Below, piece after piece: positions 1-64,000 of a stretch of 64,000 nt of DNA. The stretch spans positions 1-64,000 of the forward strand of contig NZ_JACVBX010000004.1 of assembly GCF_014852585.1 (NCBI RefSeq). Reading direction: 5' to 3'. The DNA is from Pseudomonas sp. PDM18. GTDB taxonomy: Bacteria > Pseudomonadota > Gammaproteobacteria > Pseudomonadales > Pseudomonadaceae. Below the pieces are notes generated by a model that ran no database searches, was not told the origin of the DNA, and saw only the letters and a list, made by a program, of their open reading frames with translations. Position numbers and translations under genes: made by a program. Every line of letters starts with the position of its first letter. Positions within the stretch are counted from its first letter, which is position 1.

Positions 1-111
1 CTGCAAAAGATCGAGGCGCTGACCGTCCTCGCCCGCAAATTGGCCCGGATTGCCTTTGCCCTGATGACGACTCAGCAACCGTATCGGACTGCGGCCGATA
101 CGGTGGGGTAG
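1..111 (+). pseudogene. C-terminal fragment of IS110-family transposase (cut by window edge)
   Basis: The first 36 codons are open from base 1 and end at TAG (109-111). The peptide contains LTVLARKLARIAFALMTTQQ followed by PYR, which is the usual C-terminal signature of IS110/IS1111 transposases (an ARKLARIAxAL helix, then a QPY motif a few residues before the stop). Only the end of the gene is in the window, so whether the element is intact cannot be judged. IS110 elements lack clear terminal inverted repeats, so the right end of the element cannot be placed from sequence alone. It should lie between 111 and the lipoprotein gene that ends at 165. Confidence 0.7.
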
Positions 112-120
112 ACATAGAAT

Positions 121-147
121 CTCCTACGAAGAGCCACTTCGCAGGAG
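121..147. terminator. Hairpin between the IS110 fragment and the OmpA-like lipoprotein gene
   Basis: CTCCTACGAAG (121-131) pairs with CTTCGCAGGAG (137-147) with one mismatch. It sits just past the stop of the minus-strand lipoprotein gene. The sequence resembles the Pseudomonas TAGGAGCGAGC REP family and lacks a clear T-tract. It may be a REP half, a terminator for the lipoprotein operon, or both. Confidence 0.4.
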
Positions 148-164
148 CGAGCCGTTGTGCTGGA

Positions 165-956
165 TCAGTAGGTGCCGCTTACCGAAGAGCGCGGCTGCAC
201 CGGGTTGGCATCGTTGGAGATGGTCACCTCGACGCGGCGGTTCATGGCGCGGCCGGCCGGGGTGGCATTACTCGATACCGGATACTCCTTGCCGTAGCCA
301 CGGGCGACGACGCGGTCGGGCGTCACGCCCTGGCTGAGCAGCGCCAGGCGGATGGCCTCGGCGCGGCGCTCGGACAGCCCCTGGTTGTAGGAGGACGAGC
401 CGCTGCTGTCGGTGTAACCCTCGACTATGACCTTGCGCTCCGGGTTCTGCTGCAGGTAACCGGCCAGGTTCTGCACATTGCTCATCGCGCCGGGCTTGAG
501 TTCGGCGCGGTCGAGATCGAACAGCACGTCACCGAAGGACACCATGGTCCCGCGCGAGGTCTGCTTGGCGTTCAGCTCGCCCTTGAGCTTGTTCAGCTGC
601 GCGGTACGAGCATCGAGACGGGCCTGGGCGCGCTGGGCGGAGGTGTTCTTCAACTGATCCTCGGCGTCGCGCAGGGCCACGGTCTGGTTGGCCAGCTCGA
701 TGCGTTGCTGGGTCAGGTAGGCCAGTTGGTCCACTTCCTTCTGATTCGCGCCGTCACGGTAGGCTTGGTCGGCCTTGGCCAGCCAGTCGCCAGCGTCCTT
801 GGTTTCCAGTGCGGCCTGCTGAGTGGCCTGGGGCTCGGCCTGCAGGGCCTGGAAGTCGCTACGGGCTTTCTCCAGGTTCGCGTTGGGCGGCGTCGAGCAG
901 GCGGCCAGGGCCAGAGCGAGGGTCGAGATGGCGGGCAGTACGATGAGTTTGTTCAT
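165..956 (-). CDS. lptF: OmpA-family outer-membrane lipoprotein (LptF/PA3692-like)
   Basis: 263 aa. An N-terminal lipoprotein signal ends in LALAAC (Cys ~20). A helical Ala/Gln-rich region (about 25-135, DUF4398-like coiled coil) follows, then a C-terminal OmpA peptidoglycan-binding domain (about 140-245) with FDLDRAELKPGA, VEGYTDSSGS and SERRAEAIRLAL motifs. Family knowledge: this architecture anchors the outer membrane to peptidoglycan. The P. aeruginosa homologue (lipotoxin F) is linked to envelope stress and AlgU. It follows the 139-aa lipoprotein gene on the same strand after 37 bp, so the two are probably one operon. The symbol means lipotoxin F here, not the LPS transporter LptF. Confidence 0.85.
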   Translation of the reverse strand: MNKLIVLPAISTLALALAACSTPPNANLEKARSDFQALQAEPQATQQAALETKDAGDWLAKADQAYRDGANQKEVDQLAYLTQQRIELANQTVALRDAEDQLKNTSAQRAQARLDARTAQLNKLKGELNAKQTSRGTMVSFGDVLFDLDRAELKPGAMSNVQNLAGYLQQNPERKVIVEGYTDSSGSSSYNQGLSERRAEAIRLALLSQGVTPDRVVARGYGKEYPVSSNATPAGRAMNRRVEVTISNDANPVQPRSSVSGTY

Positions 957-993
957 GTCGAAATTCCTTATATGACCGGGCGTGGGGGCGGGA

Positions 994-1413
994 TCACTGG
1001 GCCTGCTGCAGGCCTTCCTGACGCAACTCCATCACGCCCTGCTGGGCGTCCTTCACCGCGTTCTGGGCCTTCACGGCCTGGGACTTGCGCTCGGCCACAC
1101 GGGCGTCCCACTCGGCCTGCTGGGCCAGGTTGCGAGCCTGGTCGTATTCCTTGTCGTTCAGGGCGATGCGCGCCTGGGCGAGCTTGTCCTGGGCGTTCTT
1201 GGTTTCCACTGGCGCGAATTCCGGCCCGCCGTTGCTGACCGCAGCGTTCACCGCCGATTCGGTGACGGCCATCTGTTCGCTGGGCGGGTTACCGGCGCAG
1301 CCGGCCAGCAGCATCGCGCTGCCGAGGGCGAGCAGCCCCAGGCGCCAACTGCGCAGCGGGGCGCGGGTGGAAAGGGCAGGGACGGTTCGAGCGCTTTGAG
1401 ATTTCAGTTCCAT
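994..1413 (-). CDS. DUF4398-type lipoprotein (PA3691-like)
   Basis: 139 aa. The N-terminus is basic, then a hydrophobic stretch ends in the lipobox LLAGC (Cys ~39). The mature part is almost wholly helical and rich in Ala, Gln and Lys (AQDKLAQARIALNDKEYDQA and similar), as in DUF4398 periplasmic lipoproteins. It resembles the N-terminal half of the downstream OmpA-like protein, which suggests partial duplication or a shared helical module. First gene of the two-gene operon. No enzymatic motif is seen and the function is unknown. Confidence 0.75.
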   Translation of the reverse strand: MELKSQSARTVPALSTRAPLRSWRLGLLALGSAMLLAGCAGNPPSEQMAVTESAVNAAVSNGGPEFAPVETKNAQDKLAQARIALNDKEYDQARNLAQQAEWDARVAERKSQAVKAQNAVKDAQQGVMELRQEGLQQAQ

Positions 1414-1539
1414 TGGGTGAATCCTCTGACGTTTGCTTAGGGTTTCCCTCGGCGTTTCGATTGCCGGCGGATGCGGGCGGCTCTCCCGCGCGGTTCTGCG
1501 CGATGTGGCTCATGCCTTGAGAGCAGCGGGCATCTATTT

Positions 1540-1568
1540 AGGGGACTAAGGGTTTTGCCAGGGGGTTC
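1540..1568 (-). promoter_or_regulatory. Candidate ECF-type (AlgU-like) promoter for the lipoprotein operon
   Basis: On the minus strand GAACCC lies upstream of the 139-aa lipoprotein gene and is followed after about 16 bases by GTCCCC/TAA. The layout resembles a GAAC-type envelope-stress ECF promoter (GAACTT, 16-17 bases, TCnnA), but both boxes deviate. The call leans on knowledge that the P. aeruginosa homologues are AlgU-linked. Confidence 0.3.
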
Positions 1569-1601
1569 AAAAAAAATGCCCGCCGTGATGGCGGGCATTT
1601 T
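1568..1601 (-). terminator. Rho-independent terminator of the cadA-type ATPase gene
   Basis: On the minus strand the stem ATGCCCGCC / GGCGGGCAT with a 5-nt loop is followed by a run of eight T. It lies just past the ATPase stop codon at 1618. Confidence 0.85.
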
Positions 1602-1617
1602 CAGCGAGCAGCGTCGA

Positions 1618-3966
1618 TCAGACGCGATGACGCAATAACTGCAGGCCGTTGAACACCACCAGCAGGCTGGCGCCCATGTCGGCGAACACCGCCATCCACA
1701 AGGTGCCTTCGCCGGCCAAAGTGAGGGCGAGGAACACCGCCTTGATGCCCAGCGCCAGGGTGATGTTCTGGATCAGTACGCGATGGGTCTGGCGCGACAG
1801 GCGAATGAAGGACGGCAGCTTACGCAGGTCGTCGTCCATCAGCGCGACGCCGGCGGTTTCGATGGCCGTGTCGGTACCTGCCGCACCCATGGCGAAGCCG
1901 ATGTCGGCGCGGGCCAGGGCCGGGGCGTCGTTGATGCCGTCGCCGACCATGCCGACGCGCTTGCCGCTTGCCTGGCGCTGCTTCACTTCGCGCAGCTTGT
2001 CCTCGGGCAGCAGGTTGCCCAGCGCCTGGTCGATGCCCACCTGGGCGCCGATGGCGTTGGCGGTGTGCGGGTTGTCGCCGGTCAGCATCAGTGTCTTCAC
2101 GCCCAGTTGGTGCAACTGGGCGACGGCTTCGCGGCTGGTTTCCTTGACGCCATCGGCCACGGCGAACAGCGCCAGCGGGCCTTCGGTGTCGAGCAGCACG
2201 ATGACCGTCTTGCCCTGTTGCTCGAGAGCGTCGAGGCGGGCTTCCAGCTCCTTCGAGCACAGCTCCAGTTCCTCCACCAGACGGTGGTTGCCCAGGTGGT
2301 AGGTGCGGCCGTCGATCTCGCCTTTCACGCCACGGCCGGGCAGGGCGGTCAGCTCGCCTACGCTATACAGCGCGATATTGTCGGCCTCGGCGGCTTGGGC
2401 CACGGCGTGGGATACCGGGTGATCCGAGCGGGCGGCAAGGCTGGCGGCCAGGGCGCGCACATCACCGGCGGCGCTTTCGCGCAGGGCGGTGAAGTCGGTC
2501 TGGCGCGGGCGGCCCTCGGTGAGGGTGCCGGTCTTGTCCAGGGCGATCCATTCCAGGGAACGGCCCATCTCCAGGAACACCCCGCCCTTGATCAGGATGC
2601 CCAGGCGCGCCGCCGCCGACAGGCCGCTGACGATGGTCACCGGGGTGGAGATCACCAGCGCGCAGGGGCAGGCGATCACCAGCAGCACCAACGCGCGGTA
2701 CACCCAGTCCAGCCAGGCGCCGCCGAAGAACAGCGGGGGCAGCAGCGCGGTGGCGATGGCAATGAGGAACACCACCGGGGTGTAGATGCGCGAGAACTGG
2801 CCGACGAAGCGCTGGGTCGGTGCGCGCGAGCCCTGGGCCTCTTCCACGGCGTGGATGATGCGCGCCAGGGTGCTGTCGTCGGCCACGCGAGTGACACGGT
2901 ATTCCAGTGCGCTTTCGCCGTTGATGGTGCCGGCGAACAGGGTATCACCGGCCTGCTTTTCCACTGGCAGGCTTTCACCGGTGATGGGGGCTTGGTTGAC
3001 GCTGGAGCGGCCATCGAGCACCTCGCCGTCCAGTGCGATGCGCTCGCCGGGGCGCACCCGCACCCGCGCGCCGAGGGCGACGGACTTGGCGGGAACCTCC
3101 TGCCACTGCCCGTCCACCTGCACCGTGGCCTGTTCCGGAGCCAGCTGCAGCAGGCCGCGAATGGCGTTGCGCGCGCGGTCCAGCGACTTGGCCTCGATCA
3201 ATTCGGCGATAGCGAACAGCACCGCCACCATAGCCGCTTCCGGCCACTGGCCGATCAGCATGGCACCGGTCACGGCAATGCTCATCAGGGCGTTGATGTT
3301 GAGGTTGCGGTTCTTCAGGGCGATCCAGCCCTTGCGGTAGGTTGGCAGGCCGGCGCCGACAATCGCGGCGATGGCCAGTACTGCCACCAGCCAGTGCGGG
3401 CCGATGGCGAACCATTCGAAAAACTCCGCGCCCGCCGCTGCGACGCCGGCCAGAGCCAGTGGCCACCAGGGCTTCTGTTGGGCGGGCTGCGCCGAGACGG
3501 GGGCGTTTTCGTCTACCGGCTCGGCTTGCATACCGAGGGAGGCCACCAGCTTCTGCAGCGGCTCGGTACTGTCGAAGCGATGCTGCACACGCAGCAGGCG
3601 CTGCATGAGGTTGAAGTCCAGGTCTTCCACGGCGGACACGCGACCCAGCGCATCGCGCAGCAGGCGTTCCTCGGTGGGGCAGTCCATGGCTTCGATGCGC
3701 AGACTCGTCCAGCGTAGCTCGCCGCTGGCCGAGCCGGCGGCGGCCGTGGCGGCACTTTCTGCGCGCGCACTGCGATCTTCGTCCTGATCATGGGAGTGAT
3801 CGTGATCGTGATCGTGATCATGGCCGTGGTCATGCTTGTGCGGGGCAGGTTCGGCAGCCGGGGCGCGCAGCTGCGCGCCTTTGTCGCAGCCGCAGTAGTC
3901 GGCGGCGTCATGTTCACGGTCCTGTACAGGGCCGTGGATGGTCGGCCCCTGGCGATTGGCAGTCAT
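1618..3966 (-). CDS. cadA: Heavy-metal P1B-type ATPase (Cd/Zn/Pb efflux)
   Basis: 782 aa from the chosen start. N-terminal His/Asp-rich tail (about residues 43-63, repeated HDHD) as a metal buffer; degenerate HMA domain with MDCPTEE (about 94-100) in place of CxxC; eight expected TM segments; CPCALV translocation motif (about 434); DKTGT phosphorylation site (about 474); GDGINDAP hinge (about 674). These mark a P1B-2 pump exporting Cd2+, Zn2+ or Pb2+ to the periplasm. I chose ATG 3966 because an in-frame ATG at 4017 lies inside the MerR-type promoter, upstream of the expected transcript start. It is divergent from cadR with a shared operator, so metal-induced expression is expected. Confidence 0.93.
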   Translation of the reverse strand: MTANRQGPTIHGPVQDREHDAADYCGCDKGAQLRAPAAEPAPHKHDHGHDHDHDHDHSHDQDEDRSARAESAATAAAGSASGELRWTSLRIEAMDCPTEERLLRDALGRVSAVEDLDFNLMQRLLRVQHRFDSTEPLQKLVASLGMQAEPVDENAPVSAQPAQQKPWWPLALAGVAAAGAEFFEWFAIGPHWLVAVLAIAAIVGAGLPTYRKGWIALKNRNLNINALMSIAVTGAMLIGQWPEAAMVAVLFAIAELIEAKSLDRARNAIRGLLQLAPEQATVQVDGQWQEVPAKSVALGARVRVRPGERIALDGEVLDGRSSVNQAPITGESLPVEKQAGDTLFAGTINGESALEYRVTRVADDSTLARIIHAVEEAQGSRAPTQRFVGQFSRIYTPVVFLIAIATALLPPLFFGGAWLDWVYRALVLLVIACPCALVISTPVTIVSGLSAAARLGILIKGGVFLEMGRSLEWIALDKTGTLTEGRPRQTDFTALRESAAGDVRALAASLAARSDHPVSHAVAQAAEADNIALYSVGELTALPGRGVKGEIDGRTYHLGNHRLVEELELCSKELEARLDALEQQGKTVIVLLDTEGPLALFAVADGVKETSREAVAQLHQLGVKTLMLTGDNPHTANAIGAQVGIDQALGNLLPEDKLREVKQRQASGKRVGMVGDGINDAPALARADIGFAMGAAGTDTAIETAGVALMDDDLRKLPSFIRLSRQTHRVLIQNITLALGIKAVFLALTLAGEGTLWMAVFADMGASLLVVFNGLQLLRHRV

Positions 3967-3998
3967 GTCGTCCGTTCCTGTTTGACGAGTTGCTGCCG

Positions 3999-4029
3999 AT
4001 TGCACACCCTGTAGCAACTACAGAGTCAA
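3999..4029 (-). promoter_or_regulatory. CadR/MerR-type operator-promoter of the metal ATPase
   Basis: On the minus strand, -35 TTGACT (4024-4029) and -10 TGCAAT (3999-4004) are separated by 19 bp, the over-long spacing typical of MerR-activated promoters. The spacer holds the dyad ACTCTGTAG-TTG-CTACAGGGT (4006-4026, 8 of 9 arm positions matching), close to known CadR/ZntR/PbrR operators. The cadR start codon at 4054 is 25 bp beyond the -35, so CadR probably also regulates itself here. Confidence 0.85.
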
Positions 4030-4053
4030 GCATCCGTTGGCGAGGAGTCGCAC

Positions 4054-4521
4054 ATGAAGATCGGTGAACTGGCGAAACTGACCGGCTGCCCGGTGGAAAC
4101 CATCCGCTACTACGAGCGCGAAGGCCTGCTGCCCGCGCCGTCGCGCAGCGAGGGCAACTACCGGCAGTACGACGCCAGCCACGTCGAGCGGCTGTCGTTC
4201 ATTCGCCATTGCCGTTCGCTGGACATGACCCAGGAGGAAATCCGCATCCTCCTCGGCCTGCGCGACCGCCCTGAATCCGACTGCGGCACCGCCAACCGGC
4301 TGATCGACGAGCACTTGCACCACGTCGAAGTGCGCATCGCCGAGTTGCAGTCGCTCAGCCAGCAACTGCGCGACCTGCGCGCGCAGTGCCAGGGAGAGGG
4401 CAGCAGCGAGGATTGCGGCATCCTGCGCGAGCTGGAGCAGCCGGCGGAGCCGTCGGTGATTCCGGAATCCTGTGCGGAAGCGGGGCATTTGCACGTGCCC
4501 GGCGTCCATGGCCGGCATTGA
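4054..4521 (+). CDS. cadR: MerR-family metal-responsive regulator CadR
   Basis: 155 aa. N-terminal MerR helix-turn-helix (MKIGELAKLTGCPVETIRYY, then ERxGLLPxP), a long dimerisation helix (about 80-110), and the cysteines typical of Cd/Pb sensors: DCG (about 77), Cys at about 112 and EDCG (about 119). The C-terminus carries several His (HLHVPGVHGRH), as in Pseudomonas CadR. It should bind the dyad between itself and the divergent ATPase, repressing without metal and activating with Cd2+ (possibly Zn2+ or Pb2+). RBS GAGGAGTCG precedes the ATG. Confidence 0.9.
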   Translation: MKIGELAKLTGCPVETIRYYEREGLLPAPSRSEGNYRQYDASHVERLSFIRHCRSLDMTQEEIRILLGLRDRPESDCGTANRLIDEHLHHVEVRIAELQSLSQQLRDLRAQCQGEGSSEDCGILRELEQPAEPSVIPESCAEAGHLHVPGVHGRH

Positions 4522-4529
4522 TCGCATTC

Positions 4530-4551
4530 GTAGGAGCAAGCTCGCTCCTAC
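4530..4551. repeat. REP-like palindrome (GTAGGAGC...GCTCCTAC)
   Basis: GTAGGAGC / GCTCCTAC with central AAGCTC. It is a single palindromic unit of the Pseudomonas REP family, just past cadR. Confidence 0.7.
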
Positions 4552-4562
4552 AAGAAGTGCCA

Positions 4563-4598
4563 AACGAAACGCCCCGGCACTTGCCGGGGCGTTTCGTT
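4563..4598. terminator. Bidirectional terminator between cadR and the 111-aa gene
   Basis: A perfect 17-bp stem (AACGAAACGCCCCGGCA and its complement) with a 2-nt centre. A-rich and T-rich outer ends serve as T-tract in either direction. It lies between convergent genes. Confidence 0.8.
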
Positions 4599-4933
4599 CA
4601 GGAGTGCTCGGCCTCCGTCAGCTCGTGCAGGTACTTGCGCGACAGTGCCAGGAAGCGCGGCGTAGGGCCGGTGTCCTCATAGATCGGGTCACCCTGTTCG
4701 TCCTGCGCCACTACTTTGGTCCCCTGCACGTAGGGGAAGCTCGCCTCCAGCTCTTCCAGCGCCGCACTGACCAGTTCACCCAGCAGCTCCTCGACGCTGC
4801 GCTTGGGGTACATGTCGTGCAGCGCGGCCAGACGCGCGGCCGTCTCGACGTCCAGCGGAATGCTGTACTGGTGGTTGGTCATGCGCCCCCTGGCGTTCTT
4901 TTCCCAATGGCGTACCAGCTCGCGGATTTTCAT
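4598..4933 (-). CDS. Conserved hypothetical protein (PA3688-like)
   Basis: 111 aa from ATG 4933, chosen because TAGAGGTG lies just upstream and upstream codons look non-coding. Soluble, acidic and mainly helical. The part with IPLDVETAARLAALHDMYP and KRSVEELLGELVSAALEEL resembles a ribbon-helix-helix-like fold (short strand, two helices), so DNA binding is conceivable but unproven. Monocistronic, convergent with cadR and divergent from ppc. Function unknown. Confidence 0.7.
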   Translation of the reverse strand: MKIRELVRHWEKNARGRMTNHQYSIPLDVETAARLAALHDMYPKRSVEELLGELVSAALEELEASFPYVQGTKVVAQDEQGDPIYEDTGPTPRFLALSRKYLHELTEAEHS

Positions 4934-5130
4934 ATTCACCTCTAGGGTCGTTACGTGGCGGTCGGCCCTCGTGAGGTCGCCGCAGGTTTTCCCATCGATG
5001 GGGATAACTTTCAGCCTAGACGTTGTCCGAGCAGGATTGCGGGCGTTCGTCGAGCGCTTGCCTGCCGGCCCGGCCGGCGGCACTGTAAAACCCTGCGATG
5101 CCCTTTCTCTCTCTGATCCAGGAGACTGCG

Positions 5131-7767
5131 ATGCCGGATATCGATGCGCGCCTGCGCGAGGACGTTCACCTGCTTGGCGAGCTGCTCGGGCGGACCATCC
5201 GTGCCCAGTACGGGCAGGGCTTCCTCGACAAGATCGAACTCATCCGCACCGGCGCCAAGGCTGCCCGGCGCGGCTCAGCCGAAGGCGCAAAACAGCTGAC
5301 CGCGACCCTCGACGGCCTGGGCGAGGATGAGCTGCTGCCGGTGGCTCGCGCCTTCAACCAGTTCCTCAACCTGGCCAATATCGCCGAGCAGTACCACCGC
5401 ATCCGCCGGCGCACGCCCAAGGAGCCGGAGCCCTTCGAGAACCGTGTGCTGGCCGAACTGCTGGGCCGCCTGCGCAAGTCCGGCCTGGGCGCCGAGGGCC
5501 TGGCGCGCCAGGTGGCGGAGCTGGAAATCGAGCTGGTGCTCACCGCGCACCCCACCGAAGTGGCGCGCCGCACGCTGATCCAGAAGTACGACGCCATCGC
5601 TGCGCAACTGGCCGCCGGTGACCACTCCGACCTGCTGCCCGAGGAGCGCCAGGCGGTGCAGGAAAAACTCCAGCGCCTGATCGCCGAGGCCTGGCACACC
5701 GACGAGATCCGCCGCACCCGCCCGACCCCGGTGGACGAGGCGAAATGGGGCTTCGCGGTGATCGAGCATTCCCTCTGGCACGCCTTGCCGGCCTTCCTCC
5801 GCCACGTTGATCGAACCCTGCAGGAAACCCTCGGCGAGCGCCTGCCCCTGAGCGCCGCGCCGATTCGCTTCGCCTCCTGGATGGGCGGCGACCGTGACGG
5901 CAACCCCAACGTCACCGCCGCCATCACTCGCGAGGTGTTGCTGCTGGCGCGCTGGATGGCGGCTGACCTCTATCTGCGTGACGTCGACAGCCTTGCCGCC
6001 GAACTCTCCATGCAGCAGGCCAGCGACGAGCTACGCGCCGAAGTCGGCGACCTCGCCGAGCCCTACCGCGCACTGCTCAAGCAACTGCGCGAACGCCTGC
6101 GCGCTACCCGCGCCTGGGCCGAGCGTGCCATCCACACCGGCGAGGAGCCGGGCGCTGACGTGCTGCAGGACAACCGCGAACTGCTGGAGCCGCTGCTGCT
6201 CTGTTATCGCTCGCTGCAGGCCTGTGGCATGGGCGTGATCGCCGAGGGCGACCTGCTCGATACCTTGCGCCGAGCAGCCACTTTCGGGCTGTTCCTGGCA
6301 CGGCTGGATGTGCGCCAGGACTCCACGCGCCACGCCAAGGCGATGAGCGAAATCACCGAGTACCTGGGCCTGGGCAATTACGCCGAGTGGGACGAAAGCG
6401 TGCGGCAGGAATTTCTCCTGGAAGAACTCGCCAGCCGCCGGCCCTTGCTGCCGGCGAACTACGCTCCGACGCCCGAGACCGCCGAAGTCCTCGCCACCTG
6501 CCGCGTGGTGGCGCAGGCGCCGGCCGCCTCGCTGGGTTCCTACGTCATCTCCATGGCCGGGCAGCCGTCCGACGTGCTCGCCGTCCAGTTGCTGCTCAAG
6601 GAATGCGGGCTGGAGCGGCCGATGCGCGTGGTGCCGCTGTTCGAGACCCTGGATGACCTGGACAACGCCGGCCCCTGCATCGACCGCCTGCTCAGCCTGG
6701 ACAGCTACCGCACCCGCCTGGCCGGTCCGCAGGAAGTGATGATCGGCTACTCCGACTCGGCCAAGGACGCCGGGACCCTGGCTGCGGCCTGGGCACAGTA
6801 CCGCGCCCAGGAGGCGCTGGTGGACATCTGCCGCAACCATGGCATCGAACTGCTGCTGTTCCATGGCCGCGGCGGCACCGTCGGGCGTGGCGGCGGTCCG
6901 GCCCATGCGGCGATCCTCTCGCAACCGCCGGGTTCGGTGGCCGGGCGCTTCCGCACCACCGAGCAGGGCGAGATGATCCGTTTCAAGTTCGGCCTGCCTG
7001 ACATCGCCGAGCAGAACCTCAACCTCTACCTCGCCGCCGTGCTGGAGGCGACCCTGCAACCGCCACCGGTGCCCGAGCCGGCCTGGCGCGAGGAGATGGA
7101 CCGCCTGGCCGCCGACGGCGTGCTCGCCTACCGCGCGGTGGTACGGGAGAACCCACAGTTCGTTGACTACTTCCGCGAGGCCACGCCGGAGCAGGAACTG
7201 GGCCGCCTGCCGCTGGGCAGCCGCCCGGCCAAGCGTCGCGAGGGCGGGGTGGAAAGCCTGCGGGCGATCCCCTGGATCTTCGCCTGGACCCAGACGCGCC
7301 TGATGCTGCCGGCCTGGCTGGGCTGGGAAGACGCCCTGTTCAAGGCCATCGAACGCGGCGAAGGCGCACTGCTGGGACGCATGCGCAAGGAGTGGCCGTT
7401 TTTCACCACGCGCATCGACATGCTGGAGATGGTACTGGCCAAGGCCGACCGGGAAATTGCCCAACTCTACGACGAGCGACTGGTGCAATCGGAACTGCGA
7501 CCATTAGGTGCGCATTTACGCGACCTATTGTCGCAGTCGGTGCGAGTGGTGCTGGGGCTTACAGGGCAATCGCAGCTGCTCGCCCACGCCGCCGAGACGC
7601 GTGAATCCATTGGCGTGCGCAACACCTACCTGGACCCGCTGCACCTGCTCCAGGCCGAGCTGCTGGCGCGCTCGCGGCGCTGCACGGGCGACGCCTGCGG
7701 CGGTCTGGAGCAAGCCATGCTGGTGACGGTGGCGGGGATTGCAGCCGGGTTGCGAAATACCGGCTGA
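5131..7767 (+). CDS. ppc: Phosphoenolpyruvate carboxylase
   Basis: 878 aa, the usual length for Pseudomonas. It carboxylates PEP with bicarbonate to oxaloacetate, refilling the TCA cycle. Motifs: VLTAHPTE catalytic His (about 140), [10 protein letters not shown] (about 540), [14 protein letters not shown] glycine loop (about 580), and [17 protein letters not shown]. The C-terminus reads LRNTG, a slight change from the common QNTG end. Start ATG 5131 has the RBS CAGGAGAC 4-5 bases upstream; an in-frame ATG at 5098 is less well placed. Confidence 0.97.
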
Positions 7768-7994
7768 GGCACTACCACCCCCCACCAAAGGTGGATTGCC
7801 GAGCCGCCAGATGAGATTAATTTGATGGCTGATCCTGGGTGCGGAAACGGCCCGGGATCGGCGTGCGCAGTCCCCATGGCTGGCTTGTGTGGTGTGGGAC
7901 CGCTGTGTATCGTGAGCAACCTTTCGGCGCACCTCTGCGCCATTCCAAGCATGATGAGATTGGCCCCACGAGGCGGATCCGTGATTTCGCTTAA

Positions 7995-8663
<669 letters not shown>

Positions 8664-8678
8664 TCCATCGCCGTATCA

Positions 8679-8708
8679 GCCAAAGGCCCGCACACGCGGG
8701 CCTTTGGC
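8679..8708 (+). terminator. Terminator of adk
   Basis: A perfect 13-bp stem (GCCAAAGGCCCGC and its complement) with loop ACAC, followed by GTTTAT. A TATAAT (8712-8717) directly after it could be a -10 for tsaB, but I see no matching -35. Confidence 0.8.
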
Positions 8709-8766
8709 GTTTATAATGCCCGCCCGTTTTTTATCGCCCTGTTCTCAACGTCCTATGGAAAACACC

Positions 8767-9441
8767 ATGCCCACGCTGCTGGCCCTGGATACCTCGACCG
8801 AAGCCTGTTCCGTCGCCCTGCTGCATGACGGCCGCCGGTTCGTACGCCACGAGGTGATCCCGCGCCTGCATGCCCAGCGCCTGCTGCCCATGGTGCAGGA
8901 CATCCTCGCTGAGGCCGGCATCGCGCTCTCCGCCGTCGACGCCATTGCCTTCGGTCGCGGCCCCGGCGCCTTCACCGGCGTGCGGATTGCCATCGGCGTG
9001 GTACAGGGCCTGGCGTTTGCGCTGCAGAAGCCGGTGCTGCCGATTTCCGACCTGTCGGTGCTGGCCCAGCGCGCCTACCGCGAGCACGGCGCAAGCCAGG
9101 TGGCAGCGGCCATCGATGCGCGCATGGACGAGGTGTACTGGGGGTGTTACCGCCTGGAGCAGGGCGAGATGCGTCTGGCCGGCGCCGAGGCAGTGCTGCC
9201 GCCGGAGCGCGTCGAGTTGCCGCGCGATGTCCAGGGCGAGTGGTTCGGCTCCGGCACTGGCTGGGGCTTCGAAGAACGCCTGGCAGTGAAGGTTGCCGCC
9301 TGCGACGCCAGCCTGCTGCCGCACTCCGAAGACCTGCTGACCCTGGCCGAATTCGCCTGGGCCCGCGGCGATGCGGTTGATGCAGAGCAGGCCCAGCCGG
9401 TCTACCTGCGCGACAACGTGGCGACCCCCAAGAAAGCCTGA
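8767..9441 (+). CDS. tsaB: tRNA threonylcarbamoyladenosine biosynthesis protein TsaB
   Basis: 224 aa. ASKHA-fold protein with N-terminal LLALDTSTEACSVAL and the conserved FGRGPGAFTGVRIA loop (about 60-73). Partners TsaD and TsaE in making t6A37 in ANN-decoding tRNAs. I place the start at ATG 8767 (MPTLLALDTS), matching the family N-terminus. An in-frame ATG at 8755 would add four residues. Located between adk and the 115-aa gene, as in P. aeruginosa. Confidence 0.92.
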   Translation: MPTLLALDTSTEACSVALLHDGRRFVRHEVIPRLHAQRLLPMVQDILAEAGIALSAVDAIAFGRGPGAFTGVRIAIGVVQGLAFALQKPVLPISDLSVLAQRAYREHGASQVAAAIDARMDEVYWGCYRLEQGEMRLAGAEAVLPPERVELPRDVQGEWFGSGTGWGFEERLAVKVAACDASLLPHSEDLLTLAEFAWARGDAVDAEQAQPVYLRDNVATPKKA

Positions 9442-9508
9442 CCTGTGCCAATTGACCGCAGCCGCGCGCGGTCGCTAGAGTGATGGGCATTCCCACCGAG
9501 TTTTCGCC

Positions 9509-9856
9509 ATGCGTATCGACGGCTTTACCTCCACATCCCAGACCACGGAGCGCAGTTCCCGCACGGGCACTGCTGTCACTCCGTTCCGGGAAGTGCAGCG
9601 CGACGTCGAGACCCGCCGCGAGCAGCCCGCGCCGACCTCGGCGAGCCAGGGACTCGACTCGCAATCGCAGACCCGCCGCGTGGAGTCCTCCAACGCCAGC
9701 AGCTACAACCTGCCGGCGACCCTGCGCGACAACCTCGACTACCAGCGTCCGCTGACCTCACGCGCGGCGCAGGCGCTCGCCAGCTACACCAGCACCGCCA
9801 GCATGGTCAGCCAGTACGAAGGCCAGGAAGTCGTCGGTCTCGACCTCTACGCCTGA
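9509..9856 (+). CDS. Conserved hypothetical protein (PA3684-like)
   Basis: 115 aa, Ser/Thr/Arg/Gln-rich and probably disordered in the first 75 residues, with no signal peptide or membrane segment. The C-terminal part (RAAQALASYTSTASMVSQYE and LDLYA) looks more ordered. Its stop codon overlaps the start of the DUF72 gene (TGATG, 9854-9858), which supports real translation and coupling. Function not recognised. Confidence 0.65.
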   Translation: MRIDGFTSTSQTTERSSRTGTAVTPFREVQRDVETRREQPAPTSASQGLDSQSQTRRVESSNASSYNLPATLRDNLDYQRPLTSRAAQALASYTSTASMVSQYEGQEVVGLDLYA

Positions 9857-10713
9857 TGCATTTGCCGTATTTCCTGGGCTGCCCTTCATGGAACGAGCCC
9901 GCCTGGCGCGGCAGTTTCTATCCCACCGACCTGCGTCCCGCCGAAACACTGTCCTTCTACTCCCAGGTGTTCAACGCCGTGGAAGGCAACACCACCTTCT
10001 ACGCCCGTCCCAATGCCGACACCCTCGCGCGCTGGGCGCAAACCATGCCGGAGACCTTCCGCTTCTGCGCCAAGCTGCCGCGCGACATCAGTCACGAGGG
10101 CGATTTGCGCGGTCAGCTGGAAAACACCCGAGACTTTCTCGACCTGCTGGCGCCGCTGGGCCAGCGCGTGGCGCCGCTGTGGCTGCAGGTTTCCGCCAGC
10201 TTCGGCCCGGATCGCCTGGGCGAGCTGGCTACGTGGCTGGATGAGTTCTCCGAGCGGCGCATCGCCGTGGAAGTGCGCCACCCGGCGTTCTTCGCCAAGG
10301 GCGACGAGGAGCGGGCGCTGAACCGCCTGCTGCTGGACCGAGGCGTCGAACGCATCTGCCTGGACTCGCGGGCGTTGTTCGCCGTGCAGTCCGATGATCC
10401 GGCCGTGCTCCATGCCCAGTCGAAGAAGCCCAAGGTGCCAGTGCGTCCGGCAGCCTTCAGCGACAGCCCGCAGGTGCGCTTCATCGGCGGGCCGGACCTG
10501 GACGCCAATCTCGTCCATCTCGCGCCCTGGATCGGCAAGGTTGCCGAGTGGATCGAACAGGGCCTGACGCCCTATGTTTTCCTTCATACCCCGGACAACC
10601 ACCGTGCTGCCGAGCAGGCGAAGCGCTTCCACGCCTTGCTGCGCGAGCGCCTGCCTGGGCTGCCAGCGCTGCTCGAGCCCAAGCCGGAAGTGGAACAGCT
10701 CGGCCTGCTCTGA
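9856..10713 (+). CDS. DUF72 family protein
   Basis: 285 aa. DUF72 (YecE-like) TIM-barrel-like protein with FLGCPSWNEPAWRGSFYP at the N-terminus, EGNTTFYARP and FCAKLPRDISH. The biochemical role of the family is unsettled. Translationally coupled to the upstream 115-aa gene by a one-base stop/start overlap. Confidence 0.88.
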   Translation: MHLPYFLGCPSWNEPAWRGSFYPTDLRPAETLSFYSQVFNAVEGNTTFYARPNADTLARWAQTMPETFRFCAKLPRDISHEGDLRGQLENTRDFLDLLAPLGQRVAPLWLQVSASFGPDRLGELATWLDEFSERRIAVEVRHPAFFAKGDEERALNRLLLDRGVERICLDSRALFAVQSDDPAVLHAQSKKPKVPVRPAAFSDSPQVRFIGGPDLDANLVHLAPWIGKVAEWIEQGLTPYVFLHTPDNHRAAEQAKRFHALLRERLPGLPALLEPKPEVEQLGLL

Positions 10714-10788
10714 GCCGCCAACTGTGCATGGCGTCATGCAGGCGAGGGGACTAACCTGCTCCTTCCCTCGTTTGGCAAGGAGTCCGCC

Positions 10789-11616
10789 ATGACCAATCAA
10801 CAGCAACGTGGTGACGCCTTCCGCGCGCTCCACCAGCGCGACGGCCTGTTCGTCCTGCCCAATCCCTGGGATGCCGGCTCGGCGAAGATGCTCGCCCACC
10901 TGGGCTTCGAAGCCTTGGCGACCACCAGTGCCGGTCTGGCTTTCGCCCTCGGCCGGCGCGACGCCGAAGGCGCGGTGAGCCGCGATGAAGCCTTGGCCAA
11001 TGCGCGCGAGATCCTCGAGGCAACGCCCCTGCCGGTCGCTGCCGACCTGGAGAACGGCTACGGCGGTGCAGCGGAAGACTGCGCTGAAACCATCCGTCTG
11101 GCTGCTGCTTGCGGGCTGGTTGGCGGTTCCATCGAAGACGCCACCGGCCGTTCGGATGCGCCGATTTATCCGCTGGAGTTGGCAGTCGAGCGCGTCGCTG
11201 CCGCCGTGCAGGCCGCCCGTGCGCTGCCGTTCACCTTCACCCTGGCGGCGCGGGCGGAGAACTTCCTGCACGGCCGCGTCGACCTGGACGACACCATTCG
11301 CCGCCTGGTGGCCTTCGCCGAAGCCGGAGCGGATGTGCTCTACGCGCCGGGCCTGAAGACCCGCGAGGAAATTGCCGCCGTGGTCAGCGCCGTAGCGCCG
11401 CGCCCAGTCAATGTGCTGGTGGGGTCGCCGGCGCTGCAGCTGAGCCTTGATGAGCTGGCTGAACTGGGGGTGAAGCGCGTCAGCGTCGGCTCCTGTCTGG
11501 CTCGGGCCGCTTACGGTGCCTTCTTCAGCGCCTCCGAGGCACTGGCCAAGGGCAATCTGAAGCCCATGCACGGCGCCATGCCATTCGACCGCATCAACGG
11601 ATTGTTCCGGGGCTGA
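10789..11616 (+). CDS. Isocitrate lyase/PEP mutase superfamily protein
   Basis: 275 aa. N-terminal FVLPNPWDAGSAKML, ATTSAGLAFALG, and the metal-site segment ADLENGYGG (about 84-92) place it in the PEPM/ICL TIM-barrel family that makes or breaks C-C or P-C bonds in oxaloacetate-like substrates. A canonical isocitrate lyase KKCGH motif is absent, so methylisocitrate- or isocitrate-lyase activity is not indicated. The substrate is unknown. RBS AAGGAG is 5-6 bases before the ATG. The next gene starts 3 bp after its stop. Confidence 0.82.
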   Translation: MTNQQQRGDAFRALHQRDGLFVLPNPWDAGSAKMLAHLGFEALATTSAGLAFALGRRDAEGAVSRDEALANAREILEATPLPVAADLENGYGGAAEDCAETIRLAAACGLVGGSIEDATGRSDAPIYPLELAVERVAAAVQAARALPFTFTLAARAENFLHGRVDLDDTIRRLVAFAEAGADVLYAPGLKTREEIAAVVSAVAPRPVNVLVGSPALQLSLDELAELGVKRVSVGSCLARAAYGAFFSASEALAKGNLKPMHGAMPFDRINGLFRG

Positions 11617-11619
11617 CTC

Positions 11620-12312
11620 TTGCGCTGGTGGCTGCTCGGGTTGCTCGTTGCCTGCGCGGGCTTTGCTTTGGCGGTGCAGCAGCGATGGGTGGAGCTACCC
11701 AGTCGATGGAATCCCTGGGCACCACTGGACGTGCGCGACGAGCCGAATCTGCTAACCCGCTACAAGCTCTGGCGCCTGCGTGATGACGCCGAGCTGTGCC
11801 GGCTGGCGCTGCAAAGCTCCGACCTCAAGGCCCAGGCCATGGCCGACAGCGAACCCGTCGCTGGCTGCCCGTTGCACAACGTCTGGCGTGTACAGGCTGC
11901 CGGGGTGAAGCTGAGCAGCAGCTTCCTCGCCAGTTGCCCGCTGGCGGTGAGTTTTGCGCTGTTCGAGCGCCACTCCCTGCAACCGGCCGCACGAGAAGTC
12001 TACGGCCGGTCGGTATCGGCGGTTGAGCACCTGGGCAGCTTCGCCTGCCGCAATATCTATGGCCGCGCCGATGGCCGCCGCAGCCAGCACGCCACGGCCA
12101 ATGCGCTGGACATCACCGCCTTCCGCCTGGCTGATGGCCGGCGCATCGTGGTGGCGACAGACTGGAGCGAGGATGGCGACGCCGCGCGCTTCCTGCGTAC
12201 CGTGCGCGACCGCGCATGCGGCAACTTCGACGGCGTGCTCGGGCCGGACTACAACCGTGCGCACCACGATCACTTCCATCTCGACCTGGGCGGCTGGAAG
12301 GTCTGCCGTTGA
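11620..12312 (+). CDS. Extensin-family (DUF2 peptidase-like) protein
   Basis: 230 aa from a TTG start (no better start nearby; it follows the previous stop by 3 bp). An N-terminal signal-anchor (about 3-20) is followed by a periplasmic domain with an extensin-like C-terminal fold: [14 protein letters not shown] (about 150-165) and [10 protein letters not shown] near the end form the conserved His/Asp metal site. Related in shape to D,D-/L,D-peptidases of the cell wall. Predicted periplasmic wall-active enzyme, substrate unknown. Confidence 0.8.
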
Positions 12313-12365
12313 GCCTGCCAGCTTCGCGCTGCGGTAGAATCGCGGTTTTTCCCAGGATCCCTGTC

Positions 12366-13148
12366 ATGATCGAAGTCCTCACACCGCCGCGCATCGTCGT
12401 CCAGGCGCTGGCTCCTGCCTGGCAGGCCGTAGCCGAGCAGTGGGCGCAGCGGCTCGGTCTGTCGATGGGCGAGGGCGATGCCGATTTCGCCCTGCAACTG
12501 GGTGATGACGGCTTGCAGCTGCTGCAGTTGGGGCCGGATTCGCCCGGCCCGGTGCGGGTGGATTTCCTCGAAGGGTCTGCTGCGCATCGCCGGCAGTTCG
12601 GCGGCGGCGCGGGGCAGATGATCGCCAAGGCCGTGGGGATCCAGCAGGGCGTGCGTCCCCACGTGCTGGACGCCACTGCCGGCCTGGGCAAGGACGCTTT
12701 TGTGCTGGCGACGCTGGGGTGCGAGATGGACCTGACCGAGCGCCAGCCGATCATCGCCGCGTTGCTGGAGGACGGCCTGGCCCGCGCGGCAGGGGATTTC
12801 GAGGTGGGCGCCATCGTCGCGCGCATGCGCCTGCTGCAGGGCAACTCCATTGAGCGCATGACCGCTTGGGAGGGGGACGCGCCGCAGGTGATCTACCTCG
12901 ACCCGATGTTCCCGCATCGCGACAAGAGTGCGCTGGTGAAGAAGGAAATGCGCCTGTTCCGCCCGTTGGTGGGCGACGACCTCGACGCCCCGGCGCTGCT
13001 GCAAGCGGCGCTGAAATTGGCCAGCCACCGCGTGGTGGTCAAGCGCCCGCGCAAGGCGCCGATCATCGAGGGGCAGAAGCCCGGCTACAGCCTGGAAGGC
13101 AAGTCCAGCCGCTATGATATCTATCCGCTGAAAAGCCTGAAGGGCTGA
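12366..13148 (+). CDS. rsmJ: 16S rRNA (guanine1516-N2)-methyltransferase RsmJ
   Basis: 260 aa from ATG 12366. SAM-binding segment [20 protein letters not shown] (about 99-118), LLQGNSIE, and the catalytic-type [13 protein letters not shown] motif (about 177-190), all diagnostic of RsmJ (YhiQ). It methylates the small-subunit rRNA. The start was chosen over far upstream in-frame codons that overlap the extensin-like gene. Confidence 0.92.
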
Positions 13149-13172
13149 GAGACGCGCCTGTCGGCGCGGTTC

Positions 13173-13337
13173 GCAGGAGTGGCTCGCTCCTACAGGTCGG
13201 GGCCCGCACCCGTAGGGCGAATGACCCGGAACGGGTTATCCGCCAGGGCGGCGGATAACGCCACAGGCGTTATGCGCCCTACGCGGGGTATCGAGGTACG
13301 GCGCTGTTGCAGGAGCGGGCCATGCCCGCGATCCTCC
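13173..13337. repeat. Cluster of three REP-like repeats
   Basis: Between rsmJ and mexL: (a) 13173-13193, GCAGGAGTGGCTCGCTCCTAC; (b) a head-to-head pair of the second family, GTAGGGCGAATGACCCGG (from 13212) and its inverted partner ending GCGTTATGCGCCCTACG (to 13283), with ACCCGGAACGGGT-type inner stems; (c) 13308-13337, TGCAGGAGCGGGCCATGCCC... Typical extragenic palindromes of the genus, probably acting as terminators or mRNA stabilisers for the convergent genes. Confidence 0.7.
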
Positions 13338-13350
13338 GGCCACGGCTGCT

Positions 13351-13983
13351 TCAGGGCGCAAAGGCCTTGAGGAACAACGCCACCACTTCCTGCACATGCG
13401 CCTCGGATTCTTCCGGAGTAGGAGCGTTCTCGCAGCCGATCATCAGGCGGAAGTGCACGCAGCCTTGCACCAGCATCAGGAAATGCTCGGCGGCCCGGCG
13501 CGGGCAGTCCATCTTCATCTTGCCCTGCTGACGGGCTTGCTCCAGCAGGCGCTCCATCTGGTCCAGCACGCGCTGCGGGCCGGCCTCGAAGAACAGCTGC
13601 GAGAGGTGCGGGTTGCCCGCCCCCTGGGCCACCATCAACCGGCTCAGGGCAATCGCCTCGGGGCTGTTGATCAACTGGTTGAAGCCGCGGCCCAGGTTCA
13701 GCAGCAGACTTTCCAGCGGCGCATTGGCCGGCGGCTCGGCGAACAGCTCGGGCATCCGCTCGGCGCATTTGGACTGCACCGCCTCGACGAACAGCGTCTC
13801 CTTGTCCGTGAAGTGGCTGTAAACGGTGAGCTTGGACACCCCGGCCTCGGCGGCGATGGCCTCCATGCTACTGCCGTCATAGCCGTAGCGGACGAACAGC
13901 TCCTTGGCGGCTTCCAGAATGGCCTTGCGCTTGGCCGGATCCTTGGGGCGACCCGGTCCGTTCGATGAGTTCGTTGGTGACAT
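13351..13983 (-). CDS. mexL: TetR-family repressor of mexJK
   Basis: 210 aa (P. aeruginosa MexL is about the same). The N-terminal TetR helix-turn-helix spans about 20-65, with GYDGSSMEAIAAEAGVSKLT followed by VYSHFTDKETLF. The C-terminal ligand/dimer domain contains a TetR_C_7-like region. Divergent from mexJ with a 97-bp intergenic region that carries a dyad (14029-14044). By family knowledge MexL represses mexJK and itself. Confidence 0.88.
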   Translation of the reverse strand: MSPTNSSNGPGRPKDPAKRKAILEAAKELFVRYGYDGSSMEAIAAEAGVSKLTVYSHFTDKETLFVEAVQSKCAERMPELFAEPPANAPLESLLLNLGRGFNQLINSPEAIALSRLMVAQGAGNPHLSQLFFEAGPQRVLDQMERLLEQARQQGKMKMDCPRRAAEHFLMLVQGCVHFRLMIGCENAPTPEESEAHVQEVVALFLKAFAP

Positions 13984-14026
13984 GTCTTTACATTTCTAAT
14001 ACTGGACTGATGGGTTCTGTATTTTT

Positions 14027-14046
14027 ACTATACCGGCGAGTATAAG
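14027..14046. promoter_or_regulatory. Candidate MexL operator between mexL and mexJ
   Basis: Inverted repeat TATAC-CGGCGA-GTATA (14029-14044) lies in the A/T-rich divergent promoter region. The dyad and its position fit a TetR operator; no -10/-35 pair is convincing by eye. Confidence 0.45.
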
Positions 14047-14080
14047 AATTCCAACCGCATTTTGCGAAAGGTCACACATC

Positions 14081-15184
14081 ATGTTCCGCCATGCTCTGTC
14101 TGTCGCGCTGCCTGCTGCCTTCATCCTTTCACTTTCCGCCTGCGGTAACGGCGAACCGCCTAAGCCCGCGGTGCGCCCTGCCATCGTTGTACAGCCTCTG
14201 CCGGCGCGGGATATCACCGAGGCCTATCCCGGTGAAGTGCATGCGCGCCATGAGCCGGAACTGGCCTTCCGCATCGGCGGAAAAGTCAGCAAGCGCCTGG
14301 TGGAAACGGGCGAACGGGTGAAGAAGGACCAGCCACTGGCGGAACTCGATCCAGAAGACGTTCGCCTGCAGCTCGAGGCCACGCGCGCCCAGGTGGCCGC
14401 CGCTGAAGCCAACCTGCAGACGGTGCGCTCCGAATACGCCCGCTACAAGACCCTGCTGGAGCGCCAGCTGGTCAGCCAGTCGCAGTTCGACAACATCGAG
14501 AACACCTACCGCGCCGGCGAGGCGCGGGTTAAACAGATTCGCGCCGAGTACGACGTGGCCAGCAACCAGGCCGGCTACGCGGTATTGCGCTCGCCCCAGG
14601 ACGGCGTGATCGCCACCCGTCGGGTGGAAGTGGGGCAGGTGGTTGCCGCTGGGCAGACCGTCTTCACCCTGGCCGCCGATGGCGACCGCGAAGTGCTGAT
14701 CAGCTTCCCCGAGCATGCCTTCGAACGCTTCCGCGTCGGCGAGGCGGTGAGCGTCGAACTCTGGTCGCAGCGCGACAAGCGCTTCAGCGGCAAGATCCGC
14801 GAGCTGTCGCCGGCGGCCGATCCGCAGTCGCGCACCTTTGCCGCGCGGGTGGCTTTCGACGATGCCAAGGTTCCGGCCGAGCTGGGTCAGAGCGCCCGCG
14901 TCTACATCCATGCCGAGGGCACCGTACCGCTCGCCGTGCCGCTCGCTGCGCTGACGTCCGAAGCCGGCCAGCCGTTCGTCTGGGTGGTCGATCCGAAAAC
15001 TTCCACCCTGCATCGCCGCCCGGTGCGCATCGGCCCTTACGCCGAGGATCGCGTGCCGGTGCTCGAAGGCCTGAAGGATGGCGACTGGGTGGTGGCAGCG
15101 GGCGTGCAGGTGCTGCGTGAAGGTCAGGAGGTACGGCCGGTCGACCGGGAGAACCGGTCGGTCAAGCTGGTGGCGAAGGAGTAA
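14081..15184 (+). CDS. mexJ: RND efflux periplasmic adaptor (membrane fusion lipoprotein) MexJ
   Basis: 367 aa, matching MexJ. Lipoprotein signal with LSAC (Cys ~21); lipoyl half-motif, coiled-coil hairpin (about 85-150, with YARYKTLLERQLVSQSQFD), second lipoyl half (GVIATRRVEVGQVVAAGQ) and beta-barrel/membrane-proximal domains. It links the inner-membrane pump to an outer-membrane channel. No outer-membrane factor is encoded nearby, as in P. aeruginosa, where MexJK borrows OprM or OpmH. The mexK start lies 6 bp after its stop. Confidence 0.92.
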   Translation: MFRHALSVALPAAFILSLSACGNGEPPKPAVRPAIVVQPLPARDITEAYPGEVHARHEPELAFRIGGKVSKRLVETGERVKKDQPLAELDPEDVRLQLEATRAQVAAAEANLQTVRSEYARYKTLLERQLVSQSQFDNIENTYRAGEARVKQIRAEYDVASNQAGYAVLRSPQDGVIATRRVEVGQVVAAGQTVFTLAADGDREVLISFPEHAFERFRVGEAVSVELWSQRDKRFSGKIRELSPAADPQSRTFAARVAFDDAKVPAELGQSARVYIHAEGTVPLAVPLAALTSEAGQPFVWVVDPKTSTLHRRPVRIGPYAEDRVPVLEGLKDGDWVVAAGVQVLREGQEVRPVDRENRSVKLVAKE

Positions 15185-15190
15185 CGCCCG

Positions 15191-18100
15191 ATGCAATTCA
15201 ACCTTTCCGCCTGGGCGCTGCAGAACCGCTCCATCGTCCTGTACCTCATGCTCCTGCTGGGCATAGTCGGGACGCTGTCCTACTCCAAACTGGGGCAGAG
15301 CGAAGACCCGCCGTTCACCTTCAAGGCCATGGTGGTTAAGACCAACTGGCCCGGCGCGACCGCCGAGGAAGTCTCGCGCCAGGTCACCGAGCGCATCGAG
15401 AAGAAGTTGATGGAGACCGGCGACTTCGACCGCATCGTCTCCTTTTCCCGCCCCGGTGAATCCCAGGTGACCTTCGTCGCCCGCGAGGACTTCCATTCCC
15501 GCGACATTCCCGAGCTCTGGTACCAGATACGCAAGAAGGTCAACGACATCCGTTACACCTTGCCGCAGGGCATCCAGGGGCCCTTCTTCAACGACGAGTT
15601 CGGCACCACCTTCGGCAACATCTACGCGCTGTCGGGCAAGGGCTTCGACTACGCGGTGCTCAAGGACTACGCCGACCGCCTGCAACTGCAATTGCAGCGG
15701 ATCAAGGACGTCGGCAAGGTCGAGCTGGTAGGCCTGCAGGACGAGAAAATCTGGATCGACCTGTCCAATACCAAGCTCGCCACCCTTGGCCTGCCGCTGG
15801 CGGCTGTGCAGAAGGCGCTGGAAGAACAGAACGCGGTGACCGCCACCGGCTTCTTCGAGACCGCGACCGACCGCGTGCAACTGCGCGTCTCCGGTCGCTT
15901 CGACTCGGTGGAGGACATCCGCTCCTTCCCGATCCGCGTCGGCGATCGCACCTTCCGCATCGGCGACGTCGCCGAGGTCCATCGCGGCTTCAACGATCCG
16001 CCCGCTCCGCGCATGCGCTTCATGGGCGAGGACGCCATCGGCATCGCCGTGGCCATGAAGGACGGCGGCGACATCCTGGTGCTGGGCCAGAAGCTCGACG
16101 CCGAGTTCGAACGCTTACAGCAGACGCTGCCGGCGGGCATGGAGCTGCGCAAGGTGTCCGACCAGCCGGCAGCGGTGCGCGAAGGCGTGGGCGAGTTCGT
16201 CCGCGTGCTGGCCGAGGCGCTGATCATCGTGCTGCTGGTGAGCTTCTTCTCCCTCGGTCTGCGCACCGGCCTGGTGGTGGCGTTGTCGATCCCGCTGGTA
16301 CTGGCGATGACCTTCGCCTGCATGTACTACTTCGGCATCGGCCTGCACAAGATATCCCTCGGCGCGCTGGTGCTGGCGCTGGGCCTGCTGGTGGACGACG
16401 CGATCATTGCCGTGGAGATGATGGCGGTGAAGATGGAGCAGGGCTACGACCGGCTCAAGGCGGCGAGCTACGCCTGGACCAGCACGGCCTTCCCGATGCT
16501 CACCGGCACCCTGGTCACCGCCGCCGGCTTCCTGCCCATCGCTACCGCGCAGTCGGGCACCGGCGAATACACCCGCTCGCTGTTCCAGGTGGTGACCATC
16601 GCGTTGCTGGTCTCCTGGATCGCCGCCGTGGTCTTCGTGCCCTACCTGGGCGAGAAGCTGCTGCCCGACCTCGCCAAGCGCCATGCGGAAAAACATGGCG
16701 GCAGCGACAAGGGCCATGACCCGTATTCGACGCCTTTCTACCAGCGCTTCCGCCGTGTGGTGGAGTGGTGTGTGCGCTACCGCAAGACGGTGATCCTGCT
16801 CACCGTGGTGGCCTTCATCGGCTCGATCATGCTGTTCCGCCTGGTGCCGCAGCAATTCTTCCCGCCCTCGGCGCGCCTGGAACTGCTGGTGGACCTGAAG
16901 CTGGCCGAGGGTGACTCGCTGACCGCCACCACCGAGCAGGTCAACCGCCTGGAAAAAATGCTCGCCGAGCATCCGGGCATCGACAACTACGTAGCCTATA
17001 TCGGCACCGGTTCGCCGCGCTTCTACCTGCCGCTGGACCAGCAACTGCCGGCGGCGAGCTTTGCGCAGTTCGTGGTCCTGGCCAAGAGCCTGGAGTCCCG
17101 TGAAGAGATTCGTCAGTGGCTAATCAAGCACATGAACGAAGACTTCCCGACCCTGCGTACCCGTATCAGCCGCCTGGAGAACGGCCCGCCGGTGGGCTAC
17201 CCGGTGCAGTTCCGCGTCTCCGGCGAGCACATCCCGGAGGTCCGCGAACTGGCGCGCAAGGTCGCCGACAAGATGCGCGAGAACCCCCACGTGGTGAACG
17301 TGCACCTGGACTGGGAAGAGCCGAGCAAGGCGATCTTCCTCGACATCGACCAGGAACGCGCCCGCGCCCTGGGCGTGAGTACTTCGGACATCTCGCAGTT
17401 CCTGCAGAGCTCGCTGACCGGCTCCACCGTCAGCTACTACCGCGAGGACAACGAGCTGATCGAGATCCTCCTGCGTGGCGACGAGCGTGGCCGGCATGAC
17501 CTCTCGCAGCTGCCCAGCTTGTCGATGCAGACCAGCAGTGGCCGCAGCGTGGCGCTGTCGCAGGTGGCGACGCTGGAGTACGGCTTCGAGGAAGGCATCA
17601 TCTGGCGGCGCAATCGCCTGCCCACGGTGACCATTCGCGCCGATATCTACGACGACTCGCTGCCGGCGACCCTGGTGAAGCAGATCTCGCCGACGCTGGA
17701 CCCGATCCGCGCCGAGCTGCCCGACGGCTACCTGCTGGACGTCGGCGGCACCGTGGAGGATTCGGCCAAGGGGCAGAACTCGGTGAACGCCGGTGTGCCG
17801 CTGTTCATCGTGGTGGTGCTCAGCCTGCTGATGATCCAGCTGCGCAGCTTCTCGCGGATGATCATGGTGTTCCTCACCGCGCCCCTGGGGCTGATCGGCG
17901 TGACCCTGTTCCTGCTGGTGTTCCAGAAGCCCTTCGGCTTCGTCGCCATGCTCGGCACCATCGCCCTGGCGGGGATGATCATGCGCAACTCGGTGATCCT
18001 CGTGGACCAGATCGAACAGGACCGCGCCCACGGCCTGGACACCTGGCACGCCATCATCGAGGCCACGGTGCGGCGCTTCCGCCCCATCGTGCTGACCGCC

Positions 18101-18259
18101 CTGGCCGCCGTGCTGGCGATGATCCCGCTGTCGCGCAGCGTGTTCTTCGGGCCGATGGCCGTGGCGATCATGGGCGGCCTGATCGTTGCCACGGCGCTGA
18201 CGTTGCTGTTCCTGCCGGCGCTCTATGCGGCCTGGTTCCGCGTGAAGAAAGAGGCCTAG
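15191..18259 (+). CDS. mexK: RND efflux inner-membrane transporter MexK
   Basis: 1022 aa with the 12-TM RND layout: one TM at the N-terminus, a large periplasmic loop, six TM from about 335, a second large loop, and the remaining TM at the C-terminus. TM4 carries GLLVDDAIIAVEMMAVKMEQ with the proton-relay Asp pair. In P. aeruginosa MexJK exports triclosan, and with OprM erythromycin and tetracycline; the substrates here are inferred. Operon with mexJ. Confidence 0.93.
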   Translation: MQFNLSAWALQNRSIVLYLMLLLGIVGTLSYSKLGQSEDPPFTFKAMVVKTNWPGATAEEVSRQVTERIEKKLMETGDFDRIVSFSRPGESQVTFVAREDFHSRDIPELWYQIRKKVNDIRYTLPQGIQGPFFNDEFGTTFGNIYALSGKGFDYAVLKDYADRLQLQLQRIKDVGKVELVGLQDEKIWIDLSNTKLATLGLPLAAVQKALEEQNAVTATGFFETATDRVQLRVSGRFDSVEDIRSFPIRVGDRTFRIGDVAEVHRGFNDPPAPRMRFMGEDAIGIAVAMKDGGDILVLGQKLDAEFERLQQTLPAGMELRKVSDQPAAVREGVGEFVRVLAEALIIVLLVSFFSLGLRTGLVVALSIPLVLAMTFACMYYFGIGLHKISLGALVLALGLLVDDAIIAVEMMAVKMEQGYDRLKAASYAWTSTAFPMLTGTLVTAAGFLPIATAQSGTGEYTRSLFQVVTIALLVSWIAAVVFVPYLGEKLLPDLAKRHAEKHGGSDKGHDPYSTPFYQRFRRVVEWCVRYRKTVILLTVVAFIGSIMLFRLVPQQFFPPSARLELLVDLKLAEGDSLTATTEQVNRLEKMLAEHPGIDNYVAYIGTGSPRFYLPLDQQLPAASFAQFVVLAKSLESREEIRQWLIKHMNEDFPTLRTRISRLENGPPVGYPVQFRVSGEHIPEVRELARKVADKMRENPHVVNVHLDWEEPSKAIFLDIDQERARALGVSTSDISQFLQSSLTGSTVSYYREDNELIEILLRGDERGRHDLSQLPSLSMQTSSGRSVALSQVATLEYGFEEGIIWRRNRLPTVTIRADIYDDSLPATLVKQISPTLDPIRAELPDGYLLDVGGTVEDSAKGQNSVNAGVPLFIVVVLSLLMIQLRSFSRMIMVFLTAPLGLIGVTLFLLVFQKPFGFVAMLGTIALAGMIMRNSVILVDQIEQDRAHGLDTWHAIIEATVRRFRPIVLTALAAVLAMIPLSRSVFFGPMAVAIMGGLIVATALTLLFLPALYAAWFRVKKEA

Positions 18260-18273
18260 CTTCAGTACCTCCC

Positions 18274-18369
18274 TGTAGGAGCGGTCCATGCCCGCGAATC
18301 GCGCGCATGGCGCGCTCCTACAGGTCGAACCCCGATGTAGGGCGAATAACGCGCAGCGTTATCCGCCGT
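18274..18369. repeat. REP-like repeats after mexK
   Basis: A TGTAGGAGCGGTCCATGCCC half and its inverted partner ending GCGCGCTCCTACA (18274-18322) form one unit. TGTAGGGCGAATAACGC...GTTATCCGCC (18335-18369) is a member of the second family also seen near 13212, 19286 and 53314. Confidence 0.7.
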
Positions 18370-18553
18370 CCGACGCTCTGAGGCGAATAACCCGACAGAC
18401 GCGAACCCTTCGACCTGTCACCCTCGCTGTCCTTTCCTGAGTACGATTCCCAAGCCTGGATCACTCCGTCAGGCTCGGGACATTCATTCGGGAACCGCCT
18501 GACTCATCAACGGCGTTGCGGTCCTACAAAGCCACTGCTTAGCGTTCTCTCCG

Positions 18554-18740
18554 CCACGGAACAGCCGTGGTCAGGTGTGGAAACCTGTGAGCTTTAAGCA
18601 TTCGCCATAGCAGGGAATGGCCCGGCCTTTTCAAAGGCCGGGCCGACTCTGGCTGTCCATGGCGGACCGTGCGAGGCGGGCTTCGGCCCGGCCGGTCTTT
18701 GGCTTAAAGCTCCCGGTTTTCCACCCTTGCACGGTCCGCC
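18554..18740 (+). ncRNA. Candidate structured RNA or leader upstream of the Bro-N gene
   Basis: In order: CCACGG-aacag-CCGTGG (18554-18570); CAGGT...ACCTG (18572-18587); GAGCTTTAAGC (18589-18599), perfectly complementary to GCTTAAAGCTC (18702-18712); a 12-bp stem GGCCCGGCCTTT / AAAGGCCGGGCC (18619-18644); GGCGGACCGTGC (18661-18672), perfectly complementary to GCACGGTCCGCC (18729-18740); and a CGGGC-TTCG-GCCCG tetraloop hairpin (18677-18690). The two long-range pairings cross, so they are either a pseudoknot or alternative folds. No terminator-like T-tract follows. It may equally be a DNA-level inverted-repeat element. Confidence 0.45.
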
Positions 18741-18801
18741 TCCCTTTCCGGGATGGCGGCTTTCCAGCTGTAGCCAACTGAGCTGTACAGGGAGAGACCG
18801 C

Positions 18802-19266
18802 ATGAACCCTTCGACGATGTTCCCAGCCGACAACGGCCTGAGCTTCCACACCTTCCAGCGCTACGATCGCCCGTTGCGCGGTCTGATGATTGATCGGCAG
18901 GCCTGGTTCTCCGCCCGCGACCTCGCGCGCCTGACCAATACCCACTTCGCCGCCCGCGTACCGCGCAAGCTCGACGCCGACCAGTACCGCTGGGTACGGC
19001 TCGAAGGCGGGAAAGAGGACGAGCTACTGGTCAGCGAAAGCGGCCTCTACACCCTGCTGCTGGTGTACTTCTACCATCCGGAAAACCGCAACCTGCGCCA
19101 GTGGCTGAGCAACGAAGTCGTGCCGGCCCTGCGTGACGCGCAGTTGCCACCGGGGTTCGTCCCCCGCCACGCCGTGCGCGAGGTGCAGGGTTACCCGCTG
19201 GCGGTACTGGAGTGGCAAGGCGGCGTCTGGCTGCGCTTCGGCGATGCCGCCTGCTTGCTGGGCTGA
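18802..19266 (+). CDS. Bro-N domain (phage antirepressor-like) protein
   Basis: 154 aa from ATG 18802 (RBS GGGAGAGACCGC; the in-frame ATG at 18727 lies inside the inverted-repeat region). A single Bro-N domain: WFSARDLARLTNTHFAARVP, YRWVRLEGG, VSESGLYTLLLVYFYHP and NRNLRQWLSNEVVPALRD, the last being the hallmark of phage antirepressors. The usual C-terminal ANT/KilA-C domain is missing; instead a short tail (about 110-154) follows. No other phage genes are near, so it looks like a solitary domesticated gene. Probably DNA-binding; target unknown. Confidence 0.82.
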   Translation: MNPSTMFPADNGLSFHTFQRYDRPLRGLMIDRQAWFSARDLARLTNTHFAARVPRKLDADQYRWVRLEGGKEDELLVSESGLYTLLLVYFYHPENRNLRQWLSNEVVPALRDAQLPPGFVPRHAVREVQGYPLAVLEWQGGVWLRFGDAACLLG

Positions 19267-19285
19267 GAGACGGACGTAGCCATCA

Positions 19286-19369
19286 CGGCGGATAACCCGT
19301 TCCGGGTTATGCGCCCTACGGAAAGGGGAACTCTTCGTAGGATGGTGTGGAGCGAAGCGATACCCATCG
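19286..19369. repeat. Two extragenic palindromes after the Bro-N gene
   Basis: ACGGCGGATAACCCGTTCCG...CGCCCTACG (19286-19320) is an inverted copy of the GTAGGGCG family. CGTAGGATGGTGTGGAGCGA...ACCCATC (19336-19369) belongs to the dispersed GTAGGATGGG...CCCATC type. Confidence 0.6.
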
Positions 19370-19413
19370 CTTACGACCCGGCGCGCTGTTACAGGGGAGA
19401 GATAAGCAGGCAC

Positions 19414-19442
19414 GAAAAAGCCCGGCAGTTGCCGGGCTTTCC
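19414..19442. terminator. Bidirectional terminator after the DUF4197 gene
   Basis: AAAAGCCCGGCA / TGCCGGGCTTT with a 2-nt centre and flanking A and T runs, between convergent genes. Confidence 0.75.
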
Positions 19443-19463
19443 CTTGTCTCGTTCGGATCGAAG

Positions 19464-20141
19464 TCAGAGCACCCCGAACACCTTCTTCGCCAGCCCGGTG
19501 GCCGCTGCAGTCGGGTTCTGGCGGATGGTTTTTTCCTGCTCGGCGATGAGCTTGAACAGGCCGTCCAGCGCTTCTTCGGTCACGTAGTTCTCGATGTTCG
19601 CGTTCTTCGCATCGACCACGCCGAAGGCGGCGGCCTGGCTGGCGAAGGCGTTGTACTGCTTGGCCACGCCAACCTGGTCGGTGGCCTGCTTGATGATCGG
19701 CAGGAACTTGGCGCGCAGTTGATCGCGACTGCTGCGGTTCAGGTAGTCGGTGGCGGAGTGCTCGCCGCCCTGGAGGATGCCCTTGGCGTCGGTCACGCTC
19801 ATCTTCTTCACCGCATCGACCAGCAGCGCCTGTGCTTGCGGCATGGCGGCCTCGGCTGCCTTGTTCATGCTCGCCTCGAGCTGGTCGACCTGGGCCCCCA
19901 TGCCGAACTGCTTCATGGTCTTGGCGGCCTTGCCCAGCTTGCCGGGCAGCTCGATGCGCACGGCGGGGTCATTGCTGAAACCGCCGGGCTGGCTGAGCTG
20001 CTTCACGGCCACCTGTGCACCCTGGGTCAGCGCATCCTTCAGGCCGCCGGTGGCGTCGCTCTGGCTGAGGTCGGAGAGGGACAGGGCGAAGGCATTGACG
20101 GACAGCAGGGCGCCGGCCAGCAGAACGGGGAATCGCAGCAT
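19464..20141 (-). CDS. DUF4197 family periplasmic protein
   Basis: 225 aa with a cleavable signal peptide (about 1-20, ending AFA-LS). The rest matches DUF4197: LSDLSQSDATGGLKDALTQG, PGKLGKAAKTMKQFGMG, TDYLNRSSRDQLRAKFLPII and the C-terminal AEQEKTIRQNPTAAATGLAK with KVFG. All-helical. Function unknown, predicted periplasmic. RBS AAGGAAG precedes the ATG. Confidence 0.85.
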   Translation of the reverse strand: MLRFPVLLAGALLSVNAFALSLSDLSQSDATGGLKDALTQGAQVAVKQLSQPGGFSNDPAVRIELPGKLGKAAKTMKQFGMGAQVDQLEASMNKAAEAAMPQAQALLVDAVKKMSVTDAKGILQGGEHSATDYLNRSSRDQLRAKFLPIIKQATDQVGVAKQYNAFASQAAAFGVVDAKNANIENYVTEEALDGLFKLIAEQEKTIRQNPTAAATGLAKKVFGVL

Positions 20142-20249
20142 CGGTACTTCCTTGGCGAAACCCGGCGGTTTGCGAACCGCCGAGGTGGAGAATGGAGGGG
20201 GGAGATTAACGGAGGATGGCCGCCGGGGAAAACCCGGCGGCGCGGTGAA

Positions 20250-20651
20250 TCAGCGCACGGGGTCGACGCGGACGCGCAGCGGCTGCGGATCGCTGCCATC
20301 GAGTTTCACGCTGTGGCGCTCGGTGGTGATGAACAGCAGGCGGCCGCTGTCCTCGATACGCGCGCTGACGGCGTAGGTGTGGCCCGGTTTGACCTGGTTG
20401 CGGTCGTAATCCAGATGGAACGCCAGCGGCACCTGACGCCCGGACTCCAGTTGCTGCTGGGCCAGATCGACCGCCGGGGCATCGGCCAGCGATACGTCCT
20501 GCAGGCTGACGGTGACCTGGGCGGTAGGCGGCAGGGCGATGCGTTGCAGGTAGAAGACTTCGCCATCCAGCGACGCCTTGTCGCCGGAGAAGTTGGAACT
20601 ACAGGCGGTGAGCAGGCCGGTCATCAGCAGCAGGGGAAGGGTTTTCTTCAT
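20250..20651 (-). CDS. YbaY-family lipoprotein
   Basis: 133 aa from ATG 20651 (RBS AAGGAGAGCTCC; an upstream in-frame ATG at 20720 overlaps no RBS). Lipobox LLTAC (Cys ~17), then a small beta-rich domain (LDGEVFYLQRIALPPTAQVT, VSLQDVSLADAPAV) of the YbaY / type III secretion pilotin-like family. Predicted outer-membrane lipoprotein of unknown role. It marks the border of the conserved chromosome before the exopolysaccharide cluster. Confidence 0.82.
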   Translation of the reverse strand: MKKTLPLLLMTGLLTACSSNFSGDKASLDGEVFYLQRIALPPTAQVTVSLQDVSLADAPAVDLAQQQLESGRQVPLAFHLDYDRNQVKPGHTYAVSARIEDSGRLLFITTERHSVKLDGSDPQPLRVRVDPVR

Positions 20652-20732
20652 GGAGCTCTCCTTTGAACCAAGGGGCGTCAGACCATTGTGGGGGACTTCG
20701 GTTTCCGCGCCATGATCCAAGTGAGCGTCGAG

Positions 20733-22820
20733 TTATTTCACGATACGTCCGAAGAGGTTCTGGAACATCGTCTGGTCGCGCCCGTCCGTGAGGTCATACA
20801 ACGAGTAGTAGTGGTTGAGCCTTGCGCCGCCATCGCGGGTCAGCGGGTCCCAGGAGAGATTGGCGCGGCGCATGGTGGAGCTGCTCATCAGCTCATCGAA
20901 GGGGATCGATACGTACATGCCCTTGTCGAAGCTGCCTTCGCCGTATTCGTCTTTGCTGGCGGTGGTCAGTGTCACCCAGGCGCCGAAGCGGACGCCGTTG
21001 CGGAACTGCCGTGAAAGGTCCAGGGTGCCACCCCAGTCCCGTGCCAGATAGCGGCCGGCGCTTGCGGTGGCGAGGATGTCTTCGAAGCCGGTCTGCCAGT
21101 AGAGGGTGACGAAGCCGGTCGCCGTCTGGTAGTCACGCAAGCCCAAGTGCTGGTCGAAATCGCGCTGGCGCACCAGGTCAAGGTTGGCGCCCAGCGCCCA
21201 GTCCTGATTCATTGGGCGGTACAGCAATTCGCCGCCAGCGCCGGCGTACATGCTTTCCAGGTAGCCGCCGTAGACCATGCCGTAGAGGTCCTGGTCCAGC
21301 CGTGCGGTCTTGTTCAGCTGGAAGGTCGGCAGGGTGACGTTGGAGGTCGTCATGTACTGACGGATGTCCGTGCGCACTCGCGGCAGCCCGCTGGGGGCGT
21401 CGTACTTGAAGTCGTCGTAGTTGTTGATCAGGTTGACGCTGAGCAGGCCGTTCGCCCACAGGCTCGGCGTGAAGCGGTATTCGCTGTCGAGATCGGCGGT
21501 GAATTGGTAGAGGAGGAAGTTGTCCGGCCCGCCGATGCTCTGGTTGTAGCCCAGGCCGACGTTGTAGCTGAACGGGTCGGGTTGCTGTGCGTAGAGCAAC
21601 TCTTCCTGCTGCGGCAGCGGTACGTTCTGTTCGGTGCTGCGGCGCAGGTCTTCCAGCGGGCGTTCCTGGTTGGCCACGTCACGGAATACTTTGCGCGGTA
21701 CGCTGGTTTCGACCATGGGCTGGCCGTAGCGGGTATCGACGACGGTGAACCACTGGACATCGTCATCGGCGCTGTTGTCGAGGATGCGCGCGGTACGGCC
21801 GACGGCTTCGGGCGGGTAGAGGTAGCGGGTCTGCTCGCCATAGACCACCACTTCGCTGTTCTTGCGGGTGATGCGTTCGACCTTGTAGCCGGCATTTTCC
21901 TCAACGCGGCGGGAGACGTCTGCCCAATCCGCCGAGCTGGTACCGGGCTCGGGCGTGCGCTCCACCAGGGGTTCGGGGGCCGGGTCGCTGACCTTGGCCG
22001 GTGCCGTGCGTGTGGCGAAGTTGGTGTGCAAGGTGATGCCGAACATTGCCGTGTTGCCGCGCTCGAAGGCGGCAGTCAGGTCGATCGCGTCGTTGGCCTT
22101 GAAAACCATGCCGATGTTGAAGGGCGAACTCTGCTTCTGGTTGTTGTTCAGCGGTTCGTGCTGGTAGTCGTTGCCGTCGTATTCCAGCTTGAGCGAGAGA
22201 GGCTCCCAGGGGGTTTGCCAGTTGATGCCGCCGAAGGGGGAGGGGCGGCCGCGGAAGTAGCTGTTGGAGCTCAGCTCTCCCGTGCCCTCGGAAGTAGGCC
22301 GCGTGTTGAATCTGTCATCGATCCACCCCAGCGGATTATCCAGTTCGCCACGGTTGCCGATGTAACCCCAGGCCAGCCCAAGACTGAAATCCAGATCACC
22401 CACACGCTTGTTCCCCACGAGATACTCGCTGGAGAACAATCCAGTGCCGCCAACGTCGCGCCCGCCCAAGGCGATTTCCGGTACCCAGCGACTTTCCTGC
22501 AGGAGACGGAATTTGACGTCGAAGGCCTTGTCCTTGTAGCTCTGGTCGCCGCTCTCGTCTGCCACTCCGTATTTGCGGTTGCTGATCGACGTATAGCGGA
22601 AGGTGCCTTCCATCCAGTCGAACGGCTGCAACGAGAAGCTGTAGCGTGAGTAGGGATCGGTGCGGCTGGCGTTGATGCTGATTTCCCCGGCCGGCAACAT
22701 GCGTGCAGTGGGTGTTTGCAGCAGCCCGACGCCGCCGAAATCATTCTGGGTATAGCGGGGTTCGGCGCTCGCCAGGCTGGCAACGACCAGCAGGGGGTAA
22801 AGACCGTAGCGAAGGTTCAT
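20733..22820 (-). CDS. yjbH: YjbH-family exopolysaccharide outer-membrane protein
   Basis: 695 aa with a signal peptide (about 1-19). YjbH/GfcD family: QNDFGGVGLLQTPTARMLPA near the N-terminus, repeated beta strands throughout (LSLKLEYDGNDY, FNIGMVFKAND), consistent with an outer-membrane barrel. YjbH-type proteins help secrete exopolysaccharide in enterics. Last gene of the cluster. Its start overlaps the end of the YjbG gene by 4 bp. Confidence 0.85.
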   Translation of the reverse strand: MNLRYGLYPLLVVASLASAEPRYTQNDFGGVGLLQTPTARMLPAGEISINASRTDPYSRYSFSLQPFDWMEGTFRYTSISNRKYGVADESGDQSYKDKAFDVKFRLLQESRWVPEIALGGRDVGGTGLFSSEYLVGNKRVGDLDFSLGLAWGYIGNRGELDNPLGWIDDRFNTRPTSEGTGELSSNSYFRGRPSPFGGINWQTPWEPLSLKLEYDGNDYQHEPLNNNQKQSSPFNIGMVFKANDAIDLTAAFERGNTAMFGITLHTNFATRTAPAKVSDPAPEPLVERTPEPGTSSADWADVSRRVEENAGYKVERITRKNSEVVVYGEQTRYLYPPEAVGRTARILDNSADDDVQWFTVVDTRYGQPMVETSVPRKVFRDVANQERPLEDLRRSTEQNVPLPQQEELLYAQQPDPFSYNVGLGYNQSIGGPDNFLLYQFTADLDSEYRFTPSLWANGLLSVNLINNYDDFKYDAPSGLPRVRTDIRQYMTTSNVTLPTFQLNKTARLDQDLYGMVYGGYLESMYAGAGGELLYRPMNQDWALGANLDLVRQRDFDQHLGLRDYQTATGFVTLYWQTGFEDILATASAGRYLARDWGGTLDLSRQFRNGVRFGAWVTLTTASKDEYGEGSFDKGMYVSIPFDELMSSSTMRRANLSWDPLTRDGGARLNHYYSLYDLTDGRDQTMFQNLFGRIVK

Positions 22821-23590
22821 GGTGCGTCCGCCGGCAAGGGCTGGGTGGCGAGAAATTCGGCCAGCTCGCGGTTCAGGTCCGGGGCGATGGCATTGATATC
22901 GCTGGCGTTCAGTGGAACCAGCAACACGGCACCGGGAGCCGGTGGAACCGCTTCTTCACGGTTCCACAGGGCAATGCCCAGGCGCGTCACCTGGCCGTCG
23001 GGCTGGATCAGGTAGAGGTAGTCCGGGTCTGCGTCGGCCAATGCGGGGCACTGTTGTGCGTAGCGATAGGCCTGCTGCAACGGAACGAATGGGAGTGCGC
23101 AGTCCTGCGATACCGCGCCGACGATGCGAACGTAGTCCGGGCGTGGCGGGAAGATCAGGCGGTCGCCGCCCTGCAGCTTCGGTGAGTGCGCCATGTTCAG
23201 TTCGACGGCCAGTGGGTCCAGCGGGTAGATCTTTCGACCGGTCACCGGAAGTGCGCTTACCTGCTCGTTCAACTGCCGCGCGGCGTTCGCCAGGCTGGGG
23301 TTGTCCTGCAGTCGGGCCAGACGTTGCAACTGGATCAGATCAAACAGGATGCCGGCCTTCAGCCGCTGTTGCTCCTGCTTCAGGCTTTGACGTTGCCAGG
23401 ATGCACCGAGCCAGTAACCGAGAGGGTCCACCTGCAACTGCCCGAGCAACTGCCCCAGGCGCAGGCCTTCGGCGATCTGCTTTTCCCCGGGGGAGGGCAG
23501 GGAGCCCAGTACTTCGATACGGGTAGCGGCGAGGAGCGAGGTGCTGGCCAGGAAGCAGGCGGCCAGGCAGGAGAGTCGAGCGAACTTCAT
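22817..23590 (-). CDS. yjbG: YjbG/GfcC-family capsule biosynthesis protein
   Basis: 257 aa with a signal peptide (about 1-22). GfcC-like layout: a helical region, then YPLDPLAVELNMAHSPKLQG and GDRLIFPPRPDYVRIVGAVS, resembling the beta-grasp domains of Wza-like exporters. Periplasmic partner in polysaccharide export. ATGA overlaps on both sides show translational coupling with the YjbF and YjbH genes. Confidence 0.82.
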   Translation of the reverse strand: MKFARLSCLAACFLASTSLLAATRIEVLGSLPSPGEKQIAEGLRLGQLLGQLQVDPLGYWLGASWQRQSLKQEQQRLKAGILFDLIQLQRLARLQDNPSLANAARQLNEQVSALPVTGRKIYPLDPLAVELNMAHSPKLQGGDRLIFPPRPDYVRIVGAVSQDCALPFVPLQQAYRYAQQCPALADADPDYLYLIQPDGQVTRLGIALWNREEAVPPAPGAVLLVPLNASDINAIAPDLNRELAEFLATQPLPADAP

Positions 23591-24243
23591 GGTTGCCCCC
23601 GGAGTGGGCGCAGTTGGGTGATGGTGACGTTCAAGCCCGGTGCGACCTGCTGCTGGCTCTGCAGGATGAAACCGTCCTTGGGATCGACCCAGTAGCGATT
23701 GGTCGACGACATTCCGTCGATAGGCGCACTCAACTGCTCGTCGATGCGCAGGAGAGCCAGGTCTTGATCGAGAACTCGTACGGTCTCGGTGCCGCTGTGG
23801 GAGAGGTGGCCTTTGACAAGGACGCCCAGCTGATAATCAGGTCCGAGATCGATCGTGCGTTGGCTCTGCTGGCCGTCTGTGATCTGGTGCAACCCCCGAT
23901 GGAAGGGCGAATCTGCGCTGAGCCTTGTGCTCAACAGGTCATTCGGGAAGCCCAGGGTGCGCACCACGATGCCATCCTGCAGCAGCAGAAATTGGCCTGA
24001 AGAAGTGCGCCAGTACTGCAGGTCGCCCTGGATGCGTACCAGAGCCATCACCGCCGAGCCATACACGGTGGTGACCTGGATCTGGTAATAGGGCAGGGCT
24101 TCGACCTGAGCGCGGGTCAGCTCCAGCGGCGCTGGGCGGCTGAGGCTGGCGCCGAGGGTGTTCAGGGAACCTTGCATCAGGGGATTGCAGGCGCACAGCG
24201 AGGTGGCCAGAGAGGCCAGCAGCGGCAAGCGAAGGGCGTTCAT
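23587..24243 (-). CDS. yjbF: YjbF-family lipoprotein
   Basis: 218 aa. Lipoprotein signal with a Cys at about 17-19 (LCAC). YjbF/GfcB family features: YYQIQVTTVYGSAVMALVRI, YWRTSSGQFLLLQDGIVVRT, and RYWVDPKDGFILQSQQQVAP at the C-terminus. Likely outer-membrane lipoprotein of the export system. It begins 9 bp after wza and overlaps the YjbG gene by 4 bp. Confidence 0.82.
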   Translation of the reverse strand: MNALRLPLLASLATSLCACNPLMQGSLNTLGASLSRPAPLELTRAQVEALPYYQIQVTTVYGSAVMALVRIQGDLQYWRTSSGQFLLLQDGIVVRTLGFPNDLLSTRLSADSPFHRGLHQITDGQQSQRTIDLGPDYQLGVLVKGHLSHSGTETVRVLDQDLALLRIDEQLSAPIDGMSSTNRYWVDPKDGFILQSQQQVAPGLNVTITQLRPLRGQP

Positions 24244-24252
24244 GGCTGGAGG

Positions 24253-25362
24253 TCAGTTGTTGTTTGTGAGGTTGCGCTGCACGGTTGAACCGGTGCCCAG
24301 GATGCCGGCGGACGGCACTAACTGGCTGATCAGGCGGTTCCAGCGCGTCACGCCGGCCGGGCCAACGTAGACCACGTCCTGCGGCTGTAGCTGGAACTGC
24401 TGGGCCAGGATGAACGCGGTGGGCGAGTTGGCGTCGAGCTGGAAGACCGTGGCGCGTTCCTGTTCGAGGTTCTCGACTCCGCGGATGACATAGACCGCCT
24501 TGCCGCTGGCCGTGGTCTGGTTCAGGCCGCCGACACTGCCCAGCGCATCGGCCAGGTTCATGTCGCGGGTCTTGAAGTTCAGCGCGCGCGGGGCGTTGAC
24601 CTCGCCCATCAGGTAGACCTTCTTGCGGTCGTTGTAGGGCAGATAGATGCGGTCGCCGTCCTTCAGGTAAAGGCCGTACAGGTCGGAGCCCTGCGCTGTA
24701 TTCAGGGCATCCAGGTTCAAGGGGTAGACCTGGTTGTCGCGCTGTAGGGTCAGGCCGGAGAGGTCGGCATTGACGGTGTCGAGCTGGGCGGCACCGATGG
24801 CTTCCATCAGGGTCAGCGGAGTCGTGGTGATCGCTTGTGGCCCGGCCTTGATGAAGGCGCCATTGAGCAGCACGCGCTGGCTGGCGAAGCGCAGGATGGC
24901 GATATCGACCTGCGGCTCTTCCACATAGGCCGAGAGCGCCAGGCTGATGGTCTTGCGGACGTCTTCGATGGTGTGACCGGCGACCTGCAAGGTGCCAATG
25001 TAGGGGTAGAACAGCGTGCCGTCGGGCCGGACCAGTCGCCCGTTGGCGTCGGTCTGTTGTTGCTGGCCAGCCGGAGAGGTGAGCTCGGGGTGGTCCCACA
25101 CGGTGATGTAAAGCAGGTCACCGGCGCCGATCTGATAGCTCTCGGGGTGGAAGCTGGTCAGCTCCGTCGGGATCGACTCCGTTCTTTGCGTCGCGGCTTC
25201 GACCGTGAGCAGTTTGGGAGTGATCTGCACCAGTTGGACGCGGCTGGATTCAGCCGAATCTTCCTGCGTCAGTCGCCCTGTATCCAGGTACTGGCCGGGG
25301 GAGAACATGCAGCCTTGCAAGGCGAGGGCGGTAAGGATAGCGACGGACAATGGACGAATCAT
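24253..25362 (-). CDS. wza: Wza-type polysaccharide export lipoprotein
   Basis: 369 aa. Lipobox ALQGC (Cys ~18). The polysaccharide export domain (about 75-165) holds SYQIGAGDLLYITVWDHPEL, followed by SLBB beta-grasp repeats (VLLNGAFIKAGPQAITTTPL, KVYLMGEVNAPRAL) and a C-terminal helix region that forms the outer-membrane pore in Wza. Exports the polymer assembled by Wzx/Wzy. The 166 bp between it and the wcaJ-like gene hold no gene. Confidence 0.92.
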   Translation of the reverse strand: MIRPLSVAILTALALQGCMFSPGQYLDTGRLTQEDSAESSRVQLVQITPKLLTVEAATQRTESIPTELTSFHPESYQIGAGDLLYITVWDHPELTSPAGQQQQTDANGRLVRPDGTLFYPYIGTLQVAGHTIEDVRKTISLALSAYVEEPQVDIAILRFASQRVLLNGAFIKAGPQAITTTPLTLMEAIGAAQLDTVNADLSGLTLQRDNQVYPLNLDALNTAQGSDLYGLYLKDGDRIYLPYNDRKKVYLMGEVNAPRALNFKTRDMNLADALGSVGGLNQTTASGKAVYVIRGVENLEQERATVFQLDANSPTAFILAQQFQLQPQDVVYVGPAGVTRWNRLISQLVPSAGILGTGSTVQRNLTNNN

Positions 25363-25528
25363 GACGAAGCCAGGATAGGAAATGGAGTGGACAGTGAGGC
25401 TTCCTCAGCGGCGTTTGGCAGCGGGAGCCTGGGAGGTGGCGCAGGTTAGCAACCGACTTGGAAGGTGGCTGTCAGAAAAGAGAGACGCTGGTGAAGGGGA
25501 TATCTGGTTAAGGCGTGCTGGTGGCGGT

Positions 25529-26944
25529 TCAGTAGGCGTTCTGGTGAACGAAGCCCTTGAACAAGGTCAGGAAGACGATCTTCAGGTCCCACCAGAGTGA
25601 CCAGTTATTGATGTAGGCGAGGTCGAACTCGACCCGCTTTTGCATCTTCTCCAGCGTGTCGGTCTCCCCGCGCCAGCCATTCACCTGCGCCCACCCGGTG
25701 ATGCCCGGCTTGACCTTGTGACGCAGCATGTAACTGCTGATCTGCCCGCGGTATTCCTCGTTGTGGGCGATTGCATGGGGGCGTGGACCAACGATGGACA
25801 TGTCGCCGAGCAGCACGTTGATGAACTGCGGCAACTCATCCAGCGACGTGCGGCGCAGGAAGGCGCCGACCGGGGTGATGCGGCTGTCATTACGGGTGGC
25901 CTGTGTGACCTTCGCACCGTTTTCCATCACCCGCATGCTGCGGAACTTCCAGACTTCGATGGAGCGGCCATCGATGCCATAGCGCTTCTGCTTGAAGAAC
26001 ACTGAGCCCGGCGAGGTGAACTTCACCGCCGCAGAGATCAGCAGCATCGGTACGGCGATCAGGCAGAGGATCAGTGTGGACAGCACGATATCTTCCAGGC
26101 GCTTCACCAGCGCGCCAGCGCCAACCATGGGGCTGTCGAAGATGCTGATGGTGGGGATGCCGTCGATGTTCTGTGCGCGGGCGTGGAGCAGGTCGAAGAC
26201 GAAAACATCGGGCACGATGTGCACGGATACGGTGGTATCGCTCAATTGCCTGACCAGCCACTTGATGCGCTCTTCGCTGCGCATAGGCAGGGTGATGTAG
26301 ACGCGATCCAGTTTGCCGGCGCGCGCTTGCTCGACCAGCTTCTCCATATCACCGGAAATGGGGAGCTGGACCTTTCCCTTGCCCAGGCTGACCGGCTCAT
26401 AGCGAACATCATCGTAGAAGCCGGCAAGTTCCAAGCCCATCCACGGAGCGCTGGCAATGTTACTGGCCAGGCGTTGCCCCAGCGCGCCGGCCCCGGCAAT
26501 GGCGATCGAGCGGGTATTGAAACCGCGACGTCGCAGCGCATGCAGGCCGGAGCGCAGCACCATGCGATAGCCACCGAGGCTGATCAGTACCAGAGAAAAC
26601 CATTGAACCTGACCTTTTGCATCGAGCAGGGTGATTTCAGGAATCAGATAATCCGCGACAGCCACTCCCGCGAAGCTGACTGCCCAGATGCCGGCTACCT
26701 TGCGTAGTTCTTCGCGCGTTCGCTCACCTCGCCAGGAGGTGTACAGCTGACCGAAGTCGCTGAGCAGATAGAAGATAACCAGGGCAAACAGCGTTGCGAT
26801 GACCGCTGAATAGTCCCAGTGGTCTTTGTTGGCAATGAGCACCAGTTCCATACTGAAGCAGATGACACAAAGATCGAGCAGCTTCTGCAGGACGGAGATA
26901 GTGGCTTGATGGGGGCGGAGAATTCCACGGTCCAAGGTGTTCAT
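25529..26944 (-). CDS. Undecaprenyl-phosphate hexose-1-phosphate transferase (WcaJ/PssY-like)
   Basis: 471 aa from ATG 26944 (an in-frame start at 27052 would overlap the upstream GT gene). Four to five TM segments in the first ~130 residues, a Rossmann-like CoA-binding domain (about 140-270), a further TM, and the C-terminal bacterial sugar transferase domain (about 280-471) with KFRSMRV, ITPVGAFLRRTSLDELPQF, and GDMSIVGPRPHA. It loads the first sugar phosphate onto undecaprenyl phosphate and so starts the repeat unit. Confidence 0.92.
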   Translation of the reverse strand: MNTLDRGILRPHQATISVLQKLLDLCVICFSMELVLIANKDHWDYSAVIATLFALVIFYLLSDFGQLYTSWRGERTREELRKVAGIWAVSFAGVAVADYLIPEITLLDAKGQVQWFSLVLISLGGYRMVLRSGLHALRRRGFNTRSIAIAGAGALGQRLASNIASAPWMGLELAGFYDDVRYEPVSLGKGKVQLPISGDMEKLVEQARAGKLDRVYITLPMRSEERIKWLVRQLSDTTVSVHIVPDVFVFDLLHARAQNIDGIPTISIFDSPMVGAGALVKRLEDIVLSTLILCLIAVPMLLISAAVKFTSPGSVFFKQKRYGIDGRSIEVWKFRSMRVMENGAKVTQATRNDSRITPVGAFLRRTSLDELPQFINVLLGDMSIVGPRPHAIAHNEEYRGQISSYMLRHKVKPGITGWAQVNGWRGETDTLEKMQKRVEFDLAYINNWSLWWDLKIVFLTLFKGFVHQNAY

Positions 26945-26969
26945 CGAGTGAGTCTCTAGGACAATTGGT

Positions 26970-28046
26970 TCAGACAGTGAGGCGCAGGGTGCGGGCGTAG
27001 AACGCGGAGAGCTCTCGGGCGAATCTGTCGGGCGCGAAGTGCTGGCGCACAAAGTCGCGCAGTTCCTCGGGGGATCGAGTCGTCCCCGTCAAGAGGGCGC
27101 TTTTGATATGCCTTATCATCGTTTCCTCGCTGGAAAGGTCCGCTACCAGTCCCACGGGGGCGACGATTTCCGGTAACGAGCCAGTCTGATTGACCAGTAC
27201 CGGAGTGCCTTTGGCGAGGGACTCGATGGCGACCAGACCGAAGCCTTCCCAGCGAGACGGCATGATTGTTAGCGTTGCTCGTTCATAGAGTTCGGACAGG
27301 GAGTTCTTGTCCTGCCATCCCAGGAAGCGAACATTGTCGGTAGCGGCGTATTCACGGCCTTCCAGTACTGCCGAGCCGGCGACCAGGAGCTGGACACCCT
27401 TGAGAGATGGACTATTGAACGCGCGGTAGAGGAGGTCGAATCCCTTCTGGCGGTCCAGTCGGCCGACGAACAGGACCGTACTGTCCAGTTTGCGACCTTG
27501 CCAAGCTGGTTCGGACAGGTAATGCGGATCGACCGGGTTGTAGATGATCGCCTGATTGGCATTGGGGATGAACGACGCTCGTTTCTGCTCGGTCCTGGAA
27601 ATATGAATGATGCCGTCGGAAAGCATTCCGGTAAGGAGGTCCAGAAACCTGCTAGCCAGGTTCTCCATGCGCGAGGTTTCGCGCAGGAATGACCAGCCAT
27701 GAGCGCAATAGATCGCCGGGGGACTCTTCAGCAGCATCAGTCGCCGCAATACGAAGCTGTAGCCGGCCAGCGAACTGTGCAGGTGAATCAGATCAAAGCG
27801 ATCCTGTTTGAGTGTCTTACTAAGTGCCTGGAAAAGATGAGTTGCCCGGCTGAGGCGCCCGCCCCCCTTGAACAGCTGGAGCTTCGAGCTGTCTATGGCG
27901 ATGCACTCGCGCTGGCTGCCTGGGATCAGATACCGATTTTCGTGGGGCGATGTCTTGTCCAGTGTTTCCAGGTAGGTGGCAACACCACCCTGGATGGTCT
28001 CTGCAACGTGGAGGATTTTAAAGGTTCGGAGGGAAAGTTTGTTCAT
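26970..28046 (-). CDS. GT4-type glycosyltransferase
   Basis: 358 aa, GT-B fold. N-terminal ILHVAETIQGGVATYLETL, then HLHSSLAGYSF. C-terminal donor domain with VLFVGRLDRQKGFDLLYRAF and MPSRWEGFGLVAIESLAKGT, including the EX7E-type motif. It adds a sugar to the lipid-linked repeat unit; donor and linkage cannot be read. Its first 29 bp overlap the end of the polymerase gene. Confidence 0.88.
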   Translation of the reverse strand: MNKLSLRTFKILHVAETIQGGVATYLETLDKTSPHENRYLIPGSQRECIAIDSSKLQLFKGGGRLSRATHLFQALSKTLKQDRFDLIHLHSSLAGYSFVLRRLMLLKSPPAIYCAHGWSFLRETSRMENLASRFLDLLTGMLSDGIIHISRTEQKRASFIPNANQAIIYNPVDPHYLSEPAWQGRKLDSTVLFVGRLDRQKGFDLLYRAFNSPSLKGVQLLVAGSAVLEGREYAATDNVRFLGWQDKNSLSELYERATLTIMPSRWEGFGLVAIESLAKGTPVLVNQTGSLPEIVAPVGLVADLSSEETMIRHIKSALLTGTTRSPEELRDFVRQHFAPDRFARELSAFYARTLRLTV

Positions 28047-29208
28047 GGCGGCGTGACAGGGATAGTTTCAGGAATGCGAGAAATCCGAAGCAGGCGAAAC
28101 TTGGTACGAAGAGCCGTGCCGAGTCGCTCAAGGATGCGAACAGATAGATCAGTACGCCTGCATTTAACGCGCGCAGTTCGGGGCGGAGCCGAAGACTGAA
28201 TGGGCTCGGATTGCCGATCAGCAACGGCGAGATGAAGAAAAGTACAAAGCAGACCAGGCCTATCAGGCCGAAGTCGTAATAGATCGACAGATAAGGAATT
28301 TCAGTGATGGCGGATATGGGCTCCTGAGGCATGAGCCGGAACTCATTGAGCATCCAGAAGAACTGATCACGATTGCCCAGAGATCTATCCATCAGGAAAC
28401 GATCGCCGCCGAGGTAGTTGGCGGAGAGGAATATGGCGGCTGTGACGCAGACAAAGAGGCTTGCGACCAGGGCTATGAGCCGGCGAAGTGTGAGCCCTTG
28501 CCCGAATGTCATTAGCAAGGCAAGGATGGTGAGCAACCACACAGTGCGCGATAGGGTGAGGATCATGCTGGCGATCAGTATCACCTTGAAGATCGATCGC
28601 TGTTCTAGACGGAAATACAGCGGAGTAAGCATGGCCATGCAAAGGCCATAGATGTTTCCGTTGTTGTAGGTGGAGACCAGCTTGAATAGTTCTCCTCGCT
28701 GGTTATTGCGCTGCCATACGGAAAGCACATCATCGCCGCCCCCAGTCGTCAGATAGGGAATATTGAGATAGTCGCCGGTCAGCACTGCGTGCAGAAAAGA
28801 GATAATTCCGAACACCGCGACCATTCGAATGCAGAGTGTCAGTGTTCGAAAGATGGTTGCTTGGGTCCGTTCGTCGTAAAGCAGAGACAGCAGGTAGAAG
28901 AAGGTCGGTATCAGGATGAACACGAACATATGTCCACCCAGATAACCGACGTTCTCGTGGCCGATTATCAACTCCGTTGCAACCCAGATTGCCCAGAAGG
29001 GCACAATTGCCAAAGTGCAGCGTGATAGCGGTCCGATTTGTCGCACGGGCGTGCTCAGCCGAAGCATCAGCAGGATCGGGGTGATCAGCAGGACGATCAG
29101 GTAAAGGCTGTAGATCGGTGTGCTTCCTACATAGAAGCCACTTTTGGGAAGTGCCACGAGGAATATGACGACGATGCAGCAGAGCATCCGGGAGAGTTGC
29201 GTGGGCAT
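28018..29208 (-). CDS. Wzy-like O-antigen/exopolysaccharide polymerase
   Basis: 396 aa, nearly all hydrophobic, with about ten TM segments and a larger periplasmic loop (about 190-310), as in the O-antigen ligase/polymerase family. Position between flippase, transferase and GT genes supports the Wzy role. A ligase role is the alternative. The gene is visibly richer in A/T than the window's core genes. Confidence 0.75.
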   Translation of the reverse strand: MPTQLSRMLCCIVVIFLVALPKSGFYVGSTPIYSLYLIVLLITPILLMLRLSTPVRQIGPLSRCTLAIVPFWAIWVATELIIGHENVGYLGGHMFVFILIPTFFYLLSLLYDERTQATIFRTLTLCIRMVAVFGIISFLHAVLTGDYLNIPYLTTGGGDDVLSVWQRNNQRGELFKLVSTYNNGNIYGLCMAMLTPLYFRLEQRSIFKVILIASMILTLSRTVWLLTILALLMTFGQGLTLRRLIALVASLFVCVTAAIFLSANYLGGDRFLMDRSLGNRDQFFWMLNEFRLMPQEPISAITEIPYLSIYYDFGLIGLVCFVLFFISPLLIGNPSPFSLRLRPELRALNAGVLIYLFASLSDSARLFVPSFACFGFLAFLKLSLSRRHEQTFPPNL

Positions 29209-29217
29209 GTTCGGAGA

Positions 29218-29901
29218 TCAGCTTGCCTGAAGCTTCTTCCAGCCTTGCAAGAATGCTCCACCGGTGAGGGCCGCTCCAGTCAGTGCCTGGAATGCGAGAT
29301 ACTCTGCTTCATGCTGGAACAGGATGGCGAGGAGCAGCAGGAGCATTCCGATTCCGGAGAGGTTGTAGACGGACAGCAGCCACATGGCCACCTTGCCTGA
29401 GCCGGTGTCCCCAGATCCGTCTCGGCGTCCCCCCGAGAGTACGTTGACCTTGTTCAGAATCAATCGGGAAAAGAGCGAAAAAATGCTGGCCAGTGCGCCC
29501 AGTACCAGGCTTTCCATATTTCCCGAGCCGTAGCCAATTGCCAGGTAGAGACCCGCAGTAATGGTGTAGCCGCCCATGGCGTCGAGGAATTCTCCTCGGT
29601 TGGAGCCGGTACGCGTAAATCGGGCAATGTTGCCGTCCACGCAGTCGAGTATGAGCCACATCATCACGAGTCCACCGACCAGCCAGGCCGATGACGCCAT
29701 TGCCGCTGCGGCGATGGAGAGCAGGGCAAAAACGATGGAGGCGGCAGACGCCGTATTTGCGCCCAGGCCTAGGGCGATGAAGAGGGCGGTGACGGGGTAG
29801 GATAGTGGCCTGGCACAGAAATAGGCCGCCGGATTCCCCCAGCGATCATATTGGCTCTTGTCCCGTGGCATGGACTGTTTGATTTCAGTAATGGTCGGCA
29901 T
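29218..29901 (-). CDS. CDP-alcohol phosphatidyltransferase family protein
   Basis: 227 aa with about five TM segments. The family motif D(x2)DG(x2)AR(x8)G(x3)D(x3)D is present as DCVDGNIAR (about 88-96), then GEFLD, but the last Asp is Gly (DAMGG). The enzyme would move a phospho-alcohol from a CDP-linked donor to a membrane acceptor. With the cytidylyltransferase gene upstream it may decorate the polysaccharide or its lipid carrier with phosphoglycerol. The missing last Asp, normally the catalytic base, questions standard activity. It overlaps the flippase gene end by 17 bp. Confidence 0.8.
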   Translation of the reverse strand: MPTITEIKQSMPRDKSQYDRWGNPAAYFCARPLSYPVTALFIALGLGANTASAASIVFALLSIAAAAMASSAWLVGGLVMMWLILDCVDGNIARFTRTGSNRGEFLDAMGGYTITAGLYLAIGYGSGNMESLVLGALASIFSLFSRLILNKVNVLSGGRRDGSGDTGSGKVAMWLLSVYNLSGIGMLLLLLAILFQHEAEYLAFQALTGAALTGGAFLQGWKKLQAS

Positions 29902-31153
29902 GGCTATCGATAGCGATTGGTTGAGGAATGGATTTCCGGCAACTCAGGAGTGCGCGGATGCGCAGCACAAGCACCAGAAGTTCGGTTGCCAAGATTGTCA
30001 GGGCGACGTTGCGGGCGTTGATCTGGTCGAAAACATAGAGGCATGCCAGCACGAAGATGTTGGCAATCGAGGCGTGCACGACCGTGCGGTTGGCGTGGTC
30101 CAGACGATCCAGAGCGGCAAAGGCGGGATATCCGAACGCGGCGGCAAGATAACTCGCCACCATGGCGGCGAGCATGATGATGAAAGTGCTCCTGGCTTCG
30201 ATGAAGTCATCGCCCAGGGCTTTTTGCAGTATTTCTCCGGAAAAGGCTGCAAGCAGACCAGCCAGCATGGCGAGTGCCGAGGCGGAGCCCAGAGTCACCA
30301 GCAGGAATACCCGCCAGTTGCGATGCTTGGCCATGAATGGATAGAGCACCTGGTTCACCGGCAGGGCAGAACCAATCCGATAGACCTGCTGGCAGGCATA
30401 GAACTGTGCTGCCTGGACCTGCCCGGATAGGCCGACGACAGTCGTGGCTGCCGAGGTGTAGGTCGCCACGGCGATTCGTGAAGTGAAGAAAGGCAGCGCT
30501 GTGCGAAACTCCTGCGCGACCTCGTGCACTCGTGGCCTGAGCACACGAAAGTTGCAACGGTATATCTGGTGGATTGAAAGTCCTGCCGCAGCCAGTTGGG
30601 CGAGTCCCCAACCGAGAATCACTAGCCACGCGTCGCCGCCATCGTGGACGAACAACAGCACGATCGACAGGTAAAGAGCTTTGGTCGAAAGGTTGTAGAA
30701 GGTGATGACCTTCATGCGTTCCAGCCCGATAAACAGCCAGTTGGCTTGATAAGCCTGGCCCGCGATGGCGAGGAGGCCCAGGGCGAAGAGCGGAGTATCC
30801 TGGCGGTATGCAGGAATCAGCATCGGGACCAGCATGCTGATCAACGACGCTCCAGCAACGAGTGGCAGCTTGCCCAGGAATACCGCGCCCAGCAGTCGGC
30901 CAATCAGCTGAGGTTCTTCACGATGGCAAGCGATCTTGTAGGTGCTCGAGAGGCCGTAGCCGAAGTCGGTGATGATCAGCGACAACTGGCTGAGGGAGAG
31001 CACCATGGCGACCGAGCCGAAACTGGCGATGCCCAGTCGCTGGGTAAGGATCGGCAACAAAAGCAACGGCAGGAAATTGGCCAGCTGCGTCAGGCTGGCA
31101 GCGAGCGTGTTTGCTGCCAGCGGGTGGGTGACAAGCCGAGTGATCGATCTCAT
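29885..31153 (-). CDS. Wzx-type polysaccharide flippase
   Basis: 422 aa from ATG 31153, chosen because the longer frame would overlap the cytidylyltransferase gene. About 12 TM segments; polysaccharide synthesis/MATE-like family (LVTHPLAANTLAASLTQLAN at the start, SLSQLSLIITDFGYGLSSTY in the first repeat). Flips undecaprenyl-linked repeat units across the inner membrane for the Wzy-like polymerase. Starts 5 bp after the upstream gene. Confidence 0.88.
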   Translation of the reverse strand: MRSITRLVTHPLAANTLAASLTQLANFLPLLLLPILTQRLGIASFGSVAMVLSLSQLSLIITDFGYGLSSTYKIACHREEPQLIGRLLGAVFLGKLPLVAGASLISMLVPMLIPAYRQDTPLFALGLLAIAGQAYQANWLFIGLERMKVITFYNLSTKALYLSIVLLFVHDGGDAWLVILGWGLAQLAAAGLSIHQIYRCNFRVLRPRVHEVAQEFRTALPFFTSRIAVATYTSAATTVVGLSGQVQAAQFYACQQVYRIGSALPVNQVLYPFMAKHRNWRVFLLVTLGSASALAMLAGLLAAFSGEILQKALGDDFIEARSTFIIMLAAMVASYLAAAFGYPAFAALDRLDHANRTVVHASIANIFVLACLYVFDQINARNVALTILATELLVLVLRIRALLSCRKSIPQPIAIDSHADHY

Positions 31154-31158
31154 GGGAA

Positions 31159-31620
31159 TCAGCGCAGGCGCTCGATGATCGATGAGATGGTGTCGAGCGA
31201 AGCCTTCAGGTCTGAGAGATGAGACTTGTCGAAGTAGCCCAGGCTTTGTTTGATCTGCGTGCTGGAGATGCCTTCGGTGCGAGGCAGGTAAACGACCTTG
31301 CACAGCGAACTCAGGTGATCGAACTTCCCTTCCCAGTCGTGTCCCATGCCGAGAATCGACGCGTCGTAGGTCACGATATCCTGTGCTTTCTGAGCCCAGT
31401 CAGTTTCTGGAATCGCCAGGTCGACGAACTTGATTGACTGTACGATTTCTATTCGATCGGCGAACGGAATGATGGTCTTCTTGCCCTTGCCGGCGTTGAA
31501 CTCGTCGGTGGAAACGCCAACGATCAATCTATCGCCCAAGGCTTTCAGGCGGGTCAGCAGTTTCAGGTGGCCGTGGTGGAAAAGATCGAAGGTGCCATAA
31601 GTCAGAACGGTCGTTTTCAT
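31159..31620 (-). CDS. Glycerol-3-phosphate cytidylyltransferase-like nucleotidyltransferase (TagD/GCT family)
   Basis: 153 aa. Nucleotidyltransferase with TYGTFDLFHHGHLKLL (HxGH motif, about 7-22) and RTEGISSTQIK (RTxGISxT motif, about 113-123), diagnostic of the GCT/TagD family. It makes a CDP-alcohol, probably CDP-glycerol, from CTP and the alcohol phosphate. The ATG at 31620 gives the standard N-terminus (MKTTVLTYGTFD); an in-frame ATG at 31656 lies next to the ops element and is unlikely. First gene after rfaH and the ops site. Expected to supply the donor for the CDP-alcohol transferase two genes on. Confidence 0.85.
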   Translation of the reverse strand: MKTTVLTYGTFDLFHHGHLKLLTRLKALGDRLIVGVSTDEFNAGKGKKTIIPFADRIEIVQSIKFVDLAIPETDWAQKAQDIVTYDASILGMGHDWEGKFDHLSSLCKVVYLPRTEGISSTQIKQSLGYFDKSHLSDLKASLDTISSIIERLR

Positions 31621-31664
31621 AGAGCATAGAGTTCGTGGCGCGTGCTTCAACATCAAGGCGTCGG

Positions 31665-31676
31665 CACGCTACCGCC
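31665..31676 (-). promoter_or_regulatory. ops element (RfaH recruitment site)
   Basis: The minus strand reads GGCGGTAGCGTG, identical to the classical ops core, inside GGGGCGGTAGCGTGCC as in JUMPstart sequences. It lies 100 bp after the rfaH stop and 45 bp before the cytidylyltransferase start, on the coding strand of the cluster. RfaH should load onto paused RNA polymerase here and carry it through the ~11 kb downstream. Confidence 0.88.
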
Positions 31677-31775
31677 CCAGGATTTTTGGTTGATTTCCTG
31701 AGAACGCGGATGCGGGTTGTTGTTATCGGCCACCAGGGCCGAGTTGCTGGCGTTGCGGGTTATCGCGTGCTGGTT

Positions 31776-32282
31776 CTAACTGTGGCGTGCGAGCCGCTGG
31801 ATGTGGGTGACTGGCACGCTGACACGTGAATCTCTTTGCAGCAGATTGAGCAGCAGGATCACTCGCTCGGTACCGTCCCGGGCTTCGAATATCGCCTCTA
31901 CTCCGACGGATTCTGAAGTGCTGATTCGAACTCGGTCCCCTGGCTGAAGCAGCCGGATCACGGCGGAGGTGTGTGATCGCACTCCTGCTATGACCGACTG
32001 CGGGACGGGCAGTGGTTCGTTGTCAAAGCGAACCATCTGGCTGACACCTCGAGTGGAGCGAATCGGCATCCAGTTGTCCTGCAGCGTGTCGAGCTCAATG
32101 AATAGGTAGCCAGGAAACAGTGGTTCCGATCGGAGCTGGAGGGTTCCCTGGCTGATCCGCTCGACCTGGCGCATTGGCAATAGGCACTCGTAGTGCTGTT
32201 GTTGCAGATTGGCCAGTGCGCGCAGGTCTTGCCTGGGTTTGCATTGCACGAGGTACCAGCGCTTTTCTGTGACTGTTTGCAT
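31776..32282 (-). CDS. rfaH: RfaH-type transcription antitermination protein
   Basis: 168 aa from ATG 32282 (RBS CCGGAGCG; the upstream in-frame ATG at 32351 overlaps wzc). NusG-like N-terminal domain: WYLVQCKPRQDLRALANLQQ, ECLLPMRQVER and PLFPGYLFIELD; then a linker and a C-terminal KOW-type domain (LQPGDRVRISTSESVGVEAI and on, about 110-168). The short NGN with FPGYLF matches RfaH rather than housekeeping NusG. It sits inside the locus it is predicted to control, next to a perfect ops site. Confidence 0.9.
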   Translation of the reverse strand: MQTVTEKRWYLVQCKPRQDLRALANLQQQHYECLLPMRQVERISQGTLQLRSEPLFPGYLFIELDTLQDNWMPIRSTRGVSQMVRFDNEPLPVPQSVIAGVRSHTSAVIRLLQPGDRVRISTSESVGVEAIFEARDGTERVILLLNLLQRDSRVSVPVTHIQRLARHS

Positions 32283-32310
32283 AGATTCGCTCCGGAATGC
32301 CCAGCTGGTG

Positions 32311-34554
32311 TCAGCTGTTTCCCGACAGGTATTCATACTGGTAGTTGGCATACGCCCCGTTGCCGTAGTAGTCCGAGGCTCGTCGCTCGACGCCGTTGAA
32401 AATCGCCCCCTTGAGTTCGATACCGTTCTGCTCGAAGCGGCGAATCGTCAGTTCGATTTCCCGTGGGGCGTTCTTGCCGAAGCGGGTGACGATCAGACTG
32501 GTGCCAGCTTGCCGGCCGACGATGGCAGCATCGGTAACGGCGAGCAGAGGGGGGGTGTCGAGGATTACCAGGTCGAATTTGGTGCTGGCCCGCTCCAGCA
32601 GGTCGGTGAAGTTGGGGTGCATCAGCAGTTCCGACGGATTCGGCGGGATCTGCCCGCGAGAGATGAAGCTGAGGTTCTCCACATCAGTGGCCCGGACTGC
32701 CTGCTCGAAGGTGCAACGATGGATGAGCAGGTCGGAAAGGCCCTGCTTGTCATCGGTGCCGAAGACTTTGTGCAGGTAGCCCTTGCGCATGTCGACATCG
32801 ATCAGCAGTACGCGCTGGCCCGCCTGGGCAATCACGGCGGCCAGGTTGGAGCTCACGAAGGATTTGCCTACTGCGGGGCTAGGGCCGGAGATCATCAGGC
32901 GATTGTCGCCAGACTCCAGCATGGCGAAGTGCAAGCTGGTGCGCAGGCTACGCAGGGATTCGATGGCGAGGTCGGTTGGATGGCCGGACGCCAGCAGTGG
33001 AGCCGGGGTGATGGTGGCTTTACGATTCCCGTTCTTCTTATTGCGTTCTTGCTCTTCCGATTTCTGCAGTTCGCTGTAGGGAATGGAGGCGTAGACCGGC
33101 AGGCCAAGTTGTTCAATCGCCGTCGGGTTTTCGATTCCGCGATTCAGGCTCTTGCGCAGCAGTGCCAAAGCGATGGAAAAGAACAGGCCGAGCAGCGTGG
33201 CGATGGCAACGATCAGTGGCTGCTTCGGTTTAACCGGTTTGGTGATATCGACGTCGGCAGGGTCGATGATGCGCACGTTGCCGACGGCACCGGCGCGCAT
33301 GACGTCGAGTTCCTGGGCCTTGTTCAGCATCTGCGTATAGATGGCGGTGCTGACCTGCACGTCGCGGGTCAGGCGCAGCAGGTCCTGTTGTGTTTCCGGC
33401 AGGGCCTCCACGCGCTTGGCGAGGCCGGATTGCTTGCTGGTGAGTTCGCCGATCTGCCGCATCAGGGCCTGGTAGGCCGGGTGCTGGCGGGTGAACTTGT
33501 GATCCATCTCGGCTTGCTGGAGTTTGAGCTGGGAGATATTGGTGTCCAGCGCGACTATCTGGTCCAGAAGGGCCTTGGTTTCCAGGCTGATGTCCGCCGA
33601 TTTTGCGCGGGACTGGTAACCGCTCAGGGCGTTTTCCGATTGTTCCAGGTCATGCCGTACTTCCGGCAGTTGGCCACGCAGGAAATCGAGGCTAGAAGCC
33701 GCCTCGGCGGAGGCGCGTTCGACGTTCTGCAGCACGTACTGTTGGTTGATGGCGTTGAGGACGGCGAGCGCTTGATCCGGCTCTTCGTCATCCAGCAACA
33801 AGGTTAGAATGCCGGACTCCTTGCCGGTCTCGCTGACATTGAGTGCCTGCTGATAATCGAGAATGGCGCTCAGCCGACGCTCGCGGACGACCGTGAAGCG
33901 TGTGCCAGGGTTGGCGTTCAGGACTTCGACCTGGACGTTAACGCCGTTGTGTTCAGCAGGCTGACCTACCTGGCCTTCCACCAGAACATTGTCGTCATCA
34001 TCGAGCAGGGTGTATCGGCCCTTCTCGCCGGCGACTAGCTTTAGCTTTTTCTCCAGCAGCGCATTGGGCACATCGAGCTGGAAAATTTTCAGCGTTTCCC
34101 CGCCCCAGGCGAAGCGGCTCATGCCCAGCAGTGGTGACGCCACGTCTCCATCAGCTTCTGGACTGTAGCGACGATGCAGGAAGTTACCGATCACTGGGAA
34201 CAAGGTCGGCTGGATATTGATATCCAGCTTGAGACCATCCACAGCCTTTCCAATCACGCTGCGCGAGGTCAGCAACTGGATCTCGGTCACCGCCTGCGAC
34301 TGCGCACCTAACAGGTCGCTCATGTCCGACAGACCAGGGATGCCGGGCTTCTTCTGCTCCACCTGAATGGTCGCGGTAGCGCGATAGATCGGTGCGCTGA
34401 GTACGGCATAGGCGGCGCCCACGACCATGAAGCCCGCGGTGATGCCTGCGATCAGCCATTTGTGATCGAGCAGGGTGCCGAACAGGGCGAGCAGGTCGAT
34501 TTCGTCGTCATCGCTGACGGCCGGCGGAAGAGCGGGCGTTTGAGGGTATTGCAT
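32311..34554 (-). CDS. wzc: Wzc-type polysaccharide co-polymerase / bacterial tyrosine kinase
   Basis: 747 aa. N-terminal Wzz domain with two TM segments (about 33-55 and about 440-460) flanking a periplasmic coiled-coil region, then a cytoplasmic BY-kinase: Walker A GPSPAVGKSFVSSNLAAVIA (about 545-565), Walker A' LLIDVDMRKG, Walker B FDLVILDTPP, and a C-terminal Tyr cluster (YYGNGAYANYQYEYLSG). It controls chain length and export by phosphorylation cycles; the phosphatases in the cluster should reset it. Confidence 0.93.
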   Translation of the reverse strand: MQYPQTPALPPAVSDDDEIDLLALFGTLLDHKWLIAGITAGFMVVGAAYAVLSAPIYRATATIQVEQKKPGIPGLSDMSDLLGAQSQAVTEIQLLTSRSVIGKAVDGLKLDINIQPTLFPVIGNFLHRRYSPEADGDVASPLLGMSRFAWGGETLKIFQLDVPNALLEKKLKLVAGEKGRYTLLDDDDNVLVEGQVGQPAEHNGVNVQVEVLNANPGTRFTVVRERRLSAILDYQQALNVSETGKESGILTLLLDDEEPDQALAVLNAINQQYVLQNVERASAEAASSLDFLRGQLPEVRHDLEQSENALSGYQSRAKSADISLETKALLDQIVALDTNISQLKLQQAEMDHKFTRQHPAYQALMRQIGELTSKQSGLAKRVEALPETQQDLLRLTRDVQVSTAIYTQMLNKAQELDVMRAGAVGNVRIIDPADVDITKPVKPKQPLIVAIATLLGLFFSIALALLRKSLNRGIENPTAIEQLGLPVYASIPYSELQKSEEQERNKKNGNRKATITPAPLLASGHPTDLAIESLRSLRTSLHFAMLESGDNRLMISGPSPAVGKSFVSSNLAAVIAQAGQRVLLIDVDMRKGYLHKVFGTDDKQGLSDLLIHRCTFEQAVRATDVENLSFISRGQIPPNPSELLMHPNFTDLLERASTKFDLVILDTPPLLAVTDAAIVGRQAGTSLIVTRFGKNAPREIELTIRRFEQNGIELKGAIFNGVERRASDYYGNGAYANYQYEYLSGNS

Positions 34555-34573
34555 GAGAGGCTTCTTGAAGTAA

Positions 34574-35029
34574 TCAGCGTTGAGGTTGAAGACGTCGTGA
34601 CCAGGCGACAGCGCCTTCCTCGATCAGGGCGTAGGCATGCTCGAAAGCTGCCGTTCCGCGCTTGTAGGGATCGGGGATTTCCCGCTCGCTCTGCCATTTG
34701 CCGAGCAGGAAGGTCTTGCCACGCGAGACGGGCGATAACCGGATGACGTCCTGCAGATGGCGACGCTCCATGACCAGCACGAGGTCGGAGGCCTGCAGGA
34801 TCTGCGGTGTCAGTTGCCGTGCCTGATGTTCGTGGGGCTGTTGGCCGTGACGCTGCAGGGTTTCGAGAGCGTTCCGTTCGAACGGGTGACCGACCACCGC
34901 GGTGAGGCCTGCAGAGCTGACCCGGATGCCGGTACCGGCGAGATGTTGCTGGAGCAGATGCTCGCCTGTCGGGCTGCGGCAGATGTTTCCTGCGCAGATA
35001 ACCAGTACGTTCTTGAACACGCTGACCAC
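34574..35029 (-). CDS. Low-molecular-weight protein-tyrosine phosphatase (Wzb-like), copy 2
   Basis: 151 aa. P-loop CAGNICRSP (about 12-20) and the general-acid DPY (about 120) of LMW-PTPs. Expected to dephosphorylate the C-terminal tyrosines of the adjacent Wzc. The start is GTG at 35029; GTG at 35020 aligns better with the paralogue at 36524-36970 and is an alternative. It lies 19 bp upstream of wzc. Confidence 0.88.
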   Translation of the reverse strand: MVSVFKNVLVICAGNICRSPTGEHLLQQHLAGTGIRVSSAGLTAVVGHPFERNALETLQRHGQQPHEHQARQLTPQILQASDLVLVMERRHLQDVIRLSPVSRGKTFLLGKWQSEREIPDPYKRGTAAFEHAYALIEEGAVAWSRRLQPQR

Positions 35030-35321
35030 CGCTGCATTGATTGGCGCTACCTATGGGCCGCGAAAATTAATCTTCGCGCCGAGGCGATTCAATGCGTGCC
35101 TCCCCCGTTTCGGGGGTTTAGGAATTCTCTGAGGAGGGTTAAAGGGAATCCCTTCAAATAGTCGATGAGGGCGGAGAATTCTGGTGGCGCAATGCCGTCT
35201 CCGATTGCTGATCGATGATCAGCTTCTGCCGTCGGATCGAGCAGTGGCAGGAGCGAAGGAAGGGATGAAGTCGGCCTGGCTGGGGGGGCACTCGGCCCGC
35301 CCGCCAGGGCAGGCCTCGATG
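35030..35321. other. 292-bp gap inside the polysaccharide cluster
   Basis: Lies between the first GT4 gene and the second phosphatase gene. It holds a small CCCCCG-AAA-CGGGGG hairpin (near 35101-35115) without a T-tract, and no supported ORF. A separate promoter for the wzc-rfaH part may sit here, but I see no convincing boxes. Confidence 0.4.
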
Positions 35322-36374
35322 TCAGCCTGCGGCGAGCTGATTGACGGAGTGTTGCGGGGTGAAGCGGGAGTAGAGGTGTTCCAGCGAAGACTGCAGCTGT
35401 TCGCCAGAGTGCAGGCGCTGGATGTTCTGGCTATTGCGTGCCAGCTCAGCCAGGGCAGTCGGGTCGCCCTTGGAGAAGGCGATGACTTGCCGCTGTGCTT
35501 CCGACAGGTCCTGGGCGGTGGACAGGCCTTCTGCAACGAAGGGGCCGATGCGTCGGAGTGCGATGGGGAGGTCGAGCTTCGCCGCTTCGAGCACCGAGAT
35601 GGGGAAGCCATCCCAGGCCGCTGTGTGAAAGTACAGGTCGAGCCCTTTCATGTGGGCGATGACCTCGCCGCGTGTGCGCCACCCGGTCACTTCGATACCG
35701 GCTTGGACCATCTCCGCCATGACTTGGGCGTCCCCGCCACCTATCCACTTGAAGTGGGCAACGTCCGCGCAGCTTTCCGCCAGTGCACGGAAGTACTCGT
35801 GGCCCTTCTGCCGGCTGATGCGCCCGACCATGCCGACTACGGGTTTGCTGGTGAGGCTGCGCACGGCCGGTACTTCCGGCAGGTCGTCGCAGACATTCAC
35901 CAGTCCCAGGGTATGCGTCGGTTCGATCAGTTCCCCGGCGATGCGCTGCTCGTCCAGGCCGCAGCCGGCAATCACCGCCGTCCGCTTCGCCAGCAGCGAT
36001 TCGATGGTGCGGTAGGCCTTGAGCATCATCGGATGGTCGCCACGCAGGAAGGCAAACCCGTGCGGGGTGTAGACGATCTTTTGCGCGGGAATGAAGGGCA
36101 GGGCGCGGATCAGTGCGCCGGCATAGGTGCTGTGCAGGTGGATGACATCCGGCTGCACACGATCGATGTACGGCTTTATTCGGGCGAGGCTGGAAAGACG
36201 GCGAGGCACCAGTTCCATATGCTTGAACAGGCCCTGGCTTTCCTCGCCTGTGGTGTCGCCTTTGCGCACCGAGGCCAGCAGGTAGTGCTCATGCTGCTGG
36301 GAGTTGAGGATGTAGGAATTGATGGCCGAGGTGACGCCGCCGCCGAAGGACTCGGTGATGTGCAGGATCTTCAT
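35322..36374 (-). CDS. GT4-type glycosyltransferase
   Basis: 350 aa, GT-B. N-terminal MKILHITESFGGGVTSAINS and HLHSTYAGALIRALPF; donor domain with VVGMVGRISRQKGHEYFRAL and TAAWDGFPISVLEAAKLDLP (EX7E-type region). Resembles EpsD/WbnH-like enzymes that add hexoses to exopolysaccharide units. Separated from the other cluster GT by nine genes. The 149 bp upstream show no gene. Confidence 0.88.
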   Translation of the reverse strand: MKILHITESFGGGVTSAINSYILNSQQHEHYLLASVRKGDTTGEESQGLFKHMELVPRRLSSLARIKPYIDRVQPDVIHLHSTYAGALIRALPFIPAQKIVYTPHGFAFLRGDHPMMLKAYRTIESLLAKRTAVIAGCGLDEQRIAGELIEPTHTLGLVNVCDDLPEVPAVRSLTSKPVVGMVGRISRQKGHEYFRALAESCADVAHFKWIGGGDAQVMAEMVQAGIEVTGWRTRGEVIAHMKGLDLYFHTAAWDGFPISVLEAAKLDLPIALRRIGPFVAEGLSTAQDLSEAQRQVIAFSKGDPTALAELARNSQNIQRLHSGEQLQSSLEHLYSRFTPQHSVNQLAAG

Positions 36375-36523
36375 AAATCGATGTAGGCCCCTGGAAAATT
36401 ACTTGTCGTAACTGGGAGACCAAACAGCTGAATATGGTCTTGCTGGGCTAGAGCGTAGCCTTTTTCAGCATGGCTTTGTAAGGTTTTCTGACGCTTTTGT
36501 CGGAAGAAAAATATTCCGCCAAA

Positions 36524-36970
36524 TTATCGGCGAACTCGCAGGCGGTCGCCCCAGGGGGTGACTGCGGATTCGATCAGCGCGTAAGCGCGCTCGAAGGCTT
36601 CCGGGCCTTTGCGATAAGGGTCCGGAATTTCCTGGTCGGTCTGCCATTTACCCAGCAGGAAGGTCTTGCCACGAGCCTCGGGGGCCAGGCGGATCACGCT
36701 CTGGATCTGCGATTGCTCCATCACCAGGACGAGGTTGGCCTCGTGGACCATTTCGGCAGTGAGTTGGCGGGCGCGATGCGGTTGGGGATGGTGGCCGTGA
36801 CGGCGGAGGATGGCGAGGGCGGTGTTGTCGATGGAGTGGCCGACCAGTGCGCTGAGCCCTGCGGAGGCCACGGCGATATCGCTGTCCTGCAGGGATTCGC
36901 GCAGCAGGTGTTCGGCGATTGGGCTGCGGCAGATGTTGCCGACGCAGACGATCAGAATCCTGTTGAACAC
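36524..36970 (-). CDS. Low-molecular-weight protein-tyrosine phosphatase (Wzb-like), copy 1
   Basis: 148 aa from GTG 36970. P-loop CVGNICRSP (about 9-17) and DPY (about 117). Closely similar along its length to the second phosphatase gene (shared FLLGKWQ, IPDPY, AFERAYALIE), so a duplication within the locus. First gene of the cluster. Its promoter region holds a TTGACG...ATAGAT pair and a 12-bp inverted repeat. Confidence 0.88.
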   Translation of the reverse strand: MFNRILIVCVGNICRSPIAEHLLRESLQDSDIAVASAGLSALVGHSIDNTALAILRRHGHHPQPHRARQLTAEMVHEANLVLVMEQSQIQSVIRLAPEARGKTFLLGKWQTDQEIPDPYRKGPEAFERAYALIESAVTPWGDRLRVRR

Positions 36971-36984
36971 GGGGAGCGTCCCTG

Positions 36985-37040
36985 ACCGCGACCGATGGTG
37001 GATCGTCAGAAATCTATCGGTCGCGGTGCAGGTGCGTCAA
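36985..37040 (-). promoter_or_regulatory. Predicted promoter and inverted-repeat operator of the polysaccharide cluster
   Basis: On the minus strand: -35 TTGACG (37035-37040), 17-bp spacer, -10 ATAGAT (37012-37017). A perfect 12-bp inverted repeat, ACCGCGACCGAT (36985-36996) with ATCGGTCGCGGT (37016-37027), overlaps the -10 and the start region. It fits an operator, or a 5' RNA hairpin if transcription starts further upstream. Confidence 0.5.
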
Positions 37041-37061
37041 GCAACCGGCAGGGAGGGCGGA

Positions 37062-39572
37062 TCAGCCCTGGCTGGTCGTCGGGGGCTCGACGGAGGCGCT
37101 TTCTTCCTGAGGCGGCCGTTCCAGGGCTACCTGGCGGATGGACAGTCGAATCTCCGCTGGTAGCACGCGCTTGGCGGCGCCTTCGGCCAGTTCGCCGAGC
37201 AACTCGTGGTAGCTCAACTTGCCGTTCTCGTCCTTGCGCAGCACGCCTTCGTCCAGCAGGGTCTGGATGAAGTGACGGAACAGGCTCTTGTCGAAGAATT
37301 CCGGGGCGTTGAGGCCGTGGAGGACCGATAGGCGCTGGGCCATTACGGTGCAGAGATTTTCCAGTTCCTCGGCGGTGAGCTGCTTTTGTCCGGCATTGAG
37401 CACCAGGGATATGGACATATAAAAGCGCTGTAGGGTCTGCGCGATGGCGCGGGCCAGCAGGGTCAGCAGCACATACTGGCGCGAGCTGGGCGGCGGGCGG
37501 ATGAAGGTGTCATTCTCCTGCTTGAGCAGTTCGCTGGCGACCATGGCCTGCAGCCACTGATCGACCACTGTATCCAGCTCGTCCAGGCTCCAGCGGATGA
37601 ACAGTTCGGCCTGCAGGTACGGGTACAGCGCGCGGGTGTAGCGCAGCAGCTGCTCGCGGCTGATCCGTCCGCTGTTCTGGAAGAAGCTGGCGATAAGCGC
37701 CGGCAGGGCGAAGATGTGCAGCACGTTGTTGCGGTAGTAGGTCATCAGCACCGCGTTCTGCTCGTCGAGGTAGCAGATGCGGCCGAGGGCGTCCTTCTGC
37801 TCGCTGAGCAGGTTCATGCTCTTCACGTACTCGATCAGTTGGTGGCCGTCGCCGTCGGGCAGCGTGGCGCTGGGCGAGTAGGGCACCTTGCGCAGCAGCT
37901 CGAGGTAGAGGTCGATCACCCGCGCTAGGGCGGTCTCGTCCAGCGCCAGGCGGGTGGTGGAGAGCAGCGCCAGGGCGACGAGGTTCACCGGGTTGATCGC
38001 CGCTGCGTCGTTGAGGTGACGGGCAACGTCGCGAGCCAGGTGGTTGGTGGTTTCCGAGAGCCAGGCCGGGCGGTATTCCGGGCCCAGCTCCTGCTGACGC
38101 CAGTCGGGCTTCTGTTGGTCGAGGAAGGCGTCTAGGTGGATAGGCTCGCCGAAGTTTACCCAGACCTGGCCGAAGCGCTGCTTCAGCGCGCCGATGACCT
38201 TGAAGATGTCGAAGATCGATTCCTTTTTCTTCGCTGCGCCGCGCAGCTCGCCCAGGTAGGTGCGGCCTTCGAGCACGCGCTCGTAGCCGATGTACACGGG
38301 GACGAAGACGATGGGCCGGCGCGAGTCGCGCAGGAAGCTGCGCAGGGTGATCGCCAGCATCCCGGTGCGCGGGTGCAGCATGCGCCCGGTGCGGGAGCGG
38401 CCGCCTTCGACGAAGTACTCGGTCGAGAAACCACGGCTGAACAGGGTGTGCAGGTATTCGTTGAACACCGCGGTGTAGAGCTGATTGCCCTTGAAGCTGC
38501 GGCGCATGAAGAAGGCGCCACCACGGCGCAGGATTGAGCCCACCACCGGCATGTTGAGGTTGATGCCGGCGGCGATGTGCGGCGGGGTCAGGCCGTTGCG
38601 GAACAGCAGGTAGGACAGCAGCAGGTAGTCGATGTGGCTGCGGTGGCAGGGCACGTAGACGATCTCGTGGCCCTGGGCGACTTCCTGCACGCGCTCGATA
38701 TGGTTGACCTTCACTCCCTCGTAGAGCTTGTTCCAGAACCAGGTCAGGGTCACTTCAAGGAAGCGGATCACCGGGTAGGAAACATCGGCGGCGATCTCGT
38801 TGGCGTAGCGCAGGGCAGCGGCCTCGGCCTTGTCCTGGGAGATCTTCTGGGTCTCGCACTCTTCCTGGATTGCCTGGCGCACCAGCGGTGCGCGCAGCAG
38901 GCCCTTGACCAGGGTGCGGCGGTGGGAGAGGTCCGGGCCGATCACGGCGGTTTTCTGGTTGCGGAAGTGCACGCGCAGGATGCGCTGGACCATGCGCAGG
39001 GTGCGCTCATGGCCCTTGCCCTGTTCCACCAGTTCGCGCAGGTGGATGGGCGCGGAGAACTGCACGCGGGTCTTGCGGCCGAGGATCAAAATACGCGCCA
39101 GTTTACGCAGGCGTCCGGTGACGGCCCAGTTGTCAGCGAACAGCAACTTCCAGGCGCTCTTCTCGCTGTCCGGGGATTGGCCCCAGAACACGCTGACCGG
39201 AACGATCTGCGCATCGTCGATGCCGTTCTGGCCAATGGCGCCGAGCATGCGTACCAACGCTGGCGGCGCGCCGCGCTTGTCCTGGCGGCCGAGCCAGTCA
39301 GGCTCGGGTGTCAGGTAGAAGAAGGCCGCCGGCTCGATGGATTCACCCACTGCCACCGGCATCACCGGACGCGGCAGGCCGGCCTTGCGGCACTCGGTAT
39401 CGACCACGGCAAGGTCGGTCACCGAGGGCTGCTGCAGGACGTAGAGGACCGGTTTGCTGCGGTCGATCTTCAGGCTGAAGGCCGACTGGTTGATGGTTTC
39501 CGAGCGCACCCAGAGGTACAGCAGGCGGCGCAGGGCACCAAAACCGAAGCGGCGGAACGGGTAACGAGGCAT
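37062..39572 (-). CDS. plsB: Glycerol-3-phosphate acyltransferase PlsB
   Basis: 836 aa, standard for Pseudomonas PlsB. Acyltransferase motif [18 protein letters not shown] (HX4D, about 303-319), motif III-type [13 protein letters not shown], and motif IV region [13 protein letters not shown]. It acylates sn-glycerol-3-phosphate at the inner membrane, the first step of phospholipid synthesis. The next gene downstream on the same strand is the first of the polysaccharide cluster, 91 bp away. Confidence 0.96.
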
Positions 39573-39741
39573 ACAGGCCCTATGGCTGGCGTAGGTAAAA
39601 CGAGCGATTGCTCAGGCCGGCTAGTTTGCCGGATTAGGCCCTCGCCAGCAAAGTCGCGAGCGCTTGGTCGGCGTGGGCAGACACCCCGTGGACTGAGGCT
39701 ATCCTGCCATTTAGGGGATGACATTCTATGGAGGTTCCGCG

Positions 39742-40212
39742 ATGCGTACGTTCACCTGGGGATGCCTGCTCGCCTTGTCGGTCGTGCTGCCCGCCGCGGC
39801 CCAGACTGTCGTCCCGCTCAAGGGCCAGAGCAGCCAGCAGATGCAGCAGGACATGAGCGAGTGCAACAGCGTTGCCGCCAATGCGGCCAGCAGCGCGACC
39901 AGCAGCTCGGACCCGAAAGTCGGCGGGCGGGTTCGCGGCGCAGCCAAGGGCGCGGCGGCGGGTGCGGTCGCCGCCGAAGTTCGCGGGCAGCAACATGAGG
40001 AGTTGTATGACCGGGCGAGTGACGACGCCAAGCAGCAGTACCGGCAGAACCGCGCGGGCGAGGTGGCGGCGGCGGGAGCTGCGGTGGGCGCTTCGCGCCA
40101 GCGCCAGGATCGTCGGCAGGACCGTCGCGCGCAGGGCGAGGCGCAGAGCTCGGCCAGTGCTAGTGCTTACAGCGGTTGCCTTCAGGGACGGGGTTATCAG
40201 GTCAGCCCCTGA
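39742..40212 (+). CDS. Secreted glycine-zipper family protein
   Basis: 156 aa from ATG 39742 (GGAGGTTCCGCG just upstream; the in-frame ATG at 39718 is less likely). Signal peptide (about 1-20, AAA-QT). The mature part has a short conserved segment (MQQDMSECNSVAANA), an Ala/Gly zipper (VRGAAKGAAAGAVAAEVRG), and a very Arg/Gln-rich tail with a final Cys-containing SGCLQGRGYQV. Two Cys may pair. Predicted periplasmic; function unknown. Confidence 0.75.
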   Translation: MRTFTWGCLLALSVVLPAAAQTVVPLKGQSSQQMQQDMSECNSVAANAASSATSSSDPKVGGRVRGAAKGAAAGAVAAEVRGQQHEELYDRASDDAKQQYRQNRAGEVAAAGAAVGASRQRQDRRQDRRAQGEAQSSASASAYSGCLQGRGYQVSP

Positions 40213-40767
40213 GCGTGCGAGTCCTTTGATGGTGCACGACTGACCACGCTTGAGGTGCGGTCAGGGCTGTTTCATGTCCGCTGTTCATTGAACTCAATGG
40301 ATTGGCGGACTGCCAATTCAGCAGACAGATGATTGGGCATATTGCCGCGGCAGAAACTGCAGGGCGCATTCCGACTGCCTCCGAAAGACATTTCCCAATA
40401 CCGCTGAAAACGGATGAACGGGAACGAAACTACCCGCCGTAAATACGCGAAAGTGCGAAAGGGTCCACGTTCGAAACACTTTCGTTACGCAGGGTAACGA
40501 GCACCAAAATGGCTCTGCAGGCCCCGAAAAATGGCACTTTGGCCTGATTGGTCATAGGGGCGGGGAGTTGATGAAAAAGTGCTTTTCAGCTGTAACTTTT
40601 GATTTATATACTCGGGAGCGCTGTCGCCCTTGGGCGTTATTCGAATTACCTTCCTACGTGCCTTTCGGCGCGGGTTGGATGATAAGGAAAGCGTTCAGCC
40701 GGCGACTGCCGAAGTCCTCATTCCCGGGGGCCATCCAAAAATAATAGGCAAGTTGGAGAGTGTGGTA
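40213..40767. other. 555-bp non-coding region upstream of the cold-shock gene
   Basis: Contains CGAAAGTG (40448-40455) with its complement CACTTTCG (40477-40484), overlapped by CGTTAC-GCAGG-GTAACG (about 40483-40499), so two alternative hairpins share bases. An A/T-rich promoter-like segment with TATACT follows near 40606. The last ~150 bases probably form the long 5' leader usual for cold-shock mRNAs. No ORF is supported. Confidence 0.45.
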
Positions 40768-40977
40768 ATGGCTGATCGTGAGGTCGGAACCGTCAAGTGG
40801 TTCAATGACGCCAAAGGTTATGGATTCATTCAACGCGATAGCGGTCCGGACGTTTTCGTTCACTACCGTGCCATTCGTGGCGACGGTCACCGCTCCCTGG
40901 TCGAAGGCCAGAAAGTGGAGTTCTCGGTGATCCAGGGTCAGAAAGGCCTCCAGGCAGAAGACGTGTCGAAGGTCTGA
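40768..40977 (+). CDS. Cold-shock domain protein (CspA family)
   Basis: 69 aa. Single cold-shock domain: [17 protein letters not shown] (RNP1 KGYGFI), VFVHYRAI (RNP2; Tyr where Phe is common) and [16 protein letters not shown]. Binds single-stranded RNA and DNA and melts mRNA structure. I start at ATG 40768, because the longer in-frame ORF from 40630 gives 46 residues unlike any CSD and lies in the leader. Followed by a strong bidirectional terminator. Confidence 0.93.
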
Positions 40978-40987
40978 GCCCCCGAAA

Positions 40988-41018
40988 TCAAAGGCCCGTC
41001 CAATGGACGGGCCTTTGA
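40988..41018. terminator. Bidirectional terminator
   Basis: A perfect 14-bp stem TCAAAGGCCCGTCC / GGACGGGCCTTTGA with loop AAT between the convergent cold-shock gene and the 123-aa gene. Confidence 0.85.
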
Positions 41019-41042
41019 TTTTCACTCTCTGCCGGCACGGTT

Positions 41043-41414
41043 TCAGCCCGTGCGCCAGGTAATCTCTTCGACGCCCGCGGCGGTTACTTTCAGCCAGCGG
41101 TCGGCGTCTTCCTCGCCTTGATCCTCGCTCCAGCTGCCCGGTGCACAGCGTACCTCCACTTCCAGAGCGGCGCAGGCATCGCGAGCGCAGGCGACGTCGT
41201 CGTCCCACGGGGTCTTGTCGCTGTCCAGGAACAGGCTGTTCCACTTGCCCACTGCCTTGGGCAGCCAGGTGGCGGGAATGCTGCCGGCGGTGCACTTGAA
41301 GGTCTCACCCTGGGCGCGCCATTCGGAGCAGGGGCCAAGGGCCTTTTCCAGCCAGGCGCCGACGGCGGCCTGGTCGGCATCCTTGATGTAGATCTCGATA
41401 TCCGGTTGGCGCAT
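41043..41414 (-). CDS. Conserved hypothetical protein
   Basis: 123 aa from ATG 41414 (RBS GAGGACGCC). Acidic, soluble, no signal peptide. Segments: IEIYIKDADQAAVGAWLEKA, WLPKAVGKWNSLFLDSDKTP and RWLKVTAAGVEEITW. A conserved Pseudomonas protein by its position next to a cold-shock gene and rlmA. Function not recognised. The palindromic hairpin element at 41463-41530 lies 48 bp upstream of its start. Confidence 0.7.
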   Translation of the reverse strand: MRQPDIEIYIKDADQAAVGAWLEKALGPCSEWRAQGETFKCTAGSIPATWLPKAVGKWNSLFLDSDKTPWDDDVACARDACAALEVEVRCAPGSWSEDQGEEDADRWLKVTAAGVEEITWRTG

Positions 41415-41462
41415 GGCGTCCTCGTAAGCCGGTTCAAGGCCGAGCCGAGCGATGCTCAGGCT

Positions 41463-41530
41463 AGGCAAAAATAAATTCAAAAGCGGAGTTTACGTGCAGT
41501 AAATGAGCATTTTGAATTTGTTTTTAACGC
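41463..41530 (+). repeat. Variable-arm hairpin element, copy A
   Basis: Flank AGGCAAAAATA (41463-41473), arm AATTCAAAA (41474-41482), 27-nt core from GCGGAGTTTACGTGC to GTAAATGAGCA (41483-41509), complementary arm TTTTGAATT (41510-41518), flank TGTTTTTAACGC (41519-41530). The core has an inner TTTAC/GTAAA stem. The core differs by one base from copy B at 57470-57537, while the arms are unrelated in sequence. Confidence 0.8.
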
Positions 41531-41546
41531 CGCGTGAGCGAGCGCA

Positions 41547-41565
41547 GGCCGGCCTGGGGCCGGCT
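41547..41565 (-). terminator. GC-rich hairpin at the end of rlmA
   Basis: GCCGGCC / GGCCGGC with a 3-nt loop directly after the rlmA stop. No T-tract follows, so termination here would be weak or helped by the neighbouring hairpin element. Confidence 0.5.
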
Positions 41566-42374
41566 TCAGGGTTCTTGGCGTTCCAGCCAATCGTAGCGTA
41601 CCGCGACCGTCACCTCGAAGGGCTCGGCAAGGATGCGCTCGCGCCGCTCGGGGTTGACCCGCCAGCCGTGGGGCGTCATCGCCAGCAGGTGCTCGCGGGC
41701 TTCGCGGGTGTGCAGCGGCAGCTTGAAGCTCAGTTGTTCGGTGTGCGCCAGTTTCAGCTCTTCGGGCAGGTCCGCGAGGTGCTTGTCCTCGACGTACTCG
41801 CGAACTTCGTCGTACAGGCGCTGGCGCAGTTCCAGCAGGTGGTCGCGCGCCGGGCCCAGGCGCAACACGCCGCCGCCGGGAGTGAGCAGGCGAGCCGCTT
41901 CCTTCCAGTCGATCGGGCTGAACACGCTGGCCAGCAACTGGCAGGAAGCATCGGCCAGCGGCACACGGGCCATGCTGGCGACCATCCAGGTCAGCTGCGG
42001 AGCGCGCTTGCAGGCGCGTTTGACGGCCTCGCGGGAGATATCCAGCGCATAGCCGTCGGCCTGCGGCAGGGCCTCACCGAGTTGTGCGGTGTAATAGCCC
42101 TCGCCACAGCCTATATCCAGCCAGCGCCCTGGAGCGCGCTCGGCGGCCAGTTCGGCCAGGCGCTTGGCCAGCGGAGCATAGTGGCCGGCGCCAAGGAAGT
42201 GCCGGCGTGCCTCGACCATGGCGGCGTTGTCGCCCGGGTCGAGGCTCTTCTTGTGCTGCACCGGCAGCAGGTTCAGGTAACCCTGGCGGGCGCGGTCGAA
42301 GCGGTGGCCGGCGGAGCAGGCGACGCCGTTGTCGACTTCAGTCAGCGCCTCGCGGCACAGCGGACAGATCAGCA

Positions 42375-42378
<4 letters not shown>
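41566..42378 (-). CDS. rlmA: 23S rRNA (guanine745-N1)-methyltransferase RlmA
   Basis: 270 aa. N-terminal zinc finger (CPLCREALTEVDNGVACSAGH, about 5-25), then GYLNLLPVQ and a SAM-binding Rossmann domain (WLDIGCGEGYYTAQL, about 86-100). The typical FSPIDWKEAARLLTPGG segment follows. Methylates G745 of 23S rRNA. Its start overlaps the stop of the 61-aa gene by 4 bp, so it is translationally coupled. Confidence 0.92.
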
Positions 42379-43744
<1,366 letters not shown>

Positions 43745-43751
43745 TTAAAGC

Positions 43752-43780
43752 AAAAACGCCGGCGCATGGCCGGCGTTCTT
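43752..43780 (-). terminator. Terminator of the ndvB-type gene
   Basis: On the minus strand AACGCCGGCC-ATGC-GCCGGCGTT is followed by a T-run (TTTTTGC) just after the stop at 43797. Confidence 0.75.
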
Positions 43781-43796
43781 GGTTACGGATGGGCGG

Positions 43797-46397
43797 TCAG
43801 GCCGCTGGTGTCGCCGAGCTGGCTACCGGCGCTTCCTGGGCCTTGGGCGCCGCGGACAGCATCGCCATCACCAGGGCGGCAAGGTAGGGCAGCGACTGCA
43901 CTAGCAGCATGGCGACCCAGAACATCATGTCGCGGCTCGGCACGCCCTGCACCAGCACGATGCCCAGCGCCGCGCCCCACAGCAGCAGCATGATGAATAC
44001 CTCCTCACGGGCTTCGGCCAGTGCGACCAGCAGGCCGTGGTTGGAGGCCATCTTCGGCGTGCGGAAGAACGGGATGGTCTTGGTGAACGTCCCGTAGAGC
44101 ACCGCCTTGGCGATGGTATGGGACAGCGCAAGGCCGGCCACGGCTGCCTGGAACGAGCGCAGCAGGTTCACGCCCACCGCGCGGCGGTAGAGGAACATGA
44201 TCTTGCCGAACTTGAAGAAGAACAGCGCCAGTGGCGGGATGGCGAAGATCAGCAGCGGCGGGTCGACCCGCTTGGGCACGATGATCATCGCCGAGGACCA
44301 GAGCAGCGCGCCGACGGTGAAGAAGATGTTCATGCCATCGGCGATCCACGGCAGCCAGCCGGCGATGAAGTGGTAGCGCTGGCCGAGGGTGAGCTTGCTG
44401 TCCTTGCCCTGGAACAGCGCGCGGGCGTGGCCCTTCATGATCTGGATGGCGCCGTAGGCCCAGCGGAAGCGCTGCTTCTTGTAGTCGATGAAGGTGTCAG
44501 GCATCACGCCCTTGCCGAAGCTCTGGTGCGAGTAGGCGGCCGAGTAGCCTTTCTCGAACACTCGCAGACCCAGTTCGGCGTCCTCACAGATGGTCCAGTC
44601 GGCCCATTTCAGCTCGTCCATCACGGTGCGGCGGATCATGGTCATGGTGCCGTGCTGGATGATCGCGTCGCGGTCGTTGCGGGTAACCATGCCAATGTGG
44701 AAGAAGCCCTTGTACTCGGCGTAGCAGAGCTTCTTGAAGAGGTTTTCCTCGCCGTCGTGGTAGTCCTGCGGAGACTGCACCACGGCGATCTTCGGATCAC
44801 TGAAGTGCGGCACCATCTGCTTGAGCCAGTTCGGCTCGACGCAGTAGTCGGCGTCGATCACTGCGACGACTTCGACGTCCGGTGCGGTGTGCGGCAGGAT
44901 GTAGTTCAGCGCGCCACCCTTGAAGCCGGCCAGCGGCGCGACGTGGAAGAAGCGGAAGCGCGGGCCGAGCACTTCGCAGTAGTCGCGCACCGGTTCCCAA
45001 ACGGCCGGGTCCTTGGTGTTGTTATCGATGATCAGGACTTCGAAGTCCGGATAGTCGAGCCTGGACAGCGCATCCAGGGTCTTCTTCATCATCTCCGGCG
45101 GTTCGTTGTAACAGGGTACGTGCACCGAGACCTTGGGCCGGTAGCCGGTATCGGCGAGCACCGGATCGAACGGCCGGCGGCGCTTGCGTACCCAGACGGT
45201 CTCGGCCAGTTCGTGGGCTTCGGTGAGCAGGACGATGAACACGCCCAGTGCGCCGATGCCCAGTAGGCCGCCGACGGTCATGCTGAACCAGGTGCTGTAC
45301 TGCTGGCTGTAGTCGTAGGCGATCCACACCAGCACCGAGCCGCCGGCGAAGGCGACCACGGTGAGGAAGGTCCGCCCGCGCTGGCGCAGGGCGCTGCCGT
45401 CGATCATCAGCAGGGTCAAGGCGAGCAGCGCCATCACCACCGAGGCGACTGCCAGGGCTCGCCACTGCGGAATGTTCACCACCGGCCCGTCGAAGTTGAA
45501 CTTCGGTTGGCGCTGGGCGTTGTAGACGCCCCAGTAGGCGCCCACCGAGCCCTCGTCGCCGACTTTCCACGGCTGGTCGAAGGCCTCGACGACGAAGTAG
45601 TTGTAGCCGCGCTTGTTCAGTGCGTTGGTCAGCGTGCGCAGATAGATGGCCTGGTCCGCCTGGGTGGCGTCGGCGCCGCCGCGCATGCGGCCGTTGCTCG
45701 GCCAGCCGACTTCGGCCAGCAGTAGCGGCTTGCGCGGGAACTTGGCGCGCAGCTCCTTGGCGCGTTCGAGGACGAACGGGATGGCATCGTTCATCGCCGT
45801 GTATTCCCAGTAGGGCAGCACGTGGGCGGCGATCAGGTCGACGTGCTTGGCCATCTCCGGGTACTTCTCGTAGATGTGCCACTGCTCGGCGGTGGTCACC
45901 GGCACCTTCACCGCCTTGCGCACGCGGTCCAGGTAGGCGGTCAGTTGCTCGACCGTGACCTCGCGGCGGAACAGCGCTTCGTTGCCGACTATCACCCGCA
46001 CCACGCTGCGCGAGTTGTTGGCGATCTCGATGCCGCGCTCGATCTCGGCTTCGTTCTCCGCTTCGTCCGGGCCGATCCAGATGCCGAGGCTGACGCGCAT
46101 GCCCAGCTCTTCGGCCAGGCGCGGGATATCCGCCAGCGAACCCTTCACCGAGTAGGTGCGGATGTTGTCGGTGCTCTTGGAGACCAGTTCCAGGTCCGAG
46201 CGGATCTCGTCGTCGCTGGGGAACTGGTTCTTCTGCGGATTCTGGTTCAGGCGGAAGGGCGAGAAGGAGAATCCGGAAATGCTTTCCGGCCAGTCGGGAA
46301 CGCTGACGGGACGGTTATAGAGGGCCCAGAAGCCGGTGAAGAGTGCCGCGAGGGCAACGAACACCACCAGGTTGAGGCCGAACTTGCGTGCAGGCAT
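43797..46397 (-). CDS. ndvB: NdvB-type beta-glucan synthase (GH17-GT2 fusion)
   Basis: 866 aa from ATG 46397 (the longer frame runs through non-coding leader). N-terminal TM, then a periplasmic GH17-like domain (about 35-310) with LLLAEVGWPSNGRMRGGADA and VVEAFDQPWK (catalytic-type Glu in each), two or three TM, and a cytoplasmic GT2 domain (about 430-680) with VIDADYC (DxD-like), CEDAELGLR and QRFRWAYG (Q-x-x-RW), then C-terminal TM helices. In P. aeruginosa the homologue makes cyclic beta-1,3-glucans linked to biofilm antibiotic tolerance. The GH17 part probably closes or trims the glucan. Confidence 0.9.
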   Translation of the reverse strand: MPARKFGLNLVVFVALAALFTGFWALYNRPVSVPDWPESISGFSFSPFRLNQNPQKNQFPSDDEIRSDLELVSKSTDNIRTYSVKGSLADIPRLAEELGMRVSLGIWIGPDEAENEAEIERGIEIANNSRSVVRVIVGNEALFRREVTVEQLTAYLDRVRKAVKVPVTTAEQWHIYEKYPEMAKHVDLIAAHVLPYWEYTAMNDAIPFVLERAKELRAKFPRKPLLLAEVGWPSNGRMRGGADATQADQAIYLRTLTNALNKRGYNYFVVEAFDQPWKVGDEGSVGAYWGVYNAQRQPKFNFDGPVVNIPQWRALAVASVVMALLALTLLMIDGSALRQRGRTFLTVVAFAGGSVLVWIAYDYSQQYSTWFSMTVGGLLGIGALGVFIVLLTEAHELAETVWVRKRRRPFDPVLADTGYRPKVSVHVPCYNEPPEMMKKTLDALSRLDYPDFEVLIIDNNTKDPAVWEPVRDYCEVLGPRFRFFHVAPLAGFKGGALNYILPHTAPDVEVVAVIDADYCVEPNWLKQMVPHFSDPKIAVVQSPQDYHDGEENLFKKLCYAEYKGFFHIGMVTRNDRDAIIQHGTMTMIRRTVMDELKWADWTICEDAELGLRVFEKGYSAAYSHQSFGKGVMPDTFIDYKKQRFRWAYGAIQIMKGHARALFQGKDSKLTLGQRYHFIAGWLPWIADGMNIFFTVGALLWSSAMIIVPKRVDPPLLIFAIPPLALFFFKFGKIMFLYRRAVGVNLLRSFQAAVAGLALSHTIAKAVLYGTFTKTIPFFRTPKMASNHGLLVALAEAREEVFIMLLLWGAALGIVLVQGVPSRDMMFWVAMLLVQSLPYLAALVMAMLSAAPKAQEAPVASSATPAA

Positions 46398-46698
46398 GGT
46401 GCGATCGGGTTCCAAAGGGTGGAACGGGGAGGGGCCGGGACAATCTCTGTACGGGATAGCTCGGTCGGGGCGCATCCTACCCCGCACTCCGGAGGCTGTA
46501 CAGGTTGCCGGCACCTTCCGCCGCATGGGCGTTCGTGGGCATTTTCCGACAGTTTAGAATGTGTGGCAGGCGCGTGACTGAGACTGCGGCAATTGGGCTT
46601 TGTTGCAGGCAGGCCCAGGCTGATTGTTATGGGAGCCCGGTCGTTACAGTAGGCCGGTCGTTATAGAATGCCGGCCGTTTCGAGATGAGGTGTGGGCG

Positions 46699-47505
46699 AT
46701 GCAACTGGATGAACAGCGTTTCGGCGGAATCGCGCGGCTGTACGGCCGTGAGGGCCTGGAGCGGCTGGCGACCAGCCATGTGGCGGTGGTCGGGATCGGC
46801 GGCGTTGGCTCCTGGGCGGCCGAAGCCCTGGCGCGCAGCGGCGTGGGCGAGATTTCGCTGTTCGACCTGGACGACGTCTGCGTCACCAACACCAACCGCC
46901 AGGTGCATGCCATCCAGGGCGCCGTGGGCAAGCCCAAGGTCGAGGTGATGGCCGAGCGCCTGAAGGCGATCAACCCGGGCATCGTCGTACACGCCGTAGC
47001 CGATTTCGTTACCCGCGAGACCATGGCGGACTACATCACCCCGGAGCTGGACTGCGTGATCGACTGCATCGACAGCGTTGCCGCCAAGGCCGCGCTGATT
47101 GCCTGGTGCAAGCGCCGCAAGCTGCAGATCATCACCACCGGTGGCGCGGGTGGGCAGGTGGACCCGACGCAGATCCAGGTCGCCGACCTGAACAAGACCT
47201 TCAACGACCCGCTGGCCGCCAAGGTCCGTTCGACGCTGCGCCGCGACTACAACTTCTCGCGCACGCCCGGTCGGCATTACAGCGTGCAGTGCGTGTTCTC
47301 CACCGAGCAGCTGCGCTACCCCAAGCCGGACGGCACCGTGTGCCAGTCCAAGAGCTTCGTCGGCGAGGGAGTGAAACTGGACTGCGCCGGCGGTTTCGGC
47401 GCGGTGATGATGGTCACCGCGACCTTCGGCATGGTCGCGGCGGCGCGGGCTGTGGACAAGATCGTGGCCGGGGCGCGGCGGCCTTCGGAGCGCGTTGCGG
47501 AATAG
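46699..47505 (+). CDS. tcdA: tRNA cyclic N6-threonylcarbamoyladenosine(37) synthase TcdA (CsdL)
   Basis: 268 aa from ATG 46699. E1-like fold: VAVVGIGGVGSWAAEALARS (nucleotide loop, about 28-48), DLDDVCVTNTNRQVHA and VIDCIDSVAAKAALI. ATP-dependent dehydration of t6A37 to ct6A; TsaB, needed to make t6A, is at 8767-9441. In enterics it works with CsdA/CsdE, and here the csdA and sufE-type genes follow convergently, supporting that link. Confidence 0.93.
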   Translation: MQLDEQRFGGIARLYGREGLERLATSHVAVVGIGGVGSWAAEALARSGVGEISLFDLDDVCVTNTNRQVHAIQGAVGKPKVEVMAERLKAINPGIVVHAVADFVTRETMADYITPELDCVIDCIDSVAAKAALIAWCKRRKLQIITTGGAGGQVDPTQIQVADLNKTFNDPLAAKVRSTLRRDYNFSRTPGRHYSVQCVFSTEQLRYPKPDGTVCQSKSFVGEGVKLDCAGGFGAVMMVTATFGMVAAARAVDKIVAGARRPSERVAE

Positions 47506-47512
47506 AGCTATC

Positions 47513-47591
47513 TGTAGGAGCGAGCTTGCTCGCGAACGGGTTTCCCGGCAGCTACGGAATCAAGCGATTCGCGAGCAAGCTCGCTCCTACA
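47513..47591. repeat. REP pair (BIME-like) between tcdA and sufE
   Basis: A perfect 24-bp inverted pair: 47513-47536 (TGTAGGAGCGAGCTTGCTCG plus CGAA) and 47568-47591, separated by 31 bp. The right copy supplies the TAG stop of the minus-strand sufE-type gene (47587-47589). Confidence 0.85.
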
Positions 47592-47997
47592 AATCTCCGA
47601 TCAGTTCCTGCATCCGTTTCAGCACGGCATTCAGGCCGTTGCTGCGCGACGGCGACAGTTGCCGGCCCAGCCCCAGTTGTTCGAACCAGCCCGGCAGATC
47701 GATGGTGGCCAGCTCGTCCGCCGGCAGGCCATCTACCCGCACCAGCAGCAACGCCAGCAGCCCACGCAACAGGCGCGCATCGCTGTAGGCGCGGAAGTGC
47801 CAGCGCTCGTCGCGCCGATCCGCCACCAGCCAGACGTTGCTCTCGCAGCCCTGCACACGCTGCTCGTCACTTCTCTCGGCTTCGCTCAGCGGCTCCAGGC
47901 GCTCGCCCCACTGCATCAGCAGGCGGGCCCGTTGTTCCCAGCCCTGCAGGGAAATGAATGCCTGCAGCGCTTCGCCGGCTGCGACGGGCAGGCTCAT
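47587..47997 (-). CDS. SufE/CsdE-family cysteine desulfurase activator
   Basis: 136 aa. SufE fold with the sulfur-accepting Cys in RVQGCESNVWLVADR (about 51) and LVRVDGLPADELATI. It takes persulfide sulfur from CsdA. Overlaps the csdA stop by 4 bp. Its stop codon is inside a REP, and the C-terminal residues GDL border it. Confidence 0.9.
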   Translation of the reverse strand: MSLPVAAGEALQAFISLQGWEQRARLLMQWGERLEPLSEAERSDEQRVQGCESNVWLVADRRDERWHFRAYSDARLLRGLLALLLVRVDGLPADELATIDLPGWFEQLGLGRQLSPSRSNGLNAVLKRMQELIGDL

Positions 47998-49199
47998 CGC
48001 AGCAGCTCCAGGGCGCTGTCCAGCGCGCTGAAGAAGCGCTCGATATCCGCGCCGTCGTTGTACAGGCCAAGGGAGACGCGCAGGGCGCCCGCGACATCCA
48101 GGGTCTTCATCAACGGCATGGCGCAGTGGTGCCCGGCGCGCACGGCGATGCCCTGCTCGGTAAGCAGGTGGCCGAGGTCGGAGACGTGCACGCCCTCGAC
48201 CACGAAGCTGGCCAGCGCCACTTCCGGGGCGCCCAGCACGCGCACCCCGTCACGGGCGCGCAGGCCGGCCAGCAGGCGGGCATGGAGGAAGTCCTCGTGG
48301 GCGCTGACTTCGGCGCGGTCCTGCGCGGCCAGCCATTCCAGCGTGGTGCCCAGGGCGATCACCGGGCCGATAGGCGGGGTGCCGGCCTCGAAGCCCATGG
48401 GCGCGCTGTGGAACTGCGAGTCGAAGTAGTCCGCCACGCGCACCATCTCGCCGCCGAACTGCCAGTGCGCCAGGCGCTCCAGCGCTTCCGGGCGGCCCCA
48501 GAGCAGGCCGAGGCCTTCCGGGCCGTAGAGCTTGTGGCTGGAGCAGACGTAGAAGTCACAGCCCAGCGCGGACAGGTTGTGCCGGCCGTGGACCACGCCC
48601 TGGGCGCCATCGACCACGCTTAATGCACCGTACTGGCGGGCCATCTGCAGCAGTTCCGGCAGCGGCTGCCAGGTGCCGAGCACGTTGGACAGCTGGCTGA
48701 CGGTGAGCAGGCGGGTGCGCGGGCCGATCAGGCTCGCGGCGCGGTTCAGATCGATGCGGCCGTCAGCGTCCAGCGGCAGCACTACCAGCTTCAGGCCGCG
48801 ACGCTGCGCCAGTTGTTGCCAGGGCAGTAGGTTGGCGTGGTGTTCCAGCGCACTGACGACGATCTCGTCGCCCGCCCGGAACCGGCCTTCCAGCCCGTAG
48901 GCCAGCAGGTTCAGCGCCTCGGTGGCGCCGCGGGTGAAGATGATCTGCGCCGGGCTGCCGCCATTGAGCCAGTTGGCGGCCAGCGTGCGGGTCGCCTCGA
49001 AGGCTCGGGTGGCGCGCTCGCCGGGCAGGTGCTGGGCGCGGTGCACGTTGGCGGCGCCGTTGGCGTAGTAGCCGGCGAGGGCGTCGATCATGGCGCGCGG
49101 TTTCTGCGCGGTGGCGGCGCTGTCGAGGTAGGTCTGGCCTTCGGCCTCGAAGGCGGCGAGGGCCGGGAAGTCGGTGCGCCAGGGCGAGGGAATGGGCAT
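47994..49199 (-). CDS. csdA: Cysteine desulfurase CsdA
   Basis: 401 aa from ATG 49199. Class V PLP enzyme: ASALEHHANLLPW, DGAQGVVHGRH, PLP-Lys motif SSHKLYGPEG (about 217-226), active-site Cys in RAGHHCAMPLM near the C-terminus. Mobilises sulfur from L-cysteine to the SufE-type partner. I did not use the in-frame upstream start at 49256, which lies in the dapD terminator region. Confidence 0.92.
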   Translation of the reverse strand: MPIPSPWRTDFPALAAFEAEGQTYLDSAATAQKPRAMIDALAGYYANGAANVHRAQHLPGERATRAFEATRTLAANWLNGGSPAQIIFTRGATEALNLLAYGLEGRFRAGDEIVVSALEHHANLLPWQQLAQRRGLKLVVLPLDADGRIDLNRAASLIGPRTRLLTVSQLSNVLGTWQPLPELLQMARQYGALSVVDGAQGVVHGRHNLSALGCDFYVCSSHKLYGPEGLGLLWGRPEALERLAHWQFGGEMVRVADYFDSQFHSAPMGFEAGTPPIGPVIALGTTLEWLAAQDRAEVSAHEDFLHARLLAGLRARDGVRVLGAPEVALASFVVEGVHVSDLGHLLTEQGIAVRAGHHCAMPLMKTLDVAGALRVSLGLYNDGADIERFFSALDSALELLR

Positions 49200-49225
49200 G
49201 GGCGTGCGGCCGGTTGTGGAGAATG

Positions 49226-49249
49226 GAAAACGGGGGCCGCAGCCCCCGC
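49226..49249 (-). terminator. Terminator of dapD
   Basis: On the minus strand GCGGGGGC-TGCG-GCCCCCGTTTTCC: a strong stem followed by TTTT, 45 bp after the dapD stop. Confidence 0.75.
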
Positions 49250-49293
49250 TTCTCAAAGCTTAGTGCGTACCCCGCGCGAGCGGGGCGCCCAGC

Positions 49294-50328
49294 TTAGTTG
49301 TGCGCGTGCAGCGCCTCGTTCAGTTCGATTGCAGTCTTGTTGGTCTTGCACTCGACTGCACCGGTCTGCGAGTTGCGGCGGAACAGCAGGTCGGCCTGGC
49401 CGGCCAGGTCGCGGCCCTTGACCACTTTCACGAGGTTGTTCTGGTCGTCCAGCACGGCGATCTTGGTGCCGGCGGTGACGTACAGGCCAGCCTCGACGAT
49501 GTTGCGGTCGCCCAGCGGGATGCCGATGCCGGCGTTGGCGCCGATCAGGCAGCCTTCGCCGACGCTGATGACGATGTTGCCGCCGCCGGACAGAGTGCCC
49601 ATGGTGGAGCAGCCGCCGCCCAGGTCCGAACCCTTGCCGACGAACACGCCAGCGGAGACGCGGCCTTCGATCATGCCCGGACCTTCGGTGCCGCCGTTGA
49701 AGTTGACGAAGCCTTCGTGCATCACGGTGGTGCCTTCGCCGACGTAGGCGCCCAGGCGCACGCGGGCGGTGTCGGCGATACGCACGCCGGCCGGGACCAC
49801 GTAGTCGGTCATCTTCGGGAATTTGTCGACGGAGAAGACTTCCAGCAGCTTGCCCTTCAGGCGCGCTTCCAGTTGCAGCTCGGCCAGTTCGGCCAGGTCG
49901 ACGGCGCCCTGGTTGGTCCAGGCGACGTTGGGCAGCAGCGGGAAGATGCCGGTCAGGTTCAGGCCGTGGGGCTTGACCAGACGGTGCGACAGCAGGTGCA
50001 GCTTCAGGTACGCCTCCGGGGTGGAGCTGGGGGCGGCGTCTTCGGCCAGCAGGGTGGCGACCAGCGGCTTCTGGCTCTCGGCCAGGCGGTTGAGCAGGGC
50101 GGCCTGGGCGGCGTCGACGGTCTCGACGGCGTCGGCCAGCTGGTAGGCCTGGTGAGCGGTGAAGGCGATCGCCTGGTTGCCGCCTTCGTAGGCCAGCAGC
50201 GGGGCGATGGCAGCGACCAGTTCGGCGCTGGGGTTGAGCAGCGGCTGCGCGTAGAAGACTTCCAGCCAGTTGCCCTGGCGGTTCTGGGTGCCGACACCGA
50301 AGGCGATGCTGAACAGGGATTTCGACAT
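49294..50328 (-). CDS. dapD: 2,3,4,5-tetrahydropyridine-2,6-dicarboxylate N-succinyltransferase
   Basis: 344 aa, the long DapD form of Pseudomonas. N-terminal domain, then a left-handed beta-helix (about 180-310): GVRIADTARVRLGAYVGEGT, GFVNFNGGTEGPGMIEGRVS, GGGCSTMGTLSGGGNIVISV. Succinylates tetrahydrodipicolinate in lysine/DAP synthesis. dapC and dapE are in the same window. Confidence 0.95.
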   Translation of the reverse strand: MSKSLFSIAFGVGTQNRQGNWLEVFYAQPLLNPSAELVAAIAPLLAYEGGNQAIAFTAHQAYQLADAVETVDAAQAALLNRLAESQKPLVATLLAEDAAPSSTPEAYLKLHLLSHRLVKPHGLNLTGIFPLLPNVAWTNQGAVDLAELAELQLEARLKGKLLEVFSVDKFPKMTDYVVPAGVRIADTARVRLGAYVGEGTTVMHEGFVNFNGGTEGPGMIEGRVSAGVFVGKGSDLGGGCSTMGTLSGGGNIVISVGEGCLIGANAGIGIPLGDRNIVEAGLYVTAGTKIAVLDDQNNLVKVVKGRDLAGQADLLFRRNSQTGAVECKTNKTAIELNEALHAHN

Positions 50329-50370
50329 GTGGGGGATTCCTTGAAAGAGATTCTCGAATAGCGAATTCGG

Positions 50371-50997
50371 TCAGGCCGGACGGCGGCTGAGCAGCAGGCC
50401 CAGCCCGGCGCTGCCCAGCAGCGCGGCACAACCACGGTTGAACAGGCGCCGGGCGCGTGCCCCGGCTAGCAGCTTGCCGAGGCGGACCCCGGCGAGCCCG
50501 TAAAGGGCGATGGCCAGCCATTCCAGAAGCAGGAAGGCTGCGCCGAGTTGGGCGAACTGGGCGCCCACGGCCTGACGCGGATCGACGAACTGCGGCAGGA
50601 AAGCGGTGAAGATGAGGATTGCCTTGGGATTGCCAGCGGCCACCCAGAACTCCTGGCGAGCCAGGCGCCACAGGCTGGTGGCGGGAGCCGGGGTGCCGTC
50701 CACCGACAGGTTCGCCGTCGGGGCGCGCCACAGCTGTACAGCGAGCCACAACAGGTAACCGGCGCCCACCAGCTTGATCGCCAGGAACAGCCAGGCCGAA
50801 GCCTGCAGCACCAGCGCCAGGCCGGAAGCGGCTAGGGCCAGCATTCCGGCGAAGGCGACCAGCCGGCCGCCGCCCGCAACGGTGGCGCGCAGCAGGCCGA
50901 AGCGTGCGGCATTGTTCAGCGACAGCAGGTTGTTCGGTCCCGGCGCCATATTCAGGGCGAAGCAGGCGGGGAGGAACAGGGCCCAGGCGATGCTCAT
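50371..50997 (-). CDS. LysE/RhtB-family amino-acid exporter
   Basis: 208 aa with about six TM segments. N-terminal ALNMAPGPNNLLSLNNAARF is the LysE-family signature, followed by GAGYLLWLAVQLWR and PKAILIFTAFLPQFVD. Exports an amino acid or related metabolite; the substrate is not readable. Close to dap genes, but a lysine link is only inference. RBS not obvious; it follows the ArsC-like gene after 11 bp, so probably one operon. Confidence 0.88.
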   Translation of the reverse strand: MSIAWALFLPACFALNMAPGPNNLLSLNNAARFGLLRATVAGGGRLVAFAGMLALAASGLALVLQASAWLFLAIKLVGAGYLLWLAVQLWRAPTANLSVDGTPAPATSLWRLARQEFWVAAGNPKAILIFTAFLPQFVDPRQAVGAQFAQLGAAFLLLEWLAIALYGLAGVRLGKLLAGARARRLFNRGCAALLGSAGLGLLLSRRPA

Positions 50998-51008
50998 CGT
51001 GGCGTTGC

Positions 51009-51359
51009 TCAGGCCAGTGCGGCGGCGTAGGCGTCGGGCTTGAAGCCGACCAGGGTGCGATCACCCAGGTCCAGCACCGGGCGCTTGATCATCGACGGCT
51101 GCGCGACCATCAGTTCGATGGCCTTGTCCTGGTCGAGATCGGCCTTCTGCGCGTCGTCGAGCTTGCGGAAGGTGGTGCCGGCGCGGTTCAGGACGGTTTC
51201 CCAACCATGCTCGGCGCACCATTGGCGCAGGTGTTCGCGGTCGATGCCGCTACTCTTGTAGTCGTGGAAGGCGTAGTCGACGCCATGTTCGTCCAGCCAA
51301 ACGCGGGCCTTCTTCATGGTGTCGCAAGCCTTGATGCCAAACAGCGTCCGCTGACTCAC
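51009..51359 (-). CDS. ArsC/Spx-family reductase-like protein (YffB-like)
   Basis: 116 aa. Thioredoxin-fold ArsC family: TLFGIKACDTMKKARVWLDE with one N-terminal Cys (no CxxC), YKSSGIDREHLRQW and PSMIKRPVLDLGDRTLVGF with the conserved IKRP. YffB-type members sit next to dap genes in many proteobacteria and may be glutathione-dependent reductases; arsenate reduction is not established. Confidence 0.88.
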   Translation of the reverse strand: MSQRTLFGIKACDTMKKARVWLDEHGVDYAFHDYKSSGIDREHLRQWCAEHGWETVLNRAGTTFRKLDDAQKADLDQDKAIELMVAQPSMIKRPVLDLGDRTLVGFKPDAYAAALA

Positions 51360-51529
51360 GGGGCGCTACTCCTTTTCGATACATTTTTCAGGCGCGGGAT
51401 TATGCCATTTCCCAGCGCCTTGCGGGACGCCGCCGGGAGGCCGGCGTATTGCAACAGTTTTTTGCCCGATGCGGGGCTGATCCGGCCCGCGCCGGGTGCT
51501 TCAATGGATGGCTGTGCTGGAGTTCGTCG

Positions 51530-53194
51530 ATGCAAACCGTTTACACCGTGTTGATCCTGCTGCTGGTCGTAGGGGGAACCCGGCTCGCCGCGCAGCTGAT
51601 CCCGCTGCCCCTGCCTTTGATCCAGATCGCCGCCGGCGCCGCGCTGGCCTGGCCAAGCCTGGGGCTGCACGTGGGGCTGGACCCCGAGCTGTTCATGTTC
51701 CTGTTCATCCCGCCGCTGCTGTTCGCCGATGGCTGGCGCATGCCCAAGGGCGAGTTCTGGAAGATGCGCTGGCCGATCCTCACCCTGGCCTTCGCCCTGG
51801 TGCTGTTCACCGTGGTCGGCGGCGGCGTGTTCATCCACCTGCTGATCCCCGAGGTTCCCTGGGCCGCGGCATTCGCGCTGGCGGCGGTGCTGTCGCCCAC
51901 CGATGCGCTGGCAGTCTCGGCCATCGCCCAGAATCGCCTGCCCAGGCGCCTGATGCATGTGCTGCAGGGCGAGGCGCTGATGAACGACGCTTCCGGCCTG
52001 GTGGCGTTCAAGTTCGCCATCGCCGCCGCCCTGACCGGCACCTTCTCGCTGATGGATGCCAGCCTGAGCTTCCTGCTGGTGGCAGTCGGCGGCCTCGCCA
52101 GTGGTGTTTTTCTCAGCTGGCTGCTGGGGCGCATCCGCGCCTGGATGATCCGCCGCGGCTGGGATGATCCGGCTACCCACGTGGTGCTGATGCTGCTGTT
52201 GCCCTTCGCCTGCTACATGATCGCCGAGGAGTTGGGCGTCTCCGGCATCCTCGCGGCGGTGGCGGCAGGCATGATGCAGAGCTGGGTCGACCTGCTACCC
52301 CGGCAGACCAACACCCGCCTGCTCAACCGCAGCGTCTGGTCGATGTTGGAGTTCACCTTCAACGGCGTGGTGTTCCTGCTGCTGGGGTTGCAGCTGCCGG
52401 ACATCCTCAAATCCGTCGCTCATCACGCCGACGATGTGATGTGGCGCTCTTCGCTGCTGCTGTTCTACGTGCTGGCGGTGTACGCGGTGCTGTTGCTGCT
52501 GCGCTTCGGTTGGGTCTGGTGCTACTGGAAGGTCTCCGTGCGCTTCGAGCAGTGGTGGGGCATCGAGCTGGGAGGCAAATCGGGCGAGCCGGTGCTGCGG
52601 CTGTCGGCCATCTCGGCGCTGGGCGGCGTGCGTGGGGCGGTGACCTTGGCGGGCGTGCTCTCGGTGCCCCTGTTGCTGCTTGATGGCACGGCCTTCCCGC
52701 AGCGCGACCTGATCATCTTCATCGCCGCCGGGGTGATCCTGGTGTCCCTCCTTTCGGCGACCATCGGCCTGCCCATTCTCCTGCGCGGCCTGCCGGTACG
52801 CAGCAACGACCAGCGCGAGCTGGAGGTCCAGGCGGTCTGGCGCAAGACGGCAGCGGCGGCCATTCACATGCTGGAAGGCGAGGAAATGGCCGCCAGCGAA
52901 GGAGGCGGCGATGCCGATGAGACGGCGCGGCTGGCAGAGATGAAGGCCAAGCTGATGGCCGAGTACCGCCACGAGCTGGACCCGGCGCCGGACAGCAAGG
53001 AAGCCCGCGAGCGTGCTCGTGCACTGGAGCTGGCCGACCAGGCGCTACGCATCAAAGCGCTGCGCGCGCAGCGGCTGGAGCTGTATCGGATGCGCCGCGA
53101 ACACGAGATCGACGACGAGACCATGCGCGAGGTGCTGGGCGAACTGGATAACCAGGAGGCCTGGGTGACCAGCAAGGCGGGGCGCTGGGTGTGA
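51530..53194 (+). CDS. Na+/H+ antiporter (CPA1/NhaP type)
   Basis: 554 aa from ATG 51530 (GGAG upstream; the earlier in-frame start at 51449 is unsupported). About 12 TM segments, with the CPA1 motifs LSPTDALAVSAIAQNRLP and EALMNDASGLVAFKFAIAAA (paired Asn-Asp). A charged, coiled-coil-rich C-terminal tail (about 420-554; EARERARALELADQALRIKA) lies in the cytoplasm and may regulate the channel. Exchanges monovalent cations for protons. Confidence 0.92.
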   Translation: MQTVYTVLILLLVVGGTRLAAQLIPLPLPLIQIAAGAALAWPSLGLHVGLDPELFMFLFIPPLLFADGWRMPKGEFWKMRWPILTLAFALVLFTVVGGGVFIHLLIPEVPWAAAFALAAVLSPTDALAVSAIAQNRLPRRLMHVLQGEALMNDASGLVAFKFAIAAALTGTFSLMDASLSFLLVAVGGLASGVFLSWLLGRIRAWMIRRGWDDPATHVVLMLLLPFACYMIAEELGVSGILAAVAAGMMQSWVDLLPRQTNTRLLNRSVWSMLEFTFNGVVFLLLGLQLPDILKSVAHHADDVMWRSSLLLFYVLAVYAVLLLLRFGWVWCYWKVSVRFEQWWGIELGGKSGEPVLRLSAISALGGVRGAVTLAGVLSVPLLLLDGTAFPQRDLIIFIAAGVILVSLLSATIGLPILLRGLPVRSNDQRELEVQAVWRKTAAAAIHMLEGEEMAASEGGGDADETARLAEMKAKLMAEYRHELDPAPDSKEARERARALELADQALRIKALRAQRLELYRMRREHEIDDETMREVLGELDNQEAWVTSKAGRWV

Positions 53195-53204
53195 CGAGCT
53201 CTTC

Positions 53205-53365
53205 ATAGGGGCGAGCTTGCTCGCGAAACCAGTTACCCGACGGATTCGGAGCTGGGCGGTTCGCGAGCAATAACGATGGCGTCCCCCCTCGCTCCTACAA
53301 GGATTGTTCAGATTGTAGGGCGGAGAACCTGGACGGCGGATAACGCTGCCGCGTTATCCGGCCGA
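53205..53365. repeat. REP pair with an interrupted arm plus a second-family repeat
   Basis: Left arm 53205-53227 (...GGGGCGAGCTTGCTCGCGAA). The right arm is split: TTCGCGAGCA (53260-53269), 18 foreign bases, then CTCGCTCCTACA (53288-53299). Then TGTAGGGCGGAGAACCTGGA...GTTATCCGGCC (53314-53361) of the other family, downstream of both convergent genes. Confidence 0.7.
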
Positions 53366-53378
53366 CCAGTGCAGAGGG

Positions 53379-54575
53379 TTAGAGGCTCTGCACGTACTGC
53401 TTGATGCGCTCGGCCGCTTCCACGCATTCGGCCAGCGGAGCCACCAGCGCCATGCGCACGCGGTTGGCGCCGGGGTTCTCGCCATTCACTTCGCGAGACA
53501 GGTAGGAGCCTGGCACCACGGTGACGTGCTGCTGGTCGAACAGGCCACGGCAGAACTCGGTATCGGCCACCGGGGTTTTCGCCCACAGGTAGAAGCTCCC
53601 GTCCGGGCGCTGCACGTCCAGCACGCCGCCGAGGATGTCCAGCACGGCATCGAACTTCTCGCGGTACAGGTCGCGGTTGGCGCGTACATGGTCCTCGTCC
53701 TTCCAGGCCGCGACGCTGGCCAGCTGGGTTTGAACCGGCATGGCGCAGCCGTGGTAGGTGCGGTAGAGGAGGAATTTCTTCAGCACCTCGGCGTCACCGG
53801 CGACGAAGCCTGAACGCAGGCCCGGCAGGTTGGAGCGCTTGGACAGACTGTGGAACACCACGCAGCGCGCAAAGTCCGAGCGGCCCAGTTCGGCGCAGGC
53901 GGTCAGCAGGCCGGCCGGCGGGTTCTGTTCGTCGAAGTACAACTCGCTGTAGCACTCGTCGGCGGCGATCACGAAGTCGTGCTCGTCGGCCAGGGCGATC
54001 AGTTTCTTCAGGGTTTCCAGCGGGACCAGCGCGCCCGTGGGGTTGCCCGGCGAGCAGAGGAAAAGAATCTCGCAGCGCGCCCAGACGTCCGCCGGAACGG
54101 CGTCGAAGTCCGGGTTGAAGCCGTTGTCTTCCAGGCACGGAAGGTAGTGCGGCTCGGCGCCGGCCAGCAGGGCTGCGCCCTCGTAGATCTGGTAGAACGG
54201 GTTCGGGCTGATTACCAGGCCCTTGGCATTGCGGTCCACCACGGTCTGGGTGAAGGCGAACAGCGCCTCACGGGTGCCGTTCACTGGCAGCACGTGGCGC
54301 GCGGCGTCCAGCCAGCCGGCTGGCACCTTGAAGCGGCGCTCGCACCAGGCGGCGATGGCTTCGCGCAGGGCGGGGATGCCCAGCGTGGTCGGGTAGACAG
54401 CCAACTGGTCGAGGTTGTCGGCCAGGGCCTTGGCCACGAAGTCGGGCGAGCGGTGCTTGGGTTCGCCGATGGACAGCGCGATGGGCTTGAGTTCCGCCGG
54501 CGGCTGGGCGCCAGCCAGCAGTGCGCGGAGCTTCTCGAAGGGGTAGGGCTGGAGCGAGTCAAGGGCAGGGTTCAT
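53379..54575 (-). CDS. dapC: Succinyldiaminopimelate aminotransferase
   Basis: 398 aa. Class I/II PLP aminotransferase: YPFEKLRALLAG, VNGTREALFAFTQTV, LCSPGNPTGALV, DECYSELYF, PLP-Lys in FHSLSKRSNLPGLRSGFVAG (about 230-249). Makes N-succinyl-LL-DAP from the keto acid, between the DapD and DapE steps. Ends 29 bp upstream of the glnD stop; both are minus strand. Confidence 0.93.
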   Translation of the reverse strand: MNPALDSLQPYPFEKLRALLAGAQPPAELKPIALSIGEPKHRSPDFVAKALADNLDQLAVYPTTLGIPALREAIAAWCERRFKVPAGWLDAARHVLPVNGTREALFAFTQTVVDRNAKGLVISPNPFYQIYEGAALLAGAEPHYLPCLEDNGFNPDFDAVPADVWARCEILFLCSPGNPTGALVPLETLKKLIALADEHDFVIAADECYSELYFDEQNPPAGLLTACAELGRSDFARCVVFHSLSKRSNLPGLRSGFVAGDAEVLKKFLLYRTYHGCAMPVQTQLASVAAWKDEDHVRANRDLYREKFDAVLDILGGVLDVQRPDGSFYLWAKTPVADTEFCRGLFDQQHVTVVPGSYLSREVNGENPGANRVRMALVAPLAECVEAAERIKQYVQSL

Positions 54576-54603
54576 GGCAAGGCTCTTTCTTTCTGAATGC
54601 TGA

Positions 54604-57303
54604 CTAGATACTGATGCGCACCGGCATGCTCGGCTGGCCGCCGTCGGAGAGGATGTCCACCAGGGCGGTCTGGATGCGCTTGCACAGCTCCGGGTCCGAC
54701 AGCGGCTGGTTGTGCGCGTCGGTGACGAAGAACACGTCCTCCACGCGCTCGCCCAGGGTGGCGATCTTGGCGTTCTGCACCGACAGGTCGAAGTCCAGGA
54801 ACAGCCCGCCGATGCGCGCCAGCAGGCCGGGGCGGTCCGGTGCGGTCACCTCCAGCACGCTGACCTGACGGGCCGCGTCGGTGGAAATGGTCACCTGCGG
54901 ATTGAAGGCGAAGTGCTTCAGCTGGCGCGGGACGCGGCGCTGGATGATGGTCGGGTACTCGTCCGGGTCCTTCAGGGCATTGACCAGACCCTCGCGAATT
55001 TCCTCGACCCGGCTGGGATTGTTGCCGATTGAGCCGCCATCGGCATCGAGCACAATGTAGGTGTCGAGGGTGAACAGGCTGGTGGAAGTGATGATCCGCG
55101 CATCCTGAATGTTCAGGTTGAGCTGGTCCATCGCCGCCACGGTCACGGCGAAGAAGTCGTGCTGGTCGCCGGCATAAATGAAAATCTGCGTGCCGCCCTC
55201 GAACTCGCGCTGGGCGGTTTCCTTGATCAGCACCAGCGGGGTGCCGTCGTCCGGATGCTGGAGGATGGCTTCGGTGTGCCAGGCGACGTCCGCCGCGCTG
55301 TGGCGCAGGAAGTAATCGTCGCCCAGCTGGCTCCAGAGCTGCTCGGCGTCGTCCTGGTCGATGCCGCCGCGCACCAGGATGTCGATGGCCGCGCTCTGCG
55401 TCTGGCGGATCTGCTCCTCGCGGTCCACCGGGTTCTCCAGGCCGCGGCGCAGCGCGCGCTTGGTCTCGGTGTAGAGCTGGCGCAGCAGGCTGGCGCGCCA
55501 GGAGTTCCACAGCGTCGGGTTGGTGGCGTTGATGTCGGCCACGGTGAGCACGTAGAGGTAGTCCAGGTAGGTCTGGTTGCCCATCAGCTGGGCGAAGTCG
55601 TAGATCACCTGTGGATCGGACAGGTCCTTGCGCTGGGCCGTGGTGGACATGATCAGGTGGTTCTGCACCAGCCAGGACACCAGGTTGGTGTCCCACGGCG
55701 GCAACTGGTGGCGCTGGCAGAAGTGCTCGGCGTCCACCGCGCCCAGTTCCGAGTGGTCGCCGCCGCGGCCCTTGGCGATGTCGTGGTAGAGGCCGGCGAT
55801 GTAGATCAGCTCCGGCTTGGGCAGGCGCTCCATGATCTTGCTGGCCAGCGGGTACTTCTCGGCCATGTCCGGGCGGCGCAGCTTGCGCAGGTGCTTGATC
55901 AGGTTGAGGGTGTGCGCGTCGACTGTATAGATGTGGAACAGATCGTGCTGCATCTGCCCGACGATCAAGCCGAATTCCGGCAGGTAGCGGCCGAGGATGC
56001 CGTAGCGGTTCATTCGCCGCAGGTTGCGGTGGATGCCTTCCTGACACTTGAACAGCTCGATGAACAGGCTGGTGTTGCGGATGTCGTGGCGGAAGTCGTC
56101 GTCGATCAGGTGACGGCTGTCGCGCAGCAGGCGAATGGTGTCGGCGCGCACGCCCTTGATCTCCGGGTGCTGGGCCAGCAGCACGAAGATTTCCAGCAGG
56201 GCGAACGGGGTGCGCTTGAAGACGTTGGCGTGGGTGACCTCCAGATAGCCGTCGCGCAACTGGAAGCGGCTGTTGAGCGACTGGATCTGGCCGTTCTCGC
56301 CGGCCCGCAGGATGACTTCCTCGAAGTGCTGAGTGATCAGGTCGTTCAGCTCGGAAACGGCCATCACCACCCGGTAGTACTTCTGCATGAAGCGCTCGAC
56401 CGCCAGCTTGGCGTCGTTGCCTTCATAGCCGAGCATCCCGGCGATGCGCCGCTGGTGGTCGAACAGCAGGCGGTCTTCGGCGCGGCCGGCGAGCATGTGC
56501 AGCGCGTAGCGGACTTTCCAGAGGAATTCCTGGCTGGAGGCCAGCACCGCGCATTCGCTCTCCACCAGGAAGCCTTCGCGGACCAGGGCATGCAGGTTGA
56601 GGCTGCCGAAGTGGCGGCGGGCGACCCAGAGCAGGGTCTGGATGTCGCGCAGGCCGCCGGGCGACCCCTTTACGTTGGGTTCGAGGTTGTATTCGGTGTC
56701 ATTGTATTTGGTGTGGCGGTGAATCTGTTCCTTGCGCTTGGCGAGGTAGAACTGTCCGCTGGGCCACATCTGCTTCGTGCTGGTGGCTTCGAGCATGCGC
56801 AGGCGCAGGCTGTCCGGGCCGGAGATGGTCCGGCACTCCATCAGGTTGGTGACTACGGTGAGGTCTGCGCGCGCTTCCTCGGCGCACTCGGCCACCGAGC
56901 GCACGCTCTGGCCGACTTCCAGGCCGATGTCCCAGAGCAGGGTGAGGAAGCCCTCGATGGGCTCGCGGAAGCTTTCCTGGTCCTCGCTGTCGAGCAGGAT
57001 CAGCAGGTCGATGTCCGAATGCGGATGCAGTTCGCCGCGCCCGTAGCCGCCCACGGCGACCAGCGCGATGTCGGCGTCGTCGCCCCAGTCGAAGCGATTC
57101 CAAGCCTGCTGCAGGATCTGGTCGACGAACCAGGCGCGGTCCTCGATCAGTCGGCGGATGTCGCGGCCGCCATTGAAGCGGGCGTCGAGCACCTCGTTGG
57201 CCTGACGAATGGCCTTCTTGAAGGCGGCGATGGGGCTGGATTTGAGGGCCAGTTCCGCCTGGAACTGCCCACGGTCGAACAACTCGGGATCCACCTGCGG
57301 CAT
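54604..57303 (-). CDS. glnD: Bifunctional uridylyltransferase/uridylyl-removing enzyme
   Basis: 899 aa from ATG 57303 (RBS AGGAAGGCC). Nucleotidyltransferase domain [20 protein letters not shown] (about 92-112), HD domain [20 protein letters not shown] (about 450-470), and two C-terminal ACT domains (about 705-790 and 815-895). It senses glutamine and sets the uridylylation of PII proteins, controlling nitrogen assimilation. All catalytic motifs are intact. Confidence 0.95.
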
Positions 57304-57442
57304 GGCGGCCTTCCTGATCAATGGCTTAGGGGAGGGCAGGGGCAAGAGGGCAACCGGGCCTATGCGCATGGCGCCAGGCCCGATGGCTGTGCCGGGCCGG
57401 GATGTATGTTCTACCCAGCCGTCGGCGAGATTGCAAACCGCA

Positions 57443-57564
57443 CAAAATCTGCTGCGCGTCGGCATAACTGCGTTAAAAACAGGCGAGGACTGCTCATTTA
57501 CAGCACGTAAACTCCGCGTCCTCGCCTGTTTTTGCCTTGTTCTGCTCTAGCTCGCAAGATTTTG
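57443..57564 (-). repeat. Variable-arm hairpin element, copy B, within a longer palindrome
   Basis: Read on the minus strand: flank AGGCAAAAACA (57527-57537), arm GGCGAGGAC (57518-57526), 27-nt core GCGGAGTTTACGTGC...GTAAATGAGCA (57491-57517), arm GTCCTCGCC (57482-57490), flank TGTTTTTAACGC (57470-57481). Outer copies of CAAAATCT (57443-57450) and its complement (57557-57564) bound the palindrome. It starts 9 bp after the map stop and has a T-run, so it can terminate map. Confidence 0.8.
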
Positions 57565-57573
57565 AACAATCAT

Positions 57574-58356
57574 TCAGGCTGAGGTGCGCGGGAAGCTTTC
57601 GTCGTTACGCAGGGTCAGGATCTCGTAGCCGTCGGCGGTGACCAGCACGGTGTGCTCCCACTGCGCGGACAGCTTGCGGTCCTTGGTGATGGCGGTCCAG
57701 CCGTCGCCCAGCAGGCGAGTTTCCGGTCGGCCCTGGTTGATCATCGGCTCGATGGTGAAGATCATGCCTTCCTTGAGTTCCAGGCCGGTGCCGGCGCGGC
57801 CGTAGTGCAGCACCTGCGGCTCCTCGTGGAATACCTGGCCGATGCCGTGGCCGCAGTACTCGCGCACCACGGAGAAGCCGTTCTTCTCGGCGTACTTCTG
57901 GATCACTTCGCCGATGTCGCCCAGGCGCGCGCCGGGCTTGACTACGTCGATGCCCTTGTACATGCATTCCTGGGTGATCTGGCACAGGCGGTCAGCCCAT
58001 TCCGGGGTCTTGCCGACGGAGAACATCTTGCTGGTGTCGCCGTGGTAGCCGTCCTTGATCACGGTGACGTCGATATTGACGATGTCACCTTCCTTGAGCG
58101 GCTTCTCGTTGGGGATGCCGTGGCACACCACGTGGTTGATCGAGGTGCAGATGGATTTGGGGAAGCCCTTGTAGTTCAGCGGCGCGGGAATGGCCTTCTG
58201 CACGTTGACGATGTAGTCGTGGCAGATACGGTCCAGTTCGTCGGTGGTGACGCCGGGCTTGACGTGCTCGCCGATCATTTCCAGCACTTCGGCGGCCAGA
58301 CGGCCGGCGACGCGCATTTTCTCGATGTCTTCGGGCGTCTTGATGGTGACGGTCAT
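57574..58356 (-). CDS. map: Methionine aminopeptidase type I
   Basis: 260 aa. MetAP signature: DIVNIDVTVIKDGYHGDTSK (two metal-binding Asp), YCGHGIGQVFHEEPQVLHYG (metal His) and EGMIFTIEPMINQG (metal Glu). Removes N-terminal Met from nascent proteins. Divergent from rpsB, with about 320 bp between start codons that hold the rpsB promoter and leader. Confidence 0.95.
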   Translation of the reverse strand: MTVTIKTPEDIEKMRVAGRLAAEVLEMIGEHVKPGVTTDELDRICHDYIVNVQKAIPAPLNYKGFPKSICTSINHVVCHGIPNEKPLKEGDIVNIDVTVIKDGYHGDTSKMFSVGKTPEWADRLCQITQECMYKGIDVVKPGARLGDIGEVIQKYAEKNGFSVVREYCGHGIGQVFHEEPQVLHYGRAGTGLELKEGMIFTIEPMINQGRPETRLLGDGWTAITKDRKLSAQWEHTVLVTADGYEILTLRNDESFPRTSA

Positions 58357-58499
58357 GCGACTTCTCTTCAGGCGCTGCGTACGCGCGGGTAAATGAGAGG
58401 AATACGCAAGTCTATCAGATTCGGCGCCTTTCTATTAAGCGTAGGTGGCCGAGGGTGCTGCCCAGGCGAGGCGGCGGTGAAAGTGCCGGGCGTCCTTTC

Positions 58500-58674
58500 G
58501 GGTTTTGTTCTGGCCGAGGTTGTGGTATAAAGCGCCCCGCTCTGAAGGCTACGGCCATTTCGGAGCATTAACCCACACATGCATCGACACGATGGCCTGG
58601 GTGCCTTTCGACACAGTCGGAGGGTTGGCCGTTGGGATGCATGGAGGCCTAACCCGACTTATCGAGGAACTATC
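58500..58674 (+). promoter_or_regulatory. rpsB promoter and 5' leader
   Basis: A TATAAA near 58526 with a weak -35 (TTTTGT, about 17 bp upstream) is a plausible promoter. The leader then holds an 8-bp inverted repeat CATGCATC (58578-58585) / GATGCATG (58636-58643) around a G/C-rich segment. In gammaproteobacteria the rpsB leader is bound by S2 for autoregulation, and this structure fits that role. Confidence 0.5.
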
Positions 58675-59415
58675 ATGTCCCAAGTCAATATGCGCGATAT
58701 GCTGAAGGCCGGTGTGCACTTCGGCCACCAGACCCGTTACTGGAACCCGAAAATGGGCAAGTTCATTTTCGGCGCGCGTAACAAGATCCACATCATCAAC
58801 CTCGAAAAAACCCTGCCGATGTTCAACGAGGCCCTGACCTTCGTTGAGCGCCTGGCCCAGGGCAAGAACAAGATCCTGTTCGTCGGCACCAAGCGTTCTG
58901 CCGGCAAGATCGTTCGCGAAGAAGCTGCCCGTTGCGGCATGCCGTACGTCGACCACCGTTGGCTGGGCGGCATGCTCACCAACTACAAGACCATCCGTCA
59001 GTCGATCAAGCGTCTGCGCGAGCTGGAAGTGCAGTCCCAGGACGGCACCTTCGCCAAACTGACCAAGAAAGAAGCTCTGATGCGCTCCCGCGATCTGGAA
59101 AAACTGGATCGCAGCCTGGGTGGCATCAAGGACATGGGCGGCCTGCCGGACGCTCTGTTCGTGATCGACGTTGACCACGAGCGCATTGCTATTACCGAAG
59201 CCAACAAGCTGGGCATCCCGGTTATCGGCATCGTCGATACCAACAGCAGCCCGGAAGGCGTTGACTATGTTATCCCGGGTAACGACGACGCCATCCGCGC
59301 CGTGCAGCTGTACCTGGGCTCGATGGCTGAAGCCGTCCTGCGCGGCAAGAATGCCGGCGGCGTGACTGCTGACGAGTTCGTCGAAGAAGCACCGGCCGAA
59401 TCCGCCGAAGGCTGA
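58675..59415 (+). CDS. rpsB: 30S ribosomal protein S2
   Basis: 246 aa from ATG 58675, the family's standard start ([20 protein letters not shown]). [20 protein letters not shown] and [20 protein letters not shown] are S2 signatures. Binds the 16S rRNA 3' region on the small subunit. A far upstream in-frame ATG at 58579 falls in the regulatory leader. First gene of the rpsB-tsf run. Confidence 0.97.
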
Positions 59416-59449
59416 TTCCAGGACGTCCAGACGTCCTACGGTGAGCAGG

Positions 59450-59471
59450 AAGGGGGCTAGGCCCCCTTTTT
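59450..59471 (+). terminator. Intergenic terminator/attenuator between rpsB and tsf
   Basis: AAGGGGGC-TA-GGCCCCC followed by TTTTT. In related genomes this hairpin lowers tsf relative to rpsB rather than ending the operon. A second hairpin (CGCCCGG-GTAT-CCGGGCG, about 59488-59505) follows. Confidence 0.75.
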
Positions 59472-59540
59472 GCCACCCTGAGAATTCCGCCCGGGTATCC
59501 GGGCGATCTGGTTTTGAGAACAACTCAAGAGGATTTCGAA

Positions 59541-60410
59541 ATGGCAGAAATTACTGCAGCATTGGTCAAGGAACTGCGTGAGCGTACCGGCCAGGGCATG
59601 ATGGAGTGCAAGAAGGCACTGGTAGCCGCCGAAGGCGATATCGAGAAGGCCATCGACGACATGCGCGCGTCGGGCGCCATCAAGGCTGCCAAGAAGGCTG
59701 GCAACATCGCCGCCGAAGGCGCCATCGCCGCCAAAGTGGCTGACGACGGCAAATCGGCCACCATCATCGAAGTCAACTCGCAGACCGACTTCCTGGCTCT
59801 GCAGGACGACTTCAAGAACTTCGTCGCTGCCAGCCTGGACAAGGCTGTTACCCAGAAGCTGACCGATGCTGCTCCGCTGATCGCGGAACAAGAGCCGGCC
59901 CGTGAAGCCCTGGTTGCCAAGTGCGGCGAGAACGTCAACATCCGTCGCCTGGCTCGCACCGAAGGCGAAGTGGTTGGCGCCTACCTGCACGGCCACCGCA
60001 TCGGCGTTCTGGTCACCCTGAAGGGCGGCAACGCTGAGCTGGCTCGCGACATCGCCATGCACGTTGCTGCCAGCAACCCGCAGTTCCTCGATCCGTCGCA
60101 GGTTTCCGAAGAAGCCGTCGCCAAAGAGAAGGAAATCTTCCTCGCTCTGAACGCCGACAAAATCGCTGGCAAGCCGGAAAACATCGTCGAGAATATGGTC
60201 AAAGGCCGTATCTCGAAGTTCCTGGCCGAAGCCAGCCTGGTCGAGCAAGCGTTCGTCAAGGATCCGGAAGTCAAGGTCGGTGACCTGGCCAAGAAAGCCG
60301 GCGCTGAAATCGTTTCCTTCGTTCGCTTCGAAGTAGGCGAAGGCATCGAGAAAGTCGAAGCTGACTTTGCTGCTGAGGTTGCTGCTCAAGTAGCCGCTTC
60401 CAAGCAGTAA
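59541..60410 (+). CDS. tsf: Elongation factor Ts
   Basis: 289 aa from ATG 59541 (RBS AAGAGGATTTCGAA). N-terminal UBA-like domain with [20 protein letters not shown], then [10 protein letters not shown] and the coiled-coil/dimer domains. Guanine nucleotide exchange factor for EF-Tu. Downstream of rpsB as in most bacteria. Confidence 0.97.
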
Positions 60411-60470
60411 TAGACAGTCTCACGACTGTCGCCCCGCAAGAGGCTGCCCGCTAACGCGCGCGGCCTCTTT
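60411..60470 (+). terminator. Hairpins after tsf
   Basis: GACAGTC-TCAC-GACTGTC (about 60413-60430) is followed by AAGAGGC...GCCTCTTT (about 60438-60470). The second has a short T-run and could end the rpsB-tsf transcript. The remaining ~145 bp before pyrH hold no gene and contain runs of GCCCGCAAGGCG-type sequence. Confidence 0.55.
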
Positions 60471-60616
60471 GCCAAACTGGGGAAACCAAAAGGGGCGGTT
60501 TCCACGGCGCGGGCCCGCAAGGCGGGTTTAAGAGCGCCGTAAGGCTGGCTGGTCCAAGCTTTCCGCCAAGCGCCCGCAAGGCGCACAGCATTCAATCGCC
60601 GCAGGAGAAAAAGGTC

Positions 60617-61354
60617 ATGGCTCAGCAGCTGAGCGCTCGTCAACCTCGCTATAAACGCATTCTTCTAAAACTGAGCGGCGAAGCCCTGATGGGCTCCGAG
60701 GAGTTCGGCATCGATCCAAAGGTGCTGGACCGCATGGCGCTGGAAATCGGCCAGCTCGTCGGTATCGGCGTGCAGGTCGGCCTGGTGATCGGTGGTGGCA
60801 ACCTGTTCCGTGGTGCGGCGCTGTCCGCGGCCGGCATGGATCGCGTCACCGGCGACCACATGGGCATGCTCGCCACCGTGATGAACGGCCTGGCCATGCG
60901 TGACGCCCTGGAGCGCTCCAACATCACCGCCATCGTCATGTCGGCCATTTCCATGGTCGGCGTGACCGATCACTACGACCGCCGCAAGGCCATGCGCCAC
61001 CTGAAGAGTGGCGAAGTGGTGATCTTCTCTGCCGGTACCGGCAATCCGTTCTTCACCACCGATTCCGCCGCCTGCCTGCGCGCCATCGAAATAGATGCTG
61101 ACGTAGTACTCAAGGCGACCAAGGTGGACGGCGTGTACACTGCCGACCCGTTCAAGGACCCGAATGCCGAGAAATTCGAACGTCTGACGTACGATGAAGT
61201 GCTCGATCGCAAGCTGGGTGTGATGGACCTCACCGCCATCTGCCTGTGCCGGGACCAGAAAATGCCGCTGCGCGTGTTCAACATGAACAAGCCCGGCGCG
61301 CTGCTGAATATTGTTGTAGGTGGTGCTGAAGGCACCCTGATCGAGGAGGATTGA
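60617..61354 (+). CDS. pyrH: UMP kinase
   Basis: 245 aa. Amino-acid-kinase fold: [33 protein letters not shown], and [17 protein letters not shown]. Phosphorylates UMP to UDP, hexameric, regulated by GTP and UTP. RBS AGGAGAAAAAGGTC precedes the ATG. frr begins 1 bp after its stop. Confidence 0.97.
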
Positions 61355-61355
61355 G

Positions 61356-61913
61356 ATGATCAACGAGATCAAGAAGGAAGCGCAGGATCGTATGGGCAAA
61401 ACCCTGGAAGCCCTGGGCCATGCCTTCGCCAAGATTCGTACCGGCCGTGCGCACCCGAGCATCCTGGATAGCGTAATGGTGTCCTACTACGGTTCCGACA
61501 CTCCGCTGCGCCAAGTGGCCAACGTCACCGTGGAAGACTCCCGCACTCTGGCCCTCAGCGTGTTCGACAAGAGCATGATCCAGGCGGTCGAGAAGGCCAT
61601 CATGACCTCCGACCTGGGCCTGAACCCGGCGACTGCCGGTACCACCATTCGTGTACCGATGCCGGCCCTGACCGAGGAAACCCGCAAGGGCTTTACCAAG
61701 CAGGCTCGCGCCGAGGCCGAGCAAGCCCGCGTTTCCGTGCGTAATATCCGTCGCGACGCCCTGGCTCAGCTGAAGGACCTGCAGAAAGAGAAAGAAATCA
61801 GCGAAGACGAAGAGCGTCGCGCTGGTGACGATGTGCAGAAGATCACCGACAAGTTCGTCGCCGAGATCGAAAAGGCCCTCGAGGCCAAGGAAGCGGACCT
61901 GATGGCCGTCTGA
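61356..61913 (+). CDS. frr: Ribosome recycling factor
   Basis: 185 aa. Two-domain [43 protein letters not shown], and the C-terminal helix [20 protein letters not shown]. Splits post-termination ribosomes with EF-G. RBS GAGGAGGATTGAG overlaps the end of pyrH, so the two are coupled. Confidence 0.97.
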
Positions 61914-61929
61914 CGGCCGGGCTCTCGTC

Positions 61930-62685
61930 ATGGAAAAGACCAAGCAGGTGACGCCCGTGCCCCGGCACGTGGCGATCATCATGGACGGCAACAATCGCTG
62001 GGCGAAAAAGCGTCTGATGCCCGGTGTGGCCGGGCACAAGGCTGGCGTGGATGCCGTTCGTGCGGTGATCAAGACCTGCGCCGAGGCAGGCGTCGAAGTG
62101 CTGACGCTGTTCGCATTCTCCAGTGAGAACTGGCAGCGCCCGGCAGATGAGGTTGGTGCGCTGATGGAGCTGTTCCTCATGGCCTTGCGCCGTGAGGTGC
62201 GCAAGCTCAGTGCCAACGGCATCCGCTTGCGCATCATTGGTGACCGCAGCCGCTTCGCTCCCGAATTGCAGGCGGCGATGCGCGAGGCAGAGGCACTGAC
62301 CGCCAAAGGCGGCAGCATGCTGTTGCAGGTGGCAGCGAACTACGGCGGCCAGTGGGATATCACCCAGGCTGCCCAGCGTCTCGCCCGTGAAGTACAGGCC
62401 GGCCATCTGGCGGCAGAGGAAATCACCCCGGAGCTGATCCAGGGCTGCCTCTCCACCGGTGACCAGCCGCTGCCCGACCTGTGCATCCGCACCGGTGGCG
62501 AGCACCGCATCAGCAACTTCCTTCTCTGGCAGCTGGCCTATGCCGAGCTGTATTTCTCCGATCTCTACTGGCCCGACTTCAAGCACGAAGCCATGCAGGC
62601 TGCGTTGCAGGACTATGCCTCTCGTCAGCGCCGCTTCGGCAAGACCAGCGAGCAGGTCGAGGCCGAGGCACCCCCGTCATGTTGA
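61930..62685 (+). CDS. uppS: Undecaprenyl diphosphate synthase
   Basis: 251 aa. cis-prenyltransferase motifs HVAIIMDGNNRWAKKR (about 14-29, catalytic Asp), FAFSSENWQRP and DLCIRTGGEHRISNFLLWQL. Makes the C55 lipid carrier for peptidoglycan, LPS and the exopolysaccharide cluster in this window. Overlaps the cdsA start by 7 bp. Confidence 0.97.
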   Translation: MEKTKQVTPVPRHVAIIMDGNNRWAKKRLMPGVAGHKAGVDAVRAVIKTCAEAGVEVLTLFAFSSENWQRPADEVGALMELFLMALRREVRKLSANGIRLRIIGDRSRFAPELQAAMREAEALTAKGGSMLLQVAANYGGQWDITQAAQRLAREVQAGHLAAEEITPELIQGCLSTGDQPLPDLCIRTGGEHRISNFLLWQLAYAELYFSDLYWPDFKHEAMQAALQDYASRQRRFGKTSEQVEAEAPPSC

Positions 62686-63494
62686 AACAACGAATCATCA
62701 CGGCGCTGATCCTGTTGCCGATCGCGCTGGGTGGTTTCTTCCTGCTCGATGGTGCGGCGTTCTCGCTGTTCATCGGTCTGGTAGTCAGCCTCGGTGCCTG
62801 GGAATGGGCACGTCTGGCCGGTTACAACGAACAGTCCGCCCGCGTTGGTTACGCCGCCGTCGTCGCTGCGCTGATGCTGGTACTGGCCTGGCTGCCGCAA
62901 CTGGCAGGTGCGGTGCTCGTGCTGGCTCTGCTCTGGTGGGTCCTTGCCATCGTCATGGTGCTGACCTATCCGGATAGCGCGTCGAGCTGGGGTGGGCGCT
63001 GGCGCCGCCTGCTGATCGGCCTGTTGATCCTGCTGCCGGCCTGGCAGGGGCTGGTCCTGCTCAAGCAGTGGCCGCTGTCCAACTGGCTGATCGTTGCCGT
63101 GATGGTGCTGGTCTGGGCTGCCGACATCGGCGCCTACTTCTCCGGCAAGGCCTTCGGCAAGCGCAAGCTCGCCCCGCGCGTCAGCCCGGGCAAGAGCTGG
63201 GAAGGCTTCTTCGGCGGCATGGCGCTGTGCCTGGCGATCACCGTCGCCGTCTCCATCTACCGCGATTGGACTGTCCGTGAGCTGCTCCTGGCGTTGCCAT
63301 GCGCGGCCATCGTGGTGGCCCTGTCGGTCATTGGTGACCTGACCGAAAGCATGTTCAAGCGCCAGTCCGGCCTCAAGGACAGCAGCAACCTGCTGCCGGG
63401 GCATGGTGGCGTGCTGGACCGCATCGACAGCCTGACTGCAGCCATCCCGGTGTTCACCGCGTTGCTTTGGGCCGTGGGTTGGGGGACGCCGTGA
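62679..63494 (+). CDS. cdsA: Phosphatidate cytidylyltransferase (CDP-diglyceride synthase)
   Basis: 271 aa from ATG 62679, overlapping the end of uppS. About seven or eight TM segments and the CDS signature [20 protein letters not shown] followed by GVLDRIDS near the C-terminus. Makes CDP-diacylglycerol from phosphatidate and CTP for all phospholipids. Its stop overlaps the dxr start (GTGA). Confidence 0.95.
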
Positions 63495-64000
63495 GTCATC
63501 CGCAGTGGATCACCGTGCTGGGGGCGACCGGTTCGATTGGCCTCAGCACCCTCGACGTCATCGCGCGTCACCCTGATCGATATCGCGCCTTTGCGCTCAG
63601 CGGCTTTTCCCGGCTGGCTGAGCTTGAGTCGCTTTGCCTGCGTCATCGACCGCGGTTTGTCGTAGTGCCGGAGACAGAGCAGGCGCGTGCGCTGCAGGAT
63701 CGCCTGAGTTCCGCGGGCCTCGAAGCCTGGGTGCTGGTCGGCGAGGCTGGCCTTTGCGAGATTTCCGCCCATCCCGAAGTGGACGCGGTGATGGCGGCCA
63801 TTGTCGGTGCTGCTGGTCTGAAGCCTACTCTGGCAGCCGTAGAGACTGGCAAACGAGTCTTGCTTGCCAATAAAGAGGCGCTGGTGATGTCCGGCGCACT
63901 GTTCATGAATGCCGTGCGAGCCAGCGGCGCCGTGCTGCTGCCCATCGACAGTGAGCACAATGCGATCTTCCAGTGCATGCCGGCGGACTACGCCCGGGGC
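63491..64000 (+). CDS. dxr: 1-deoxy-D-xylulose-5-phosphate reductoisomerase (3' end outside window)
   Basis: 170 codons, cut by the right edge. GTG start at 63491 overlaps the cdsA stop by 4 bp. N-terminal NADPH site [18 protein letters not shown] (about 7-24), [12 protein letters not shown] (about 125-136) and [13 protein letters not shown] (about 151-163) with conserved metal and substrate residues. Second step of the MEP isoprenoid route, which supplies UppS upstream. Confidence 0.95.

Follow-up and report, generated by a model that had tools for sequence, protein, structure and literature searches.

Two hairpin elements beside stop codons

The window analyzed here, a stretch of 64,000 nucleotides from Pseudomonas sp. 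PDM18, carries two copies of a hairpin-forming element, each adjoining the stop codon of a gene (Table 1). Copy A adjoins a methyltransferase-like gene, and copy B lies between a methionine aminopeptidase-like gene (map) and a glnD-like gene, its model end overlapping about 2 nt of the stop codon of the upstream map-like gene.

Table 1. Copies of the element in the window and the genes around them
Feature	Positions	Strand	Remarks
Copy A, whole element	41425..41565	+	covariance-model match, 121.4 bits; helices paired from ~41427 to 41565
Copy A, apical hairpin	41483..41509	+	conserved internal loop GCGGAG / TGAGCA
Copy A, left 9-nt arm	41474..41482	+	AATTCAAAA
Copy A, right 9-nt arm	41510..41518	+	TTTTGAATT
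Copy B, whole element	57434..57575	-	covariance-model match, 137.1 bits
Copy B, apical hairpin	57491..57517	-	with conserved internal loop
Methyltransferase-like gene	41566..42378	-	stop codon adjoins copy A; named from sequence reading; host context
Methionine aminopeptidase-like gene (map)	57574..58356	-	stop codon adjoins copy B; named from sequence reading; host context
glnD-like gene	54604-57303	-	next downstream of map-like gene

In the central parts of the two copies (41463-41530 on the plus strand and 57470-57537 on the minus strand), the initial annotation had recognized a shared left flank (AGGCAAAAAyA) and right flank (TGTTTTTAACGC), a 27-nt core with a single difference, and arms that pair within each copy and are dissimilar between the copies. 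The sequence reads as claimed: the cores differ at one base (A/T), and the arms are AATTCAAAA/TTTTGAATT in copy A and GGCGAGGAC/GTCCTCGCC in copy B. The core pattern is matched twice in the window as against no match in 100 dinucleotide shuffles, and RNA folding of the plus strand yields z = -8.76 for copy A and -5.68 for copy B. This hairpin core is real but, as comparison of the copies indicates, is in each case only the centre of an imperfect palindrome of ~140 bp, with terminal repeats and with predicted covarying helices parted by several conserved internal loops.

Architecture of the element

In the consensus rod derived from an alignment of 74 copies, compensatory double changes were detected in 25 of the 34 predicted pairs. 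Read inwards on the plus strand, the rod begins with the outer helix, followed by a loop of the approximate form GCGAGC/GCGCAG and a variable helix. A further loop, AAGGC/AACGC, precedes the variable helix to which the arms belong; next come a GA/GA mismatch pair, found in the majority of copies, a short helix and the loop GCGGAG/TGAGCA, with the apical stem TTTAC/GTAAA innermost. The flanks originally described as conserved (AGGCA.../...TTTTTAACGC) turn out to be the next conserved internal loop together with a variable helix. The "fixed core" holds for its loop, given that GCGSAG/TGAGCA is kept in 26 of the 30 own-genome copies (the exceptions being L137, L157, L159 and L160), but not for the apical stem, which covaries, with compensated changes to TTGAC/GTCAA, TGTGC/GCACA and others among the same 30 copies. 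Moreover, the usual GA/GA mismatch is fully complementary in some copies, including copy B (GAGGA...TCCTC).

The outer helix, with 83-93% Watson-Crick pairing in the 30 own copies compared to 27-46% after shuffling, doubles as the terminal inverted repeat, exemplified in Pseudomonas by GAACCTGTTTACGATCT...AGATCGTAAACAGGTTC. Past the model ends, pairing in 76 copies equals that of mismatched controls, which led us to reject a palindromic extension into the flanks, in the form of either a pre-existing hairpin target or an inverted target duplication, that had been hinted at by a few loci (L136, L141, L151 and L019). An anchored-extension score with lenient gaps was discarded as a measure of extent because it ran to the sequence end in copies and controls alike.

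Some copies carry additional sequence. A one-sided insert of ~60 nt in the left arm (around AGGCTGGCCCGAAGGGTGAGCGCCAGCGAATCAAA) was observed in L167, L168 and L169 and also in L017, L018, L021, L033 and L090; orthologues of copy B occur with and without it, as a modular sub-variant. In the Alistipes/Rikenellaceae copies L051, L054, L064, L066, L110 and L115, a second, seemingly covarying hairpin of ~30 nt (GGGGNTGACTAAA...TTAGCCANCCCC) is located directly upstream.

Copy number and phyletic spread

The genome of origin yields 32 covariance-model matches at E <= 0.01, of which 30 score above 57 bits, and 24 of 25 Pseudomonas genomes have one or more at E <= 1e-4, with 45, 40 and 43 copies in the genomes denoted G009, G014 and G020, respectively. 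Across the sampled Gammaproteobacteria, 119 of 274 genomes and 100 of 222 genera are matched at the same E threshold; the copy numbers from this class-wide scan, in which filtering was more stringent and 11 candidates were scored per genome, are floors. Thus, the proposal of a family with many copies is borne out by both the pattern search and the covariance model, and the element is neither limited to the two copies in the window nor made up of arms that fail to pair.

The expected presence in other gammaproteobacteria was likewise found, but the element is not confined to this class. Among the matches listed in a core-pattern scan of named genomes are Bacteroidota (Alistipes, Tannerellaceae, Prevotellaceae, Chitinophaga and others), Mariprofundales, Nitrosomonadales and Vibrio. 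The covariance model matches all 40 loci supplied to it, most of them from groups such as these, with 49 matches at E of 3.1e-7 or better, scores to which the pattern-fetched core contributes and among which are three loci of the training set. Most of these matches cover the full model, with the centre alone matched in L066 and L039, and the outer loops are recognizable in many, although not all, of the named-genome loci. The loci L013-L131, at least as many as which match in named genomes, were fetched with the exact core pattern, so that the invariance of the core in the alignment A1, like the identity of the core among named genomes, is by construction; freer variation of the core is seen in model matches from the own and other genomes, the model itself having been built from A1. 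Related species are included in the alignments A1 and A3-A6, and orthologues in A5.

Matches were also found in 13 plasmid records; E. coli genomes and phage records searched with the model yielded none. For all its abundance in the sampled class, the element has no Rfam match at the sites tested: none of the 4227 families matched copy A or copy B at gathering thresholds, and at E up to 5 nothing overlapped the core hairpin of seven other loci. Searches of the literature by sequence letters and by topic showed no description of the element among the papers listed.

Mobility and insertion sites

At the site of copy B, between map and glnD, the element is present in 7 of 25 Pseudomonas genomes and missing in 18; three of the seven filled sites have the ~60-nt left-arm insert, and one of the 18 genomes without the element at this site carries a different copy in that gap, further downstream. 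For 16 other loci of the own genome, 10 of 95 orthologous regions in six relatives are filled and 85 are not, as judged from 150-218 nt inspected 3′ of the stop codon. Furthermore, one Nitrosomonadales MAG contains near-identical copies with different flanks. The mobile palindrome that the initial annotation offered as one guess among several is the one that these filled and empty orthologous sites favor.

The consensus of the ends is CTYA|GAACC...GGTTC|TNAG (51 left and 50 right ends). In 38 copies chosen because both ends match the terminal-repeat motif, a set with a few orthologous pairs, the flanks form identical 3-bp direct repeats in 15 cases (mean 5.3 and maximum 12 in 2000 shuffles), and the middle base of the 3-bp flanks agrees in 25 (mean 10.9, maximum 20). 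From these flanks, the insertion target appears to be CTNAG, with a 3-bp TNA duplication, although an exact repeat in only 15 of the 38 counts against the explanation that we develop below. Together, the length of ~140 bp, the lack of a transposase gene, the terminal inverted repeats, the target-site duplication and the empty sites make a strong case for a mobile, MITE-like element.

With respect to gene context, assigned with a codon-usage script rather than from curated annotation, co-directional genes flank 27 of the 30 own copies (20 antisense and 7 sense to them), and in 26 of these 27 the model end is at most 15 nt from the upstream stop codon. In a set of 53 loci from relatives, a few of them orthologous to own loci, a position could be assigned to 46, the core being unrecognized in the other 7; 38 are co-directional, and 24 of the 38 are within 15 nt of a stop. 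This proximity would follow from the target itself, because TNA is part of both C-TGA-G and C-TAA-G and its duplication regenerates the stop codon, combined with the loss of insertions that harm genes. With the origin taken at position 1, the copies in three complete genomes are distributed between the replication strands 36:16 in G019, 24:21 in G009 and 23:20 in G020, so that a general strand bias, seen in one genome of the three, was discarded.

In relatives, the post-stop position of our element is taken by REP-like palindromes (around GTAGGAGCGAGCTTGCTCGCGAA) in L276, L279, L319, L321 and L322, which gives such positions the appearance of common insertion points for unrelated hairpins.

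Covariation at different sites and among orthologues

The claim that the arms fully covary withstands a much larger sample. In the 30 own copies, whose alignment was fitted to the model structure, 95.9% of 1018 pair cells are paired, compared to 74.2% in shuffled and 30-45% in slid controls; the respective values for the alignment A1 are 93.9% of 2514 cells, 75.8% and 35-41%. None of 500 shuffles of A1 or A2 reaches any of five observed fold measures.

For a closer look at the stem changes, copies were divided by their flanks into orthologues (at least 25 shared flanking 11-mers) and occupants of other sites (at most 3), the pairs in between being omitted. At an identity of at least 0.93, the 73 stem differences between copies at different sites comprise 32 compensated, 21 pair-keeping and 20 pair-breaking ones (54 pairs), as opposed to 2, 17 and 15, respectively, of 34 between orthologous copies, a comparison that involves 23 non-independent pairs and is not set against an explicit neutral expectation. 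The pair L217/L220, with non-matching flanks, was not counted among the orthologues. Differences across the full set of 28 orthologous pairs affect 51 of 1080 unpaired sites and 53 of 1680 paired letters; hence conservation between orthologues is no greater in the loops than in the stems. Element and flanks diverge to a similar degree. The original notion that something acts on the stem rather than on its sequence is upheld, with the refinement that compensation is a feature of differences between sites, those between orthologous resident copies being mostly uncompensated.

The fold is also strand-specific. Wobble pairs counted on the plus strand are G.T in 64 and A.C in 22 cases (3000 cells from 91 copies, some of them orthologous), and in A1, 50 and 24, respectively. 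The plus strand is energetically favored in 27 of 30 own copies, and in 64 of 71 and 46 of 49 in further tallies, an excess due in part to the conserved loop letters. Given the difference in compensation between different-site and orthologous copies, together with the wobble asymmetry, the fold seems to be selected for mobility rather than for host use, and a role of the fold as a requirement for mobility is supported to the extent that comparison of sequences can do so. Compensation would build up along the lineage of moved copies, and the resident copies look like decaying DNA. The two classes of copies form a natural experiment, in which different-site copies display what transposition selects and orthologues what the host keeps.

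A link to IS5-family insertion sequences

A search for half-elements recovered deleted or insert-bearing copies and a lead in the locus L108 that pointed to an insertion sequence in Pseudomonas sp. EpS/L25 (G298). This ~910-bp IS5-family element has a DUF4096 frame and a DDE frame: one open frame matches PF13340 (4.2e-22) and another PF13586 (6.5e-12), the pieces falling below the NCBIfam whole-protein cut-offs. Its ends are GGGTTTGTCTGAAAAGTCG, flanked by CTA/TAG. The Halomonas copy L041 starts with GGGTCTGTCTGAAAAGTCG, identical to these ends at 18 of 19 positions, and the Onishia copy L075 shares TAGGCTTTGTCTGAAAAGTCGACG (24 letters) with a second, apparently disrupted copy of the same IS type. 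The flanks of the IS copy in L383, CTA/TAG, fit a 2-bp TA duplication, unlike the 3-bp TNA of the element; for ISPsp10 of the IS427 group, inserted beside TAA, a TA duplication is reported (PMC4133298).

In Pseudomonas, PF13340 is matched above cut-off in 1 of 25 genomes (G002), PF13586 in none of 9, and PF01609 in 3 of 7 (G000, G019 and G021). Neither PF13340 nor PF13586 has an above-cut-off match in the tested genomes with at least 40 copies (G009, G014, G019, G020 and G021), G009, G014 and G020 have none of the three families, and searches with these families retrieved no partner for the GAACCTG-type ends of Pseudomonas. When the neighboring frames of 131 loci were clustered, the biggest group was ABC-transporter-like, a common gene family, found at 11 loci and at no constant distance. 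Plasmid searches by end sequence retrieved no transposase with the same ends; one plasmid copy adjoins an IS630-family gene. The two PF01609 elements of the own genome (L347 and L350) were rejected as the partner because their ends differ. By resemblance, both are IS1182-like, with frames of 480 and 475 aa that match PF01609, and their ends, CCCAGGCTGTGTAAAAAC and GATTCTGTTGAAAAAG, are similar in style to those of our element without being the same. Thus, a partner is motivated for one branch only, given that the IS ends match Halomonadaceae copies and the Pseudomonas searches gave none, and for this Halomonadaceae-type branch mobilization by the IS5 family is likely, judging from the ends.

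Proposed mode of spread and alternatives

We consider it probable that the element represents a non-autonomous, MITE-like family of ~140 bp that is moved in trans by an IS5-family transposase and requires its fold in cis. Under this scheme, the transposase would act on the terminal repeats, and the folded plus strand, as RNA or single-stranded DNA, would be a cis-acting requirement at some step of mobilization, such that mainly folding copies would give rise to new ones. Insertion at CTNAG would duplicate TNA and restore C-TGA-G or C-TAA-G stops, and the loss of insertions that harm genes would leave the remaining copies beside stop codons. With MITEs of IS5-family insertion sequences the element shares small size, absence of genes, intergenic location, terminal inverted repeats and a short target duplication; it differs in that its interior recurs from Gammaproteobacteria to Bacteroidota, its helices covary, and no partner was found in most genomes tested. 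If the fold is indeed needed for mobility, a DDE-type element would depend on single-stranded structure, outside the usual picture of MITEs.

Against this scheme, a DDE transposase that works on double-stranded ends would have no need of an interior that folds and is conserved, which leaves the role of the fold unexplained. A different, less likely possibility is a transposable structured RNA or single-stranded DNA, that is, an old module whose folded plus strand, with at least three conserved loops, drives its own spread and has been carried between phyla with varied transposon ends. If so, the partner would be an RNA-binding or hairpin-binding mobility factor rather than simply an end-binding transposase.

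The location of the element could, alternatively, reflect a resident cis-acting RNA of the host, namely a bidirectional terminator or 3′-end stabilizer that follows stop codons and is kept for gene expression. A strong hairpin adjoining stop codons of mostly co-directional genes, the A-run and T-run that flank the inner stem in many copies, and the other hairpins that relatives carry after the same stop codons are all compatible with such a function. However, the presence of the element is polymorphic among Pseudomonas relatives, both orientations occur (27 sense and 38 antisense in the 65 co-directional loci of the own genome and relatives, a few being orthologous), other pairs often stand in place of the A/T runs, and the stem changes of orthologous resident copies are mostly single, with 18 of these 41 breaking a pair. 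We therefore regard a host RNA as improbable, and the terminator family or target for a protein or RNA that the initial annotation also entertained is not our leading reading, in view of the polymorphic sites and the two orientations.

Comparably improbable is the absence of any selection on the fold, with the arms being kept complementary by templated correction of quasi-palindromes through template switching in DNA. Although the GA/GA mismatch has turned complementary in some copies, including copy B, and double changes far exceed single ones among distant copies, such correction would also remove the conserved internal loops, yet these are retained in the majority of copies and in many copies of other phyla; furthermore, it should act on resident orthologues, which show mostly single changes, and the excess of G.T over A.C is strand-specific.

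Like REP/REPIN sequences, the element is a dispersed intergenic palindrome with a strand-specific fold that probably matters, and its own genome has one Y1_Tnp gene. Nevertheless, mobilization by a RAYT (Y1 tyrosine) transposase via a single-stranded hairpin is very unlikely: the own RAYT is not flanked by the element within 3.3 kb, no RAYT-like frame was seen in the other collected loci, a 3-bp duplication does not fit the chemistry of Y1 transposases, which is not known to duplicate the target, and there is no general replication-strand bias outside G019. The REP sequence itself is conserved; the stems of the element vary. Integron attC sites, which are recognized as folded single strands, likewise have variable stems and conserved extrahelical bases; the element differs from them in occurring as single dispersed copies between host genes, with a target duplication and with no cassettes seen.

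The R178 repeat of Pseudomonas fluorescens (101 bp, G+C 61.86%, intergenic, with internal inverted repeats of 11 bp; PMC2718517), present in 18, 28 and 9 copies in SBW25, Pf0-1 and Pf-5, respectively (PMC2718517, Table 3), is comparable to the element in length and copy number and might be the same element, a comparison made by description rather than by sequence; its description states no covariation, mobility or wider spread (PMC2718517).

Elsewhere in the window, a t44 RNA match (RF00127, 75.3 bits) is located at 58556-58653 on the plus strand, upstream of a ribosomal protein S2-like gene. A match to C4 antisense RNA (RF01695, 71.9 bits), a phage-type antirepressor control RNA, at 18655-18746 on the plus strand suggests a prophage or satellite nearby.
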